50,520 nt of DNA from a virus: IMG/VR virus record IMGVR_UViG_3300010938_000056, positions 1 through 50,520 of that record; one strand, 5' to 3'. Made by a program: the position numbers and the translations under genes. Positions 1 through 50,520 of the stretch are shown here, piece by piece; position 1 is the first letter of the stretch, and each line of letters starts with the position of its first letter. The notes below the pieces were generated by a model that saw only the letters and a list, made by a program, of their open reading frames with translations, did not search any database and had not been told where the DNA came from.

Positions 1-402
1 GCGGACCAGGGTGGACCAGCCGGCCGGAAAGCCGGCCGGAAAGCTGGCGGACCAGCCGGCGGACCAGCCGGCGGACCAGGGTGGACCAGCCGGCCGGAAA
101 GCCGGCCGGAAAGCTGGCGGACCAGCCGGCGGACCAGCCGGCGGACCAGGGTGGACCAGCCGGCCGGAAAGCCGGCCGGAAAGCTGGCGGACCAGCCGGC
201 GGACCAGCCGGCGGACCAGGGTGGACCAGCCGGCCGGAAAGCCGGCCGGAAAGCTGGCGGACCAGCCGGCGGACCAGCCGGCGGACCAGGGTGGACCAGC
301 CGGCCGGAAAGCCGGCCGGAAAGCTGGCGGACCAGGGTGGACCAGCCGGCCGGAAAGCCGGCGGACCAGGGTGGACCAGCCGGCCGGAAAGCCGGCCGGA
401 AA
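1..402. repeat. 70-bp GC-rich tandem repeat array
   Basis: Four complete 70-bp units (11-80, 81-150, 151-220, 221-290) are followed by shortened units of 46, 34 and 32 bp. Each full unit holds a perfect inverted repeat, CCGGCCGG-AAAG-CCGGCCGG, and three copies of GCGGACCAG. Because 70 is not a multiple of three, all frames stay open but cycle through the same peptide, so I do not read it as coding. The composition is far more GC-rich than the rest of the window. Iterons, a packaging or origin region, or a structured RNA are all possible roles; none is proven. Confidence 0.9.
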
Positions 403-440
403 AAAAGAAACCGCCGATAGGAACTAGCCCTATCGGCGGT
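401..440 (-). terminator. Rho-independent terminator (copy 1)
   Basis: An 11-bp stem (411-421 with 429-439) and a 7-nt loop are followed, on the minus strand, by a U-rich tract (A-tract 401-410 on +). It lies just downstream of the minus-strand gene ending at 465. The 29-bp hairpin is identical to the one at 982-1010. In the + direction only three T follow, so termination there would be weak. Confidence 0.85.
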
Positions 441-464
441 TTGGCGGACTAGTTGGCGGACGGA

Positions 465-695
465 CTAGGCTTCTGCGTATCGTACGATCAGCAGAACTGC
501 ATCATCCATGACGCAGGTCCGAACGTTGCATCCATACCGATGCAACATACTGCATAACTTAGGCAACTCTGAGTGTGGATCAATCACAAACACATACACA
601 CCCTCATCCTCCAGCAGGACAGCACTGGCGATGTAATCCATCAATTCATCAGTACTGTCCCCAATATGCACCAAGTTGTGGCAAGCGACGGTCAT
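465..695 (-). CDS. Small protein of unknown function, paralogue of the next gene
   Basis: This 76-residue product has no family I recognise. I chose the second ATG (695) because GGGAG lies at proper spacing before it and only one base from the first ATG (701). It is a paralogue of the protein at 724-951: both share an F-V-[IL] strand, a central Y-G-[CA]-N and the C-terminal A-L-L-I-V-R. A compact alpha/beta fold is likely. The GC content is clearly higher than in the + strand genes. The gene is followed by a strong terminator and probably belongs to a short minus-strand transcript. Confidence 0.7.
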   Translation of the reverse strand: MTVACHNLVHIGDSTDELMDYIASAVLLEDEGVYVFVIDPHSELPKLCSMLHRYGCNVRTCVMDDAVLLIVRYAEA

Positions 696-723
696 GGCCA
701 TTCTCCCTCAATGAAGTTGCGGT

Positions 724-951
724 TTAGTTGGTACGCACAATCAACAGAGCAATGTCCTTCATCCAGTACAAGCCGAAATTGGCTCCGTACTGATTGAGAA
801 GATTGATGATTTTTTCGTGCTCCGCATGCCGATGGAGCACGAAAACAAATGTTTCTTTCTTGTCGTCTATTTCGGCAAAGATAGTCTCGTCGATGAAGGC
901 GATCACCTCGCGAGCATCACGCACCCTTGTAAGGTCATGGAATTGGATCAT
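724..951 (-). CDS. Small protein of unknown function, paralogue of the 465-695 product
   Basis: This 75-residue product starts at ATG 951, behind GGAGAG. A longer reading to 1044 would run through the terminator hairpin at 982-1010 and is rejected. It shares the F-V-L, Y-G-A-N and A-L-L-I-V-R positions with its neighbour, so the two arose by duplication. The middle is rich in acidic and basic residues and no catalytic motif stands out. It sits between the two identical terminators on the minus strand. Confidence 0.7.
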   Translation of the reverse strand: MIQFHDLTRVRDAREVIAFIDETIFAEIDDKKETFVFVLHRHAEHEKIINLLNQYGANFGLYWMKDIALLIVRTN

Positions 952-970
952 CGTCTCTCTCCAGCTCCAG

Positions 971-1010
971 AAAAAAGGAAGCCGCCGATAGGAACTAGCC
1001 CTATCGGCGG
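971..1010 (-). terminator. Rho-independent terminator (copy 2)
   Basis: The same 29-bp hairpin as at 411-439 lies here (stem 982-992 with 1000-1010), again with an A-tract on + (971-976) that is a U-tract for minus-strand RNA. It lies 35 bp downstream of the minus-strand gene ending at 1045. The next gene begins only 30 bp further on, so partial read-through probably feeds the downstream pair. Confidence 0.8.
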
Positions 1011-1044
1011 CCGATGGACAACAGCACCCTCTACGTGCGGTCAA

Positions 1045-1272
1045 CTAGGGACGCACGAACCGCACAAAGATTCCGTCCCTACCTTCACGCACCTCTGCCC
1101 GCATTTTGCGGGTGCGGGCAGCGGCATAGACCGCTGCCTTGCTCACGCTGCCAGTCGGCAGCGTGAACCATTGCCCGGGCTGGTCTGCGATTGTGTCCCA
1201 ATCAATTGACGGCGAACGCCCAAGCTTACTGCTGGGCACCAGATCCGGATCGACGCTAGTTGGGCGAAGCAT
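1045..1272 (-). CDS. Small phage protein of the W...PGQWF...DGIFVR type
   Basis: This 75-residue product starts at ATG 1272, 9 bases after GGGAG. It has a W-x-x-I...P-G-Q-W-F segment, a helix rich in Ala and Arg, and a C-terminal D-G-I-F-V-R strand. The same plan (short N-terminal strand with G-x-x-Y/F-x-x, Arg/Ala helix, then a D/E-G-V strand) is seen in the two + strand products at 49566-49790 and 49831-50136, so I regard them as one diverged family. Small phage proteins of this outline are common and uncharacterised; a DNA-binding role is a guess. It is GC-rich and first in the minus-strand unit. Confidence 0.75.
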   Translation of the reverse strand: MLRPTSVDPDLVPSSKLGRSPSIDWDTIADQPGQWFTLPTGSVSKAAVYAAARTRKMRAEVREGRDGIFVRFVRP

Positions 1273-1357
1273 GATAGTAGACTCCCATCCCCGCCTACCT
1301 TGGTCCGCAACCCACGGGGCGGGATACCGTGGACTGCGTTGCATCATCAACACCCAT

Positions 1358-1385
1358 ATCCTACCACACACATCACCTTAGTCAA
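1358..1385 (-). promoter_or_regulatory. Sigma70-like promoter for the minus-strand genes
   Basis: Read on the minus strand, TTGACT (1385-1380) and TAGGAT (1363-1358) are separated by 16 bp. The expected start lies near 1350, giving a leader of about 78 nt to the ATG at 1272. This supports the short start of that gene. Confidence 0.55.
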
Positions 1386-1659
1386 CACCCTCTGGCCTAC
1401 CGCACCGTTTTTTACTTCGGTAAGTCTGCGGCCATATTTACTCTTGTCTTCGCAAGTCTAGCTATGGCAACGATTTACGACGACCGCCCACAAAAAAATT
1501 TTCTTCGGCGGTTTTTTGCTTGACAGAATTGGTAGGGGGGGATGGAAATTTTCAATTTTTTCTGCTTACACCCCCCTTTCTCGGGGGTGGGAATTGCTAG
1601 GTTCTAGGTGGCAATTCGGCGGCCGCCTGTCACCGGGGAACAATATAGAAAAATAGCAC
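1386..1659. other. Intergenic region between divergent units
   Basis: No convincing gene is seen here. A + strand terminator-like hairpin pairs ACCGCC (1483-1488) with GGCGGT (1507-1512) and is followed by TTTTTT. A second hairpin pairs CACCCCC (1569-1575) with GGGGGTG (1583-1589) and has no T-tract. The segment around 1511-1526 (GTTTTTTGCTTGACAGA) is echoed at 4592-4614. Confidence 0.5.
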
Positions 1660-1688
1660 TTGACTTTGATAAACCATTATACTACAAT
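1660..1688 (+). promoter_or_regulatory. Sigma70-like promoter for the late (structural) operon
   Basis: TTGACT (1660-1665) and TACAAT (1683-1688) are separated by exactly 17 bp. The predicted start is near 1695, 43 nt before the terminase ATG. A TTG start overlapping the -35 box is therefore very unlikely to be the terminase start. Confidence 0.65.
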
Positions 1689-1737
1689 TTCTAGTAAGTA
1701 TTTTATCACACCATTTTTTCACTATCGGGAGGCTACA

Positions 1738-4134
1738 ATGCTAATCTTTGATGATTATAACCATCAACCAATTATTCCAAGGCGGGACAGGTCAAATGAA
1801 ATCAGAAAAATTGCGAAAAAAGTTGCTTATAGGATTCCACCAATTGACATTGAAAGGATTAACTGGGAAAGAAGGATAGAGTGCAAGCATAGTTTCAAGA
1901 AATTCTGCGAAACCTACTTAAAAAGCTCCTTCTATATGAACTGGTCTAAGGACCAGCTTAAGGTGATTGAATTTCTGGAGAAAACATGCAAAGAAGGAGG
2001 AATGTATGCTCTCGCAATGCCGCGTGGTGGTGGTAAAACAACGCTAGTACGAGCAGCAATTCTATGGGTTGCTCTTTATGGGCATAAGCGTTATATAGTG
2101 AATATTGGCAGTAAAATTGACATGGCAGTTCAAGGAATTAGCTATATCAAATCGCAGCTTCATAATGAATTACTTAGGGCTGACTTCCCAGAAATTTGGG
2201 ATGTGCTTGAGAAAGTTGACAATAATAGGTATTATCAATTACGTGGTTCATATAATGACCATCCAATCTGGGTGCAGAGATTGAATAATTTGATTGTGCT
2301 GCCGGCAATCTGCCTTGGGAAAGGAAGTAAAGATAACAAAATTGTCGAGATGAAAATTGGTAAGATGCCAATTGAAGTGCATCCTGATGAATATGGAGTT
2401 GTTCCTCCAGAAAACTATGAAGCAAGCGTTTATTATGAGCATGATTCAGATTCAGTGAGATATATTCCATCAGCTAATGTATGGTTGGCTAAGAATGCAG
2501 GAATCGTGATTAAAGCATTTGGTATTGGAAGTGCTATTCGTGGTGAGAGCATGCCAAATCCGATAACTATGGAGCAAATTCGTCCAGATTTGGTGTTATT
2601 GGATGACGTGCAGAAAGATATTATTGCAAGTAATCAAGTTAGCTGTGAGAATCTTGTGAATTTGATTGATAGTGCAGTGATGGGGCTTTCTGGCCCAGGA
2701 AAAAGAATATCAGCAATTATGCCTTGTACAGTGATTAGGAAAGGGGATGTGAGTAGCGTGTTCTTGGATAGGGAGTTAAAGCCTGAATGGAATGGCCATA
2801 CGTTCAAAATGGTTGAGCAATGGCCAGCAGGTATCACAGATTTTGAAATTTCAAATGCAACTGAAGCAGGAAAGCTTTGGTTGCAATATAAGGATTTGAG
2901 GCAGCAAAGCCTAAGAGAGTTTGGAGATATTAGGCTTGCGACTGAATTCTATTCCCAGAATAGAGAGAAAATGGATGAAGGTTTCGTAGTTAGCTGGGAA
3001 GATCGTTATGACCCATCTTTTGAAATTAGCGCTATTCAACATGCAATGAACTTGAGATTTTCTCTGAAGGAAGGATTCTTAAGTGAGTATCAAAATCTTG
3101 GTCGTGGCTCAGGTTTGATGGTTGGCAATCAATTGAAGGTTGCTGATCTTGTGAAAAAGCAAACTAATTTGCCAAAGGGATCAATCACTCCAGATTGGAA
3201 ATTTATTACTGCGTATGTTGATGTGCAAAGTGAAGCATTGTATTATGTGGTGTATGCTTGTGATGATTCTTATACCGGAAGTGTGATTGATTATGGTACC
3301 TGGCCAGAGATTCCATTCAGCAATTTTAATAAAGCGCAATTAGAGAAATGGCGACCAATTTCAACAATGTACTTGCAAGACAATCAAAATGCTCCTTATG
3401 CAGGAATGGATAGGAGAGGGAACTTGCAAATAAATCTTGAGTCGAGAATTTATTATGCACTTAGCAAGCTAATTCCAATCTTAAAGAATAAGGAATATTC
3501 GTTCAAGCTTAATAATAATATCATGAAAAGTAAGATCAATAGGATTGGAATTGACGTGAGGTGGGGCAAAGTAAATGACGTGATTAAGCGATGGTTTATG
3601 GAGAATAAGCCTTCTGACGTGATTTTGGCTTATGGTCAAGGAATTATGCCTTCGCAAAGGCAGCTTGAAGAATATGAAAGAAGGTCAGGATGGTTGTTTG
3701 AGCATCAATTATCGCCTGATGTGAAAGAGCCTAAATGGGTGATTAAGCCTGGGAATGATGGACTTTGGTATTTAATGATGGACGTGAATAGGCTAAAAGA
3801 TTTCTTGATGGAAAGACTGGCTTCTCCTCCAGGAAGTGCAGGAAGCATTAGCCTGTTTGCTGATAAGGAAGAAAATCATTGGATGTTTTGTGAGCAGATT
3901 TGCGATAGTGAGTATCCTGAAACTAGGTCTGCAAGAGGGTTGTTTAAGAATGTGTGGGAAAAGCGCAATGACGGACCGGACAATGATTATCTTGATTGCT
4001 TAGTCGGTTGTATTGCATTAGCTGGGACTATGGGAGTAGTGCTGAAGGTTGGTGATAATTATGAGAAAAAAGAAGTTGTGACGAGGAAATGGAGTGATTA
4101 TAGGGCTATGAAGCAATTGCATAGAACCGCATAA
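1738..4134 (+). CDS. terL: Terminase large subunit
   Basis: This is the ATPase-nuclease motor that pumps DNA into proheads and cuts it. The 798-residue product starts at ATG 1738 behind GGGAGG. Walker A is P-R-G-G-G-K-T-T (about 95-102) and Walker B is L-V-L-L-D-D (about 285-290). The C-terminal RNase H-like nuclease shows A-Y-V-D-V-Q (D495), G-I-D-V-R (D606) and D-Y-L-D (D750, D753). The nuclease strand resembles gpA-like terminases of lambda-type phages. It is longer than typical terminases because of an insertion between the two domains. No small subunit is recognisable nearby. Confidence 0.92.
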   Translation: MLIFDDYNHQPIIPRRDRSNEIRKIAKKVAYRIPPIDIERINWERRIECKHSFKKFCETYLKSSFYMNWSKDQLKVIEFLEKTCKEGGMYALAMPRGGGKTTLVRAAILWVALYGHKRYIVNIGSKIDMAVQGISYIKSQLHNELLRADFPEIWDVLEKVDNNRYYQLRGSYNDHPIWVQRLNNLIVLPAICLGKGSKDNKIVEMKIGKMPIEVHPDEYGVVPPENYEASVYYEHDSDSVRYIPSANVWLAKNAGIVIKAFGIGSAIRGESMPNPITMEQIRPDLVLLDDVQKDIIASNQVSCENLVNLIDSAVMGLSGPGKRISAIMPCTVIRKGDVSSVFLDRELKPEWNGHTFKMVEQWPAGITDFEISNATEAGKLWLQYKDLRQQSLREFGDIRLATEFYSQNREKMDEGFVVSWEDRYDPSFEISAIQHAMNLRFSLKEGFLSEYQNLGRGSGLMVGNQLKVADLVKKQTNLPKGSITPDWKFITAYVDVQSEALYYVVYACDDSYTGSVIDYGTWPEIPFSNFNKAQLEKWRPISTMYLQDNQNAPYAGMDRRGNLQINLESRIYYALSKLIPILKNKEYSFKLNNNIMKSKINRIGIDVRWGKVNDVIKRWFMENKPSDVILAYGQGIMPSQRQLEEYERRSGWLFEHQLSPDVKEPKWVIKPGNDGLWYLMMDVNRLKDFLMERLASPPGSAGSISLFADKEENHWMFCEQICDSEYPETRSARGLFKNVWEKRNDGPDNDYLDCLVGCIALAGTMGVVLKVGDNYEKKEVVTRKWSDYRAMKQLHRTA

Positions 4135-4150
4135 TGAGAAAGGAGAAAAT

Positions 4151-4336
4151 GTGAAATATGAAAAAGCTGAATCCTTTATATGCAGGTATTGCGGTTGCAG
4201 GCTTAGTAAAGTTACTCATACTTGGGTGATTGATGCAATTAGAAGAAGAAAGCGCATAAAAGTGATAAAAAGGAGGAGAGTCTGTAAGCATTGTGGATTG
4301 TCATTCACCACGATTGAGTATCAAGTTGATGATTGA
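4151..4336 (+). CDS. NrdR-like zinc-ribbon protein
   Basis: The 61-residue product begins at GTG 4151, five bases after AGGAG. It has C-x2-C near the start, then R-R-R-x-C-x2-C-G-x-S-F-T-T-x-E, which is the signature of the NrdR N-terminal zinc ribbon. In bacteria that ribbon helps NrdR bind the boxes of ribonucleotide reductase genes. The ATP-cone domain of full NrdR is absent, so the phage protein is only the DNA-binding ribbon. It may control phage or host transcription; I see no ribonucleotide reductase in the window. It is 16 bp downstream of the terminase gene. Confidence 0.75.
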   Translation: MKYEKAESFICRYCGCRLSKVTHTWVIDAIRRRKRIKVIKRRRVCKHCGLSFTTIEYQVDD

Positions 4337-4616
4337 ATCGAGGGTTTGTCAAGCAATTTCCTGGAGGAAAAGGGGATCGCGTTAAACGCAATAGGAAGCG
4401 ATTCTCGGCGTTGTTTTCAAGCAAGGTCTCAGAAGTCGTCCAAGGTCGAAAGAAGGCCAAGGAAAGCTTCTGGTGCGTTTTAGCGAGGGATTGGGGCGGT
4501 CAGTCGGGATTCGATCTGCAAACCGACCGACCTTGCGACGTGGGAACCGGTTTTTTCAGAAAAGTTCTTGAACGTTGATAGGTTTATCAAAGTTTTTTGC
4601 TTGCTCTTGACAGAGC
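4337..4616 (+). other. Non-coding segment with a weak copy of the shared intergenic element
   Basis: No supported gene is present. The segment is more GC-rich than its flanks. AAGGAAAGC-TTCTGG (4459-4473) matches elements upstream of the genes at 25747 and 41263. A stem pairs GGTCAGTCGG (4498-4507) with CCGACCGACC (4523-4532), with one mismatch. An 81-codon frame from a TTG at 4333 has no ribosome binding site and no recognisable product. Confidence 0.45.
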
Positions 4617-4639
4617 TTCGGGAAATCCCGAAATTTTTT
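4617..4639 (+). terminator. Rho-independent terminator
   Basis: TTCGGG-AAAT-CCCGAA is followed by A-TTTTTT. It would end transcripts coming from terminase and the zinc-ribbon gene, and a perfect TTGACA lies just upstream at 4608-4613. Confidence 0.65.
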
Positions 4640-4686
4640 GGGAAGGAGGGAAGGGGGAAGAGGGGATTATAGGGGAGTTAGGGAGT
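4640..4686 (+). other. G-rich tract able to form a G-quadruplex
   Basis: Successive runs of three to five G (4640-4642, 4648-4650, 4653-4657, 4662-4665, 4672-4675, 4681-4683) are separated by 2-6 bases, all on the + strand. The tract lies between a terminator and the gene at 4774. Confidence 0.5.
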
Positions 4687-4773
4687 TAGGTGGTTGGGGA
4701 ATTGAGGAATTAGGTAGTTTTCAAGTCTTGAAATATTTGCGATTTCGGGTGTTTTTTTCCTGGAGAGTTCAGT

Positions 4774-5337
4774 ATGTTAATCCACAATAGAGTTAACCAA
4801 GACACACTATTACCGTTATCTGTTCAGATATTATTACCTTCTGGAGAAGCATATAATCTAGAAGATAATAATATCTCTCTCCAGTTTAAGTTATATTCAT
4901 TCTCTGGAGAAGAAATAACTACAAGTGGAGTAGTTAATATACTTGACTCCAGAAAAGGAATTGTAGAATACAGATGGAATATTAACGATTATAATCACTT
5001 TAACACTTTAATATCTATCTCTCCAGGAATTACAAACTATCAGTATAAAGCATGGTTTATAGTAAATAAATCTGGAGATAAGTATTATTACCCCCAGAAT
5101 AACGAAGGAATATTAGTTAATGTAATAAATCCTTCTGGTATTAGCGAATATGAGAGTAGGAATATTGACGATTTATTATTTTCTCCCAGTAAAATTAAGA
5201 ATTTAGAAGGACAAATAGAAGAAAGATCAGTTAGCGAGTTAATAGAAGCAGAGATGTGGAAAGATAGTAAAAAAACAGATAAAGTACCATGGGGTATTAA
5301 AATAGCTAGAACAAGACCAAGTTCTACACTTAGCTAA
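4774..5337 (+). CDS. Beta-rich structural protein, baseplate-like domain (uncertain)
   Basis: The 187-residue product starts at ATG 4774 behind GGAGAG. The first 120 residues alternate hydrophobic strands with turns and resemble the BppU-type N-terminal domain seen in the product at 25747, where a domain specifies a value, a D/N-rich loop and an exported-looking beta-sandwich. The C-terminal third is charged and ends V-P-W-G-I-K-I-A-R-T. Codon use is unlike the neighbours: TTA, ATA and AGA dominate, so the gene may be a recent arrival. Its place before the portal gene suggests a virion or assembly role, but I do not recognise a family with confidence. Confidence 0.6.
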   Translation: MLIHNRVNQDTLLPLSVQILLPSGEAYNLEDNNISLQFKLYSFSGEEITTSGVVNILDSRKGIVEYRWNINDYNHFNTLISISPGITNYQYKAWFIVNKSGDKYYYPQNNEGILVNVINPSGISEYESRNIDDLLFSPSKIKNLEGQIEERSVSELIEAEMWKDSKKTDKVPWGIKIARTRPSSTLS

Positions 5338-5475
5338 TTAGTAATTATGCAATAACTATGATTCGCTAACTGTAAAAGTGTAAAACTGGTGAGGATGCAA
5401 ATACGCAAAGAGTGTGAGAGTAATTCTATAAAATTTGCTCGGAATAAAATAAGCTATTTCCAAAACAGCAATACA

Positions 5476-5496
5476 AGCTAGCAAGCTAGCTAGCTA
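5476..5496. repeat. Short AGCTAGC direct/inverted repeat
   Basis: AGCTAGC occurs three times in 21 bp and is self-complementary, so the tract can fold on itself. It lies 18 bp upstream of the next ATG and directly before its ribosome binding site AAGGAG. Confidence 0.4.
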
Positions 5497-5514
5497 ACCA
5501 AGGAGCTGAAAAAC

Positions 5515-5751
5515 ATGAATGCATATAAGTATGTGCATGCTGTTAGTGTGACGGTGAATCAATATTTTAGCATTGACAAGATAAAAGCAGATGCTGTTTA
5601 TGTGGGTGGAGCAGGTAATTTAGCAGTTGAATTACCAAATGGACAATCAATAACGTTTAATTCAGTGCCTGCTGGAACTATAATTCCAGTTCAATGTGTG
5701 AGAGTGCTTAACACGTCAACAGCAACTAATCTTGTGGCGTTGTTTTGCTAA
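5515..5751 (+). CDS. Small beta-rich virion-type protein
   Basis: The 78-residue product starts at ATG 5515 behind AAGGAG. It consists almost wholly of beta strands: V-Y-V-G-G-A-G-N-L-A-V, then G-Q-S-I-T-F...V-P-A-G-T-I-I-P-V, then V-A-L-F. Small proteins of this outline (a G-G-x-G-N/D-L strand, an F-x-x-V-P-A-G-T turn, final V-A-L-[FY]) are frequent beside phage head genes and are thought to be virion components, but the role is unknown. It is followed 14 bp later by the portal gene. Confidence 0.65.
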   Translation: MNAYKYVHAVSVTVNQYFSIDKIKADAVYVGGAGNLAVELPNGQSITFNSVPAGTIIPVQCVRVLNTSTATNLVALFC

Positions 5752-5765
5752 TAAGCGAATAAAAA

Positions 5766-7370
5766 ATGACAACTGAAAATAAAAAGTCAGAACTGGCTGA
5801 ATTGTACAATAAGTATTTAGCAGCGAGGAGGGATTTGCTGAAGGCAAGGTATGATGCTGCACAAACGCATTTAGGAAATCAAGAGCATTGGAAGAATGCT
5901 GATTTTTACAGTCCAAATGCAGCAGCATCTCCAAATGTAAGGAGGATTTTGAAAAGTAGGGCAAGGTATGAAGTTGTAGAAAATAATCCATATTTGAAGG
6001 GGGTTGTTCTATCAATTGCGAATGATTTTGTAGGAAGTGGGCCTAAGCTTCAAATAATTGATGAAAGATTCTCTCCAGAAATTAGAAAGAGGGTGCAGTC
6101 AAAGTTTGTTGAATGGGCTAAAAATATTGGGTTGAGGGAAAAGCTTTGGAGATTGGAATTCTCGAAAAGAGTGGATGGAGAGTCGTTCGCGATTGCATTT
6201 CAAAATAAACGAACAAAATACCCTATCAAACTAGATTTCTATGTCATAGAAAGTGATAGGGTTGGTGGGAACTTGATTGATTTTAAGGCTCCAGAGAAGG
6301 GATATGGGGAAATTGATGGTGTGAGGTTTGATGAGTATGAGCAGCCGATTGAATATTTCATCTTAGATCATCATCCAGGAACTAGTTGGCCATTTCCATC
6401 AATGGAATTTAGTAAGGGGTTTGGAAGTGGGAAGTGGGTAAAGGCGGAATTTGTGTTGCATTGGTTCAGGAAAGATAGGGGATGGCTTAGAGGAATTCCA
6501 GAATTAGCCCCATCATTTCCATTGTGTTCATTGTTGCGTCGTTATACTTTAGCGACAGTGAGAAATGCAGAAGTTAGTGCTGACTTCACAGTTTTGCTTG
6601 AATCTCAAAACCCATTAAGTCCAACGCCATTTACTGATGGACATGGGAATTTAATCACTGATGAACCATTTGATGTGTTCCCATTGGAAATGGGAATGTG
6701 CATGATACTTCCAAGAGGATATAAACCAAATAAGCTTGATAGCGTGCCTATTGGATCAGATTTTGATGATTTCGTTGGAGCAATTATACGAGAAATCGTT
6801 CGGCCGCTATTAGTGCCTTATAACTTGGCAGTTGGAAGTAGTAAAGACAGCAATATGAGCAGTAGTGTATTGGATGCAAATCTTTATAAAAGTGCTCAAA
6901 ACTATGAAAGGATGCATTGCGAAGATAATGTGTTGAACAAGATTTTTAGTCTTTGGTGGCAAGAAGCAATGCTTCAAGATGGTTATTTAGAATTGCCTAA
7001 GTCATTGAAGGAATTGGATTTCCCTCCAGAAAATAAATGGCGGTGGGATAACATTGGGATTCTGCATACTGATCCGTCTAAAGTCGCAGATTATTTGACT
7101 GTGATGAGGAATAGTGGCTTTATGACGGATAAAGACATACAGGAAATCTGGTTCAACAGGGACGTTGAAGATTGGAGGCAAGAGATTGCTGAGGATGAGG
7201 AATTCCGTATTGAGCAAATGAAGAAAAAGGCGGAAGTCAATAATATGTACCAGAAATCTAGTGATGGTGGCAATACTTCAGATAGTAAAAAATCATCCGC
7301 TAAAGCTATGAATGGGAGTATGAAAGCATGCCGACTCCGAAAAAAGGCGAAAGCAAGGATGAGTTTATAA
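5766..7370 (+). CDS. Portal protein (lambda gpB type)
   Basis: The portal is the dodecameric ring at the unique head vertex through which DNA is packaged and to which the tail binds. The 534-residue product shows the lambda-type signature R-x-R-Y-E-V-V-E-N-N-P-Y-L-K-G near residue 65. A G-x-G-P strand follows, then a W-F-R-K-D-R-G-W-L-R-G-I-P clip region near the middle. The C-terminus is charged and flexible. The length is normal for this family. The start at ATG 5766 has only a weak ribosome binding site (none clearer nearby). Its end overlaps the protease-capsid gene by 43 bp, the usual order of a head operon. Confidence 0.88.
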   Translation: MTTENKKSELAELYNKYLAARRDLLKARYDAAQTHLGNQEHWKNADFYSPNAAASPNVRRILKSRARYEVVENNPYLKGVVLSIANDFVGSGPKLQIIDERFSPEIRKRVQSKFVEWAKNIGLREKLWRLEFSKRVDGESFAIAFQNKRTKYPIKLDFYVIESDRVGGNLIDFKAPEKGYGEIDGVRFDEYEQPIEYFILDHHPGTSWPFPSMEFSKGFGSGKWVKAEFVLHWFRKDRGWLRGIPELAPSFPLCSLLRRYTLATVRNAEVSADFTVLLESQNPLSPTPFTDGHGNLITDEPFDVFPLEMGMCMILPRGYKPNKLDSVPIGSDFDDFVGAIIREIVRPLLVPYNLAVGSSKDSNMSSSVLDANLYKSAQNYERMHCEDNVLNKIFSLWWQEAMLQDGYLELPKSLKELDFPPENKWRWDNIGILHTDPSKVADYLTVMRNSGFMTDKDIQEIWFNRDVEDWRQEIAEDEEFRIEQMKKKAEVNNMYQKSSDGGNTSDSKKSSAKAMNGSMKACRLRKKAKARMSL

Positions 7371-9682
7371 GTCGATGCGTGAAGTACGTGATTGATGATG
7401 GAACAGCCAGCTCTGTTAAGCAAGCTGTTGCAATTTGCTATAGCTTGTGGGATAAAAGAAACGTGAGTGGAGCTATGGACAAGAGAATAACAAAAAATGA
7501 CTATATTGTGTGCTCTTCTAACGCAGAAGTTGCAAGCGGAGAGAAGGGCGATGAGATTGTGATTGTTGCATATACTGGTACTCAGATGAGGCCAATGGCT
7601 TATTCTGAGAATGTTGTTGTTGATCTGAGTGGAGCTGGATTTAGTAAGTCAGTTATTCCGATCATCATTGATCATGACACAAAATTGAGATTTGGGCATT
7701 CAACTGAAAAATATATTCTAAAGGCTGGAGAATCTGTGAAGATTGGGAGTAAAGAGTATCATGGTCCTGCTATTGTGATTAAGGCAGTTAAATCTTCAAA
7801 TATGGGTGTGGCTAAAGGTGTGTTAGATGATATTAAAAATGGATTCCCATTCCAAGCGTCGATAGGTGCTTCAGTAGAAGATTATCAATATTTAGAGGAA
7901 GAAGAAACTAAAGAAATAAACGGAGCAATCTTCAAAGGGCCATTGTATTGGATTAAGAATAGTGTGATTCGTGAAGTTAGTCTGACTGTGCTTGGTGCAG
8001 ATTCCAACACAAACGTAAGCATTGCAGCAATGCAAAGAGGTGCCAAGATGACGTTTAATGAATGGCTGAAGAGTGTAGGCATTAACGCAGATACTTTGGA
8101 TGAGGCTGGTAAGAATCAGCTAAAGGCTGCATACGATGCCTATACTGAACTCATTTTGAACGATGTTGGTTCTGGTGGTAATACTAGAACTGGCAATCAA
8201 AGTGATGTGAAATCTACTGATGATGTGCTGAAGGAAGAAATCGCTCGTATTGAGGCAATCAATGCGACTGCTGATGAATTTTCTGATTCGATCAAAAGTT
8301 TGGAAGTTGAGATTGATGGTAAGACGAAGAAATTCACGTTGAATTCCTTCAAAGCTCATGCCATCAAGAATAAGTGGTCTCCAGAAAAATTTGAATTGGA
8401 GTGTCGAAGGGCGATGTATCCGCAAATGAATGGTCCAGCTATTCACGTGAAACCTGAAGTGAATTATGATGAATTCTCTGTTAAAGCAGTTGAATGCGCA
8501 ATCTTGCGTTCAAGTGGTGTGCCTGCTCGTGCAAAAAATCGCTCTACAGGCAAGGAGTTTGGTTATGAATTGATGTATGATGAGAAGGTTATTGAAGCTT
8601 CGTATAGCAAGAAGTATAATGTGAATAATAGTCTGGATAACTTGTGCCGAATGCAGATCATGGCTGTTGGTAAGCATCCAATTAGCTTTGATCCGAAGGA
8701 ATTGTTTGCACAAGCCCATGAATCTTGGTTTATGGTGAAAGCTGGAAGTGCTGCCAGTACTTTCAGTCTGACAAATATTCTTGAAAATGTGATGTATAAG
8801 GCTGCTTTGGCATCGTTTGAAGCTGCCGAAACAACGTGGCAAAATATTTGTGCAACCAGGTCTTTGAATGACTTTAGGCCGCACAATCTATATCGACTCA
8901 CGTTGAATGGGTCGTTTAAGAAGGTTGGTCCTGATGGTGAATTGAAGCATGTCACGATGAGTGATGAGAAATTCACCATTCAGGCTGATACCTATGGTGC
9001 GATGATTGCAATTGATCGTCGTACTCAAATTGATGATGATCTAGGGCTTGTTGTTCAACGAGCACGTGAAATTGGCTCTCTAGCTGCTTTGCGATTGGAA
9101 GAGGCTGTGTATGTTACGCTTCTTAGCAATCCTGGTAGCTTCTATAGTGCTGGTAATAATAATCTGATTAGCGGTAGCACTAGTGCGTTGTCTATTGGAG
9201 CTTTGGAAATTGCTCGTAAAAAGTTCCGTGATCAAGTTATCAACGGAAAACCTATCAATGTGACGCCTTCTATTTTGCTCGTTGGTACGAGTCTTGAGAA
9301 TATTGCTGTTAAGCTGTGGAGTCAAGATCGTTATGAAATTGCTGGTACATCTAGCAGTGTGACAAGGGAGTTTGTGAACAATCAGTTTGTTGGTCTGTAT
9401 CGTCCAGTTATTTCGCCTTATCTGAATAACACTAGTATCACTGATCAAGACGGTAAGCCAATTACCGGACAGTCTGATACTCAGTGGTATTTGTTTGCGA
9501 ATCCAGGTGCTCCTCAAGGAAGTGCGTTGGTTGTTGGTTTCCTTAATGGGAGAACAACTCCGTTCTTCGATGAAGCAGAAACTAGCTTTAGTGTTCCAGG
9601 TGGTATTCAGATGCGTAGCTATTATGATTTTGGTGTTGCTATGCATGTTCCGCAGATGTCACTTAAGTCAACTGGTGCTTAA
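7328..9682 (+). CDS. Prohead protease fused to major capsid protein
   Basis: The 784-residue product joins two functions normally carried by separate genes. Residues 1-40 match the short F-I-S-R-C...Q-A-V-A-I-C module that often precedes prohead proteases. Residues 50-240 form the protease, with candidate His116 (I-D-H-D) and Ser178 (Q-A-S-I-G). The capsid part begins near Met241. It has a helical, charged scaffold-like segment (about 241-380) and then a Mu gpT/HK97-like shell domain, including L-G-L-V-V-Q-R-A-R-E-I-G-S-L-A-A and a P-G-A-P-Q strand near the end. Autocleavage during maturation would separate them. ATG 7328 lies behind GGGAG inside the portal gene. Confidence 0.85.
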   Translation: MPTPKKGESKDEFISRCVKYVIDDGTASSVKQAVAICYSLWDKRNVSGAMDKRITKNDYIVCSSNAEVASGEKGDEIVIVAYTGTQMRPMAYSENVVVDLSGAGFSKSVIPIIIDHDTKLRFGHSTEKYILKAGESVKIGSKEYHGPAIVIKAVKSSNMGVAKGVLDDIKNGFPFQASIGASVEDYQYLEEEETKEINGAIFKGPLYWIKNSVIREVSLTVLGADSNTNVSIAAMQRGAKMTFNEWLKSVGINADTLDEAGKNQLKAAYDAYTELILNDVGSGGNTRTGNQSDVKSTDDVLKEEIARIEAINATADEFSDSIKSLEVEIDGKTKKFTLNSFKAHAIKNKWSPEKFELECRRAMYPQMNGPAIHVKPEVNYDEFSVKAVECAILRSSGVPARAKNRSTGKEFGYELMYDEKVIEASYSKKYNVNNSLDNLCRMQIMAVGKHPISFDPKELFAQAHESWFMVKAGSAASTFSLTNILENVMYKAALASFEAAETTWQNICATRSLNDFRPHNLYRLTLNGSFKKVGPDGELKHVTMSDEKFTIQADTYGAMIAIDRRTQIDDDLGLVVQRAREIGSLAALRLEEAVYVTLLSNPGSFYSAGNNNLISGSTSALSIGALEIARKKFRDQVINGKPINVTPSILLVGTSLENIAVKLWSQDRYEIAGTSSSVTREFVNNQFVGLYRPVISPYLNNTSITDQDGKPITGQSDTQWYLFANPGAPQGSALVVGFLNGRTTPFFDEAETSFSVPGGIQMRSYYDFGVAMHVPQMSLKSTGA

Positions 9683-9699
9683 TAGTTAAGGAAGTGACG

Positions 9700-9978
9700 A
9701 TGCTTTTCGACTTGATTAAAAACATTGCTGCTGGAAATGAAGGCAGTGATGGTTTTATCGCTGTGCATGAAGACGTACTGAAAGCGATGGTCTTGATTAA
9801 GAAGAAGAAAGAGTTGAAAGTTGATATAAAGGCTAAGGATTTAGGTGGTGCTTTGTATCAGATCAATGTGAAAGCACTATGTGAGATTGCTAAGGCTGTA
9901 AATGATGATGATCGAAATCTTTTTGAATCTATTAGTTTAGTTGGTTTGAATGATCTGATCAAATCAAAAGAGCAATAA
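9700..9978 (+). CDS. Hypothetical head-region protein
   Basis: This 92-residue product is not recognised. ATG 9700 is seven bases after AAGGA; a GTG two codons earlier is less well placed. It is charged, with a K-K-K-K-E-L-K-V-D-I-K run and an N-terminal amphipathic helix. It lies directly between the capsid and the decoration protein genes, with 17 and 16 bp spacers, so it is probably co-expressed with head proteins. Confidence 0.7.
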   Translation: MLFDLIKNIAAGNEGSDGFIAVHEDVLKAMVLIKKKKELKVDIKAKDLGGALYQINVKALCEIAKAVNDDDRNLFESISLVGLNDLIKSKEQ

Positions 9979-9994
9979 ACGATAGGAGGATAAA

Positions 9995-10363
9995 ATGCCA
10001 AAAGCCACTTTTTTCCATGGTTATCAGGAACGTATTGATTACACGCCATCTAGTGATGTGCAAAGTGGTGATGTGGTCGTTATTGGGGGTGAAATTGGGG
10101 TTGTAACTGACCCGCAAGGAATTAAAGCTGGGAAGCTTGGAAGTGTTGCGGTTACTGGTATTTTTGATTTGGTGAAAGACGCTGCAACGACATTTAATGT
10201 TGGTACAAAGGTTTTTTGGGATACTGTGAATAAAAAGGCAGTTACTACTGCTGGTGCAAATATCGTGTATGCCGGATATTGCCAGTATGCTGCTGCAAAT
10301 GGTGATCCAACAGTTAAAACTTATATTAACAAGCTGAATCCAAATACACTCTCTAGCGTGTAA
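9995..10363 (+). CDS. DUF2190-type capsid decoration protein
   Basis: The 122-residue product starts at ATG 9995 behind AGGAGG. It has the DUF2190 outline: an early S-G-D-V-V-V-I-G-G strand, G-V-V-T-D, G-I-F-D-L-x-K, then G-T-K-V-F-W-D and a Y-A-G-Y strand. Proteins of this family usually follow the major capsid gene and act as trimeric cement or decoration proteins on the shell. Length and position both fit. Confidence 0.82.
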   Translation: MPKATFFHGYQERIDYTPSSDVQSGDVVVIGGEIGVVTDPQGIKAGKLGSVAVTGIFDLVKDAATTFNVGTKVFWDTVNKKAVTTAGANIVYAGYCQYAAANGDPTVKTYINKLNPNTLSSV

Positions 10364-10369
10364 TGAAAC

Positions 10370-10738
10370 ATGTACAACTTTAGATCTAGAATGAAGCATA
10401 TCGGCTCAGTGATGAGTCAAGTTAATAGTGAAATTATCTACTATGAAAGGAATGATATAAAGAAAGTGATTAGGGCATCTCCTGTGAGTGTAAATGCAAG
10501 TGAATTATCTCCAGGAGATAGTTCAATCACAATGGTTGAATTATTTGGTTTCGGTGTGAATAGAAGTGAACTTGGTCCATTGTATCCACCTAGGCACGGA
10601 GATGTAATAACTAGGCAGGATGGGAGTATGTATCGAGTAAGTAATCCGGTGGGCTACTCAACAATCTATCTCCATACCGATGCAGATAGAGATAGATTGG
10701 TAGTATTTGCGTCATTAGTCCAAACCAAGGACGCATAA
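10370..10738 (+). CDS. Probable head-tail connector/joining protein
   Basis: This 122-residue product follows the decoration gene by 6 bp and precedes a tail-terminator-like gene by 1 bp, the place where lambda-type phages carry head completion and joining proteins. It shows a beta-rich C-terminal half with R-H-G-D-V-I-T-R-Q-D-G-S-M-Y-R-V, a pattern common in gpFII-like joiners. The start at ATG 10370 has no clear ribosome binding site and may rely on coupling. The family assignment is by context and outline only. Confidence 0.6.
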   Translation: MYNFRSRMKHIGSVMSQVNSEIIYYERNDIKKVIRASPVSVNASELSPGDSSITMVELFGFGVNRSELGPLYPPRHGDVITRQDGSMYRVSNPVGYSTIYLHTDADRDRLVVFASLVQTKDA

Positions 10739-10739
10739 T

Positions 10740-11219
10740 ATGAGCAGGCTTATCTTCTCCAGAGATATGGTTTATGAGGCTATTCATAGGAATAGAAAAT
10801 TATTGCCAATACAAGAGTTCAAATTGCAAAAGACTTGGTTGCCTTGGAGGGAATTGTGTGAAATATATGCTGAACCAGCAGGTGCAGTATTTGTAAGCTG
10901 TGGTGCTGCTGGTGATGCATTGACATATACACGACATGGATCATTTGTTCAAGACGTACCAGTTGATATTAGTTTTAGGGTTGGAATTAAAAATTTCAAC
11001 GATATAGAAGAAGTGGACAAATATGTGCATTTCCTAGAGAAGCTCTGGTGGCTTTGTGGGAATGCACCAAGGTTATTAAATGTGCTAGATTATGGTCCAA
11101 CAAGGATTGAACCGTTAAAAGACCCACAAGGAACGCCAACTAGTTATACGCTTCAGAAAGAAGCAAATGTGTTTGAATCATATTTCACAGTCCACTACAG
11201 AACAATAATGGGAGAATAA
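10740..11219 (+). CDS. Probable tail terminator/completion protein
   Basis: The 159-residue product has a central V-D-I-S-F-R-V-G-I strand followed by a long helix and a W-W-L-C segment, resembling small alpha/beta tail-terminator proteins (lambda gpU/gpZ position). It sits between the joiner and the tail tube gene. These proteins cap the tail tube and attach it to the head. The assignment rests on gene order and secondary structure, not on a diagnostic motif. Confidence 0.58.
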   Translation: MSRLIFSRDMVYEAIHRNRKLLPIQEFKLQKTWLPWRELCEIYAEPAGAVFVSCGAAGDALTYTRHGSFVQDVPVDISFRVGIKNFNDIEEVDKYVHFLEKLWWLCGNAPRLLNVLDYGPTRIEPLKDPQGTPTSYTLQKEANVFESYFTVHYRTIMGE

Positions 11220-11220
11220 C

Positions 11221-11715
11221 ATGAGTGATACTTTTAGCCCGCGTACCGGGTTTGCAATGAAATTGTATTATGCCACTGGGAATATGAGTAGTCCCACGTG
11301 GAATGAAGTTGGTGCCGTTGGTGATGTGAATATTTCTAGTCTTTCCAGAGGAATGGCAGAGTTAAAACGACGTGGTAGTTACTACACGAAGAACTTGCCT
11401 ACGTTGTTTGAATCAATCACAGTTGAATTCACAATTCCGTTTGGTGTTAGTCAAACTGCTTATGACCAAATTCGTGCAGATTTCTTTAGTGGAACTGCTC
11501 GATTGTGGGCAGTTATGAGTGGTAATATTACAGTTAGTGGTGTGCAGGGACTTGTATTGCCTGCTCTTGTCACTCAATTTCCTTGGGATCAACCATTGGA
11601 AGATGTGAGTAATCATAATATTCAGCTATCGGTTGCATATCTGGAAAACAGCTCAGGTCAAGAACTTGACCCGTATTGGTTAGTTGTTGGCTCTAGCACA
11701 ACTACTACAACATAA
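11221..11715 (+). CDS. Major tail (tube) protein
   Basis: The 164-residue product starts with S-P-R-T-G-F-A-M-K-L-Y-Y and has the strand pattern of siphovirus tube proteins (gpV-like): an N-terminal strand, V-G-A-V-G-D-V-N-I-S-S-L-S-R, S-I-T-V-E-F-T-I, and a late L-E-D-V-S-N-H-N-I-Q-L-S-V. It would polymerise as hexameric rings around the tape measure. The last residues are a run of Thr, echoing the Thr-rich linkers of the large protein at 20079. The ribosome binding site is GGGAG. Confidence 0.75.
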   Translation: MSDTFSPRTGFAMKLYYATGNMSSPTWNEVGAVGDVNISSLSRGMAELKRRGSYYTKNLPTLFESITVEFTIPFGVSQTAYDQIRADFFSGTARLWAVMSGNITVSGVQGLVLPALVTQFPWDQPLEDVSNHNIQLSVAYLENSSGQELDPYWLVVGSSTTTTT

Positions 11716-11727
11716 TGAGGCATTGAA

Positions 11728-12012
11728 ATGATCGTCTATGCGACTTTCAAAGCAATAACGGTTGGTGAATTGGTTGATCTGTGTAGGAAAAAGAGGGATC
11801 ATCCGTTGAGTGCTAGTTATTTGATTGGTTGTGCTGCTCTGCCTTATGACAAAACAGTATATATTGATGAAGAAGCTTATAGGGCTTTGATCTCTGAGGA
11901 AAAAGCTATTGTCAAGAATAAGATTGACAAGGTTGTGATAAACGATATCGACACGGGAGAACCCACAGAGGTGAACGCAGTTGTAAAAGTAGTTGAATAT
12001 CTTGATGGATGA
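11728..12012 (+). CDS. Hypothetical tail-region protein
   Basis: This 94-residue product has no recognised family. ATG 11728 is preceded by GAGGC. It is mixed alpha/beta and ends with acidic and hydrophobic strands. The stop codon overlaps the next start (ATGA at 12009), suggesting translational coupling with the membrane peptidase gene. Confidence 0.68.
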   Translation: MIVYATFKAITVGELVDLCRKKRDHPLSASYLIGCAALPYDKTVYIDEEAYRALISEEKAIVKNKIDKVVINDIDTGEPTEVNAVVKVVEYLDG

Positions 12013-12710
12013 AAGGTAAAGCCATGAACAGAAAAGAGGTGTTATTTATAGTTAGTCTTATTGGTGTGGTTCTATATTATGCCGTTGTCGGTACCAATGA
12101 AAAGAACAGCGATGTTCAAAATCAAGTGCAGGAATCTGCGAAGGTTAAGGTGGTGAGAAAAGATTTGTATGTGTTAAATTCTGATATGTTGGATTTTCCT
12201 CCAGAAGTTAGAGCGTGGTATAGAAATCCTGATGGTAGTTGTGTGCAGTGCAGCATAGGAATGTGTGGTGTTTGGCAAAATACTTTGGAGGCATCTACTT
12301 TACTATGGGATAGTCCTTACGGAAGTCGAGTAAGAGGGGGTAGTGGTCCAAGTAGAGTAGCAAATTATAGTAAGGAACGTGGACTACCCATCTACAACAT
12401 AACTGGTGAAGGGACATTGGATTGGATGAAATGGGCTATTAGAAATGGCAGGATGGTTGCTATCGGTGCTGGAGTTGCTCATTTTCAAACATTAGTTTGG
12501 ATTAGCAACGATCCCTCCGATAAGAAACCATTCAAAGTGTGTAATAACAATAGCCCTACTAGAATTGATGAATATGATTTTAATTCTTTTATGAGACTGC
12601 ATCTATCTAGTGGAAGATGGGTAGTTATTATCAAATCGCCCTCACCACCTGCTATGCCAAAAAATTATGATGAGTGGGTGGTGTACAACAGGTTTGGAGG
12701 AGACCTATGA
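12009..12710 (+). CDS. Membrane-anchored C39-like cysteine peptidase (predicted)
   Basis: The 233-residue product has one N-terminal transmembrane helix (about 10-28) and a C-terminal domain that reads like a papain-fold C39-type peptidase. The candidate nucleophile is in the cluster C78/C81/C86, followed by a helix (G-V-W-Q-N-T-L-E-A). The candidate His is H158 in G-V-A-H-F-Q-T-L-V-W, and the third member is in N179-N181. The catalytic domain would face outside the cytoplasm. It lies in the tail operon, overlapping the secreted thioredoxin-like gene by 4 bp. ATG 12009 overlaps the upstream stop; ATG 12024 has a weak AAAGG. Roles in DNA entry, superinfection exclusion or wall/protein cleavage are all possible. 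Confidence 0.55.
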   Translation: MKGKAMNRKEVLFIVSLIGVVLYYAVVGTNEKNSDVQNQVQESAKVKVVRKDLYVLNSDMLDFPPEVRAWYRNPDGSCVQCSIGMCGVWQNTLEASTLLWDSPYGSRVRGGSGPSRVANYSKERGLPIYNITGEGTLDWMKWAIRNGRMVAIGAGVAHFQTLVWISNDPSDKKPFKVCNNNSPTRIDEYDFNSFMRLHLSSGRWVVIIKSPSPPAMPKNYDEWVVYNRFGGDL

Positions 12711-13702
12711 GTGCTAAAACGATTAAGATTCTGATGACTTATGTCATAACAACCTGTATGTTGTATATGCAACCTCTATTTGCACAAATGCCTGAAGTTG
12801 ATGCAAATGAGGTTGCCCGTCTTGGAAATATGGTGCAAAGTATTGACAAATTTGGAAAAAGCAATACGGAAGTTGACGATCTGTATGTGTTGGCGATGTC
12901 AACGCCAGAAAATGACAATGATCGTTGGTATGTGACGTTGATTATTAAGAATGGCTGTGTTCATTGTAAAAAGCTGCTAGCAGATTTTGAGAAATTGCCT
13001 CTAGCAGCGTTAATTAACGAAACTAAAGGCCCTGACGGAAAGACATATAAGCCTTGGGCGCATTTTAATATTTATAATGTGGACGATGGGAGTCAGAGTT
13101 GGAGAATTCGTGCCTATCGTATATATGAATATCCAACGATTGTGATTCAACCTCCAAGAAGCGGTAAATATGGTGATCCACGTAATGTTGTATGGCAGCA
13201 AAGTGGGTATGATGGTAATCCAAATAAGTTGATGGAGCGTATTCAAAATGGTGTGAAGAATTATTTGAAGCTTATCGCCGAAGCTAATCGAGCAAAAAAT
13301 AAGGTTGGTGAATATGGTGTTCGCCCTTTTCTGGTGAGTTTGGTGGGATATTCCCAAGAAGGAGATTTAGATATTGGGAACCCTCCGTTTCCAATAATCA
13401 ATCCGAGCGACCAAGTACAGCTTCAACCGAAAATAGTCGAGTGGCCACCGAGCCAAAATCAGAATCAAAATCAGAACCAAAATCAACCACAAGTAAGCCT
13501 ATCCCAAGTAGTAGTCCTATTGATTCAAGCAGTGATCGCAATTCTGAACTCAACAGGATTAGGGAACCTGCTTCTCCTAATTATGGTTATATATTGGACC
13601 TTAGAAAGGATCGCACCCCTAACACCAAACCAGATAGACGACAAGATTGTAGCTGTCCTAAAGGAGGCACTGGAAAAGAAAGATCAGTCTGGGAAATCCT
13701 AA
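12707..13702 (+). CDS. Secreted thioredoxin-like protein with C-terminal membrane segment
   Basis: The 331-residue product starts at ATG 12707 behind GGAGGAG. Residues 1-27 look like a Sec signal peptide ending L-F-A-Q. The thioredoxin fold follows, with W-Y-V...C84-V-H-C87, a conserved K-K after it, and a cis-proline position in E-Y-P-T (P143). Then come a Pro/Gln/Asn-rich linker with a Q-N repeat, a hydrophobic segment (about 260-295) and a charged tail. It would act in the periplasm or outside as a thiol-disulfide enzyme. A perfect C-CCT-TTT slippery heptamer (13324-13330) offers a second, -1 frame C-terminus. Confidence 0.72.
   Translation: MSAKTIKILMTYVITTCMLYMQPLFAQMPEVDANEVARLGNMVQSIDKFGKSNTEVDDLYVLAMSTPENDNDRWYVTLIIKNGCVHCKKLLADFEKLPLAALINETKGPDGKTYKPWAHFNIYNVDDGSQSWRIRAYRIYEYPTIVIQPPRSGKYGDPRNVVWQQSGYDGNPNKLMERIQNGVKNYLKLIAEANRAKNKVGEYGVRPFLVSLVGYSQEGDLDIGNPPFPIINPSDQVQLQPKIVEWPPSQNQNQNQNQNQPQVSLSQVVVLLIQAVIAILNSTGLGNLLLLIMVIYWTLERIAPLTPNQIDDKIVAVLKEALEKKDQSGKS
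13324..13330 (+). other. Candidate -1 ribosomal frameshift site C CCT TTT
   Basis: The heptamer fits X-XXY-YYZ exactly in the phase of the thioredoxin-like frame. The last -1 frame stop is at 13309-13311, and from there the -1 frame stays open to 13845. A small hairpin, TGGGA-TAT-TCCCA (13344-13356), lies 13 nt downstream. Confidence 0.5.
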
Positions 13703-13845
13703 AGGAAGTAGCAAAAGTATTGTGGTGGTATTTCACAGCACCAATACAAATCATGAAATTGATTGAAAACATGATGACGATCATTTTGACGTGTTTCATT
13801 GTGTGGATGATGGTCAAAATAGTTTTGGCAATCACAAAAAGATAA
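13330..13845 (+). CDS. -1 frame extension of the thioredoxin-like protein, membrane-anchored tail
   Basis: This frame is open for 534 nt and overlaps the thioredoxin-like gene out of frame for most of its length. It encodes a Pro/Ser/Lys-rich low-complexity stretch, then W-W-Y-F-T and a clear C-terminal transmembrane helix (I-I-L-T-C-F-I-V-W-M-M-V). The final 143 bp lie beyond the thioredoxin stop. GTG 13441 has no ribosome binding site and no other start is better, so expression by -1 frameshift at 13324-13330 is the simplest reading. That would give a 379-residue fusion. An independent internal start cannot be excluded. Confidence 0.5.
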   Translation, partial: SGEFGGIFPRRRFRYWEPSVSNNQSERPSTASTENSRVATEPKSESKSEPKSTTSKPIPSSSPIDSSSDRNSELNRIREPASPNYGYILDLRKDRTPNTKPDRRQDCSCPKGGTGKERSVWEILKEVAKVLWWYFTAPIQIMKLIENMMTIILTCFIVWMMVKIVLAITKR

Positions 13846-13884
13846 TTGAAAGGGAAGTAAAATGAAGAATTGCGTGATGTAATT

Positions 13885-13893
13885 TGTTATAAT
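13885..13893 (+). promoter_or_regulatory. Extended -10 promoter (TG-T-TATAAT)
   Basis: A consensus TATAAT (13888-13893) is preceded by TG at the extended -10 spacing. No good -35 is seen at 17 bp. The predicted start is near 13900, so the first product is the short structured RNA ending at 13975. Confidence 0.6.
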
Positions 13894-13897
13894 GGTT

Positions 13898-13975
13898 GTC
13901 TAGGGGCTTCACTAGACCAAGGGTTAAACCGTTCGGAAGGCTTATATTCTAAAAGGATATAAGCCTTTCTTTTTA
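13898..13975 (+). ncRNA. Candidate small RNA or attenuator leader
   Basis: Between the extended -10 promoter and the tail chaperone gene lies about 75 nt with two hairpins: GTCTAG-loop-CTAGAC (13898-13917) and the terminator AAGGCTTATAT-loop-ATATAAGCCTT (13937-13967) followed by a T-rich run to 13974. The RNA would end before the ATG at 13993. It is either an independent phage small RNA or a leader where termination limits tail chaperone expression. Confidence 0.5.
13937..13975 (+). terminator. Rho-independent terminator/attenuator
   Basis: A perfect 11-bp stem, 9-nt loop and TTTCTTTTT tail lie only 18 bp upstream of the next start codon, which is an odd place unless read-through is controlled. 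Confidence 0.8.
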
Positions 13976-13992
13976 GATCAAAAGGGGATACG

Positions 13993-14544
13993 ATGACCAC
14001 TACAATGGAATTTGTTGACAGCTATGGTCGTAAGTGGGATTTGAAATTGAATATGCTCATTGCAAATAGGATTGAACGAAGTGATTATAAGAGTATTGGT
14101 ATTGATAAACCAGTAGAAATTCTTAATCTAAGTGATGACTTGTTGAGAGATATTATCACGAAGCCTAAATTGATGTTTGCGATTATCTGGACTATCGTGC
14201 AAGATCAGGTGAAGGAGAAATATATAGCTTGGCAAGCACTTTCTGATGCCGAGAAAAAATCAGCCAAATCCAAGAAATTGGATGTATGGCCTATTCCTCC
14301 AGAGAATGAAGAGGAAAGCCAAAATGAGTTTATCAGTGGAATTGATGGGAAGACAATTGACGCTGCTAGGAATGCTTTGATCGAAAGTCTTGCGGATTTT
14401 TTCCAAGAGATGAAGAGCGTTTTGTACGAGTTGAAAAATCAGATAGAGTTAGTGAGAGAATTGCTAGAGAAGCGGACTCCGAGGCTAAGGGAAAAGATGC
14501 GGGAAGAGATGGAGAGAGAACTGGACAAGTTTCTGCAAACCTAA
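13993..14544 (+). CDS. Tail assembly chaperone (gpG-like)
   Basis: The 183-residue product starts at ATG 13993 behind AAAGGGG. An N-terminal alpha/beta part is followed by a Lys/Glu-rich helical C-terminus. It stands directly before the tape measure region, where siphoviruses encode G and GT chaperones that coat the tape measure during tail assembly. A perfect slippery heptamer T TTT TTC occurs in phase at 14397-14403, and the -1 frame is open from 14370 to 14855. Both unshifted and shifted products are expected. Confidence 0.75.
   Translation: MTTTMEFVDSYGRKWDLKLNMLIANRIERSDYKSIGIDKPVEILNLSDDLLRDIITKPKLMFAIIWTIVQDQVKEKYIAWQALSDAEKKSAKSKKLDVWPIPPENEEESQNEFISGIDGKTIDAARNALIESLADFFQEMKSVLYELKNQIELVRELLEKRTPRLREKMREEMERELDKFLQT
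14397..14403 (+). other. -1 programmed ribosomal frameshift site T TTT TTC
   Basis: Codons GAT TTT TTC can slip to TTT TTT C. The -1 frame has stops up to 14367-14369 and none after that until 14855. This is the classic arrangement of the lambda G/GT chaperone pair. Confidence 0.7.
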
Positions 14545-14855
14545 GAAGAACGTGGAACACTGTATATTATATGTGCGGTCAAGTTGGATTGTCATTAGAA
14601 GATATGTGGAAAATGAGCTTAAGACAGTTGGTGTTTTATTGGGATGGTAGAATGAGTTGCATGTGGGACCACACAGCATCAGTTAATCATAGTTTATGGT
14701 CTTTGACCAAATTAGTGCACGATATGTTTAGTAAAAGAAAAATGCCAAAATTGGACATATCTGATTTTCATCCAATGCTTGAAAAGAAGAAACGAGGTAT
14801 CTCGATTGACGCGAAGAATATCGGGAAGCTGAAGAGTATCTTTAACATAAAGTGA
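14403..14855 (+). CDS. Tail chaperone frameshift extension (gpT-like)
   Basis: The -1 frame encodes a charged linker and then a compact domain with F-Y-W-D-G-R-M-S and W-D-H-T-A-S-V-N-H-S-L-W. The ATG at 14571 inside it has no ribosome binding site, supporting expression as a G-T fusion (about 287 residues, joined at 14403). The T domain of such fusions recruits tail tube subunits to the tape measure. Confidence 0.65.
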   Translation, partial: PRDEERFVRVEKSDRVSERIAREADSEAKGKDAGRDGERTGQVSANLRRTWNTVYYMCGQVGLSLEDMWKMSLRQLVFYWDGRMSCMWDHTASVNHSLWSLTKLVHDMFSKRKMPKLDISDFHPMLEKKKRGISIDAKNIGKLKSIFNIK

Positions 14856-14863
14856 GGTGATTT

Positions 14864-15439
14864 ATGCCATATATTGTAAGGTCATTGAGTGGCAGAAGAG
14901 TACAAACGAATCTAGGTAGGATTACTGGACGGTTCAAAATTCGTCCGCATATCAAAATAAATTTGTTGGATAGGAGCGTTATTCGTAGCAATTGGTCAGA
15001 GATAGCCTTTGGACCAGTAATGCATCTGGCATTATTGGTTAGAAAAATAGCCAGAGGAAGCATTAGAAGAAGAAAGAAAAAATATGGAAAACCATCTCCT
15101 CCAGGAACTCCGCCGTACTCAAGGAAACCTGGATTAACACCGCCGATGAAAATGATTTATGCGGTTCCCTATAAGTTTGGTACCGCTGCTATAGTTGGTA
15201 TGGTTTACTTTCCAGGAAAAGGAAGTACAGATGTTCCAGTACCTGGATTGCATGAACATGGTGGTATAACTAAAAGGCGTGCTCTTGTAGTTGTCGGGAA
15301 AACGAAGAAAGGAAAAGACAAGACTAAGCGTAAGTGGGTAATGGCGAAATATCCTCCACGACCATTTATGGCACCTGCTTTGCTAAAGGCTAAAGCTGCA
15401 TTCCAGCAAAGAGGAATTAAATTGAGAGGGGTTGCATAA
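14864..15439 (+). CDS. Minor tail/virion morphogenesis protein (HK97 gp10/Mu gpG-like)
   Basis: The 191-residue product starts at ATG 14864 behind GAGGTG. It is strongly basic and has the typical P-S-P-P-G-T-P-P-Y-S-R segment, a V-P-G-L-H-E-H-G-G strand and the C-terminal Y-P-P-R-P-F-M-A-P-A-L motif of this family. These motifs are hallmarks of tail completion proteins that normally precede the tail tube gene; here it follows the chaperones. It overlaps no gene but its stop is 10 bp before the tape measure start. Confidence 0.75.
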   Translation: MPYIVRSLSGRRVQTNLGRITGRFKIRPHIKINLLDRSVIRSNWSEIAFGPVMHLALLVRKIARGSIRRRKKKYGKPSPPGTPPYSRKPGLTPPMKMIYAVPYKFGTAAIVGMVYFPGKGSTDVPVPGLHEHGGITKRRALVVVGKTKKGKDKTKRKWVMAKYPPRPFMAPALLKAKAAFQQRGIKLRGVA

Positions 15440-15449
15440 GGAGTTAGCT

Positions 15450-18400
15450 ATGCCTAGTGCAGCAGGTATTAAAGCTGGTAAAGCGTTTATAGTAATTGAC
15501 GCAATGGATATGACTGCAAGAGCATTTGCAGGCATACGTAAAAATATTTATAGTCTTGGTAGTACGATGAGTTCGGTTGGGCAATCTATTGCAGTGACTT
15601 CTGCACTAATGTTCAGTCCGTTCTCAATTGGAATGCGCAAATTTGCAGAGTTTGATGATGCACTACGTAAGTTGGTAGGTAAGTCTACTGGTAAAGTTAA
15701 AGATTTGTTGGATATGGAACGTACTGCTCTGATATTGTCGAAAAATATGGGATTTGGTATTAAAGAAATAGTTGACACTGCTAGAACATTGGTTGAAGGT
15801 GGGTTGGAAGGAGATGCATTAAAGAAAGTACTTCCGCAAGTGTTGCTTTTGGCAAAAGCTGCTGGTGATGCATCGGATCAAATTACAGATTTACGGCATG
15901 CAGCAGGAGCAGTTACTGGTATTTTGAATGCATATAGAATGGATGTGAGTAGTGCGGCAAGGGTCGTGGATATTTTGGCTAAAGTAGTGAATAAGACCAA
16001 TATAAATATGGAAGATTTGAATGTGATAGTTGGCTATGCTGCAACAGTTGCCGCAGAATATCGAGTTAGTCTTGAAGAGTTGATGGCTGTTATGGGCGTA
16101 TTTCGTGATGTGAATATGGATGCATCAGTAGCTGCCACTGCTTTCAGGAATATTTTGCTGTATAGTACTAGTAAGTCTGAACTCGATAAATTTAATGAGA
16201 AATTAGCCGAATTAACCGGAAAGGTTATTGAGTTTACTGATGCAAGTGGTAAACTAAAAAGTCCTATTGTGTTTTTGACAGCTATTGGTGAAGTTCTTAA
16301 GACAATTGATGATGAAACAGTTAGAGGAGAACTGTTGAGTAATTTGTTTGGTACTCGATCTACAGTGCCATCTATGCAGATCGTAAAAAATATTGATAGA
16401 CTGAGTGAACTGATTGTAGAATTGAGAAATTCTAGTGGTACAGCAACTAAGATGGCTCAGTTTATGGAGTCTGGTTTTGGTGGTAAATTAAGGAAATTGC
16501 TTGGGCAGTTGTCTAGCTTGGTATCTTCTTTCAAAGTCTTGTCTCCAACATTTGATATGTTCATCATGTTGATTGGCAAGGCTATAACATGGGTGGAGAA
16601 GTTTATCTATAAAAACAGGGATTTGGTAAATGTGATTGTACAATTAATTGCAATGTCTGGTGTTTTCGGAATTGGGATGATCGTTGTTGGAAAAATCTTG
16701 AGGATGGTTGGTATGATTATGACTCCAGTTGCTTATGCACTAGTGATGTTCAGTAGGACGATTAGCTTTTTATCTCATAGTGCGGTACCGCAAGCAGTGA
16801 AGTCATTGAATAGGTTGGGTTCAATGTATTTATTCTTATACCGTTGGTCGCGTTCGTTAGTTAGGGCCACAGGATCTTTGTCATCATCAATAGTCAAATT
16901 GTGGCTAAACGCAACAAATGAAGCACTATCAAATTGGGGAGTTTTTACTTCGTCTGTAACTAAGAAGGTTAGTCTTGCTTTCAAAGAAGTTGAGGGAGTT
17001 GTACAGAAAACGTTTATTGGATGGTCAAGAGTGTTTAGTGGCAAAATCTTTTCAAATAAATCTATGATAAGACCTATTATTGATCTCAATAAGATGCTAA
17101 TGAGCACTGGTCATTATAAGGCATTAGCAAATGAATTGAATAATATACTTAAAACTTTTAGTAAAATAGATGTGTTATTTACGAACTTGTATCCTAAACG
17201 CCCATTTGCAGAAAAAGCAGCCGCTAATTTTCTAGGTGCATTTGAAAAACATTTGAAATTGGGAATGAAAAACTTACCATTGCGTACTCATCGTTTTGCC
17301 AACTTCTTATTTGATAACATATTCAAAATTAGAAATTATGGTACTGAAAGATTTGTTAACGACTTTTTGAGTAAGGCACTTAATCATAGTTTGTTAAGAG
17401 TCTATAAAGTGGGTACTCGAACTGTTGTGAGACAAGCAAGAAGTATTCAAAGATATGTAGAAGTACTGGGAGGAGCATTTAAGGCTTTTATTCAAGATTA
17501 TCAATTAGTAGAATATACAGCTAAAAAAGTTGGTAAGAGGATTTTAGTATCAGGTTTAAGATATAGCCATGATGTAGCAAGACTAATTGGAAGTAATCAA
17601 AGATTGGTTAGTGTGACAATATTCGGTGTCACACAGTCTGCACTTGTTTCTGCTAATGCAGTACAACGTTTATTGAACAGTACAAATAAACCGTTCATGC
17701 TGTGGTTGAGATCAACTATGCTCGTAGCAAAACAAGTTGGATATTTGAGGTTCGGCTTAACTGCAATGTTTGGGGCATTAAGAAATTTATTGAATATGGA
17801 CGTATCAACCTTTTTTGGCGGTATTATGTCATTTTTATGGACAATCGCTGGAATTATTATGGCTCCAATCACAGAAGGTGCCAAATTAGTTTGGGATTTA
17901 ATTAAAAAAGGATGGAATGGTGCATTGGAACTCACTGCAAAATTATTTAATTATATTGCTGCTGATCCGATTGGACTGTTGATAAAAGGCATTACGGCAA
18001 TTGTAGCTGCTTTAATGGTAGTGGTGACTTTAACGGTAATTGGTGCAGCAGCATGGGGAATTTTGAAAGCAATTGTTATTAAAACGATGGGGATCATAGC
18101 TTCATCACTAGCAAGTGTTCCGATATTGTTTGAAAAGATGATTGAAGGTGCCTTGCGATTGGGCAAAAGACTAACTACTTTATATTCTACAGTGCATGAG
18201 TATGTAAAAGTGGCAATGGATGCCAACAGGTTTGATCTTGCTGCAAGGTTGATCTCTACAGCAATGAAGATTGCATTTCTTGAAATACGTAATGAAGCAT
18301 TAGTAACGTTCAGAGGATTTGCTGCTGGGTTCATTGCAACTATAATGCTTGTTAAAGAATTGACTAATAAACTAATGAAAATGGGTAGTGTTCTCGTCAA

Positions 18401-19112
18401 GATTGGTCGTGTAGCCGGATGGCTAATTCCTGATAGTATGGGTGGTGGGATGATAAGGCTATTCAATGCTGTTAGTGGATGGTTCCAAGAAACTACGGAA
18501 GATACAATAGATAGTCTCAGTGAACGATGGATGAAATTGAAACAGCAAGCTGAGAAAGATTTGGCAGCAGGTGACGTTAGGAGAATACAAGAACTTGAAG
18601 ATGCATATACTGAATTACATAATGTCAAAATGCAAATTCGTGTGGCAACTGGAAGAAATCCGGAGCTTGAGAAATTAGAACAAGATTTGGCGCTTGGGCT
18701 AAATAATGCTGCATCTGAAGGTGTGTATTCTGGGATGCGAGATGGTGCTAGACGTGCTATGAGGAGTGAAGTAATTCCTGGATGGAAAGAACTGCCTGAA
18801 GAAATTGGTGGTGGAAGAGTTTGGGTCGGTCCTGGTAAAGAAGCAGCAGTTGCAGAAGCTCGAAGAAAACTAGCAATAGAAGCTAGAAATGCAATCAGAC
18901 CTGCCCCAAAAACACTTACGTTTGAAAAGATAGATGTTATTAAGGCAGCAGAAAAATATTCTTCTGAAGCATTTAGATCATTCTATGAGAATATGCTGGT
19001 TGAAAAAGATCCAACTGTTGAAAGGTTGGATGTAATTAGTGACCATTTAAGAGCAGTTCCTAAGATGGCTGAAGACATAGGTGAAATACGAAGAAGCTTA
19101 ACTGAAGATTAG
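15450..19112 (+). CDS. Tail tape measure protein
   Basis: The 1,220-residue product sets tail length and helps DNA pass into the host. ATG 15450 is preceded by AAGGAG. The first 400 residues match the phage tape measure core (TIGR01760-like): a long helical region with R-K-F-A-E-F-D-D-A-L-R-K near the start, a G-Y-A-A-T-V-A-A-E segment and A-A-T-A-F-R-N-I-L. Several hydrophobic segments near residues 410-440 and 800-880 are probably membrane-active. The C-terminus is charged and helical. At about 0.15 nm per residue a tail near 180 nm is expected (rule of thumb). Confidence 0.9.
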   Translation: MPSAAGIKAGKAFIVIDAMDMTARAFAGIRKNIYSLGSTMSSVGQSIAVTSALMFSPFSIGMRKFAEFDDALRKLVGKSTGKVKDLLDMERTALILSKNMGFGIKEIVDTARTLVEGGLEGDALKKVLPQVLLLAKAAGDASDQITDLRHAAGAVTGILNAYRMDVSSAARVVDILAKVVNKTNINMEDLNVIVGYAATVAAEYRVSLEELMAVMGVFRDVNMDASVAATAFRNILLYSTSKSELDKFNEKLAELTGKVIEFTDASGKLKSPIVFLTAIGEVLKTIDDETVRGELLSNLFGTRSTVPSMQIVKNIDRLSELIVELRNSSGTATKMAQFMESGFGGKLRKLLGQLSSLVSSFKVLSPTFDMFIMLIGKAITWVEKFIYKNRDLVNVIVQLIAMSGVFGIGMIVVGKILRMVGMIMTPVAYALVMFSRTISFLSHSAVPQAVKSLNRLGSMYLFLYRWSRSLVRATGSLSSSIVKLWLNATNEALSNWGVFTSSVTKKVSLAFKEVEGVVQKTFIGWSRVFSGKIFSNKSMIRPIIDLNKMLMSTGHYKALANELNNILKTFSKIDVLFTNLYPKRPFAEKAAANFLGAFEKHLKLGMKNLPLRTHRFANFLFDNIFKIRNYGTERFVNDFLSKALNHSLLRVYKVGTRTVVRQARSIQRYVEVLGGAFKAFIQDYQLVEYTAKKVGKRILVSGLRYSHDVARLIGSNQRLVSVTIFGVTQSALVSANAVQRLLNSTNKPFMLWLRSTMLVAKQVGYLRFGLTAMFGALRNLLNMDVSTFFGGIMSFLWTIAGIIMAPITEGAKLVWDLIKKGWNGALELTAKLFNYIAADPIGLLIKGITAIVAALMVVVTLTVIGAAAWGILKAIVIKTMGIIASSLASVPILFEKMIEGALRLGKRLTTLYSTVHEYVKVAMDANRFDLAARLISTAMKIAFLEIRNEALVTFRGFAAGFIATIMLVKELTNKLMKMGSVLVKIGRVAGWLIPDSMGGGMIRLFNAVSGWFQETTEDTIDSLSERWMKLKQQAEKDLAAGDVRRIQELEDAYTELHNVKMQIRVATGRNPELEKLEQDLALGLNNAASEGVYSGMRDGARRAMRSEVIPGWKELPEEIGGGRVWVGPGKEAAVAEARRKLAIEARNAIRPAPKTLTFEKIDVIKAAEKYSSEAFRSFYENMLVEKDPTVERLDVISDHLRAVPKMAEDIGEIRRSLTED

Positions 19113-19138
19113 TATGAAGATTAGGGTGAGGACAAGTC

Positions 19139-20059
19139 ATGCCAAAAATTCTTGGTTTACAAGATGGTGGTGTAGAAGGTTCAAGAGGACTTGTAGTAAA
19201 AGATAAATTCTGGAGGCAATCAATTCAATTTACTGAAACGTATGTTATTTTGGCGGACGATTTAACTCAGAGTGAAGAAGTCATACTATCAACAACGGGA
19301 CTACCATCAATTGGGGATGTGGTTGGCGGGGCAATATGCATAAATAAAAATGCACGAGATATTGGAACCGTAATTCACCCAGTAACAAAAGTACCAACTG
19401 CATTATGGGAAGTCACTATAGAATGCAGTTCTGAACTTGATACAAATGCTGCAAACGAAGCTCAACAGGATGATGCAACTGAGTTTAGGAAAAGAGAAAG
19501 ATGGACAAAAGAAGTTATTGAGGAAGTTCGTGGATATGATGCCTTAGGAAACAAAGTCCAAACACCAACATTTGAACCAATTGAATTCAGTGTACCAAGA
19601 ACAGTTCCAGTTCTTGAAATTACTAGGTATGAAAGACCACCAGTTGACCCAATGATTCTATTGAATTATGTTAATAAGGTGAATAAAACAACATTTCGCG
19701 GTGCTCCGAAAGGTTGTGCATTGATGGATTCGATTGAGTTTGAAGAGGAATGGATTAAGAATACTTTGTATATTCGAGCAACTTATGTGATCAAGTTCAA
19801 AATCGAACTGGATGCAAATGGTGAAATAAGAAATGTGGAGGGATGGAATCTTCCAATATTAGCAGAAAGTCATTTTTATTATCCTCCAACTGTACCATTA
19901 AAAGAGCGATCAATAAAAACAAGGGAAAGATTTGCAGATAAGTCGGGCGCTACAATAAAAATGCCGATAACTAAGGAAGGATATAGAAATTTAGGGCCTC
20001 CTCAGTATTTGGATTTCAAACGATATGGCTATGCGAATTTCAACGCTCTGAATCTGTAA
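19139..20059 (+). CDS. Probable tail protein after tape measure (distal tail-like)
   Basis: The 306-residue product is largely beta-stranded with an early Y-V-I-L-A-D-D-L...G-L-P-S-I-G-D-V-V stretch and a late Y-L-D-F-K-R-Y-G-Y. It lies between the tape measure and the mucin-like gene, the place of distal tail or tail-tip hub proteins. I do not recognise a named domain. ATG 19139 follows GGGTGAGG at normal spacing. Confidence 0.6.
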   Translation: MPKILGLQDGGVEGSRGLVVKDKFWRQSIQFTETYVILADDLTQSEEVILSTTGLPSIGDVVGGAICINKNARDIGTVIHPVTKVPTALWEVTIECSSELDTNAANEAQQDDATEFRKRERWTKEVIEEVRGYDALGNKVQTPTFEPIEFSVPRTVPVLEITRYERPPVDPMILLNYVNKVNKTTFRGAPKGCALMDSIEFEEEWIKNTLYIRATYVIKFKIELDANGEIRNVEGWNLPILAESHFYYPPTVPLKERSIKTRERFADKSGATIKMPITKEGYRNLGPPQYLDFKRYGYANFNALNL

Positions 20060-20078
20060 TAATCAAGGGATAGAAGAA

Positions 20079-22109
20079 ATGGCTTTCTTCTCCAGAAAAG
20101 AAAAGCGTGAGCTTAAAAAGCTTAGTAGAATTCAACGCACTGGTAGTACTGGTGTGTTTAGTGGTGATATTGAAGAGGTACGTAGTGGAAACATTTCTTA
20201 TATAGCATTCACGCTTACTTCAATAAATGCTGCAAGTATTCAAAATAATAAGGTTGTTCTATCTAATGGCATCTGCACTGTTTGGAAAAGAAAGGCAGAA
20301 ATTGATGATGGATATTCCGGTCTTCCAGACGAGAAAGCAGCAGGTACTGAGTTAGTCCCAGATCGTTATGATAATGGAAAGTGCTTCAAAATAAGGGCGT
20401 GGAATGCATCAAAGGAAACAATTCCAGCTTGTACATATGTAAAGGTTGCACAGGATGTTAGTGGTGATTTGTATATAATCGAGGTGTTTGCAACTCAATC
20501 CACAACAACTTCTACAACAAAACCATGCAGCAGCAAGAGGTGTAAGTGGATATGGAATTCGAGTACCAATAAATGGGCGCTGGATAAAAATGAATGCACT
20601 ACTACTAGCACGTCAACATCAACATCAACTACAAGTAGTGGAAGTACTACAACAACCGAATATTGCGGCTGCCCAACTACAACAACAAAACCTCCAAAGT
20701 GTGAATGTACTTATCCAGATTTTTGTTGTGATAATGGTGAGTGCGGCCCAACTGAATCTGAAATCTGTACTTATACCAGGTGTTCTAGGAACCCACCAAA
20801 GTCAAAAGTAAATTGCAACACAACAACTAGTTCAACAACTACTTCGACAAGTACAAGTGAAACCACAACAACTAGCGAACCGACAACCACTCTTGAGCCT
20901 ACTACAACTTTAGAACCAACAACCACTATTGAACCGACTACAACTACGAGTGAACCTACCACAACAAGTAGTGAGCCGACAACTACTACTGATGATGGTA
21001 CTGAATGTGGTCAATGTGGTTGGAGGTTTAATGCACTAGGTAGTGTAGAGAATCAATTTAATAATTGTAGAGATGGTTGTTCTTGTCCTTTAGCACATAA
21101 TGGGAACCCATGTTCAGAAATAGTATTAAATTGTGTAAGACCTTCAACATCAACTTCACCGTCTCCTTCTTGTAATTATGATTGTAGGTATATATGTGAT
21201 CCTGCAAGTGGGTGGATACTAGTACAATCCGGTTGTTCGACTGGATGTGGATGTAAGCCACCAACTGAAGATTGTAGTGAATGTGGTAGCGAAACTTATG
21301 TTCATTGTTCATCAATATCTGATGGTGGTGGCGACGGTTCAACAACTACTAGTGAAACCACTACAACTAGCGAACCAACAACTACTCTAGAACCTACTAC
21401 AACTTTAGAACCAACAACCACATCATCATCGACAACTAGTACAACTCCAGAATGTCAGGATAAAAAATGTGTTTGGAAATGCAATAATGGTGAGTGGGAG
21501 CTAAAGTCGAATCAATGCCCTGAAAATTGTGATTGCTATCAACCTAATGAAGGATGTGTTGGAGATTGCACAACCGCCAAAACTGATTGTTTACCTGGTC
21601 CAACAACAACAAGTTCATCTACAACTAGTACTACGTGGGCATGTTATCAATATAAGTGTGTACCAGTTAATCAACATACTGATCAGGGATGGCTTTATTT
21701 TGATGGAATAGCCTGTAGAAGTGTGGCACAGCCACCGTACGGATCTTGTGAAGAATTAGGGTGCGGTAATGCTGGTGGTACCTTATGTAGATTTTGTAAT
21801 GACCCATGTCCAATACCACGTGATATTTTTATTGATAATTTGTTACAGTATGATCCTAATACAGGTTATACAGGTATACCATGTCGTATACCTCCACCAT
21901 GTGAACAAACAACTAGTACAACTACTGAATCAACTAGTACATCAACTGAACCACCAACCACTGAACCGCCAACTACTCAACCACCAACTACTCAACCACC
22001 AACTACTCAACCACCAACTACTCAACCACCAACTACTCAACCACCAACTACTCAACCACCAACTACTCAACCACCAACTACTCAACCACCATCAACATCA
22101 ACAAGTTAA
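20079..22109 (+). CDS. Mucin-like Thr/Ser/Pro- and Cys-rich virion protein
   Basis: The 676-residue product begins with a beta-rich domain (about 1-145) that could attach it to the virion. Long Thr/Ser linkers then alternate with at least five Cys-rich modules; I count about 51 Cys. Linkers include repeated E-P-T-T-T-L units. The C-terminus is eight copies of P-P-T-T-Q plus related units, encoded by a nearly perfect 15-bp tandem repeat. This is the composition of O-glycosylated mucins. The next three genes encode a GalNAc-transferase-like enzyme, a sulfotransferase and another glycosyltransferase, so this protein is the obvious candidate substrate. Ribosome binding site: AAGGGATAG. Confidence 0.7.
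   Translation: MAFFSRKEKRELKKLSRIQRTGSTGVFSGDIEEVRSGNISYIAFTLTSINAASIQNNKVVLSNGICTVWKRKAEIDDGYSGLPDEKAAGTELVPDRYDNGKCFKIRAWNASKETIPACTYVKVAQDVSGDLYIIEVFATQSTTTSTTKPCSSKRCKWIWNSSTNKWALDKNECTTTSTSTSTSTTSSGSTTTTEYCGCPTTTTKPPKCECTYPDFCCDNGECGPTESEICTYTRCSRNPPKSKVNCNTTTSSTTTSTSTSETTTTSEPTTTLEPTTTLEPTTTIEPTTTTSEPTTTSSEPTTTTDDGTECGQCGWRFNALGSVENQFNNCRDGCSCPLAHNGNPCSEIVLNCVRPSTSTSPSPSCNYDCRYICDPASGWILVQSGCSTGCGCKPPTEDCSECGSETYVHCSSISDGGGDGSTTTSETTTTSEPTTTLEPTTTLEPTTTSSSTTSTTPECQDKKCVWKCNNGEWELKSNQCPENCDCYQPNEGCVGDCTTAKTDCLPGPTTTSSSTTSTTWACYQYKCVPVNQHTDQGWLYFDGIACRSVAQPPYGSCEELGCGNAGGTLCRFCNDPCPIPRDIFIDNLLQYDPNTGYTGIPCRIPPPCEQTTSTTTESTSTSTEPPTTEPPTTQPPTTQPPTTQPPTTQPPTTQPPTTQPPTTQPPTTQPPSTSTS
21946..22096 (+). 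repeat. 15-bp tandem repeat encoding P-P-T-T-[EQ]
   Basis: CCACCAACTACTCAA and close variants repeat about ten times in a row, in frame, at the 3' end of the mucin-like gene. The near identity of copies points to recent expansion and variable copy number. Confidence 0.9.
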
Positions 22110-22162
22110 TAATTGGTATTGAAAGATATGACGAAACATATGAACAAAATAAGGAGATGACG

Positions 22163-24052
22163 ATGAGACTTACAATCGGAATGGCAACGTATGATGATTT
22201 CGATGGAGCATATTTCACGATCCAAGCACTTCGTCTTTATCATCAAGAAGTGATGGATCGAGTAGAAATTATTGTTATTGATAATAATCCGAACTCTTCA
22301 TCTAGTAAGTATTTGGAGAATTTCGTGGTCAATTGGGCACACGGAAAATATGTTCCATTTAATGAAGTGACTGGTACGACTGTACCTAGGGATAAAGTCT
22401 TTGAATATGCACAAACTGAAGCTGTAATGTGTGTTGATAGTCATGTAATGATCTGGCCAGGAGCGATTAAAAAGCTGCTCAATTATTATGAGAGTAATCC
22501 AGACACTAAAAATTTGTATTCTGGCCCATTAGTGTATGATGATTTGACAACGTATTCCACGCATTTTAACAATGTGTGGAGGAGTGAGATGTTGGGAATA
22601 TGGGGAACTGCGTGGAAGTGTGACGAGAATTGCGACTTCATATTCACAACGATCCCATCTACTGAAAATATTGAAAGTATTGTGACGTTGGATATGAGGC
22701 ATAAACCTTTGGACAAGTGTCCTAAGTGCGGTAAGAAATATCCTGGGTTACTTGATGCAAGAAAGTTGCATAACACGCTAGCATCTATTGGATGCAAGGT
22801 GTATGGGGAAATAAATGACAATCCATTTTCCATCCCAGGAATGGGATTAGGCCTTTTCACAGCATTGAAAAAGAACTGGTTAGGATTCAATCCTAACTTT
22901 AGAGGGTTTGGTGGAGAGGAGATGTATATCCATGAAAAATATAGGATGAATGGTGGTGATTGTATTTGTTTGCCGTTCTTAAGGTGGGTCCATAGGTTTG
23001 CAAGACCAGCAGGTGTACCTTATGTAAAGCATTTGACTGTGTGGAATAAAGTGAGAAATTATGTAATTGGTAGGCAAGAACTTGGTCTTAAAGTTGATGA
23101 TATTTATGCTCATTTCAAAGAGAGGATGCCTAAGCATGAATGGGATTATCTTCTTGAAGACCCGATTGGGCATACGTTTTTACCATCACATGTTGTAGCA
23201 AATACTGTTCAAAACCCAGGTAGGTCACAACCAAGGGCGAGTGCTGATTATAATGAAATTGTTGCATGGACATGTACGGTTGAGAGGGATTTGGACAAGC
23301 ATGTACCAAAATTACAAGAATTGGCAAAGCAATGTGATTATGTGATTGAGTTCACAAAACGACGAGAAAGTACAGTGCCTCTGTTGTCGTGTAATAAAAA
23401 ACTAATTTCATATCAGTACGAGAGCGACCCGCTATTGAATCGTTTGAAGTCAATGCTTGGTGACAAGTACGTGTGGATTAAAATTTCCGACCCAGCATAT
23501 ATTCCTCCAGAAAACGACTTGTTGGAGGTTCTGAAACAGACTGAAGGAAAGAACTTCGACATGCTGTTCTTGGATTCAGTTGGTGAATATGACATTGTGA
23601 TGAAGACTATGGAATTGTTGCGACCATATATCAACAAATGGATCGTGTTACATGATACTGCGTATTATACTGAACGTGGTGAACGTGGTGGACGAGGATT
23701 GCTTCCAGTCGTGAGGGATTGGAATAGGAGGTATCCAGAGTGGTTTGTTAAATATCATACTCAGGAAGAGTATGGTCTAACAGTGTTAAGTAAGTTGGAT
23801 AGTGAAAAGAAGAAGCTGCCTTCCATATTTGATATGGGAAGGAACTTCTTATCAAGCATGGCTAAAGCAGTTCTTGAAGGACCTGGTATGGTGACGAACG
23901 AGCAATATGAAGAGCGACTAAATATTTGTGCATTGTGTGAAAATCGGAATGATCAGCGTTGTGGTGTGTGCGGTTGCTTTATTAGTGGTAAAGCAAAACT
24001 GAAAGCAAGTGAATGTCCACTTGGTAAGTGGCCAGATGTGAAAGGAGATTGA
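22163..24052 (+). CDS. GalNAc-transferase-like glycosyltransferase with C-terminal methyltransferase-like domain and zinc ribbon
   Basis: The 629-residue product starts at the second ATG (22163), six bases after AAGGAG. The N-terminal GT-A domain has D92-S-H94 rather than D-x-D, and G-F-G-G-E-E...G-G-D...R-W-V-H-R-F (about 248-278). This is the pattern of GT27 polypeptide GalNAc transferases and of related phage GT2 enzymes. A middle domain (about 375-545) resembles class I methyltransferases (F-D-M-L-F-L-D-S...W-I-V-L-H-D), but the usual Gly-rich SAM loop reads E-F-T-K-R-R-E-S and may be inactive. The end carries C-x2-C...C-G-V-C-G-C...C-P-L-G-K-W, a zinc ribbon common in phage sugar-modifying proteins. 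It directly follows the mucin-like gene. Confidence 0.72.
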   Translation: MRLTIGMATYDDFDGAYFTIQALRLYHQEVMDRVEIIVIDNNPNSSSSKYLENFVVNWAHGKYVPFNEVTGTTVPRDKVFEYAQTEAVMCVDSHVMIWPGAIKKLLNYYESNPDTKNLYSGPLVYDDLTTYSTHFNNVWRSEMLGIWGTAWKCDENCDFIFTTIPSTENIESIVTLDMRHKPLDKCPKCGKKYPGLLDARKLHNTLASIGCKVYGEINDNPFSIPGMGLGLFTALKKNWLGFNPNFRGFGGEEMYIHEKYRMNGGDCICLPFLRWVHRFARPAGVPYVKHLTVWNKVRNYVIGRQELGLKVDDIYAHFKERMPKHEWDYLLEDPIGHTFLPSHVVANTVQNPGRSQPRASADYNEIVAWTCTVERDLDKHVPKLQELAKQCDYVIEFTKRRESTVPLLSCNKKLISYQYESDPLLNRLKSMLGDKYVWIKISDPAYIPPENDLLEVLKQTEGKNFDMLFLDSVGEYDIVMKTMELLRPYINKWIVLHDTAYYTERGERGGRGLLPVVRDWNRRYPEWFVKYHTQEEYGLTVLSKLDSEKKKLPSIFDMGRNFLSSMAKAVLEGPGMVTNEQYEERLNICALCENRNDQRCGVCGCFISGKAKLKASECPLGKWPDVKGD

Positions 24053-24053
24053 T

Positions 24054-24734
24054 ATGATGGTCAGATTTACAAGCTATAATGCTAAGATTGAGTACCTTGA
24101 AATACCAAAAGCAGCAAGTACTTCAATTAAAGCAGCTTTATTGATGGCTGATGGAGTTAAGTGGGAAAAAGAGATTCAGGTCCATGTCCACAATCATTTC
24201 AAAGAGATAAGTCATGTAGTACCATCTTTGTGTTTCACGTTTGTAAGGAATCCGCTAGAAAGATTTATTTCATGTTTCATTGACAAATCTAGAAATGGGT
24301 ATTTTGATTCTGTGATGAAGTGGTATGTACCAATTCGCACAATCGAAGAGTTTTCAAATTACGTGTGGCATCTTATAAAGAATGGAAGCAACAATGATCC
24401 TCATTTAAGACCACAAGTAGACATCCTGAGAAAGAAATATAAGGTTAAAGGTGATTGGGATATTGCACATAGGGAAGTGGTTATTGGTGATAGTGTTTAT
24501 GAAGTTCCGGTCGAAATCTATCCATTTGAACTTCTCAATGCTGGGTGGAAGAAATTACAAGCTCATGTCGAAAACTCCACGATTGGAAAAGCTAAGCTGC
24601 CTGATCTACAATTATTGAATAAGACGAAGTATGATGGTGAAGTGGAAGTTCCAGATAAGGTGAAAGACATCATAACGACTTTGTATGCCGATGATTTCAA
24701 GTTAATTGAAGAAGTAGGAGATGCTTATGAGTAA
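24054..24734 (+). CDS. Carbohydrate sulfotransferase (Sulfotransfer_2 type)
   Basis: The 226-residue product would transfer sulfate from PAPS to a sugar hydroxyl. The 5'-phosphosulfate loop is I-P-K-A-A-S-T-S-I-K (about 17-26). The 3'-phosphate site is F-T-F-V-R-N-P-L-E-R-F-I-S (about 61-73), with the Arg and Ser in their conserved places. ATG 24054 lies behind AAAGGAG, one base after the previous stop, and the gene overlaps the next one. Its neighbours are two glycosyltransferases and a mucin-like protein, so a sulfated glycan on the virion or on the host surface is the likely product. Confidence 0.82.
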   Translation: MMVRFTSYNAKIEYLEIPKAASTSIKAALLMADGVKWEKEIQVHVHNHFKEISHVVPSLCFTFVRNPLERFISCFIDKSRNGYFDSVMKWYVPIRTIEEFSNYVWHLIKNGSNNDPHLRPQVDILRKKYKVKGDWDIAHREVVIGDSVYEVPVEIYPFELLNAGWKKLQAHVENSTIGKAKLPDLQLLNKTKYDGEVEVPDKVKDIITTLYADDFKLIEEVGDAYE

Positions 24735-25650
24735 TGAAAAGGTCAGTTGCTTGTTGACAACTTACAATAGATACCCAGAGTATGGGTTCATAGTTGATGA
24801 AGCTGTGTATAGCTTCATAGTACAAGATTATGAGGATAAGGAGCTTCTAATCATAAATGACACACCTGGGCAAGAACTTTATATTGATGAGGAGGTAGTT
24901 AGAATTCTTGGTGGTGATCCGAGCCAAATTAAAATTTTCAACTTAGATGAGAGGTTCTCTTCTCTTCCAGAGAAAATAGCATGGGGAGTTGAACAAGCAA
25001 CGGGTGATTGGTTAATGCGATGGGATGACGATGATATTTGTCTTCATAAAAGAATTTCTATCAGTATGGAAGCGGTGAACTCGCTTAAGAGATTGGAATG
25101 GAGATGTGAGAATTACGTGTACTTCAGGATCACTCAGATTGCTGATTATAGTCAGGTGCTTTCTCAAGAAAGTAGGTATAAGATGTCATTAACAAGTGTG
25201 AACCATGCATACCCAACTATCGTCTATAATCCTGCAAATACGCATGTAATGAGTATATGGAATAGAAAAGTTCTGGATGGGAAGCGGTATCCTGGAATTG
25301 ACAGTTTATCTGGAGTTGAAGATCAAGCATTTAACAATTACCTGAGAAAGATGGGATATGGAGATCGAGGGAATGCATTGAAACCTGAATATATATTCTA
25401 TATTTATAGATGGGGCGTGAGTCCCCGTCATCTTAGTGGAATTGGTGGATGGGAGCATAGCGACAGGTTTTATAAAGAGATAGGGAATCTTGCAGTTGAA
25501 AAAGGAAAGTTTGAAATTAAGCCTAGATGGTTGTATAATTATAACTTTGTACTTAGTAGAGCTATTGAAAATCTTAAGGGGAAAATCAAGAAGAATGAAG
25601 AGCGTGCTATTGAGAAGGCCAGAATTGAGGAAAGAGTGAATCCTGAGTAG
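24727..25650 (+). CDS. Glycosyltransferase family 2
   Basis: The 307-residue product starts at ATG 24727, behind TAGGAG inside the sulfotransferase gene. It has the GT2 opening S-C-L-L-T-T-Y-N-R, then D-K-E-L-L-I-I-N-D, and the metal-binding W-D-D-D-D (100-103). A G-V-E-D-Q-A acceptor segment follows near residue 200 and a charged coiled tail at the end. It would add a sugar from a nucleotide donor. Tight overlap with the sulfotransferase implies one pathway. Confidence 0.82.
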   Translation: MSNEKVSCLLTTYNRYPEYGFIVDEAVYSFIVQDYEDKELLIINDTPGQELYIDEEVVRILGGDPSQIKIFNLDERFSSLPEKIAWGVEQATGDWLMRWDDDDICLHKRISISMEAVNSLKRLEWRCENYVYFRITQIADYSQVLSQESRYKMSLTSVNHAYPTIVYNPANTHVMSIWNRKVLDGKRYPGIDSLSGVEDQAFNNYLRKMGYGDRGNALKPEYIFYIYRWGVSPRHLSGIGGWEHSDRFYKEIGNLAVEKGKFEIKPRWLYNYNFVLSRAIENLKGKIKKNEERAIEKARIEERVNPE

Positions 25651-25765
25651 CCAAGTGGGATTTCGTAAAAGGGCCGATTCAGCCGATTTTCGGCTGGACG
25701 ACCTTCTACCCGTCTTCTGGACGAAAATGGCAAGGAAAGCGTCTGGTTGAGTCTGGTGCGAAATT
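25651..25765 (+). promoter_or_regulatory. Structured intergenic element (copy B)
   Basis: TTTCGT (25661-25666) pairs with ACGAAA (25721-25726), enclosing a strong hairpin CAGCCGA-TTT-TCGGCTG near 25680-25696. It is followed by AAGGAAAGC-G-TCTGG-TTGAGT-CTGG-T-GCGA (25732-25761), which matches copy C before the polymerase gene at most positions. The gene at 25747 may begin within it. Confidence 0.45.
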
Positions 25766-26202
25766 TCGACCCTGCTCTGAATGAGACTGCGGATTCCTTG
25801 AGGAAAAGGCTAGCTCGAAGGTGGGATTTTTCTGATCAGGCTTTCCTTCCAGAAAAAATTAGGGTTGGGAAGATGAGAGTGGTCAAATTCGTAAGCGGTG
25901 ACACTTGGCAAATGGGTTGGCAAATATTGGATGCCAATAGTGTGCCATTGGATTTAACTGGAGCATCAGTTAGGCTGCATATAAGATCAAAGAGTGGTCA
26001 ACTGATGTTGGATGCCAATACGACAAATGACAAAATAACTGTTAATGGCCCAAATGGAAGGATTGATCTTAATGTGCCGTATAGTGAGACAAATATTCAA
26101 GCTGGTACGTATTTGTTTGATTTAGAGGTCACGCATTCAAATAATGTTAGAGTCACTTATGACAAAGGAGAGTGGGTTGTTCTGCATGACATGACTAGAT
26201 AG
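25747..26202 (+). CDS. Baseplate/tail protein with BppU-type N-terminal domain
   Basis: The 151-residue product has a beta-sandwich like the N-terminal domain of lactococcal-phage BppU: an I-L-D-A-N-S-V-P-L-D-L-T-G-A-S-V-R-L strand pair, D-A-N-T...I-T-V, then G-T-Y-L-F-D-L-E-V. Such domains anchor receptor-binding proteins. The start is uncertain: TTG 25747 gives the length stated, GTG 25756 and ATG 25873 are alternatives. The upstream structured element may control it. Confidence 0.7.
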   Translation: MSLVRNFDPALNETADSLRKRLARRWDFSDQAFLPEKIRVGKMRVVKFVSGDTWQMGWQILDANSVPLDLTGASVRLHIRSKSGQLMLDANTTNDKITVNGPNGRIDLNVPYSETNIQAGTYLFDLEVTHSNNVRVTYDKGEWVVLHDMTR

Positions 26203-26213
26203 GAGGATTAAAG

Positions 26214-26429
26214 ATGCCAGAACCAATTGTGATTGTTGAGGAGAAAAAAATTGAGGTGATAACTTCACAAACACTTCAAGGGCCACCTGGTCCAAAAGGT
26301 GATCCTGGACCTCCTGGTGATTCTGGTGAAGGATATATGAGAACATTGATTTATGATCCAAGAGGATTTAGTGATGACGTGTTTGATATTGGAAATATGA
26401 CTGGAATATTCGATGCTGGCACCTTTTAA
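26214..26429 (+). CDS. Short collagen-like tail fibre protein
   Basis: The 71-residue product starts at ATG 26214 behind AGGAGG. It has a G-P-P-G-P-K-G-D-P-G-P-P-G collagen-like segment and ends D-A-G-T-F. Collagen-like stretches trimerise phage fibres. The neighbour at 26444 ends D-G-G-T-F, so the two may share a docking tail. Confidence 0.7.
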   Translation: MPEPIVIVEEKKIEVITSQTLQGPPGPKGDPGPPGDSGEGYMRTLIYDPRGFSDDVFDIGNMTGIFDAGTF

Positions 26430-26443
26430 CTAGGAGATAAACA

Positions 26444-26899
26444 ATGCCTCGATTGCAACTTCGTCGTGGGAATCATGCAAACCTACCAACTAACAATATG
26501 TTGGCTGGTGAGCCTTTTGTAACGTTAGATCGTGGTAATTTGCATGTTGCAAAGGATGCCACTACAAGGATCACAATTTCGCCGGCATTAGATGCACTTC
26601 CTACTATGCCGTCGATTGACGGATCAAGTGATCTATTGATTATGCATGATGCTTCAGAAGTTACTGGAAGCAAAGAAAAGAAAATCACCTTTGATGCTTT
26701 CAAGACTGCATTGAACATTCCTAGTGGTTCGACTGACGAAAAAGTTGCCGTGGTGAGTGGTGGTACGGCAGGTTATCTATGGGGCACTGATGGAACTGAT
26801 GGTGTGATTCGTATGGGAACTGGGATGACATGGACTAAAGATTCTGGAAATACTTATGTGACTCTTATGGTTGATGTTGTTGATGGGGGGACGTTCTAA
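26444..26899 (+). CDS. Tail fibre/receptor-binding protein, R-G N-terminal adaptor
   Basis: The 151-residue product begins with the common fibre adaptor M-P-R-L-Q-L-R-R-G...L-A-G-E-P-F-V. A short shaft follows, then G-Y-L-W-G-T-D-G-T-D-G-V near the end. ATG 26444 is behind AGGAG. A related N-terminus is present in the product at 27345, so both probably attach to the same site. Confidence 0.72.
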   Translation: MPRLQLRRGNHANLPTNNMLAGEPFVTLDRGNLHVAKDATTRITISPALDALPTMPSIDGSSDLLIMHDASEVTGSKEKKITFDAFKTALNIPSGSTDEKVAVVSGGTAGYLWGTDGTDGVIRMGTGMTWTKDSGNTYVTLMVDVVDGGTF

Positions 26900-27345
26900 T
26901 GGCAATACAAGTATGGATAAGGAAGGGTGGAAAAGTTATTGATGGGGAAGAAGTGCTTGATATTGTTCCGAAAGAACTCAGTCCGAATATGCCACCTGGA
27001 GAAGGATGGAATAGTGGAGAGGTTGTAGAAGAATATTGGTGGGAGTATCTTAAGAAAACTAAATATAAAAGAGTGTATTTGAAATACCTAGCTAGTAAAC
27101 TCAATGATGGAAGAAAAGTGGAGTGGAAAATAAATGCTCTTCAGATCAGATTATCGCTTAATAATCTTGGACGTAGGACAGCGTTTGAGAATTTTATAAA
27201 AAATGCAAATCAGAATCTGAAAGATTGGTGGCAATATTCGAGTGAGTTTGATAGGTGGGATCCTTTTATTCAGCAAATTCAGACAGCATTAGGGCTTACT
27301 GATACTCAGATGGATAATATTTGGGAACTAGCGGAGACACTCTAA
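26899..27345 (+). CDS. Hypothetical tail-region protein
   Basis: The 148-residue product starts at ATG 26899, overlapping the previous stop (TAATG), and is overlapped the same way by the next gene. The N-terminus is beta-rich and the rest helical with many Trp and Lys. It is not recognised. Its position between two fibre genes suggests a fibre chaperone or connector. Confidence 0.68.
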   Translation: MAIQVWIRKGGKVIDGEEVLDIVPKELSPNMPPGEGWNSGEVVEEYWWEYLKKTKYKRVYLKYLASKLNDGRKVEWKINALQIRLSLNNLGRRTAFENFIKNANQNLKDWWQYSSEFDRWDPFIQQIQTALGLTDTQMDNIWELAETL

Positions 27346-28094
27346 TGCCAAGGATTCAAATTAAAAGAGGAACAAGAAGTCAGTTAGACACTGCCGCTAG
27401 TAATAGTCAGTTATATCAAGGTGAGCCTTATCTTATCACTGATTCAGAAAGTATGGGAGTTGCAGTAGCAAGTAATCGCTATGTTGAAACGAGTTCAGTA
27501 TTTAATATTGCATTAGGTAGGTCTTATTATCTTGTTGATTCGACTAGTTTTGAATGGAATATTTTATGTAGTATGGTTGATTATAGTAATGCGCCTGGGA
27601 CAGGAGGCGGAACTATCTACGTGAATTATGCGTTTTTTAACCCATTTTATACAGGTGTGAAGTTTTCGATTACGAAAGTAGGTATTTTTGTCACAGCAAT
27701 TAGTGGAAACGCAAATTGTGATATCGGAATTTATAGCACATATTTGAATCAAACATACAAAGGAGTACCTCATCCATATCAAAAATTAGCTGAAGCAAAT
27801 ATTCCGACATTTAATACGACAGGATTGAAATCAATGGATTTTAATTTTACGTTTTATCCAAATAGGTTGTATTGGTTTGCAATTAAAAGTAGAGGTGTAG
27901 ATTTTTCAGTACGTACAGTTGAAAATAAAAAATATCTATTTGTCACTTATTTTGGTGGCTCATTTACACAATTAAAGTATAGTGGGTATGAAGTAGGTAA
28001 TTTAACATCATTCCCCAGCACACTTAATATTGGAGATTTGTACATATCTGATGCAAGAATTCCTCATATTTATGGATCGAGAACATCCGAGTAG
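27345..28094 (+). CDS. Tail fibre protein, R-G N-terminal adaptor
   Basis: The 249-residue product starts at ATG 27345 (TAATG overlap). The adaptor M-P-R-I-Q-I-K-R-G...Y-Q-G-E-P-Y-L matches the fibre at 26444. The remaining 200 residues are a beta-rich domain with aromatic strands (F-N-F-T-F-Y-P-N-R-L-Y-W-F), plausibly a receptor-binding head. It ends the structural operon before a hairpin-rich intergenic region. Confidence 0.7.
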   Translation: MPRIQIKRGTRSQLDTAASNSQLYQGEPYLITDSESMGVAVASNRYVETSSVFNIALGRSYYLVDSTSFEWNILCSMVDYSNAPGTGGGTIYVNYAFFNPFYTGVKFSITKVGIFVTAISGNANCDIGIYSTYLNQTYKGVPHPYQKLAEANIPTFNTTGLKSMDFNFTFYPNRLYWFAIKSRGVDFSVRTVENKKYLFVTYFGGSFTQLKYSGYEVGNLTSFPSTLNIGDLYISDARIPHIYGSRTSE

Positions 28095-28128
28095 TGTCAA
28101 GTGTCGGACGGAAATTTTATTTTTCGCT

Positions 28129-28148
28129 AACCCCTCCGAATGGGGGTT
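28129..28148 (+). terminator. Hairpin after the structural operon
   Basis: AACCCC (28129-28134) pairs with GGGGTT (28143-28148), with an 8-nt loop. No T-run follows, so it may be an RNA-stabilising or partial terminator hairpin. It overlaps the -35 box of the next promoter. Confidence 0.4.
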
Positions 28149-28174
28149 GACAGCGGTGCCGCACCATATACTAT
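28147..28174 (+). promoter_or_regulatory. Candidate sigma70-like promoter
   Basis: TTGACA (28147-28152) and TACTAT (28169-28174) have a 16-bp spacer. TATACT (28167-28172) is a second possible -10. The -10 lies in a small palindrome, CCATA-TAC-TATGG. It would drive the leader and the MoxR operon. Confidence 0.5.
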
Positions 28175-28277
28175 GGGGGCATGCTGGTGTGCCCACACTA
28201 TGGCCTGTCCCGTGCCGCGGCGGTGCCCCACCGCGTTGCATTATGGTATGGTGTAGGAATCAGTAAATTAAGCTATC

Positions 28278-28311
28278 AACCCATACGGTAAGGTGCCGTA
28301 TGGGTTTTTTT
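28278..28311 (+). terminator. Strong terminator/attenuator in the MoxR leader
   Basis: An 11-bp perfect stem (AACCCATACGG with CCGTATGGGTT) and TTTTTTT lie 28 bp upstream of the MoxR start and downstream of the only evident promoter. Further hairpins (GTGTG-CC-CACAC and GCGGTG-CCC-CACCGC) precede it, so the whole 28147-28311 leader looks like a regulated attenuator. Confidence 0.8.
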
Positions 28312-28338
28312 GTCTCTTTTATTAAAAGGAGAGAATGT

Positions 28339-29409
28339 ATGAAGGACAATGTTTATCTGGCTGCCAAGATGATTGTTGAATATAACATGAATCTTGCTGA
28401 GCAGGATGGGAATAAGCAAGGCTATCTATGGCCTTGTTTTGTCGGACTAACGGGCAGTGGAAAAACTGCCCGTGCCGAAAAGCTTGCAAGTGAGTTGGAG
28501 TTGAAGCAGCACAAGTTGCTGCTTCAGACAATGAATCCAGAAGAAGTTGGTGGGATTCCTAAAGCAAAAGAAGGCACTATTGAATGGTGCCTTGATGCAT
28601 GGACTGAAGAAAGTTCATGCATCATCTTGGATGAGTTAGATAAGCCGGATCGTGATCATTGGTCCACTATTCTTTCGCTTTTGACGGATAGGAAAATCCG
28701 TAATAAGCAATTAAAAAATTCAGTGTTTGTGGCTGCAATGCAGCCAGTTGACATTGAGATGTTTCTTGCTGAAGAAACTGGGAAAGCGCTTAGTGCGCGT
28801 CTTATCTTTCTCCCAGTTGATGCTAATGAAAGCTATAATTTCGTTAGCAGCCGCCATAAACGGCGGAATATCTTTCATATCAATCAAAAAATCCAATTGC
28901 CGGTTTTGCCGTTTATTACGGCTCGTCAACTGGATTGGCTTGCTGGGTTCTATGATACTATGAACCCAGACAAAGAAATCCTCGAACTAGTGTTAAGTGG
29001 GGTGTGCAACCCCGATAACAAAGAAAAGGTCTTGGAGTGGCTCCAAGACAAAGAAGAAGTGTTGGAGCCTTCTGAATTATTGAGGGTTCTGGCTAAAAAA
29101 CCATCTCTATTGGATGAGATGGATTTAGCAACCGTGAACATTCTGTGGCAGAATGCTGCCACTGCTTTTGGATGGACAGAGGAAGTCCTTGAAAAAGTTC
29201 TCACAAGGATCACTTGTGAGAATGAAAGGAGTCAATCGTTTGAGGTGATGAAAAATCTCGCTGACAATCTGATGGCGTCGGCGGCTGACGAGAAAGGCTA
29301 TAAGTCTTTCGTTGAGCCATTGACTTATGAACAGTGGTGCAACGTGATTGACCGCGTTAGCAAAAACGTGGTCGAGTACTTCACTTCCAGGAAGGAGGTG
29401 AAGAAATGA
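28339..29409 (+). CDS. MoxR-family AAA+ ATPase
   Basis: The 356-residue product starts at ATG 28339 behind AAAGGAG. Walker A is G-L-T-G-S-G-K-T (36-43) and Walker B is C-I-I-L-D-E-L-D (94-101), followed by the sensor and lid regions usual for MoxR. MoxR ATPases act as chaperones with VWA-domain partners. The next gene, overlapping by ATGA, encodes exactly such a partner. The pair's target in phage infection is unknown. Confidence 0.82.
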   Translation: MKDNVYLAAKMIVEYNMNLAEQDGNKQGYLWPCFVGLTGSGKTARAEKLASELELKQHKLLLQTMNPEEVGGIPKAKEGTIEWCLDAWTEESSCIILDELDKPDRDHWSTILSLLTDRKIRNKQLKNSVFVAAMQPVDIEMFLAEETGKALSARLIFLPVDANESYNFVSSRHKRRNIFHINQKIQLPVLPFITARQLDWLAGFYDTMNPDKEILELVLSGVCNPDNKEKVLEWLQDKEEVLEPSELLRVLAKKPSLLDEMDLATVNILWQNAATAFGWTEEVLEKVLTRITCENERSQSFEVMKNLADNLMASAADEKGYKSFVEPLTYEQWCNVIDRVSKNVVEYFTSRKEVKK

Positions 29410-30695
29410 GTGCTTATAAGCTGTACGACTTATTTCCAGTGGAAATTAGCCACTGGATGAAAAAGTATGTGAATATTCGTTGGGACAATAGTGTTCCAAC
29501 GGCAGCGGTGTACCTATCTGATAAAGATGGGTACAACGTGCTTCTGAATCAGCAGTTTATGGATAAACTGTCTGATGAAGCGAAAAAAATGGTGATTCTC
29601 CACGAAGTGAGTCATATTATTCGTGGAGATTGTCTAGTAATGAAGAACGTTGAGCATCCAGGCATTTGGAATGTTGCTAGCGATGCTCACATTAACAGAC
29701 AGATTGGTGATATTGAAGCTCTAGAACAAGAGTCAGGGATGACTTTTGTTAAGTACGAGAGGATCAGGAAAGAAAATTGGCCGGAAAACATTCCGGCCAC
29801 CAAGACAATTTACAAATTATTGAGTGAAGGCATGGATGCTGATTCTCAGAATAGTCAAGGAGGTGGTCAGGAAGGGAGTTCTGAAAAGAAAGACGGCAAA
29901 GGAAATAGCCGTCAAAATAGTGATTCTGGCAAGGAAGCCAATTCTCAAAGCGGAGGAGATTCTAACTCCTCTTCTAATGACCAAAGCAGCAAGGATGCTG
30001 GAAGTGGTGGTCAGAGCGAGGAAGAATATGCCCTTTCTTCTGATGTGAAGGGCACTGAAGGAGATTATCAAGCGTGCAAGGAAAAGCACGCTGAGACTAT
30101 CTTAACTGCCCCAAAACAATTCAATGCTGGGGCAAATATTAAGGTAGGGAAGTCGCAAACTGTTGTGCAAAAATGCACTGATCCCTACCTTATCTTGGTT
30201 TTGAGGAATCTCTTGAAGAATGTGGTTCCTCGTTACGGAACCACGAAAGTAAGAACTAGAACGTGGGCAAGGGAGAATCGTTCTAGTTCGTATTTCCGCG
30301 GGCATCTAAGGCAGCGAAGAATTAAGGTGGTTGTTGCCTTGGATGTTAGTGGTAGCATGGATGCATATGTTCCGAGGATACTTGGAATTGCGAGTGAATT
30401 GAAGGATAAGTTAGATGTGATTCTGATCGTTTGGGCTGATAGTGCTCAAACGATCAAGTCAGTCAACAATGACTGGAATGTTGGTGGAGGTACCAACATC
30501 AATCCAGTTATCGAATTGATTGACAAAAATATGTCCGATGTCAGTATCGTAATTACTGACGGGCATTTTAATACCGAGATGAAGAAACTGCCCAAATCTC
30601 CAGTGATTTGGGCATTGGCAGGCGAACATGCGACTAGTGATATGATCATTAGTCGCGGTAGGGATAAGATTGTGAAGGTGAAGTATGAAGATTAA
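29406..30695 (+). CDS. Metallopeptidase-like and VWA-domain protein, MoxR partner
   Basis: The 429-residue product has an N-terminal zinc-metallopeptidase-like domain with H-E-V-S-H (66-70; DUF2201-like). A Ser/Gly/Asn/Gln-rich low-complexity linker (about 145-215) follows. The C-terminal VWA domain has the metal-ion-dependent adhesion motif D313-x-S-x-S (D-V-S-G-S) and a later T-D-G-H. Such DUF2201-VWA proteins occur with MoxR ATPases in bacteria and phages. The ATPase probably remodels the VWA-bound target or activates the peptidase. Translation is coupled to MoxR. Confidence 0.82.
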   Translation: MSAYKLYDLFPVEISHWMKKYVNIRWDNSVPTAAVYLSDKDGYNVLLNQQFMDKLSDEAKKMVILHEVSHIIRGDCLVMKNVEHPGIWNVASDAHINRQIGDIEALEQESGMTFVKYERIRKENWPENIPATKTIYKLLSEGMDADSQNSQGGGQEGSSEKKDGKGNSRQNSDSGKEANSQSGGDSNSSSNDQSSKDAGSGGQSEEEYALSSDVKGTEGDYQACKEKHAETILTAPKQFNAGANIKVGKSQTVVQKCTDPYLILVLRNLLKNVVPRYGTTKVRTRTWARENRSSSYFRGHLRQRRIKVVVALDVSGSMDAYVPRILGIASELKDKLDVILIVWADSAQTIKSVNNDWNVGGGTNINPVIELIDKNMSDVSIVITDGHFNTEMKKLPKSPVIWALAGEHATSDMIISRGRDKIVKVKYED

Positions 30696-30936
30696 ATTTC
30701 ATGGGACTAGCTTCATCTATACGGAGCAGGAAAATATCGAACATCTGTTCAAGTTGGAAAATGACTCTATAACTTTATGTTTGGACTCAAGGTCGGCCAA
30801 CAAAAAAATATGCTTGGTCGATAAGGATGGGGATAAACATGTCATGGAATTTCGTGATTATGGTACATACGCAATCAAATATAAGCAAGAAATTCTAATT
30901 GCTTGTTTTAACAAAATAGTGAATAAGGGATTGTAG
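30685..30936 (+). CDS. Small paralogue, MK[VI]K family, member 1
   Basis: This 83-residue product starts inside the end of the VWA gene (11-bp overlap), so it is coupled to it. It follows the family plan: M-K-I-K strand, central I-T-L-C-L, then a V-D-K-D-G-D turn in place of the usual E-x-G, and a final hydrophobic strand. It is among the most divergent members. Confidence 0.65.
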   Translation: MKIKFHGTSFIYTEQENIEHLFKLENDSITLCLDSRSANKKICLVDKDGDKHVMEFRDYGTYAIKYKQEILIACFNKIVNKGL

Positions 30937-30939
30937 CAT

Positions 30940-31185
30940 ATGAAAATTAAACCTGATGGTGATGTTGATCTAGTCGTGGTCAAGGATGAAAACGGCAGGT
31001 ATGTGCTCTCAAAGAATGCAGAGCACGTATCATTCTCATCAAAATGTGGCATTCCGAATAATAAGCAATTTGTTGTAAATGAGGATAATCATGTTGCAAA
31101 GAAAGAGCTGACTTACAGTGGTGGGTTTCACTTCATATTTAAGTATTGGTGCGTTATCTGTTATTTGGATAAGACACCCAACTAG
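30940..31185 (+). CDS. Small paralogue, MK[VI]K family, member 2
   Basis: This 81-residue product begins M-K-I-K-P-D-G-D 3 bp after the previous gene. The middle V-S-F-S-S and V-V-N-E-D-N-H-V turn align with the family. It ends with a hydrophobic, Cys-containing strand (W-C-V-I-C-Y-L). Function is unknown. Confidence 0.65.
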   Translation: MKIKPDGDVDLVVVKDENGRYVLSKNAEHVSFSSKCGIPNNKQFVVNEDNHVAKKELTYSGGFHFIFKYWCVICYLDKTPN

Positions 31186-31196
31186 TGAATAAATAA

Positions 31197-31270
31197 GGGG
31201 CTGTAGCTCAATTGGTTAGAGCAGAGGACTCATAATCCTTTGGTTCTCGGTTCAAGTCCGAGCAGCCCTA
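31197..31270 (+). tRNA. tRNA with CAU anticodon (Ile2-like or elongator Met)
   Basis: A 74-nt cloverleaf fits fully: acceptor 31197-31203 with 31263-31269 (first pair G-U), D stem GCTC/GAGC, anticodon stem GAGGA/TCCTT with loop CTCATAA, T stem CTCGG/CCGAG with loop TTCAAGT, and discriminator A; CCA is not encoded. The CTT-TGGTT variable part resembles tRNA-Ile2, whose CAU is modified to read AUA. AUA is common in this genome, so Ile2 is favoured, but Met cannot be ruled out. It lies between short genes on the same strand. Confidence 0.9.
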
Positions 31271-31291
31271 ACTTAGAAAGGAGTTAGGTGT

Positions 31292-31504
31292 ATGAAGGTT
31301 AAGACTTATAACCAGTGTGTGTACGACAAAAGTCGGTACTACGTGATCAAGCGATATGGGCAGTGTATTGAGCTATGCAACGCATTGTCCGAGAAATTAT
31401 ACGGTACATTGATTAAAGTGCTGGATAATGATATTGAGGTCGAAAAAACAAATACGGCCCATAAGATTCTGTTCCAGAAGGACTCTATGGAGGAACGGGA
31501 GTAA
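31292..31504 (+). CDS. Small paralogue, MK[VI]K family, member 3
   Basis: This 70-residue product starts at ATG 31292 behind AAGGAG, just after the tRNA. It is closely related to the next gene: both have N/D-Q-x-V-Y-D-K, a V/E-L-C-N-x-L-S motif and a V-x-x-S/N-D-N strand. The pair is a recent duplication within the wider family. Confidence 0.7.
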   Translation: MKVKTYNQCVYDKSRYYVIKRYGQCIELCNALSEKLYGTLIKVLDNDIEVEKTNTAHKILFQKDSMEERE

Positions 31505-31518
31505 AAGGAGTTATGAGT

Positions 31519-31731
31519 ATGAGGGTCAAAACTAATGACCAGCGTGTGTATGACAAATGTGGATATAATGCAATAAACCAAATTGGACATACCATAGTGC
31601 TTTGTAATGGACTATCTAGTAAGCAATTTGGAGTGGTTGTTATCATATCTGACAATGGTGTAAAGAAATCGAAGGGACACACTGGGTTTAGAATTTTGTA
31701 CTCAAAAAACTCTCTGGAGGTGCGAAAATGA
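31519..31731 (+). CDS. Small paralogue, MK[VI]K family, member 4
   Basis: This 70-residue product starts at ATG 31519, eight bases after AAGGAG; an ATG two codons earlier is too close. It is the nearest relative of the gene at 31292 (shared Y-D-K, L-C-N-x-L-S and I-L-Y/F-x-K-x-S). The stop overlaps the next start (ATGA). Confidence 0.7.
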   Translation: MRVKTNDQRVYDKCGYNAINQIGHTIVLCNGLSSKQFGVVVIISDNGVKKSKGHTGFRILYSKNSLEVRK

Positions 31732-32267
31732 AGATGCTATTTATCCATGAGTGCATGCTGAATCTCATCCAGAGAATTGAAAAGGAAAGTTATAGGGAGT
31801 TCTTGTATGATAAAGAATTCCACGGTGAATTTGGAAAGTTACCAACAATCAGTGATATGGATGAGGTGATCCAAAAAATTCAGTATCTACGTGAGATACT
31901 GAACGATAAGCATGCAGAGGTGTATGGATATTTGTTCTATAATGGGTTGGTGGTCTTAGCAATGAATCATCGGGATTTTATCAGGATTGAGCAGATTGAT
32001 AGTAGCAAGTTCATGGTTATTCCAATCAAAGATTATGTGTACGAGAAGTACAACGACGTTGTTAGAATTATCTACAACACGATTAACGAAACAAGAAGAA
32101 GGTTGGGTGAAGAAGCCGTTGGTCGAGTTATCCAACGGGTTTTAGATAATCCAACCGAATACAGAAACGTGGTAGATGCTGTGTTTTCGTATTTCACAGC
32201 AGTGATCGGTAGTTTAATCTATAATTGCATTGAGATTGTGGGGGTGGAACATTGGCAGCAAAATTAA
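31728..32267 (+). CDS. Hypothetical helical protein
   Basis: The 179-residue product starts at ATG 31728 behind GGAGG. It is mostly helical with a short beta insertion (G-Y-L-F-Y-N-G-L-V-V-L-A) in the middle. No motif is recognised. It interrupts the array of small paralogues and overlaps the next gene by 16 bp. Confidence 0.7.
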   Translation: MKMLFIHECMLNLIQRIEKESYREFLYDKEFHGEFGKLPTISDMDEVIQKIQYLREILNDKHAEVYGYLFYNGLVVLAMNHRDFIRIEQIDSSKFMVIPIKDYVYEKYNDVVRIIYNTINETRRRLGEEAVGRVIQRVLDNPTEYRNVVDAVFSYFTAVIGSLIYNCIEIVGVEHWQQN

Positions 32268-32644
32268 AACTGATCGACTTCATCAAGAAGTATGAAGTCT
32301 CGCTATTAACTTGCTATGAGCTAGTTGATAGCATAAGGGAGAAATGCCACGTATGGAGATGTATGATCATCAGGCTCTCAAGGAAGAGTACAATAAAAAT
32401 AAAGAGCGATGTGATTCCAAATCTTGGGGACGTTCTATTGAGACTGTCAGAATACATTGACGTTCCGGGATTGGAAGAGTTTATCAGGAAAAGAGAGGGT
32501 TGGGCTGATGGTAGAGAAATAGATAAGGGTATTTTGAAGGAATGGAGGGTCAGAAGGGCGTACTTAGTTAGGATGGAAAAATTATTTGGAATTGAAGGCG
32601 CCCAAGAACTATCCTCGTTGCATCGAGAAATCAAAGAAGGCTAG
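32252..32644 (+). CDS. Hypothetical basic helical protein
   Basis: The 130-residue product probably starts at TTG 32252 after a GGGGGTGG tract, overlapping the previous gene. It is helical and basic, with an R-x-S-R-K-S segment and several Cys near the start. No family is recognised. Confidence 0.6.
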   Translation: MAAKLKLIDFIKKYEVSLLTCYELVDSIREKCHVWRCMIIRLSRKSTIKIKSDVIPNLGDVLLRLSEYIDVPGLEEFIRKREGWADGREIDKGILKEWRVRRAYLVRMEKLFGIEGAQELSSLHREIKEG

Positions 32645-32646
32645 TT

Positions 32647-32925
32647 ATGAAAGTGTGGACGACAATTGGAAATATGTTCTGCAAAGATCATAAATGGAGG
32701 CTAATAGGACATGTGTATTATGACAAAGAAGATAAAGGGAATATCCCAGTTGTAGCGATTGTAGATAGTAAAATAAGTTTAGCTGGAGAAAGGACGACTA
32801 AAGGTCACAAACTTTTTGAAATTGACGAAAACGACCATGTAGAAAAGCATTACGACATGCAGTGCCAAAGAAATTGCTTGTCGTTTCTAGGGAGTGAGCG
32901 GAAGCTCATAACTAAGGTCAAATGA
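32647..32925 (+). CDS. Small paralogue, MK[VI]K family, member 5
   Basis: This 92-residue product shows M-K-V-W at the start, I-S-L-A-G-E in the middle and F-E-I-D-E-N-D-H-V, which align with the family motif h-x-L-x-G then I-x-E-x-G. It is one of the longer members. Confidence 0.68.
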   Translation: MKVWTTIGNMFCKDHKWRLIGHVYYDKEDKGNIPVVAIVDSKISLAGERTTKGHKLFEIDENDHVEKHYDMQCQRNCLSFLGSERKLITKVK

Positions 32926-32952
32926 AAGGCATTTCTCTCCGAGAAAGCAAAC

Positions 32953-33204
32953 ATGAAAATAAGAACTGATAAGGCTGGTGACTGGGTATACGTTACGGAC
33001 GACGGGAGTATTTCAAATGTGATAATTGGAGATACTTGTAGCTACTATTTAATGGGAAGAGCCATTATAAATGGAGATCGGTTAAGAGTGTCAGTTAATG
33101 AGTTAGGGGAAGTAGATAATAGTAGGTCCCATGTTCAAGCACAGATAATTAGGTTGTTTAATGGGACTCAAAAGAAGACTCTTACTGTGGAGGGATTTAT
33201 ATGA
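32953..33204 (+). CDS. Small paralogue, MK[VI]K family, member 6
   Basis: This 83-residue product shows M-K-I-R, central Y-Y-L-M-G-R and V-S-V-N-E-L-G-E-V, a clear match to the family core. It overlaps the next gene (ATGA). Confidence 0.7.
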   Translation: MKIRTDKAGDWVYVTDDGSISNVIIGDTCSYYLMGRAIINGDRLRVSVNELGEVDNSRSHVQAQIIRLFNGTQKKTLTVEGFI

Positions 33205-33473
33205 TCGTGAAAGTGGTTGTCGGAGAAACTTCTGTACGTGTTTATTATTCACAGAATGAGCGGAAAGTGTTTCATAGTCATATTTATGGTAATGATTTGA
33301 TAGGAGATTCAACTGACCCATATAACACTTATGACCATGAAATTGATGAAACAGGTAAATTGTCAAAAATAAATAGATATAAAGATGTAAATATGATCTC
33401 TGTGTCTCGGGATGAAAAAGTTCTTACGCTATCTGGTAAATTTGACAAATTCTTGCTAATAGTGAGGAGATAG
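33201..33473 (+). CDS. Small paralogue, MK[VI]K family, member 7
   Basis: This 90-residue product shows M-I-V-K-V, central N-D-L-I-G-D and H-E-I-D-E-T-G-K-L. It is coupled by ATGA overlap to the upstream gene and lies 3 bp before the next. Confidence 0.72.
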   Translation: MIVKVVVGETSVRVYYSQNERKVFHSHIYGNDLIGDSTDPYNTYDHEIDETGKLSKINRYKDVNMISVSRDEKVLTLSGKFDKFLLIVRR

Positions 33474-33476
33474 CTT

Positions 33477-33716
33477 ATGAAAGTGAAAATGCTCCATCTT
33501 GGGCGTATATTGTATGTGGTAAGAAATAATGATAATGTGCTAACGTTTGACAGGGACGCCCACGAATTGATAGGTGGTGAAACTGGCAATAATGGTTCAA
33601 TATACCATTTTATAAATGAGATGGGGAATATGTGCATGACCGTGAATTCCAAGAGGATAAACACGATCACGTTTCTAAATGAGTTTGGGGGTTTTGTGGT
33701 TATGGTGAGGATGTGA
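33477..33716 (+). CDS. Small paralogue, MK[VI]K family, member 8
   Basis: This 79-residue product shows M-K-V-K, central H-E-L-I-G-G and H-F-I-N-E-M-G-N-M, then two hydrophobic strands (T-I-T-F-L and F-V-V-M-V). It is a good representative of the family core. Confidence 0.72.
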   Translation: MKVKMLHLGRILYVVRNNDNVLTFDRDAHELIGGETGNNGSIYHFINEMGNMCMTVNSKRINTITFLNEFGGFVVMVRM

Positions 33717-33723
33717 GGAATGT

Positions 33724-33975
33724 ATGAAGATTATTGCCGATAATTCTGAAGGGGTCAAATTCGTTAGCAGTTTTTTCAGCAAGCGTATTGTAGTACTGAG
33801 TTCTAGAGCTAGTTTTACCTTATTAGGTGGAGATGTTTCTGAGAAGGATGCTTCTTGTTATTTGGTAACTGAGTATGGGGAGATTTGGGATTTACAAAAA
33901 TATGTGAATATGAATAGCATTATGTTGGTCAGGGAAGATAGTGGCACAATAATTAAAGTGCTAGGTGCAAAATGA
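33724..33975 (+). CDS. Small paralogue, MK[VI]K family, member 9
   Basis: This 83-residue product shows M-K-I-I, F-T-L-L-G-G and Y-L-V-T-E-Y-G-E-I, with a final I-I-K-V-L strand. The start is behind GAGGAATGT; its stop overlaps the next start by 4 bp. Confidence 0.72.
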   Translation: MKIIADNSEGVKFVSSFFSKRIVVLSSRASFTLLGGDVSEKDASCYLVTEYGEIWDLQKYVNMNSIMLVREDSGTIIKVLGAK

Positions 33976-34214
33976 AAGTGAGAATCATTCAATGTGAATC
34001 GGGCAGAGTTTCGTATAAAGGCACTAAAGGAGTTGTCGTTACGACAACTGAAAAGAGTTTAAGGTTAATTGGCCGTAATAACAATGAGTGCAATTATCAG
34101 TTATGGAGCATAAATGAAGAAGGGAAAATGCATTTACTTGAGCAAAGACAACCTGGGTGTAGAGTGTCTTTTTGGGCAGTCGGTAACGTATTTAAGATTT
34201 CGGTGAGTATATGA
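33972..34214 (+). CDS. Small paralogue, MK[VI]K family, member 10
   Basis: This 80-residue product shows M-K-V-R-I, L-R-L-I-G-R and W-S-I-N-E-E-G-K-M. It is linked by ATGA overlaps on both sides, so members 9-11 are translated in tandem. Confidence 0.72.
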   Translation: MKVRIIQCESGRVSYKGTKGVVVTTTEKSLRLIGRNNNECNYQLWSINEEGKMHLLEQRQPGCRVSFWAVGNVFKISVSI

Positions 34215-34456
34215 TCATTAAGGTTAAAAATGGTGGGTGTGTCACTGGTGACAAGGAAAAGTGTGTTGTTATCGAAACTAAAAACTGTATTCACTTATAT
34301 GGTGAAAAAAACCTTAAAGTTAGTATTGCAAGTATGTATAAGTACTATGAAAATGGGGGGACTATAAATCCAGTATCAACCAGTTTTGAGTCTGTTTTAA
34401 CTTATGGTTGTGATAATGATCACAACAAGTACGTATCAATATCAATTCTTGAGTGA
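34211..34456 (+). CDS. Small paralogue, MK[VI]K family, member 11
   Basis: This 81-residue product shows M-I-I-K-V-K, I-H-L-Y-G-E and Y-K-Y-Y-E-N-G-G-T-I. It is most like member 12 (both carry M-I-I-K-[VI]-K-N-G at the N-terminus). Confidence 0.7.
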   Translation: MIIKVKNGGCVTGDKEKCVVIETKNCIHLYGEKNLKVSIASMYKYYENGGTINPVSTSFESVLTYGCDNDHNKYVSISILE

Positions 34457-34466
34457 GGAGTGTGTT

Positions 34467-34715
34467 ATGATCATCAAAATTAAGAACGGAATTGGATCTG
34501 TTGATGGCTATGATAAGAATGTCATCGTATGGACCAACTTATCTATCCATTTAGTGAGCCAGAGTAGTGCAGCACCAAACTTTGTGATAATAAATCAGTT
34601 CTATAATGACGAAAAATCAATCTATGAGTCAACCAGCAAGTATAAGTTTTGTATTAGTTTCTTTTGTGATGATAATAATCAGGATAGTCATGTGTCTGTG
34701 CTAGCAATTAAATAG
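34467..34715 (+). CDS. Small paralogue, MK[VI]K family, member 12
   Basis: This 82-residue product starts at ATG 34467, after GAGGAG; a frame beginning 63 bp earlier has no ribosome binding site. It has M-I-I-K-I-K-N-G, I-H-L-V-S-Q and a late S-V-L-A-I strand. It appears to be a recent duplicate of member 11. Confidence 0.7.
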   Translation: MIIKIKNGIGSVDGYDKNVIVWTNLSIHLVSQSSAAPNFVIINQFYNDEKSIYESTSKYKFCISFFCDDNNQDSHVSVLAIK

Positions 34716-34775
34716 CTGACAATAACTATAACTATAATGGAAATCATATTTCCGCTAAAAAAGCAAGAGCACAAA

Positions 34776-35060
34776 ATGAGAGTTTTCATTGAAGGTAGTC
34801 ACGTAAGGCCGAGAAAGGATTTAACCGTAATGCATCTACTTGATAACACGTTCTCATTGATAGGAAAAGACATGAACAGAATTAGAGGCACAAAAGTATT
34901 GAGCATCAATGGTAATGGCTGTGAACTGTCTGTGACATCAACAATATATCGTTCGTTGATCGGAATTGACAAAAAGAAAGACGAGCTTACGATATTCGTA
35001 GTGTCAAAAACTCTGAAGGACCATAAAATGGACAAACTGGTGTACACCCAAATCAAGTAG
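34776..35060 (+). CDS. Small paralogue, MK[VI]K family, member 13
   Basis: This 94-residue product, from ATG 34776, gives M-R-V-F at the start, like the family; an in-frame ATG at 34737 has no ribosome binding site either, so the start is unsure. It has F-S-L-I-G-K-D and V-L-S-I-N-G-N-G, then T-I-F-V-V. Confidence 0.62.
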   Translation: MRVFIEGSHVRPRKDLTVMHLLDNTFSLIGKDMNRIRGTKVLSINGNGCELSVTSTIYRSLIGIDKKKDELTIFVVSKTLKDHKMDKLVYTQIK

Positions 35061-35069
35061 GAGGTGGTT

Positions 35070-35393
35070 ATGAAAGACAACTATCGAATCGAGTACTATG
35101 GTTATGAGTATTCAGACTATTTTCCTGGAGTGAGCACGGTATTTACAGATTACGATACTGCAATAGTAGGGGTTGGGTATGATGCCCATGATGCATTAGA
35201 TGATGCATTAAATGTGGCAGCAGAAAGTTATGATTTTCTTCTTCCAGAGAAGGTAGAAGAGGAGGAGCATCTTGAGATTGAGGCGATGATGTTAGCAGGA
35301 CAAATTGAATCTCCAGAATCATATAAGGAGGAGTGCTTTGAAGAAGGATTGGTGTACCACGTAATACTGTATTTCAAAAGATCTGATAACTAG
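35070..35393 (+). CDS. Small acidic phage protein, YHV-Y-F-K type
   Basis: The 107-residue product starts at ATG 35070 behind AGGAGG. It has a Y-D-A-H-D-A-L-D-D-A-L helix, an acidic middle and a final Y-H-V-I-L-Y-F-K strand. Proteins of this outline (DA-ED-ALE helix with a terminal hydrophobic Y-x-x-x-Y-x strand) are common in phages and of unknown function. The next gene is a distant paralogue. Confidence 0.72.
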   Translation: MKDNYRIEYYGYEYSDYFPGVSTVFTDYDTAIVGVGYDAHDALDDALNVAAESYDFLLPEKVEEEEHLEIEAMMLAGQIESPESYKEECFEEGLVYHVILYFKRSDN

Positions 35394-35431
35394 TACAGAT
35401 GTGTCATTTAACTCCGAGTAAGGAGGTGGCT

Positions 35432-35737
35432 GTGGAAGTGATCAAGAAAGCTGTGATTTTTGATGTGTGGTGGGCGGGTAAGAGGGACCCGGATAAGTTC
35501 AAGGTTCCTGACACGTTAGGAAGGGCATTAAAAAAAGAAACTGAGTTTGGGTGTGGAGCAAATGCCGTAGAAGCATTATTTCACGCTTTCCACAAAATGG
35601 AGGAGAAAAGAAATTGCCACGTTATGCAGAAGGATAGGGAGAAATGGGCAGAAGAAGCAGTAAAAATAGCTGATCGTGATAGTGACGATACGGATACCAC
35701 AAAGGTCTATTTCGTTGTAGTGTACTTTACCAAATAG
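35432..35737 (+). CDS. Small phage protein, paralogue of the 35070 product
   Basis: The 101-residue product probably starts at GTG 35432, five bases after AAGGAGG; ATG 35399 lacks a site. It shares the G-A-N-A-V-E-A-L helix and terminal Y-F-V-V-V-Y-F-T strand with its neighbour. Function is unknown. Confidence 0.68.
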   Translation: MEVIKKAVIFDVWWAGKRDPDKFKVPDTLGRALKKETEFGCGANAVEALFHAFHKMEEKRNCHVMQKDREKWAEEAVKIADRDSDDTDTTKVYFVVVYFTK

Positions 35738-35747
35738 GAGAGTTACA

Positions 35748-36563
35748 ATGTTGATGAGCCTTCGGATTGTTGGTGATCTTGGAAATAAGTTTTTCAGCAG
35801 TGTCCTCGCAAACATCCATCGTAAGATTGGTGTGACTAAGAGGATTGTGAAAGATCAGAATGGGCCGATTATTCCGTGTATCTGCAATAGTTATATCCAT
35901 TGTGGAATCTGCAATGGGCATGGTGTGGTAAACGGATATTATGCTTACCACCTTTACTATAATGATTCTGACGTGCAGCAGGTAAATGATATTGCAAATC
36001 TGATCAGGATGCTTCCAACTGACATTAAGTTTGAGACTAAAGTCGTATTTAAGGAATGCGGAGGTCCAAAAGTCAAGAACAATGTCATTGTAGGCAGGGA
36101 TGTTCTTATCACAGGGTTTGCAGCAGTTGGTTGTGGTGTTAAAGGTGAGAAACTCTCGTCGTTGAGGCTTTACAAGAGAAAGACTCATCGGGTTTCTTAC
36201 GTGATTTTCTCAAATGCAATCTTGATTGTGAGGTATGTGCAAAAGAAGAATATCTCCACTCATTTTGAGTTCGGTGATGGAGTAATTGAGTATGTGTTTA
36301 AGGACAAAAAGGATTCTTACGGAATCACAACAATGACAACTATGGTGTACAGGTTTAGTTCTGTGGATAACTATGTGCCGATTGGGAGCTATAAGATCGG
36401 TTTCCCAGAAGAAGCAGTGCAGCATGCTATCAATAAGGCCCTTGGACACACTAAGAAATTTTACGTGAGTAATTATGAGGAGGATGATAATAATATGATC
36501 GAGAAGCAAGGAACTGCTAATGACGAAGAAGAAGAAGAAGTCGAAGAATGGCAGGAGGAATAG
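35748..36563 (+). CDS. Hypothetical protein with a C-x-C...C-x2-C-x-G-x-G insertion
   Basis: The 271-residue product starts at ATG 35748 behind AGGAG. Residues 43-60 hold a Cys cluster ending C-G-I-C-N-G-H-G, like half a DnaJ zinc motif, within a beta-rich protein. The tail is very acidic (runs of Glu). It ends inside the nuclease gene (44-bp overlap). No family is recognised. Confidence 0.65.
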   Translation: MLMSLRIVGDLGNKFFSSVLANIHRKIGVTKRIVKDQNGPIIPCICNSYIHCGICNGHGVVNGYYAYHLYYNDSDVQQVNDIANLIRMLPTDIKFETKVVFKECGGPKVKNNVIVGRDVLITGFAAVGCGVKGEKLSSLRLYKRKTHRVSYVIFSNAILIVRYVQKKNISTHFEFGDGVIEYVFKDKKDSYGITTMTTMVYRFSSVDNYVPIGSYKIGFPEEAVQHAINKALGHTKKFYVSNYEEDDNNMIEKQGTANDEEEEEVEEWQEE

Positions 36564-36918
36564 TAGAGGTAGAAGCAGATTAGAGAGTAAATTACTCGCC
36601 ATCGCATCTAATGCGAAATTAAGTCGTCCAATCTCTGAGTACAAGTTTTACTCTAAAAGGCGATGGCGATTTGACTTTGCTTGGCCAGAAATAAAACTGG
36701 CAGTAGAAGTCCAAGGTGGCATCTACGTTAATGGACGACATGCAAGAGGGGCAGCATTAGAGCAAGAATACGAAAAGCTCAATGCTGCCCAAATCTTGGG
36801 ATGGACCGTATTGCTATTTGGTCCGACTCATATCAATAAGCAAGCAGGAAGAGTTGCCAAGATTCTGAGGTATGTATATGGACATAAGAGAAGTTTGCAA
36901 GAAATGGGAAAATTGTAA
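36520..36918 (+). CDS. PD-(D/E)XK endonuclease (VSR/DUF559-like)
   Basis: The 132-residue product has a basic N-terminus, then E22, D52 (R-F-D-F-A) and E63-V-Q (A-V-E-V-Q-G-G), the catalytic core of small PD-(D/E)XK nucleases. G-R-H...Y-E-K-x-N and G-W-T-V-L-x-F follow, as in VSR-like and DUF559 enzymes. It could resolve junctions or nick DNA during recombination. It lies at the start of the recombination module. Confidence 0.78.
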   Translation: MTKKKKKSKNGRRNSRGRSRLESKLLAIASNAKLSRPISEYKFYSKRRWRFDFAWPEIKLAVEVQGGIYVNGRHARGAALEQEYEKLNAAQILGWTVLLFGPTHINKQAGRVAKILRYVYGHKRSLQEMGKL

Positions 36919-37504
36919 TAAATGCAGACGATCATCATACGCAAATAATGTGTGTGTTTATAGCGGATCAGTCCATCCAATCGTCTTGTTTATAAAGGTG
37001 ATGCCTAGTGAGCAAGATGATCTGCTAGGGAAAATAGTGAGTGGCAGTGAAAGAATATTTATTGAGGAATCCATGCAAGAAGTGTTGTCTGGTATTTTTC
37101 AGAATTACGAGATTAGTCTTGATGACGTGAGAGAATTGTGCGGATTTGTAAGTATTGTGGCGTGTGGAGGATTATCTTCTCCAGAGAAGGATGAAGTGAA
37201 GGCGTGTAGTGAAAGATTGGATGAAGTGTTAAGGGCAATTAAATTTGATTATCCATATCCAATCTGCTTAATTGGGAAAGTGCCGAAGTGGATGTTTCAT
37301 AAGTCTTGGAAAGATTATAAGAAAGTATGGCAACTCCCAAATTTCATGGAAGAGGTGAAATCAGAGCGCATAGTACATTCAATAGCATATAAGAAAATGA
37401 ATTGCATTTGTGTTCTAAATAATATGGTGAACGAGAATAAGGCATATTTCAGCGCTGTTCTAAAGGAAATTAGGAATGGAAAGAGTTTGGAAAGGTCCGT
37501 ATGA
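36878..37504 (+). CDS. Degenerate uracil-DNA glycosylase superfamily protein (family 4/5-like)
   Basis: The 208-residue product starts probably at ATG 36878 (ATG 36872 is too close to GAGG). It keeps the layout of iron-sulfur UDGs: an early C-x2-C (N-C-N-K-C), a hydrophobic strand followed by M-P-S-E-Q-D-D-L-L-G-K, a V-A-C-G-G strand, then S-P-E-K-D-E-V-K-A-C with an L-I-G-K-V-P strand. The usual G-E-A-P-G catalytic loop reads V-M-P-S-E, so activity is doubtful. Confidence 0.6.
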   Translation: MDIREVCKKWENCNKCRRSSYANNVCVYSGSVHPIVLFIKVMPSEQDDLLGKIVSGSERIFIEESMQEVLSGIFQNYEISLDDVRELCGFVSIVACGGLSSPEKDEVKACSERLDEVLRAIKFDYPYPICLIGKVPKWMFHKSWKDYKKVWQLPNFMEEVKSERIVHSIAYKKMNCICVLNNMVNENKAYFSAVLKEIRNGKSLERSV

Positions 37505-38498
37505 GGAAGGTTTAACTTACTCGATGTTGTCAAAATGGTTGCAATGCAGGGAGAGGTTTAGGATTTATGCGATCGAGGGATTGAAGGAAGAAGAGAAATT
37601 TGAAGTGCCGATCATATTTGGTTCTTTGTGGCATTTGTGTGCAGAGTTCTACCCAGAAAAAGAGAAGGTGGTTGAGTATGCAAGGGAACTTGCTAGAAAG
37701 TTTAGGGACAATGCTTATGACGTTAAGATGATGCTTGAAGTCGTGTTGCATCAATATCAGCTCTACAAAGAATATTGGTCTGAGAGGGGTGTATATAGAG
37801 AAGATTTATATAAGGAGTCGGAATTTGCATTCAAGTATGGAGTCGATGGAGTAGAAAAGCCTATTTTGCTGAGAGGAAAAATAGACTGCATCTGTAAGTT
37901 GAATTCTTGCTATTCGGTGATGAATAAGGACGCTGCATCTTTAGTCGATTCAATTATTGGGAAAGGAGAGATTATAGCAATAGAAGAGACAAAAACCAAA
38001 GGGTCGATAGAGCTTGAAATCTCAACAGTACGAGGAAATCTTCAAACCTTGTTTTATCATCTAGCAGCAAGACAAGCTTTCGACATACAACCAAACTACA
38101 CAATTTACAATGTTGTGTTACGTCCAATAGGTAAGATCAGAAAAAGGAAGGGAGAAACCATAGATGATTTAATTCAACGACTGAAAGATTACGTGGATGA
38201 GAATATGGAGCTACTATTCAAGAAGTATCTGATAAAAATGGGTGATGATGAGTTTCTCTGGGGGAAAAATAAGATATTAGATCCAATATTAAGGCAGTTT
38301 TGTAAGTGGTATGATAGCATAGTGGAGTTGGAGGACCCGTTCAAATCAGAGTATCATTATTTAATGCCATGGGGAATTTACAATCCGTTGCTAATGGACA
38401 TGAGAGGAGATTACTATGAATATATAGTAGCAAATGATAATACTGGACTTGAAAGAGTGGAATCGTTGTTTGAAGAGCTTGGAAAGGAAAAGAAATGA
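37476..38498 (+). CDS. Cas4/RecB-like PD-(D/E)XK exonuclease
   Basis: The 340-residue product overlaps the previous gene by 29 bp. It has the RecB-family order: S-M-L-S-K-W-L-Q-C at the N-terminus (Cys24), H53 in F-G-S-L-W-H, D137 in R-G-K-I-D, E171-x-K173 in E-E-T-K-T-K, and Q190...Y194. Such phage exonucleases work beside Sak4-like annealases, and the next gene is one. Additional Cys residues (139, 145) may help bind an iron-sulfur cluster. Confidence 0.82.
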   Translation: MERVWKGPYEEGLTYSMLSKWLQCRERFRIYAIEGLKEEEKFEVPIIFGSLWHLCAEFYPEKEKVVEYARELARKFRDNAYDVKMMLEVVLHQYQLYKEYWSERGVYREDLYKESEFAFKYGVDGVEKPILLRGKIDCICKLNSCYSVMNKDAASLVDSIIGKGEIIAIEETKTKGSIELEISTVRGNLQTLFYHLAARQAFDIQPNYTIYNVVLRPIGKIRKRKGETIDDLIQRLKDYVDENMELLFKKYLIKMGDDEFLWGKNKILDPILRQFCKWYDSIVELEDPFKSEYHYLMPWGIYNPLLMDMRGDYYEYIVANDNTGLERVESLFEELGKEKK

Positions 38499-39313
38499 GT
38501 AAGATTCAACCAAAAGGACAAGGTTTGTTTGGAACTCCGCCATTTACCATTGTTCATTATGGACCACCTGGAGTTGGAAAAACTAGCTTATGGGCATATT
38601 TGCCAAATGTTTGCTATATCTATGATTATAGTGAAGATGGTATCGTGGATTTGTACATGAGCGGTCAAGTCCCGAAGCCTAAATACATGCAATCAGTGAA
38701 AGACTGGGAGGAATTAGTTAATGCAGTGATTAACGTGGATGATGATGTGCAGAATATTGTGTTTGATTCGCTTACTGGTATGGAGCAAATGTGTTTTGCG
38801 TTTCATTGCAAGAAATACTTCAAAGGAGATTGGAGCAAAGAGGGATTCCTAGCTTATCAGCAAGGTCCAAAAAATGCTGCCAAAACTGATTGGGTGCAGC
38901 TTCTTGATATTATGGACCAAGTGCGAAGGAGTGGGGTGAATATCATTCTTATCGGTCACTCTACGATTAAAACCTTCACTAATCCTGACGGTCCAGATTA
39001 TGATCAATATGTGCCTATTCTTGATAAAGAGACTTGGGCGCAAACTAGTAGGTGGGCCAAAGCCATTCTGTTTCAGAATTATGACGTGAGTATCAAAAAG
39101 GAGGGTAGTAAGTTCAAAGCATCTGGTCAGGCAAATAGGATGATGTGGACTGCTCCAGGAGCAGCTTATGTGGCAAAGAATCGTTGGAATCTTGAGCCAA
39201 TCATTGATCTAGGAGGATCACCAAAAGAAGCATTCATTGCGTTCATCCAGGCATATAAGAAGGCTTGGAAAATTGATGAGAAAGTTGGACAAGAAGAAGT
39301 CGTAGAAAACTAA
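38495..39313 (+). CDS. Sak4-like RecA-fold ATPase (AAA_24)
   Basis: The 272-residue product has Walker A G-P-P-G-V-G-K-T-S (23-31) and Walker B N-I-V-F-D-S-L-T-G (D91). Further R/K-rich motifs follow, with I-L-I-G-H-S-T. Proteins of this family (phage nucleotide-binding protein, Sak4) promote single-strand annealing or strand exchange, usually with an SSB. The start overlaps the exonuclease stop (ATGA) and an SSB-like gene follows 16 bp later. Confidence 0.82.
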   Translation: MSKIQPKGQGLFGTPPFTIVHYGPPGVGKTSLWAYLPNVCYIYDYSEDGIVDLYMSGQVPKPKYMQSVKDWEELVNAVINVDDDVQNIVFDSLTGMEQMCFAFHCKKYFKGDWSKEGFLAYQQGPKNAAKTDWVQLLDIMDQVRRSGVNIILIGHSTIKTFTNPDGPDYDQYVPILDKETWAQTSRWAKAILFQNYDVSIKKEGSKFKASGQANRMMWTAPGAAYVAKNRWNLEPIIDLGGSPKEAFIAFIQAYKKAWKIDEKVGQEEVVEN

Positions 39314-39329
39314 CTGAGGAGGTGTTGCA

Positions 39330-39860
39330 ATGGATAAGCAAAGCATTTTTAACCAGATCAAGCTGAAGGCTAAAGGTGCATTCAAGCGAGCAGTAGAGAA
39401 AGCGAAGAATGCAAGTCCAAGGTTCCAAAGGAACTTGCCATATAGCATGAATGACATGATCGGTATGGCAATTGATTATAACATTGGACTAACTAAGTCC
39501 GATGACCCGTATATAGTGTTGCATGGAGTTGTAGTTAATCCAGCAGAGTATGAAGGCACGAAGTTCACTATCACTTGGTTCTTGAACGAAGGAATGTATT
39601 CGTCGTTTGAAGAGAATCTCACTGCATTCTTGAATGATTTGACATTGTTATGCGGAAAAACCCCGACAAGCATTGAAGAAGCAGAAGTGTTCTTGAAGGA
39701 GTTTTCCTCCCAGAAAGTGAAATTCTTGTTCGATACTGGTAAGGAAAGGAAGGATAATAGGCCACCAAGGATTTATGTGAAAGGAAGGTTGCACTCAGTT
39801 AGTAATCAAGAAGCTGAGCAGGAGAATAAGTTGCCAAATGACGATGATGTTCCTTTTTAA
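39330..39860 (+). CDS. Single-strand DNA-binding protein (DUF669/SSB-like)
   Basis: The 176-residue product starts at ATG 39330 behind GAGGAGG. An OB-like core (I-V-L-H-G-V-V-V-N-P...F-T-I-T-W-F) is followed by the acidic tail N-D-D-D-V-P-F, which closely matches the bacterial SSB C-terminal tip D-D-D-I-P-F that recruits partners. It would protect single-stranded DNA and serve the neighbouring Sak4-like ATPase and polymerase. Confidence 0.75.
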   Translation: MDKQSIFNQIKLKAKGAFKRAVEKAKNASPRFQRNLPYSMNDMIGMAIDYNIGLTKSDDPYIVLHGVVVNPAEYEGTKFTITWFLNEGMYSSFEENLTAFLNDLTLLCGKTPTSIEEAEVFLKEFSSQKVKFLFDTGKERKDNRPPRIYVKGRLHSVSNQEAEQENKLPNDDDVPF

Positions 39861-39873
39861 TTAGGAGTTGACT

Positions 39874-41142
39874 ATGAAAGCGGTAGTGAAAGAGATTGGT
39901 GCCAAGCAAGCACGAGAATTGCTTGGTTGGGAGAATCTGAGTAATGAGCTATTAGAACAAAAGATTAGGAGTGGTATTGTTGATCCTCATCACGTGATCG
40001 TAGATTTCTTTCGATTGAAAGTTCATCTTAATAATCTTAGTGGTAATCGTCCATTGAGGAAGTCTGTTGCTCTAAGGTACATGAATGATATGCTGCTGAA
40101 TAAGTGGTATGTGACTGGGGATAGTATTGTGGTCGATAAGAATGGAAATGTACTTAATGGCCAGCATAGGTTGCTTGCAATTGTGCTGGCTAATCAGCTT
40201 CTTGATCTTAAGAATCATAATAGCATCAAGTTTCCAAGGAAGTGGTCCTATCTTCTTCCAACAATTGACCAAGTTGAAGGTCCATTGAGCATCAAAAGTC
40301 CAGTTGTGTATTTGGAAGATGAAGATTGGAATCCAAATCTGGATATGACAATTCCTTATGACACTGGTCTGAAGAGGACGTTGGCGGATGTTCTGTATAA
40401 AACCAAGTTTCAAGGAAGGTATTTGTTTGAAGATGAACCGAGCAAAATGAGGAAAAAGTATTGTAGCACGCTTGCAGTAGCCTTGCGTCTAGTTTGGTTG
40501 CGAGCAAAAGGAAAGTTTGTGAGCGATGCTCCGCATTTTCCTCATTATGAAGCATGTCAGTTCTTGTTAGAAAATATGGGGATTGAGAAATCAGTTATAA
40601 ATATCCATGAACTGGCGAATAATTATGGCACTGGTTCTTTAACCCAGTATTTGAGTTTTGGCTATGCTGCTGGTATGCATTATATGATGAATAACACTGA
40701 GATCCCTATGTATGCGAATCTTGGTGATTGGTTCTTCCGTAAGCTAATCACTGATGATCAAGACCCAACAATTGCAGTGTTGAGAAAATCTCTAAATAGT
40801 ACTGATGCTGGTAGTGGAGCAGCTAGGGATCGAATCATTACTGCTTTGATGTTAGCTGCTGAAATTATGACAAATGCTTGGGAAAGTCCTGTGTCTGAAT
40901 ATGAGGAAAAAGTGAAGAACGGAGAATTCAAACCAATCACGTATTCTGAGTGGAAATCTATGTTAGAGGATAGTGCCAATCAGAGGATTGGAATGCCTGG
41001 TATTGATCAGAAAGCAGACAAGATTTATAAGGAGAAAATGAACGTGATTGATGAGATTATGGCTGATATGTTGGATGCAACGAGGTTGAGTAAAGAAAAA
41101 GCTGAGGAAGAATCTGACCTAAGCCCTGAAGATATTTTCTGA
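39874..41142 (+). CDS. ParB/Srx-like domain protein
   Basis: The 422-residue product starts at ATG 39874 behind AGGAG. Residues about 70-110 match ParB/sulfiredoxin-like folds: R-Y-M-N-D-M...W-Y-V-T-G-D-S-I-V-V-D-K-N-G-N-V-L-N-G-Q-H-R-L, with the conserved G-Q-H-R. The rest is helical. Phage proteins with this motif are frequent in replication regions and may be nucleases or DNA-binding CTPase relatives. The exact role is unknown. Confidence 0.72.
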   Translation: MKAVVKEIGAKQARELLGWENLSNELLEQKIRSGIVDPHHVIVDFFRLKVHLNNLSGNRPLRKSVALRYMNDMLLNKWYVTGDSIVVDKNGNVLNGQHRLLAIVLANQLLDLKNHNSIKFPRKWSYLLPTIDQVEGPLSIKSPVVYLEDEDWNPNLDMTIPYDTGLKRTLADVLYKTKFQGRYLFEDEPSKMRKKYCSTLAVALRLVWLRAKGKFVSDAPHFPHYEACQFLLENMGIEKSVINIHELANNYGTGSLTQYLSFGYAAGMHYMMNNTEIPMYANLGDWFFRKLITDDQDPTIAVLRKSLNSTDAGSGAARDRIITALMLAAEIMTNAWESPVSEYEEKVKNGEFKPITYSEWKSMLEDSANQRIGMPGIDQKADKIYKEKMNVIDEIMADMLDATRLSKEKAEEESDLSPEDIF

Positions 41143-41176
41143 AATTTCTGACTTGACCTCGTAGGATTCGTTTAAT

Positions 41177-41262
41177 GGCTCGCAATCGGTTTGGTGGGGC
41201 GAAGGTCCTGCCAAACCGCTTGCGGGCTAAAGAAAGCTTCCTATTGAGTTTGGGGCGATTTT
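41177..41262 (+). promoter_or_regulatory. Structured intergenic element (copy C) upstream of DNA polymerase
   Basis: GGCTCGCAA (41177-41185) pairs with TTGCGGGCT (41220-41228), and inside it GGTTTGG (41188-41194) pairs with CCAAACC (41211-41217), giving a two-part helix. It is followed by AAAGAAAGC-T-TCCTA-TTGAGT-TTGG-G-GCGA (41229-41258), a near copy of copy B. The GGGGCGA end is also the only ribosome binding site of the polymerase ATG at 41263. Confidence 0.5.
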
Positions 41263-43578
41263 ATGGTCAACCAAGACGCCTTGTTGTCGGTCAATGGCAA
41301 AAGTCTGGTGGTGCTGGACATTGAAACAACAGGGACAAACCCACATCTAATGGATGACGTGTTTATGATTGGTATGATGAAGCTGAATAATATTGAGGAT
41401 AAGCTGTCAAAAACAACGATGTATAGATTTAACGTGGATATTTTCACTGGTAAGCAATATTCAGTTGTGGAAATGTCGAGAGTGAACGCAAGAAGCAAAT
41501 ACGTAAAACTAATAAAAAATCCTTCGGCTTATGGATATGGGCATGAAGAAAGACTAGCCATAGTCAATGCAATTGATCCGAAGATTCTAAATGAGATTGT
41601 ACGAATATTCGATGACAAGAACTGCCTAATCATCTTGCATAATAGTCTATTCGACATAAATTTTCTGGCAGAAGAAATGAAGAAATCTATTAGTGTGTTC
41701 AAAAAAACCAGTGAGAGGATGCGATATTGGGCTGAGAATATTCATAAGCTATGGGACGAAAATAGAATCTGGGACACGATGGTAATAAGTCATTATCTGC
41801 AAAACAATGCTCCTCATGGTCTCAAAGAATTAGGCATTTGGCTCTTCCAGAAAAGCAATATCGAGGAGGAAAGACTGAAAGGGGAAGTTAGCAATTGCAA
41901 AAAGATGCTGCAAAAGCTATTTAACTACGTTGGAGAAAAATTCAAGTTAGGCGAGAATGAGAGGTCCAAAATAGCCGACGTAGTTAGAAAACCTTGTTAT
42001 TATCTTCCCCAGATGGTGAGAGTGCTTAAGGATAATATTAGGTATTATCGTGAAAGTACTGGCTATTACATAGGTAGTAGGATTGAATGTCTGTCTTTTC
42101 TGGAGGAGGTGAAGATTAAAACTTCTCAACTAGAAGAATTTGTCAATTTCACAGCGAAAGATGAGGTGGTGGGTCAATACCTCGAAAATGACCTGATGCT
42201 CACGTATTCGTTGTTTCTATCGCAATTAGATGAGATTGGAAATAACGATGAGTTCATAATCGAAATTGCTAGGTGGAAAAACAGGTGCTTAGGCAGCCTA
42301 GCTAGGATTATGAATACTGGCGTGTCGATGAATATGAAAGTCTGGCAAGAATTGCATGACAAATACGAATCTGAAAAAATAAAGTCAAATGCTGAGATTC
42401 AGCAACTAAGCCAGAAATTTCTCAACTCGGAGGTCAATTGCAATAGCTCCAAACAATTGATCGCATTGCTAAAGGCAATTAAGCCTGATATTGCATTTCC
42501 TCTTACAGAGAAGGGGCAAGATAGCTTAAATGCTCAGTTTCTGGTTAATCAGAAAGAAAAGCTTGAATCGAAAAATGAGCTTTCTGAGGAAGAAGCTAAC
42601 GTTCTTTCCACGGTGAAAGCTCTGCTCAATTATCGAAAATATGAGAAGAGCTTGGAATATCTGGATGAATATAAGGAACTTAGCTACGATCATCCAGCAT
42701 ATGAAGGATTCAGAGTGCTCCACACCAAATACAATCCAGTTGGCACTCTAACTACGAGACTAAGTAGTAGTGAACCAAATTTGCAAAATATTGGAAGAGG
42801 GGAATTGAGGAAAGTATTTGGTCCTGTTCCAGGAAAGTTGTGGTTTAGCATCGACTATACGAATATCGAATTAAGGATATTCGCTTATGCCTCTGGTAGT
42901 GAAGACTTGATCAAAGCATTCGAGGAAAAGAGAAATGTGCATTGTATCATTGGTCGATTAGTCTGGGAAGATGAATGGGCAGTTTGTGAGAAAGTTGCAA
43001 GATTGCATCCTGCATGGGACAATGCAGATGATATTGAACGTGATAATATGATTAGCTCTGAATTTAAGTCTAAGTTCCCTGAGTTGTATCAAAAGGTGAA
43101 GAATGGTAATTTTTCAATCATCTATGGAGCTAGCGAAACAAAAGCTGATTTGACTTATGGAAAAAAAGGTGCTTATGCGAAGGTGATGAGTAAATTAACA
43201 AAGGTGGATGAGTTCATTCAAAGAGTGGGTGACCATGCTTATAAATACGGGTGTGTGGTCTTATTGCCAAATAAATTGAACATCCGACTGCATGTAGGAG
43301 ACAAGCAGCATGTGGCAGTGAATTATTTCATTCAAGGAAGTGCAGGAAACGTGCTGGCTATTGCGACAAGATACGTGCATGATTATTTCGTGAATGAGCA
43401 CCCAGATTGTGCAGTCATCATGACAATTCATGATGAACTAGTTATCGAGGTTCCGAAAGAAAAAGAGGAGGTTATTAACGAAGTGGTGAAAAGGATGACT
43501 AGCAAAGAGTTTACTGGCAAATGGTTTAACTTTCCCCTAGAAGTAGGAGTTGATAAGCATGACGAATTTTGGAAGTAG
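41263..43578 (+). CDS. DNA polymerase, family A, with 3'-5' exonuclease
   Basis: The 771-residue product replicates phage DNA. The DEDD exonuclease has D19-x-E21 (V-L-D-I-E-T-T-G), L-H-N-S-L-F-D, and Y-L-E-N-D near residue 307. Polymerase motif A is D531-Y-T-N-I-E-L-R, motif B has K-x-x-N-F-S-I-I-Y-G, and motif C is I-H723-D-E725. The motif B Phe predicts normal dNTP/ddNTP discrimination. The usual Arg four residues before the motif B Lys is replaced by Tyr, and R-D-N stands some 20 residues earlier, suggesting an altered fingers helix. Confidence 0.92.
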   Translation: MVNQDALLSVNGKSLVVLDIETTGTNPHLMDDVFMIGMMKLNNIEDKLSKTTMYRFNVDIFTGKQYSVVEMSRVNARSKYVKLIKNPSAYGYGHEERLAIVNAIDPKILNEIVRIFDDKNCLIILHNSLFDINFLAEEMKKSISVFKKTSERMRYWAENIHKLWDENRIWDTMVISHYLQNNAPHGLKELGIWLFQKSNIEEERLKGEVSNCKKMLQKLFNYVGEKFKLGENERSKIADVVRKPCYYLPQMVRVLKDNIRYYRESTGYYIGSRIECLSFLEEVKIKTSQLEEFVNFTAKDEVVGQYLENDLMLTYSLFLSQLDEIGNNDEFIIEIARWKNRCLGSLARIMNTGVSMNMKVWQELHDKYESEKIKSNAEIQQLSQKFLNSEVNCNSSKQLIALLKAIKPDIAFPLTEKGQDSLNAQFLVNQKEKLESKNELSEEEANVLSTVKALLNYRKYEKSLEYLDEYKELSYDHPAYEGFRVLHTKYNPVGTLTTRLSSSEPNLQNIGRGELRKVFGPVPGKLWFSIDYTNIELRIFAYASGSEDLIKAFEEKRNVHCIIGRLVWEDEWAVCEKVARLHPAWDNADDIERDNMISSEFKSKFPELYQKVKNGNFSIIYGASETKADLTYGKKGAYAKVMSKLTKVDEFIQRVGDHAYKYGCVVLLPNKLNIRLHVGDKQHVAVNYFIQGSAGNVLAIATRYVHDYFVNEHPDCAVIMTIHDELVIEVPKEKEEVINEVVKRMTSKEFTGKWFNFPLEVGVDKHDEFWK

Positions 43579-43822
43579 GATTAAGAAAGCGATGTATTTT
43601 GGAGTTAATGAACCTTCTTACGCTCGTCGAAGTGAAATGCTCGACAACGTATTTGACTCATTCAGAAAGGCAAAGATGGATTTGCTTTATTGGCACCTTG
43701 CTTCCAGGAAAAGAGTAGAATTGGTGGACAGTAAACTTGATATCGCATTGGAAAGTTTGTGTGCTCATATAGAGAGCTGCAATGAGGTGAAAAAAGAAAT
43801 TGAAAGGCTAAAGGAGAAATAG
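43559..43822 (+). CDS. Hypothetical small helical protein
   Basis: The 87-residue product starts at ATG 43559, nine bases after TAGGAG, inside the polymerase gene end. It is helical and charged with a coiled C-terminus (E-V-K-K-E-I-E-R-L-K). It abuts the next start. It is not recognised. Confidence 0.68.
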   Translation: MTNFGSRIKKAMYFGVNEPSYARRSEMLDNVFDSFRKAKMDLLYWHLASRKRVELVDSKLDIALESLCAHIESCNEVKKEIERLKEK

Positions 43823-44188
43823 ATGGCGTGCAAAACATTCGACGAGTTGATTGAGTCATATAAGAAATATGATCAAGAAGTTGCAGATTTCATTGCTAGT
43901 CAAAATAGTCCGTATAAGGAGATTGTTGAAACAAATCAATTGAGATTGATGATTAGTACGAGCGAGATCGTCTTTCTTTTGCAGCATCTGATTATGAAGT
44001 TGTTAAATATCCTGAAATACGTGGATAAAAAGAAGGTGAAGGGCCATGAAGTGGTGTTGTTTCTAGTAATGAAGGGGATCATGGAGTCGTTGGAAAATCT
44101 CAAGCCAAATATCGAACCAATGTTGATGAAAACATTCGAGTACGAAGTTAAGCAATTGATCGAGAGGTTGCAATCATTTCTCAAGTAA
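43823..44188 (+). CDS. Hypothetical helical protein
   Basis: The 121-residue product starts at ATG 43823, directly after the previous stop, behind AAGGAG. It is predicted all-helical with two long amphipathic helices. It may form a complex with its neighbour, given tight coupling. Confidence 0.68.
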   Translation: MACKTFDELIESYKKYDQEVADFIASQNSPYKEIVETNQLRLMISTSEIVFLLQHLIMKLLNILKYVDKKKVKGHEVVLFLVMKGIMESLENLKPNIEPMLMKTFEYEVKQLIERLQSFLK

Positions 44189-44201
44189 TGGAGTGCTTAA
44201 A

Positions 44202-45752
44202 ATGGAGAAGTACAAAGATTTTAGTATTGAAAGGAGTTGGAAGCAGTTAGCTGAATCTTACGTCTATGGAGTTGATAGGTTATTGAAGATGCATGATATC
44301 TCTGAGATGCTTTGTAGAAGAGATTTGCTTCTGTGTGATGACGGAAGTGTGAATAGGCTCAATCTAGTAAAGTCTTTGAGGCTTATCAGGAAAATCTTAG
44401 GTCCAGAAGTAATTATGAACCTTTGGTATGGAATACGATTAGTTTATGATTATTCTGTGTTGTTTGATCTTGCTGAGAGGAAGGTAGCAGAAGATTTGCA
44501 AGATAAACGTAATGTTGAAGAATACCTTGACCGTTGGATGGTTTGTAAATATCCCCAAACCGAAAAAATCATCTTAGCTCTTGGCTATGTGGCATCATCG
44601 AATCAGGATATATTTAATAGTCTGTATAAGTGGATGATCAGTGAAAAGATCATAGGTCGAATTGATAGCGAATATGCTAGGTATTGCCATTATAATAAAC
44701 TAAAATTTGGCACTAGCAGTGATGGTATGTGCGTAATGGGTGATTCAGCCATTATTGAGTCTGGTGAAAATCAGTATATTATGGACTATGACAAATATGT
44801 GATCAGGCCATTGATTATGTGGAATGAATGGGTTGGAGTGAATCCATACAATCAAATAATCTTTGGATTTCTCAATTCATTGGGATTAGGTCATTTGGTC
44901 GGTAGAATCAACTTAATGCTGAAAAGCGCTAAGTTTGAGCCAATTCTGATTAAAATGAAGCGAAATAGTGTGTGGAAATATTTCTACGAGAATTTAATGA
45001 AAAGGCCATATGGTGATAATTATTCAAAGGTGGTTAAATATTGGAAGACAAGAAACGAGTTTTGTATGATGGTCAGTGCTAATCAGACAGTAATTGACAC
45101 TGAACAAATGACCGGAACATCAACACAAGTATATGACAAAACAGAGTGTTGCGTTGTGAATTGCAGTATGGTGATCAATACTGGAAATATTCTCTATGAC
45201 GTTGTGATGCTTACTAGTTGGTTTACTCATCTCCAGAAGTTTCTGACTGAAGTTTTAGAAGCCAAAGTCGGAGATAAAACAATTGTAGTGCTAAAGCCTT
45301 ATTGCCCAGTTCTTATTGCAGATTCAGACTGTAAGTACAAAGTTCGTTTTAAGAAAGGAAAGACGATTTATCAGCTCTACCGAAATTATAATAACTATGA
45401 GATTCAAACAAGGAATTTGAAATCTGGCGAGTGCGGTGAGATTGGTGATCTTTCTTATATTGGGATGTTTAAGTCCGATCGTTGGATTCCTCCAGAAATA
45501 AATACAAGGGATTTTATATGTGAGGTTGAAAAACTGACTGAGATGCTTTGGTTGGAGAAAAATCCGGTTGCTTCGATCCTAGATGCTGGAGAATCTAGTG
45601 AGTCCAAATTCATCAAATATACATGGAGGCATATTTTAGCTAGCTTGTGGTATTTGGTGAATGGTGATATTGCAAATGCTGAGTTGATGTGTAATTATAT
45701 CACAGAGATGGACTATAGGATTGCAATCAAAGATTGGTTGGCCAGTGTTTAA
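44202..45752 (+). CDS. Large orphan protein of the replication region
   Basis: The 516-residue product starts at ATG 44202, eight bases after TGGAG. It is not recognised. It is mainly helical in the first third, with a Cys/His patch (Y-A-R-Y-C-H-Y-N-K), and beta-rich around 285-430, where V-V-N-C-S-M-V-I-N stands out. The region I-V-V-L-K-P-Y-C-P-V-L-I-A-D-S-D-C near residue 365 could be a metal or nucleotide site. It follows two small helical genes after the polymerase and leads into the second paralogue cluster. Confidence 0.7.
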   Translation: MEKYKDFSIERSWKQLAESYVYGVDRLLKMHDISEMLCRRDLLLCDDGSVNRLNLVKSLRLIRKILGPEVIMNLWYGIRLVYDYSVLFDLAERKVAEDLQDKRNVEEYLDRWMVCKYPQTEKIILALGYVASSNQDIFNSLYKWMISEKIIGRIDSEYARYCHYNKLKFGTSSDGMCVMGDSAIIESGENQYIMDYDKYVIRPLIMWNEWVGVNPYNQIIFGFLNSLGLGHLVGRINLMLKSAKFEPILIKMKRNSVWKYFYENLMKRPYGDNYSKVVKYWKTRNEFCMMVSANQTVIDTEQMTGTSTQVYDKTECCVVNCSMVINTGNILYDVVMLTSWFTHLQKFLTEVLEAKVGDKTIVVLKPYCPVLIADSDCKYKVRFKKGKTIYQLYRNYNNYEIQTRNLKSGECGEIGDLSYIGMFKSDRWIPPEINTRDFICEVEKLTEMLWLEKNPVASILDAGESSESKFIKYTWRHILASLWYLVNGDIANAELMCNYITEMDYRIAIKDWLASV

Positions 45753-45769
45753 TTTTCTGGAGAAGATAA

Positions 45770-46048
45770 ATGAAGGTTGTAGTGTCAGAAGACACGGGCC
45801 ATATTTCATGCAATGGATGGCATTGCCTTTATTTCAATGATAATTTTGGAGTTGTCCATATATGGGGGTCAGTAATAAATAAATCTTGTAGAGAGATTCA
45901 TATTCAGAGTGACGAATCTTTGAGTTTCTATAAGATGATAGGAGTATCTTCAGGAGTGTCATTTAGAAGAACAATGACTGAAGTTCGAGATAAAGAAGAT
46001 TTTCAATCTGCGAAGCATTCTATAGAAGGAGGAAGAAGTGAAAGTTAG
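45770..46048 (+). CDS. Small paralogue, MK[VI]K family, member 14
   Basis: This 92-residue product shows M-K-V-V, V-H-I-W-G-S and C-R-E-I-H-I-Q-S. Closest to the member at 46338 (both carry C-x-G/D-x-x-C-L near the start, G-[IV]-V-H-[IL]-x-G-S and C-R-E-I). The C-terminus overlaps the next start by 11 bp. Confidence 0.7.
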   Translation: MKVVVSEDTGHISCNGWHCLYFNDNFGVVHIWGSVINKSCREIHIQSDESLSFYKMIGVSSGVSFRRTMTEVRDKEDFQSAKHSIEGGRSES

Positions 46049-46334
46049 AGTCTTTCCTCCAGTTGGGCATGATAAGTATCATAGTGAATTGGGTCGTGTA
46101 AAGTGTGAGGACAAAACTTGTATGACGATGTGCATTGTCCAAAACAACATTTGTTTATGGAGTTCTGATGACAAAGAGAGTAGAGCTAGGGTTGATATAC
46201 GTGAAGACAGAGTAGATTTTGAAAGCATGTTTCTTCACACCAAGTTAAGACTATCATTCTTGGTATCATCTATGATTATTTATTTAATTGAAGACAAAAA
46301 CCGCTTTATGAAGGCTAAGACTAAAAAGGAATAA
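46038..46334 (+). CDS. Small paralogue, MK[VI]K family, member 15
   Basis: This 98-residue product starts at GTG 46038, behind AAGGAGG. It shows M-K-V-R-V, I-C-L-W-S-S and V-D-I-R-E-D, then a hydrophobic strand. It is more divergent than its neighbours. Confidence 0.66.
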   Translation: MKVRVFPPVGHDKYHSELGRVKCEDKTCMTMCIVQNNICLWSSDDKESRARVDIREDRVDFESMFLHTKLRLSFLVSSMIIYLIEDKNRFMKAKTKKE

Positions 46335-46337
46335 GGT

Positions 46338-46616
46338 ATGAAAGTTAAAGCAGTAGGAGATGGTCGCTGTATTACGTGTGATGGATATAATTGTCTGTTT
46401 GTCAACGATGCTCCTCATGGGATTGTCCATTTATTTGGCTCAAATGGAAATAGACAATGCCGTGAGATTTATATTCATGACAACGAAATCTCAGAGGTAG
46501 ATCGTAAAATAAATGCGCCAATAAGACTGACATACAGGAAAGACTCTGTTGTGGTCCATGTAATTGAAGACGATTGGGACTATGAGTGGTATTATGTAAA
46601 AAGGAGAAAGAAGTGA
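46338..46616 (+). CDS. Small paralogue, MK[VI]K family, member 16
   Basis: This 92-residue product shows M-K-V-K, V-H-L-F-G-S and C-R-E-I-Y-I-H-D-N. It forms a close pair with member 14 and overlaps the next start by ATGA-like GTGA. Confidence 0.7.
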   Translation: MKVKAVGDGRCITCDGYNCLFVNDAPHGIVHLFGSNGNRQCREIYIHDNEISEVDRKINAPIRLTYRKDSVVVHVIEDDWDYEWYYVKRRKK

Positions 46617-46867
46617 AAGTCGCAAACTTCAATGGATATTATAAAGTAGAAACTGGGCGAGGACTAACATCCATAATGTATTCAGTAGGAACAATAATGT
46701 CTATACAAGGCAGATTCAGTAACAGTCTAGTCACGTATTTGATTGACAATGACGACTCAATAAGAAACACAGAAAATAGAAAATATAAAGTATGTATCAG
46801 GTGGCGCACACCAATAGCATCAGTTAGAAACTCCTTAGTTTTAATGGACGTAGCAATCGAACAATAG
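46613..46867 (+). CDS. Small paralogue, MK[VI]K family, member 17
   Basis: This 84-residue product starts at GTG 46613, behind AAGGAG, giving M-K-V-A. It has M-S-I-Q-G-R and Y-L-I-D-N-D-D-S, then V-C-I-R-W and a final V-L-M-D-V strand. It is the last member before the DHFR gene. Confidence 0.65.
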   Translation: MKVANFNGYYKVETGRGLTSIMYSVGTIMSIQGRFSNSLVTYLIDNDDSIRNTENRKYKVCIRWRTPIASVRNSLVLMDVAIEQ

Positions 46868-46888
46868 AACCCAAACTGAGGTGGGTTA

Positions 46889-47422
46889 ATGGAAGTAAGT
46901 TTGATAGTGGCAGTAACTGAGAACAAGGTGATTGGTGATTCAAAAGCGAGCGGATTGCTATGGAGCATAAAAGACGATCTTAAGCTATTTAAGTCTTTGA
47001 CTGCCAATAAGATGATGGTAGTTGGTCATAAGACATATAAGCAACTACCAATCAAAATGAAAATCGCCAATAAAACCAGGGAATATGCCATCATCTCCAG
47101 AAAACCAATTAGAGTGAGTATATTCGATAGTAAGTCAATAAGCTGTTCATCATTGCCTTTTCTGATGAATGCTAAACTTAACAAGGATTTGATCATTATC
47201 GGTGGTAAACAAATATACTATGAAGCATTAACTAATTGCGAGGAGCTAATCAAAATCATTTATGTGACAAGGATTAAAGACCATGGTAGTATTCAAGGGG
47301 ATTTGACGCTTGATATTGATAAATGGCTCGTTAATTATTCTCTGGAGGAAGTAAGTCAATATTCAAAGTCTGAGAGGAATCAATTTGCATTTGAAGCCCA
47401 AGTTTGGAAAAGGAGGCCTTAA
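46889..47422 (+). CDS. folA: Dihydrofolate reductase
   Basis: The 177-residue product reduces dihydrofolate with NADPH to supply thymidylate synthesis. It has S-L-I-V-A-V-T-E-N-K-V-I-G at the start, L-L-W-S-I-K-D-D-L-K-L-F-K near residue 25, V-V-G-H-K-T-Y, and I-I-I-G-G-K-Q-I-Y near residue 110, all standard DHFR segments, with Y-V-T-R-I after. No thymidylate synthase is visible here, so the host enzyme would be the partner. Its stop overlaps the next start (TAATG). Confidence 0.88.
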   Translation: MEVSLIVAVTENKVIGDSKASGLLWSIKDDLKLFKSLTANKMMVVGHKTYKQLPIKMKIANKTREYAIISRKPIRVSIFDSKSISCSSLPFLMNAKLNKDLIIIGGKQIYYEALTNCEELIKIIYVTRIKDHGSIQGDLTLDIDKWLVNYSLEEVSQYSKSERNQFAFEAQVWKRRP

Positions 47423-49500
47423 TGATCGACCCTGAGAAAATAATGGCTTGGCATGGTTTTCTCCCAGAAAAAAGAAGTGGAAATGAGCTGTTGTTCAATT
47501 GTCTGTGGTGTGGTAGAGAGCAGCATCTTAGCATGCGAGTTGATGGAGAAAAGGCTGGGGTTTGGAATTGTTTGGTTTGTGGAGAAAGCGGAAATATTCA
47601 TAAGATGCTATATAAAATCTGGAGTGATGCTTATTCGACGATCAACAATGACGATGAATATGGGAATTTATGTGTCAATCAATTAGCGAAATTGAGCGCC
47701 AATAGAAGCGGATTCCCACTTGAGAAATTGGTAGAATGGGGGATTGCCTATAACTTAAAGAATGACTCATTCATTGTGCCAATCTTCAAATCTAATGATC
47801 AGTCGTTATTGAACTTAGCCAAGCTAGATGATAAATTCAAAATGCTTGGCAGTCCTGGACTAAGAGTTGGAGCAACCATCAAACTAGGTTCAATAAATAG
47901 GATTGATGAGTATAATCGAGTGATTATTCTGACTGAAGGGATTTGGGATGCAATAGCTCTGGACTTAATGATTCAGAATGCTCCGAAGAAAAGCAACCCA
48001 TTCATTGTGAGTTTGCCTGGATGTATGAGCTTCAATGATAAAATTATGAGGGATTTGAATATCAGCTTGTCAGATAAAGTAATTGTGTTGTTTGATGATG
48101 ATGATCCTGGAAGAGCAGGCATCAATAAGGTATTTAGATTCTTGAAGCCTGAGCAAGTATGGTTGCTCGATTGGAATAGATTGAAATCTGAATTAGAAAT
48201 TGATCAGAAGATCAAGGATATTCGTGATCTATATGATGCAAGTGAGAACGTGGAGAAGACTTGGGAACTAATAAAGAAGTCCATAGTTAGATCAAGTGAA
48301 GTTAAATCTGTGCAAATTGAGGAGAATAAATCTGGTGATTCAGTCACGAGTTTTTCTGAGTTATTGGAGCATTGGAAAGCTGCTAATTTATGGGTAAGTG
48401 GTGGAATGGTGGCAGGATTGGCTTGTGCCCTTGCTGTGGTTTGTAGTTGTTCCGAACTCGCCCCAAAAACTGATCAACTATGGTTTAGGATAGTTGGTCC
48501 TCCAGGATGTGGGAAAACAACTATTGCAGAGAGTATAAGCGTTAATAAGGATTTTGTGAAAGCTAAAAGCATTATCACTGGTATTCATTCTGGGTGGGGA
48601 AAAGATAGTAATCTATTCGATGAATTGCGTAATAGAGTGTTGATTATCAAGGATGCCGACACTATAGCAAACATGCCAAATTATTCTCAAATAATGAGCG
48701 AACTTCGAGATGTGTATGATGGTACGAGTAGGGCGCATTATCGCAATAAGATTAAAGTTGAAGAAGAAAATATTCGTATGGGATTGATTCTATGTGGCAC
48801 GTATTCTTTGTATAAGCTGAACAATAGTAGTCTTGGTGAGAGATTCCTAGACGTAGAGCTGATTGATAAGGAGGATGAGCAGCATATTATTAAGCTAAAT
48901 GAGGAAAAGTGGGAGAATAGATTGAATTGCTTCTCCCAGGAAGAAATTGATTTTCAATCCTACACGTCATCGTTCATTGATTATCTTAGAATGTATTATG
49001 CTGATCTATATATGAAGTTGGATAAAGATGCTATCAATCAGAAGATTCCTAAAGTGAAAGCTTGGGCTTCATTCATTAGCAAAATGAGGAGTAAAAAAAT
49101 TGACTCTGAAGATTATGTGTTTCCTGTGTTTGAAGTGAGTAGCAGATTGTTCAATCAGCTTATGAATCTACTAGTGCATTTGAATATGGTGTTGTATGCA
49201 GAGAATGATAAAGAGGAGCTTATTGACAAGATAATGTGGAGGGTTGTGAAGAGTACTATTGGAACGCACAGTGTGAGGTGGAAGATTGTGAATATGTTGA
49301 AGACTAAAGAAATGAGTACAGATGTTATTGCTGAAGGAATAAATATGAGCACCACCGCAATCAGAAATCATCTAATCTCCATGCTTGAACTTGGAATAGT
49401 CACAAGCAGGAAAGCCGCAAGTGGGTTTGTTGCCGGTCGTGCAATCTCGGTCTGGAGTTTGGATGACTCAGTGAAGGAGGTACTGGGGACCATGAAATAA
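47422..49500 (+). CDS. Primase-helicase fusion (zinc ribbon, Toprim, P-loop ATPase)
   Basis: The 692-residue product starts at ATG 47422 behind AAGGAGG. A zinc ribbon (C27-x2-C30...C50-x2-C53) leads into a Toprim domain with E172 (L-T-E-G-I-W-D) and D225 (F-D-D-D-D-P-G). A P-loop ATPase follows, G-P-P-G-C-G-K-T-T (359-367) with R-V-L-I-I-K-D-A-D as Walker B-like. The C-terminus has a winged-helix-like region (M-S-T-D-V-I-A-E-G-I-N-M). It would prime and unwind the replication fork. The ATPase loop is the AAA+ type rather than the RecA-like DnaB type. Confidence 0.85.
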   Translation: MIDPEKIMAWHGFLPEKRSGNELLFNCLWCGREQHLSMRVDGEKAGVWNCLVCGESGNIHKMLYKIWSDAYSTINNDDEYGNLCVNQLAKLSANRSGFPLEKLVEWGIAYNLKNDSFIVPIFKSNDQSLLNLAKLDDKFKMLGSPGLRVGATIKLGSINRIDEYNRVIILTEGIWDAIALDLMIQNAPKKSNPFIVSLPGCMSFNDKIMRDLNISLSDKVIVLFDDDDPGRAGINKVFRFLKPEQVWLLDWNRLKSELEIDQKIKDIRDLYDASENVEKTWELIKKSIVRSSEVKSVQIEENKSGDSVTSFSELLEHWKAANLWVSGGMVAGLACALAVVCSCSELAPKTDQLWFRIVGPPGCGKTTIAESISVNKDFVKAKSIITGIHSGWGKDSNLFDELRNRVLIIKDADTIANMPNYSQIMSELRDVYDGTSRAHYRNKIKVEEENIRMGLILCGTYSLYKLNNSSLGERFLDVELIDKEDEQHIIKLNEEKWENRLNCFSQEEIDFQSYTSSFIDYLRMYYADLYMKLDKDAINQKIPKVKAWASFISKMRSKKIDSEDYVFPVFEVSSRLFNQLMNLLVHLNMVLYAENDKEELIDKIMWRVVKSTIGTHSVRWKIVNMLKTKEMSTDVIAEGINMSTTAIRNHLISMLELGIVTSRKAASGFVAGRAISVWSLDDSVKEVLGTMK

Positions 49501-49516
49501 TTTTTTACGCTTGATA

Positions 49517-49545
49517 TTGACTTCATTAGCATAAGCTAATACGAT
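49517..49545 (+). promoter_or_regulatory. Promoter with operator-like palindrome
   Basis: TTGACT (49517-49522) and TACGAT (49540-49545) are separated by 17 bp. The spacer holds the perfect inverted repeat ATTAGC-ATAA-GCTAAT (49525-49540), a typical place for a repressor. The predicted start is near 49552, ahead of the two small genes that follow. Confidence 0.55.
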
Positions 49546-49565
49546 GTGAATGAAGGGAGCAGGAC

Positions 49566-49790
49566 ATGAGGAAGGTCGAAATTTTTCCGATCAGAACAAC
49601 GGGCCAAAAAAAATACCCGTTTGAAAAGCTTGAGATTGGCGAGCCTTATCTCTTTGAACGTGGTAAGGACTTCACCTGCAAAGATTCTAGCTTTATTTGT
49701 GCTGCGAAAGAATGGGCTAGGAGAAATGGAAGGAAAGTTCTTACCAGGAAAGAGAAAGATGGTGTAATTGTGATGGTATTGGAAAAATAG
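49566..49790 (+). CDS. Small phage protein of the L-[EV]-[IV]-G...DG-V family
   Basis: The 74-residue product starts at ATG 49566 behind GGGAGCAGG. The pattern is F-E-K-L-E-I-G-E-P-Y-L-F, a helix with A-A-K-E-W-A-R-R-N-G, and a final K-D-G-V-I-V strand. It is a clear paralogue of the next gene and resembles the minus-strand product at 1045-1272. Similar small phage proteins (P-F-x-x-L-x-V-G-x-x-F) are widespread and uncharacterised. Confidence 0.75.
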   Translation: MRKVEIFPIRTTGQKKYPFEKLEIGEPYLFERGKDFTCKDSSFICAAKEWARRNGRKVLTRKEKDGVIVMVLEK

Positions 49791-49830
49791 TGCTTATGTT
49801 CTGTTGGTTTTAATTCAAAGGAGTTTAGCA

Positions 49831-50136
49831 ATGCGAGTCCTAAATGAGTTGCCGAAGATTCAGAATAGGGGTTTTGGCAAGCGTGGAAAGCGAAAGAGCA
49901 AGTTCGATGAGCTTGAAGTAGGTAAGGTGTATTTGTTTGTGCGTGGTGAGGATTATCAAGTAAAAGAAGCTAGCTTTGTCAGTAACGTGCATACCTATGC
50001 AAGGAGCCGTGGTTATAAGGCTCATGTAAGGAAAACTGATGAAGGCGTGGCTGTGCAGTTCTATATTCCTTCCTCAGAGAACACTGAGCAAGTGATTGAT
50101 AATCTGGATGAAGTGAATGTGGAGAGCATCTTGTAA
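49831..50136 (+). CDS. Small phage protein, paralogue of the 49566 product
   Basis: The 101-residue product starts at ATG 49831, behind AAAGGAG; a frame 27 bp longer has no site. It has a basic N-terminal tail (K-R-G-K-R-K-S-K), then F-D-E-L-E-V-G-K-V-Y-L-F, a Y-A-R-S-R-G-Y helix and E-G-V-A-V-Q strand. The basic tail would suit nucleic-acid binding. It ends the + strand genes; a strong terminator follows. Confidence 0.75.
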   Translation: MRVLNELPKIQNRGFGKRGKRKSKFDELEVGKVYLFVRGEDYQVKEASFVSNVHTYARSRGYKAHVRKTDEGVAVQFYIPSSENTEQVIDNLDEVNVESIL

Positions 50137-50169
50137 GTAACTAGCAAATTTCGCAGCACGATAATTCAC

Positions 50170-50201
50170 AAAGCCAGCGAGAAATCGCTGGCTTTCTTTT
50201 T
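50170..50201 (+). terminator. Rho-independent terminator
   Basis: AAAGCCAGCGA-GAAA-TCGCTGGCTTT is a perfect 11-bp stem closed by a GAAA tetraloop and followed by CTTTTT. It ends the small two-gene unit. Confidence 0.9.
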
Positions 50202-50351
50202 GCAAAAAAATTTTGTCAAAGGAAGTCTATATGAATAAACTGGTTACGTCATTTTTTTGATTTGTTTACACATTTTTTACTATTTTTTTATTTGAACACC
50301 CCCCCTCCGGGGGGTCAGGAAAATCCGCGAATTTTTTTCGCCGGCCGTCCA

Positions 50352-50380
50352 TTGACACTATTCCGGGGGGTAAGTAAAAA
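50352..50380 (+). promoter_or_regulatory. Candidate promoter 1 facing the repeat array
   Basis: A perfect TTGACA (50352-50357), a 17-bp spacer, and TAAAAA (50375-50380, four of six matches) form this site. Confidence 0.5.
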
Positions 50381-50421
50381 ATTGATATTTTTGCCGGCCG
50401 GTAGGTGGACAGTTGGTATTT

Positions 50422-50450
50422 TTGACAAGCGGTTGTTTATGCGTCATAAA
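50422..50450 (+). promoter_or_regulatory. Candidate promoter 2 facing the repeat array
   Basis: A perfect TTGACA (50422-50427), a 17-bp spacer, and CATAAA (50445-50450) form this site. A transcript would enter the 70-bp array across the circular junction; the first strong hairpin it meets is at 411-439. Confidence 0.5.
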
Positions 50451-50487
50451 TCCTTGTGCGACAAGAGTTTACGTCGAAAAGAAAACT

Positions 50488-50520
50488 AGCTGGCGGACCA
50501 GCCGGCGGACCAGCCGGCAG
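50488..50520. repeat. Start of the 70-bp repeat array (other side of the junction)
   Basis: Bases 50488-50518 are identical to 42-72 of the window, the interior of the 70-bp unit. This is the same array seen at 1-402, cut by the assembly break. The last two bases do not continue the unit exactly. Confidence 0.85.

What the first reader, a model, noticed from the sequence alone, without database searches (positions are those of the whole stretch)
30685..35060. Tandem array of at least 13 diverged small paralogues starting M-K-[VI]-K
Seen: a run of 70-94-residue genes, many linked by ATGA overlaps, nearly all beginning M-K/I-[VI]-K. Most share a central h-x-L-x-G motif, a following I/V-x-[DNE]-[ED]-x-G turn and hydrophobic end strands, yet identity between most pairs is low. 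Recent pairs (31292/31519 and 34211/34467) show that duplication is continuing. Known: arrays of small, fast-changing phage genes often hold anti-defence or host-takeover proteins. Inference: one small beta-rich fold has been amplified and diversified, perhaps against varied host targets.
Basis: partly seen in the sequence, partly recalled or inferred. Interest (0 to 1): 0.72.

Follow-up and report, generated by a model that had tools for sequence, protein, structure and literature searches.

The report
Phage array of diverged small β-proteins
An uncultured, orphan tailed phage carries about 13 (perhaps 17) small, strongly diverged, mostly related genes of unknown function in two clusters; they are probably an old, diversified set of accessory proteins that act on host targets, but no database relative or experiment shows what they do.

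Summary
The observation largely holds. Between 30685 and 35060, 13 small ORFs (70-94 aa), most with clear ribosome sites, lie head to tail.

Relatedness is graded. m08-m12 are firm homologues; so are the pairs m03/m04 and m13/m14. Links between these subgroups are statistically real but modest. m01, m02, m07 and m15 are marginal one by one. Neighbours resemble each other more than distant members do, as tandem duplication predicts.

"Recent" duplication is wrong: the pairs share only 48-56% of nucleotides, synonymous sites are near or at saturation, and there is no DNA repeat.

I found a second cluster of four similar genes at 45770-46867.

AlphaFold gives an all-β meander at low confidence (pLDDT 67), with no fold match. 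No sequence relative turned up in Pfam, PHROGs, NCBIfam, phages, plasmids, or limited scans of viral and genome contigs.

The array directly follows a MoxR ATPase/zincin-vWA gene pair, in the non-structural half of an orphan siphophage-like genome.

Best reading: an old, diversified family of small accessory binding proteins for host takeover or counter-defence. The array is shown; its function is inferred.

The parts
30685..30936 (+). m01, 83 aa (MKIK); overlaps the end of the vWA gene by 11 nt; marginal family member
   Evidence: ORF; LOO 35/2000; p 0.04-0.25 under strict nulls
30940..31185 (+). m02, 81 aa (MKIK); probable member, closest to m08 (Z about 5)
31197..31270 (+). tRNA-Met (CAT) inside the array
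   Evidence: ARAGORN; Rfam RF00005 72.8 bits
31292..31504 (+). m03, 70 aa (MKVK)
   Evidence: pair with m04 E 2e-19, Z 29
31519..31731 (+). m04, 70 aa (MRVK); resembles n03 of the second cluster (Z 6.2)
31728..32267 (+). m05, 179 aa, not a family member, interrupts the array
   Evidence: profile score no better than shuffles
32252..32644 (+). m06, 130 aa (TTG start), not a family member; weak PHROG match to MazG-like (E 3e-4)
32647..32925 (+). m07, 92 aa (MKVW); marginal member, Z about 5 to m08
32953..33204 (+). m08, 83 aa (MKIR); core member
   Evidence: LOO 0/2000
33201..33473 (+). m09, 90 aa (MIVK); core member, ATGA overlap with m08
   Evidence: LOO 0/2000
33477..33716 (+). m10, 79 aa (MKVK); core member; AlphaFold model, all-beta
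   Evidence: LOO 0/2000; pLDDT 66.6
33724..33975 (+). m11, 83 aa (MKII); core member
   Evidence: LOO 0/2000
33972..34214 (+). m12, 80 aa (MKVR); core member that bridges to m13/m14; ATGA overlap with m11
   Evidence: LOO 0/2000; best non-self hit of the m13/m14 profile
34211..34456 (+). m13, 81 aa (MIIK); ATGA overlap with m12
   Evidence: pair with m14 E 2e-9
34467..34715 (+). m14, 82 aa (MIIK; the mechanical ORF starts at 34404)
34776..35060 (+). m15, 94 aa (MRVF; an upstream ATG at 34737 is possible); probable member
45770..46048 (+). n01, 92 aa (MKVV), second cluster
   Evidence: Z 21 to n03
46038..46334 (+). n02, 98 aa (GTG start, MKVR), second cluster
   Evidence: Z 6.1 to n03, 4.0 to n01
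46338..46616 (+). n03, 92 aa (MKVK); best non-self match of the m03/m04 profile
46613..46867 (+). n04, 84 aa (GTG start in a GTGA overlap with n03); matches the m profile better than 4998/5000 shuffles
28147..28306 (+). consensus promoter (TTGACA-16-TACTAT) followed by a strong intrinsic terminator (28278-28306): boundary between the tail-fibre operon and the MoxR/array operon
   Evidence: sequence
28339..29409 (+). MoxR-type AAA ATPase (AAA_5), SD AAAAGGAG; first gene of the unit that runs into the array
   Evidence: Pfam; sequence
29406..30695 (+). zincin metallopeptidase-vWA protein (DUF2201_N + DUF2201); m01 starts within its last codons
   Evidence: Pfam; homologue in phage AR9

Best explanation
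The region is an old, tandemly duplicated family of small phage proteins with a satellite cluster 11 kb downstream, so about 13-17 copies in one genome of about 50 kb. Shown: packed, translatable genes on one strand; firm homology inside subgroups (m08-m12; m03/m04; m13/m14; n01-n03) and modest but repeated links between them; neighbours most alike; no shared DNA repeat. Probable: one 7-8-strand antiparallel beta-meander whose core and tight turns (hxLxG, NExG) are kept while surface residues and charge (about -2 to +8) have diverged. Inferred: the array is read with the MoxR/zincin-vWA genes in the non-structural (early or middle) half, and each product is a small binding protein that attaches to a different host factor (host takeover) or defence component (counter-defence), duplication having supplied raw material for new targets.
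For: Homology and packing; T4 control. Low identity with unlike charges. All-beta predictions for m10 and n03. Placement after a terminator that ends the structural genes, next to MoxR-vWA and before replication genes. In phage AR9 the homologous AAA/zincin-vWA pair follows an annotated early promoter. Precedent: several AcrID1 paralogues in one archaeal virus genome, transcribed early among small genes (PMC11065993); close AcrID homologues bind their target through almost non-overlapping contacts (PMC7689449).
Against: No member matches an anti-defence or takeover family. Cross-subgroup homology is weak under the strictest null and by HHalign (per-pair p 0.03-0.07). Structure models are low confidence. 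No expression data, no known host, no orthologous array in another phage. Low identity alone does not prove selection for new targets; dN/dS cannot be estimated at this divergence.
Confidence: 0.42

Rival explanations
1. Several small unrelated families share a region and a start motif: m08-m12, m13/m14, m03/m04 and n01-n03 are separate local duplications, and m01, m02, m07 and m15 are unrelated small genes.
For: Links between subgroups are modest (Fisher 0.0007-0.02) and HHalign finds no confident link. The MK[VI]K start can inflate scores.
Against: Different subgroup profiles independently rank the other members above decoys (MWU 1e-5 to 1e-7), and the links stay at p 0.002-0.02 after trimming the start. 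Bridges exist: m12 to m13/m14, m04 to n03, m13 to n01-n03.
Confidence: 0.25
2. The small proteins are substrates, adaptors or targeting subunits of the adjacent MoxR AAA/zincin-vWA machine, which remodels or cleaves partners selected by the variable small proteins.
For: Tight coupling: the vWA gene overlaps m01 by 11 nt, and no + strand terminator-like site lies between the end of the vWA gene and m09. vWA domains capture peptides for MoxR remodelling, and MoxR-vWA systems elsewhere carry variable partners (PMC7159879).
Against: The same pair in phage AR9 has no small-gene array after it. The second cluster lies 15 kb away. A published proposal for the phage pair is virion assembly and processing (PMC7824862).
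Confidence: 0.12
3. They are small nucleic-acid-binding or transcription-modulating proteins, like the roughly 35-copy zinc-ribbon expansion reported in Bacillus phage G.
For: Lineage-specific expansions of putative phage transcription factors are known (PMC7824862). Some members are basic (m04, m12 and m15, pI 9.7-9.9).
Against: Most members are near neutral. No HTH, zinc ribbon or other nucleic-acid-binding match; the RNase P p29 match to m12 is E 0.013, below cut-off, one of many tests.
Confidence: 0.12
4. They are minor virion or decoration proteins.
For: Small all-beta proteins are common in virions (general knowledge); the MoxR-vWA pair has been proposed to help virion assembly.
Against: They lie outside the packaging-to-tail block (1660-28094), after its terminator, among replication genes. 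Such copy number and divergence is unusual for a decoration protein (general knowledge).
Confidence: 0.07

Closest known systems
AcrID1 family of archaeal rudiviruses and relatives (anti-CRISPR, several paralogues per genome)
   Same: Small, fast-diverging viral proteins present as several paralogues among small non-structural genes (PMC11065993)
   Different: No sequence relation detected; this is an all-beta prediction in a tailed-phage genome; no anti-CRISPR activity known
T4-type clusters of small early 'host takeover' genes
   Same: Tightly packed 60-110 aa genes of unknown function beside replication genes
   Different: The T4 genes tested are mostly unrelated to each other; here one family fills most of the cluster
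Zinc-ribbon expansion (about 35 copies) of Bacillus phage G
   Same: Lineage-specific expansion of one small domain in one phage (PMC7824862)
   Different: Different domain; no zinc-ribbon match in the array proteins, and several members have no or one cysteine
MoxR AAA + zincin-vWA pair of jumbo phages (AR9 g028/g029; phrog_1314)
   Same: The two genes just upstream of the array are this pair
   Different: AR9 has no small paralogue array after it; this genome is about 50 kb, not jumbo

Membership tests
Tandem paralogue array (gene family expansion) | Adjacent same-strand genes with significant sequence similarity | tested here: met
   m08-m12, m03/m04, m13/m14 firm; similarity decays with distance
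Tandem paralogue array (gene family expansion) | All 13 members homologous | tested here: inconclusive
   m01, m02, m07 and m15 marginal; subgroup links p 0.0007-0.02
   Best pair 56% nt identity; synonymous sites saturated; no DNA repeats
Known anti-CRISPR or anti-defence families | Significant match to a family model or solved structure | tested here: not met
   Pfam, PHROGs, NCBIfam and PDB sequence search: none; AcrIIA4 E 0.38 and Vip4 E 0.027 treated as chance
Known anti-CRISPR or anti-defence families | Inhibits a defence system | not testable with these tools
   Needs an assay
MoxR-vWA ternary conflict systems (VMAP, iSTAND, FtsH, beta-propeller) | MoxR + vWA pair | tested here: met
   AAA_5 and DUF2201 matches, but of the zincin-vWA phage type
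MoxR-vWA ternary conflict systems (VMAP, iSTAND, FtsH, beta-propeller) | Third core component (VMAP, iSTAND, FtsH or beta-propeller) | tested here: not met
   None found by Pfam among the neighbours; bpMoxR match below cut-off

The most novel reading that the evidence does not exclude
A previously undescribed all-beta phage protein family works as a diversifying binder repertoire: one scaffold copied 13-17 times in a single 50-kb phage, each copy tuned to a different host or defence protein, possibly presented through the co-encoded MoxR/zincin-vWA machine.
Probability: 0.12. Interest if true: 0.75.

Novelty: new member of a known kind. Interest (0 to 1): 0.42.

Why it matters
If the members share one fold but bind different targets, this small genome is a natural library of diversified binders and a compact test of how phages gain counter-defence functions by duplication. 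It also shows that one family can fill an 'ORFan' region which homology searches would list as unrelated unknowns.

Tried and rejected
Relatives of the array. tblastn of all array proteins against phages and of m08-m12 against plasmids gave nothing significant. Viral-contig scans with flanking proteins gave none; with the polymerase, one unrelated distant hit; with m03/m04, none. Genome-contig scans with n01/n03 and m03/m04 gave none. The core profile over 47 related virus records gave none, but most are distant or partial, so this is weak evidence. Four contigs matching the capsid gene are a near-identical phage (99.98%) and siblings (90-95% nt), but they cover only structural genes.

Family matches rejected as chance: RNase P p29 E 0.013, Vip4 E 0.027, AcrIIA4 E 0.38, VanW-B E 0.043. 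Foldseek against PDB and BFVD: no match below E 0.19, TM at most about 0.4. HHalign between subgroups: P about 0.03-0.07, uninformative.

My first leave-one-out test gave optimistic values for m13 and m03, because their sister stayed in the profile; correct this.

Searches for a published description of such an array found none; the library is partial. A last paper search failed on its input.

Full report
What the window is. It is a 50,520-base virus record. Structural genes run from 1660 to 28094: terminase, portal, head protease/major head fusion, tape measure, sulfotransferase, glycosyltransferase, Mtd_N-like tail genes. A consensus promoter and a strong terminator follow (28147-28306). Then come a MoxR-type AAA ATPase and a zincin-vWA protein, the array, a PD-(D/E)XK nuclease, an AAA_24 ATPase, a family A DNA polymerase, a second small-gene cluster, DHFR and a Toprim/AAA protein. 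Named phages match only at 22-30% protein identity for the two proteins tried, polymerase and head protein. Four contigs are the same phage or siblings, for structural genes only.

The observation. Thirteen small ORFs lie at the stated place, with ATGA overlaps at 31728, 33201, 33972 and 34211. Two larger ORFs (31728-32267 and 32252-32644) and a tRNA-Met (31197-31270) interrupt them. Starts need care: m14 most likely starts at 34467 and m15 at 34776.

Are they related? Pairwise: m03/m04 E 2e-19 and m13/m14 E 2e-9. m08-m12 are firm: each, scored by a profile of the other four, beat all 2000 of its shuffles. A leave-one-out test on 34 T4 small proteins gave one low value. Sixteen of 78 array pairs reach Z>=3, against 20 of 703 T4 pairs; neighbours are more alike than expected (12 of 20,000 permutations; Mantel r -0.44, 0 of 5000). 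For links between subgroups, whole subgroups were held out. Held-out members rank above 322 decoys (MWU 1e-5 to 1e-7). Against shuffles that keep the native start, or with the start trimmed, the combined p is 0.0007-0.02 for the m members. I take one family as likely (about 3 in 4), not proven. m01, m02, m07 and m15 are the least sure.

Second cluster. Profiles of the array pick out ORFs at 46338 and 46586 among 489 window ORFs. This led to four genes, n01-n04 (45770-46867), with MKV starts, a central VHLFG-like strand, DNE-type turns, good ribosome sites and a GTGA overlap. n01-n03 are related (Z 21, 6, 4); n03 resembles m04 (Z 6.2); n04 matches the m profile (2 of 5000 shuffles), while n01, n02 and n03 do not stand out with the profile of all 13. 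The n-to-m link is at best as strong as the weaker subgroup links and is not firm.

Age. The best pair shares 56% of nucleotides, the other 48%; synonymous sites are saturated for both. n01/n03 have dS about 1. No tandem repeat is seen. Duplication is old, not continuing as far as this genome shows.

Structure. AlphaFold for m10 with 10 rows: pLDDT 66.6, strands only. For n03: pLDDT 51, strands only, nine, in a similar order. Foldseek found nothing convincing. I treat 'all-beta meander' as probable and make no fold assignment.

Function. No family match at a credible level; PADLOC was run on the neighbours only, also empty. Context is non-structural. In AR9 the homologous ATPase/zincin-vWA pair follows an early promoter but has no array. 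Multi-copy small accessory proteins in viruses have precedents: AcrID1 paralogues (PMC11065993), and the phage G zinc-ribbon expansion (PMC7824862). The best mechanism is a diversified binder set for host takeover or counter-defence; this is inference. Rivals: separate families, MoxR-vWA partners, nucleic-acid binders, virion proteins.

Verdict. A real, mostly homologous, old array with a likely second cluster, from an orphan phage. It is a new family of a known kind. Interest is moderate because function is open and no sibling array could be found.

Noticed in passing
45770-46867: Second cluster of four small genes with the array's traits, directly upstream of DHFR; not in the finding.
   Followed up: yes
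31197-31270: tRNA-Met (CAT) inside the array; 64 nt of it are 89% identical to a stretch annotated as the integrase gene of Pseudomonas phage phi3, probably just tRNA sequence at an attachment site there.
   Followed up: partly
1-402 and 50488-50520: The same GC-rich 12-bp repeat (AGCCGGCGGACC) stands at both ends, with a 70-bp unit at the left; the contig probably closes or breaks in this repeat. The first 2 kb are 54% GC against 39% elsewhere, and the near-identical contig L002 starts at 1643.
   Followed up: partly
28147-28306: Consensus promoter, then a structured leader of about 130 nt and a 13-bp terminator just before the MoxR gene's ribosome site: terminator of the tail operon, a small RNA or an attenuator (fold z -1.9; no Rfam match).
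   Followed up: partly
28339-30695: MoxR AAA plus zincin-vWA pair, described in jumbo phages, here in a phage of about 50 kb.
   Followed up: partly
24054-25650: Sulfotransferase and family 2 glycosyltransferase genes next to the tail-fibre genes.
   Followed up: no
49566-49790 and 49804-50136: A pair of look-alike small genes (FEKLEIGEPYLF / FDELEVGKVYLF), another small duplication.
   Followed up: no
20861-22091: Short repeats of 15, 18, 21 and 36 bp inside the 676-aa ORF 20079-22109.
   Followed up: no
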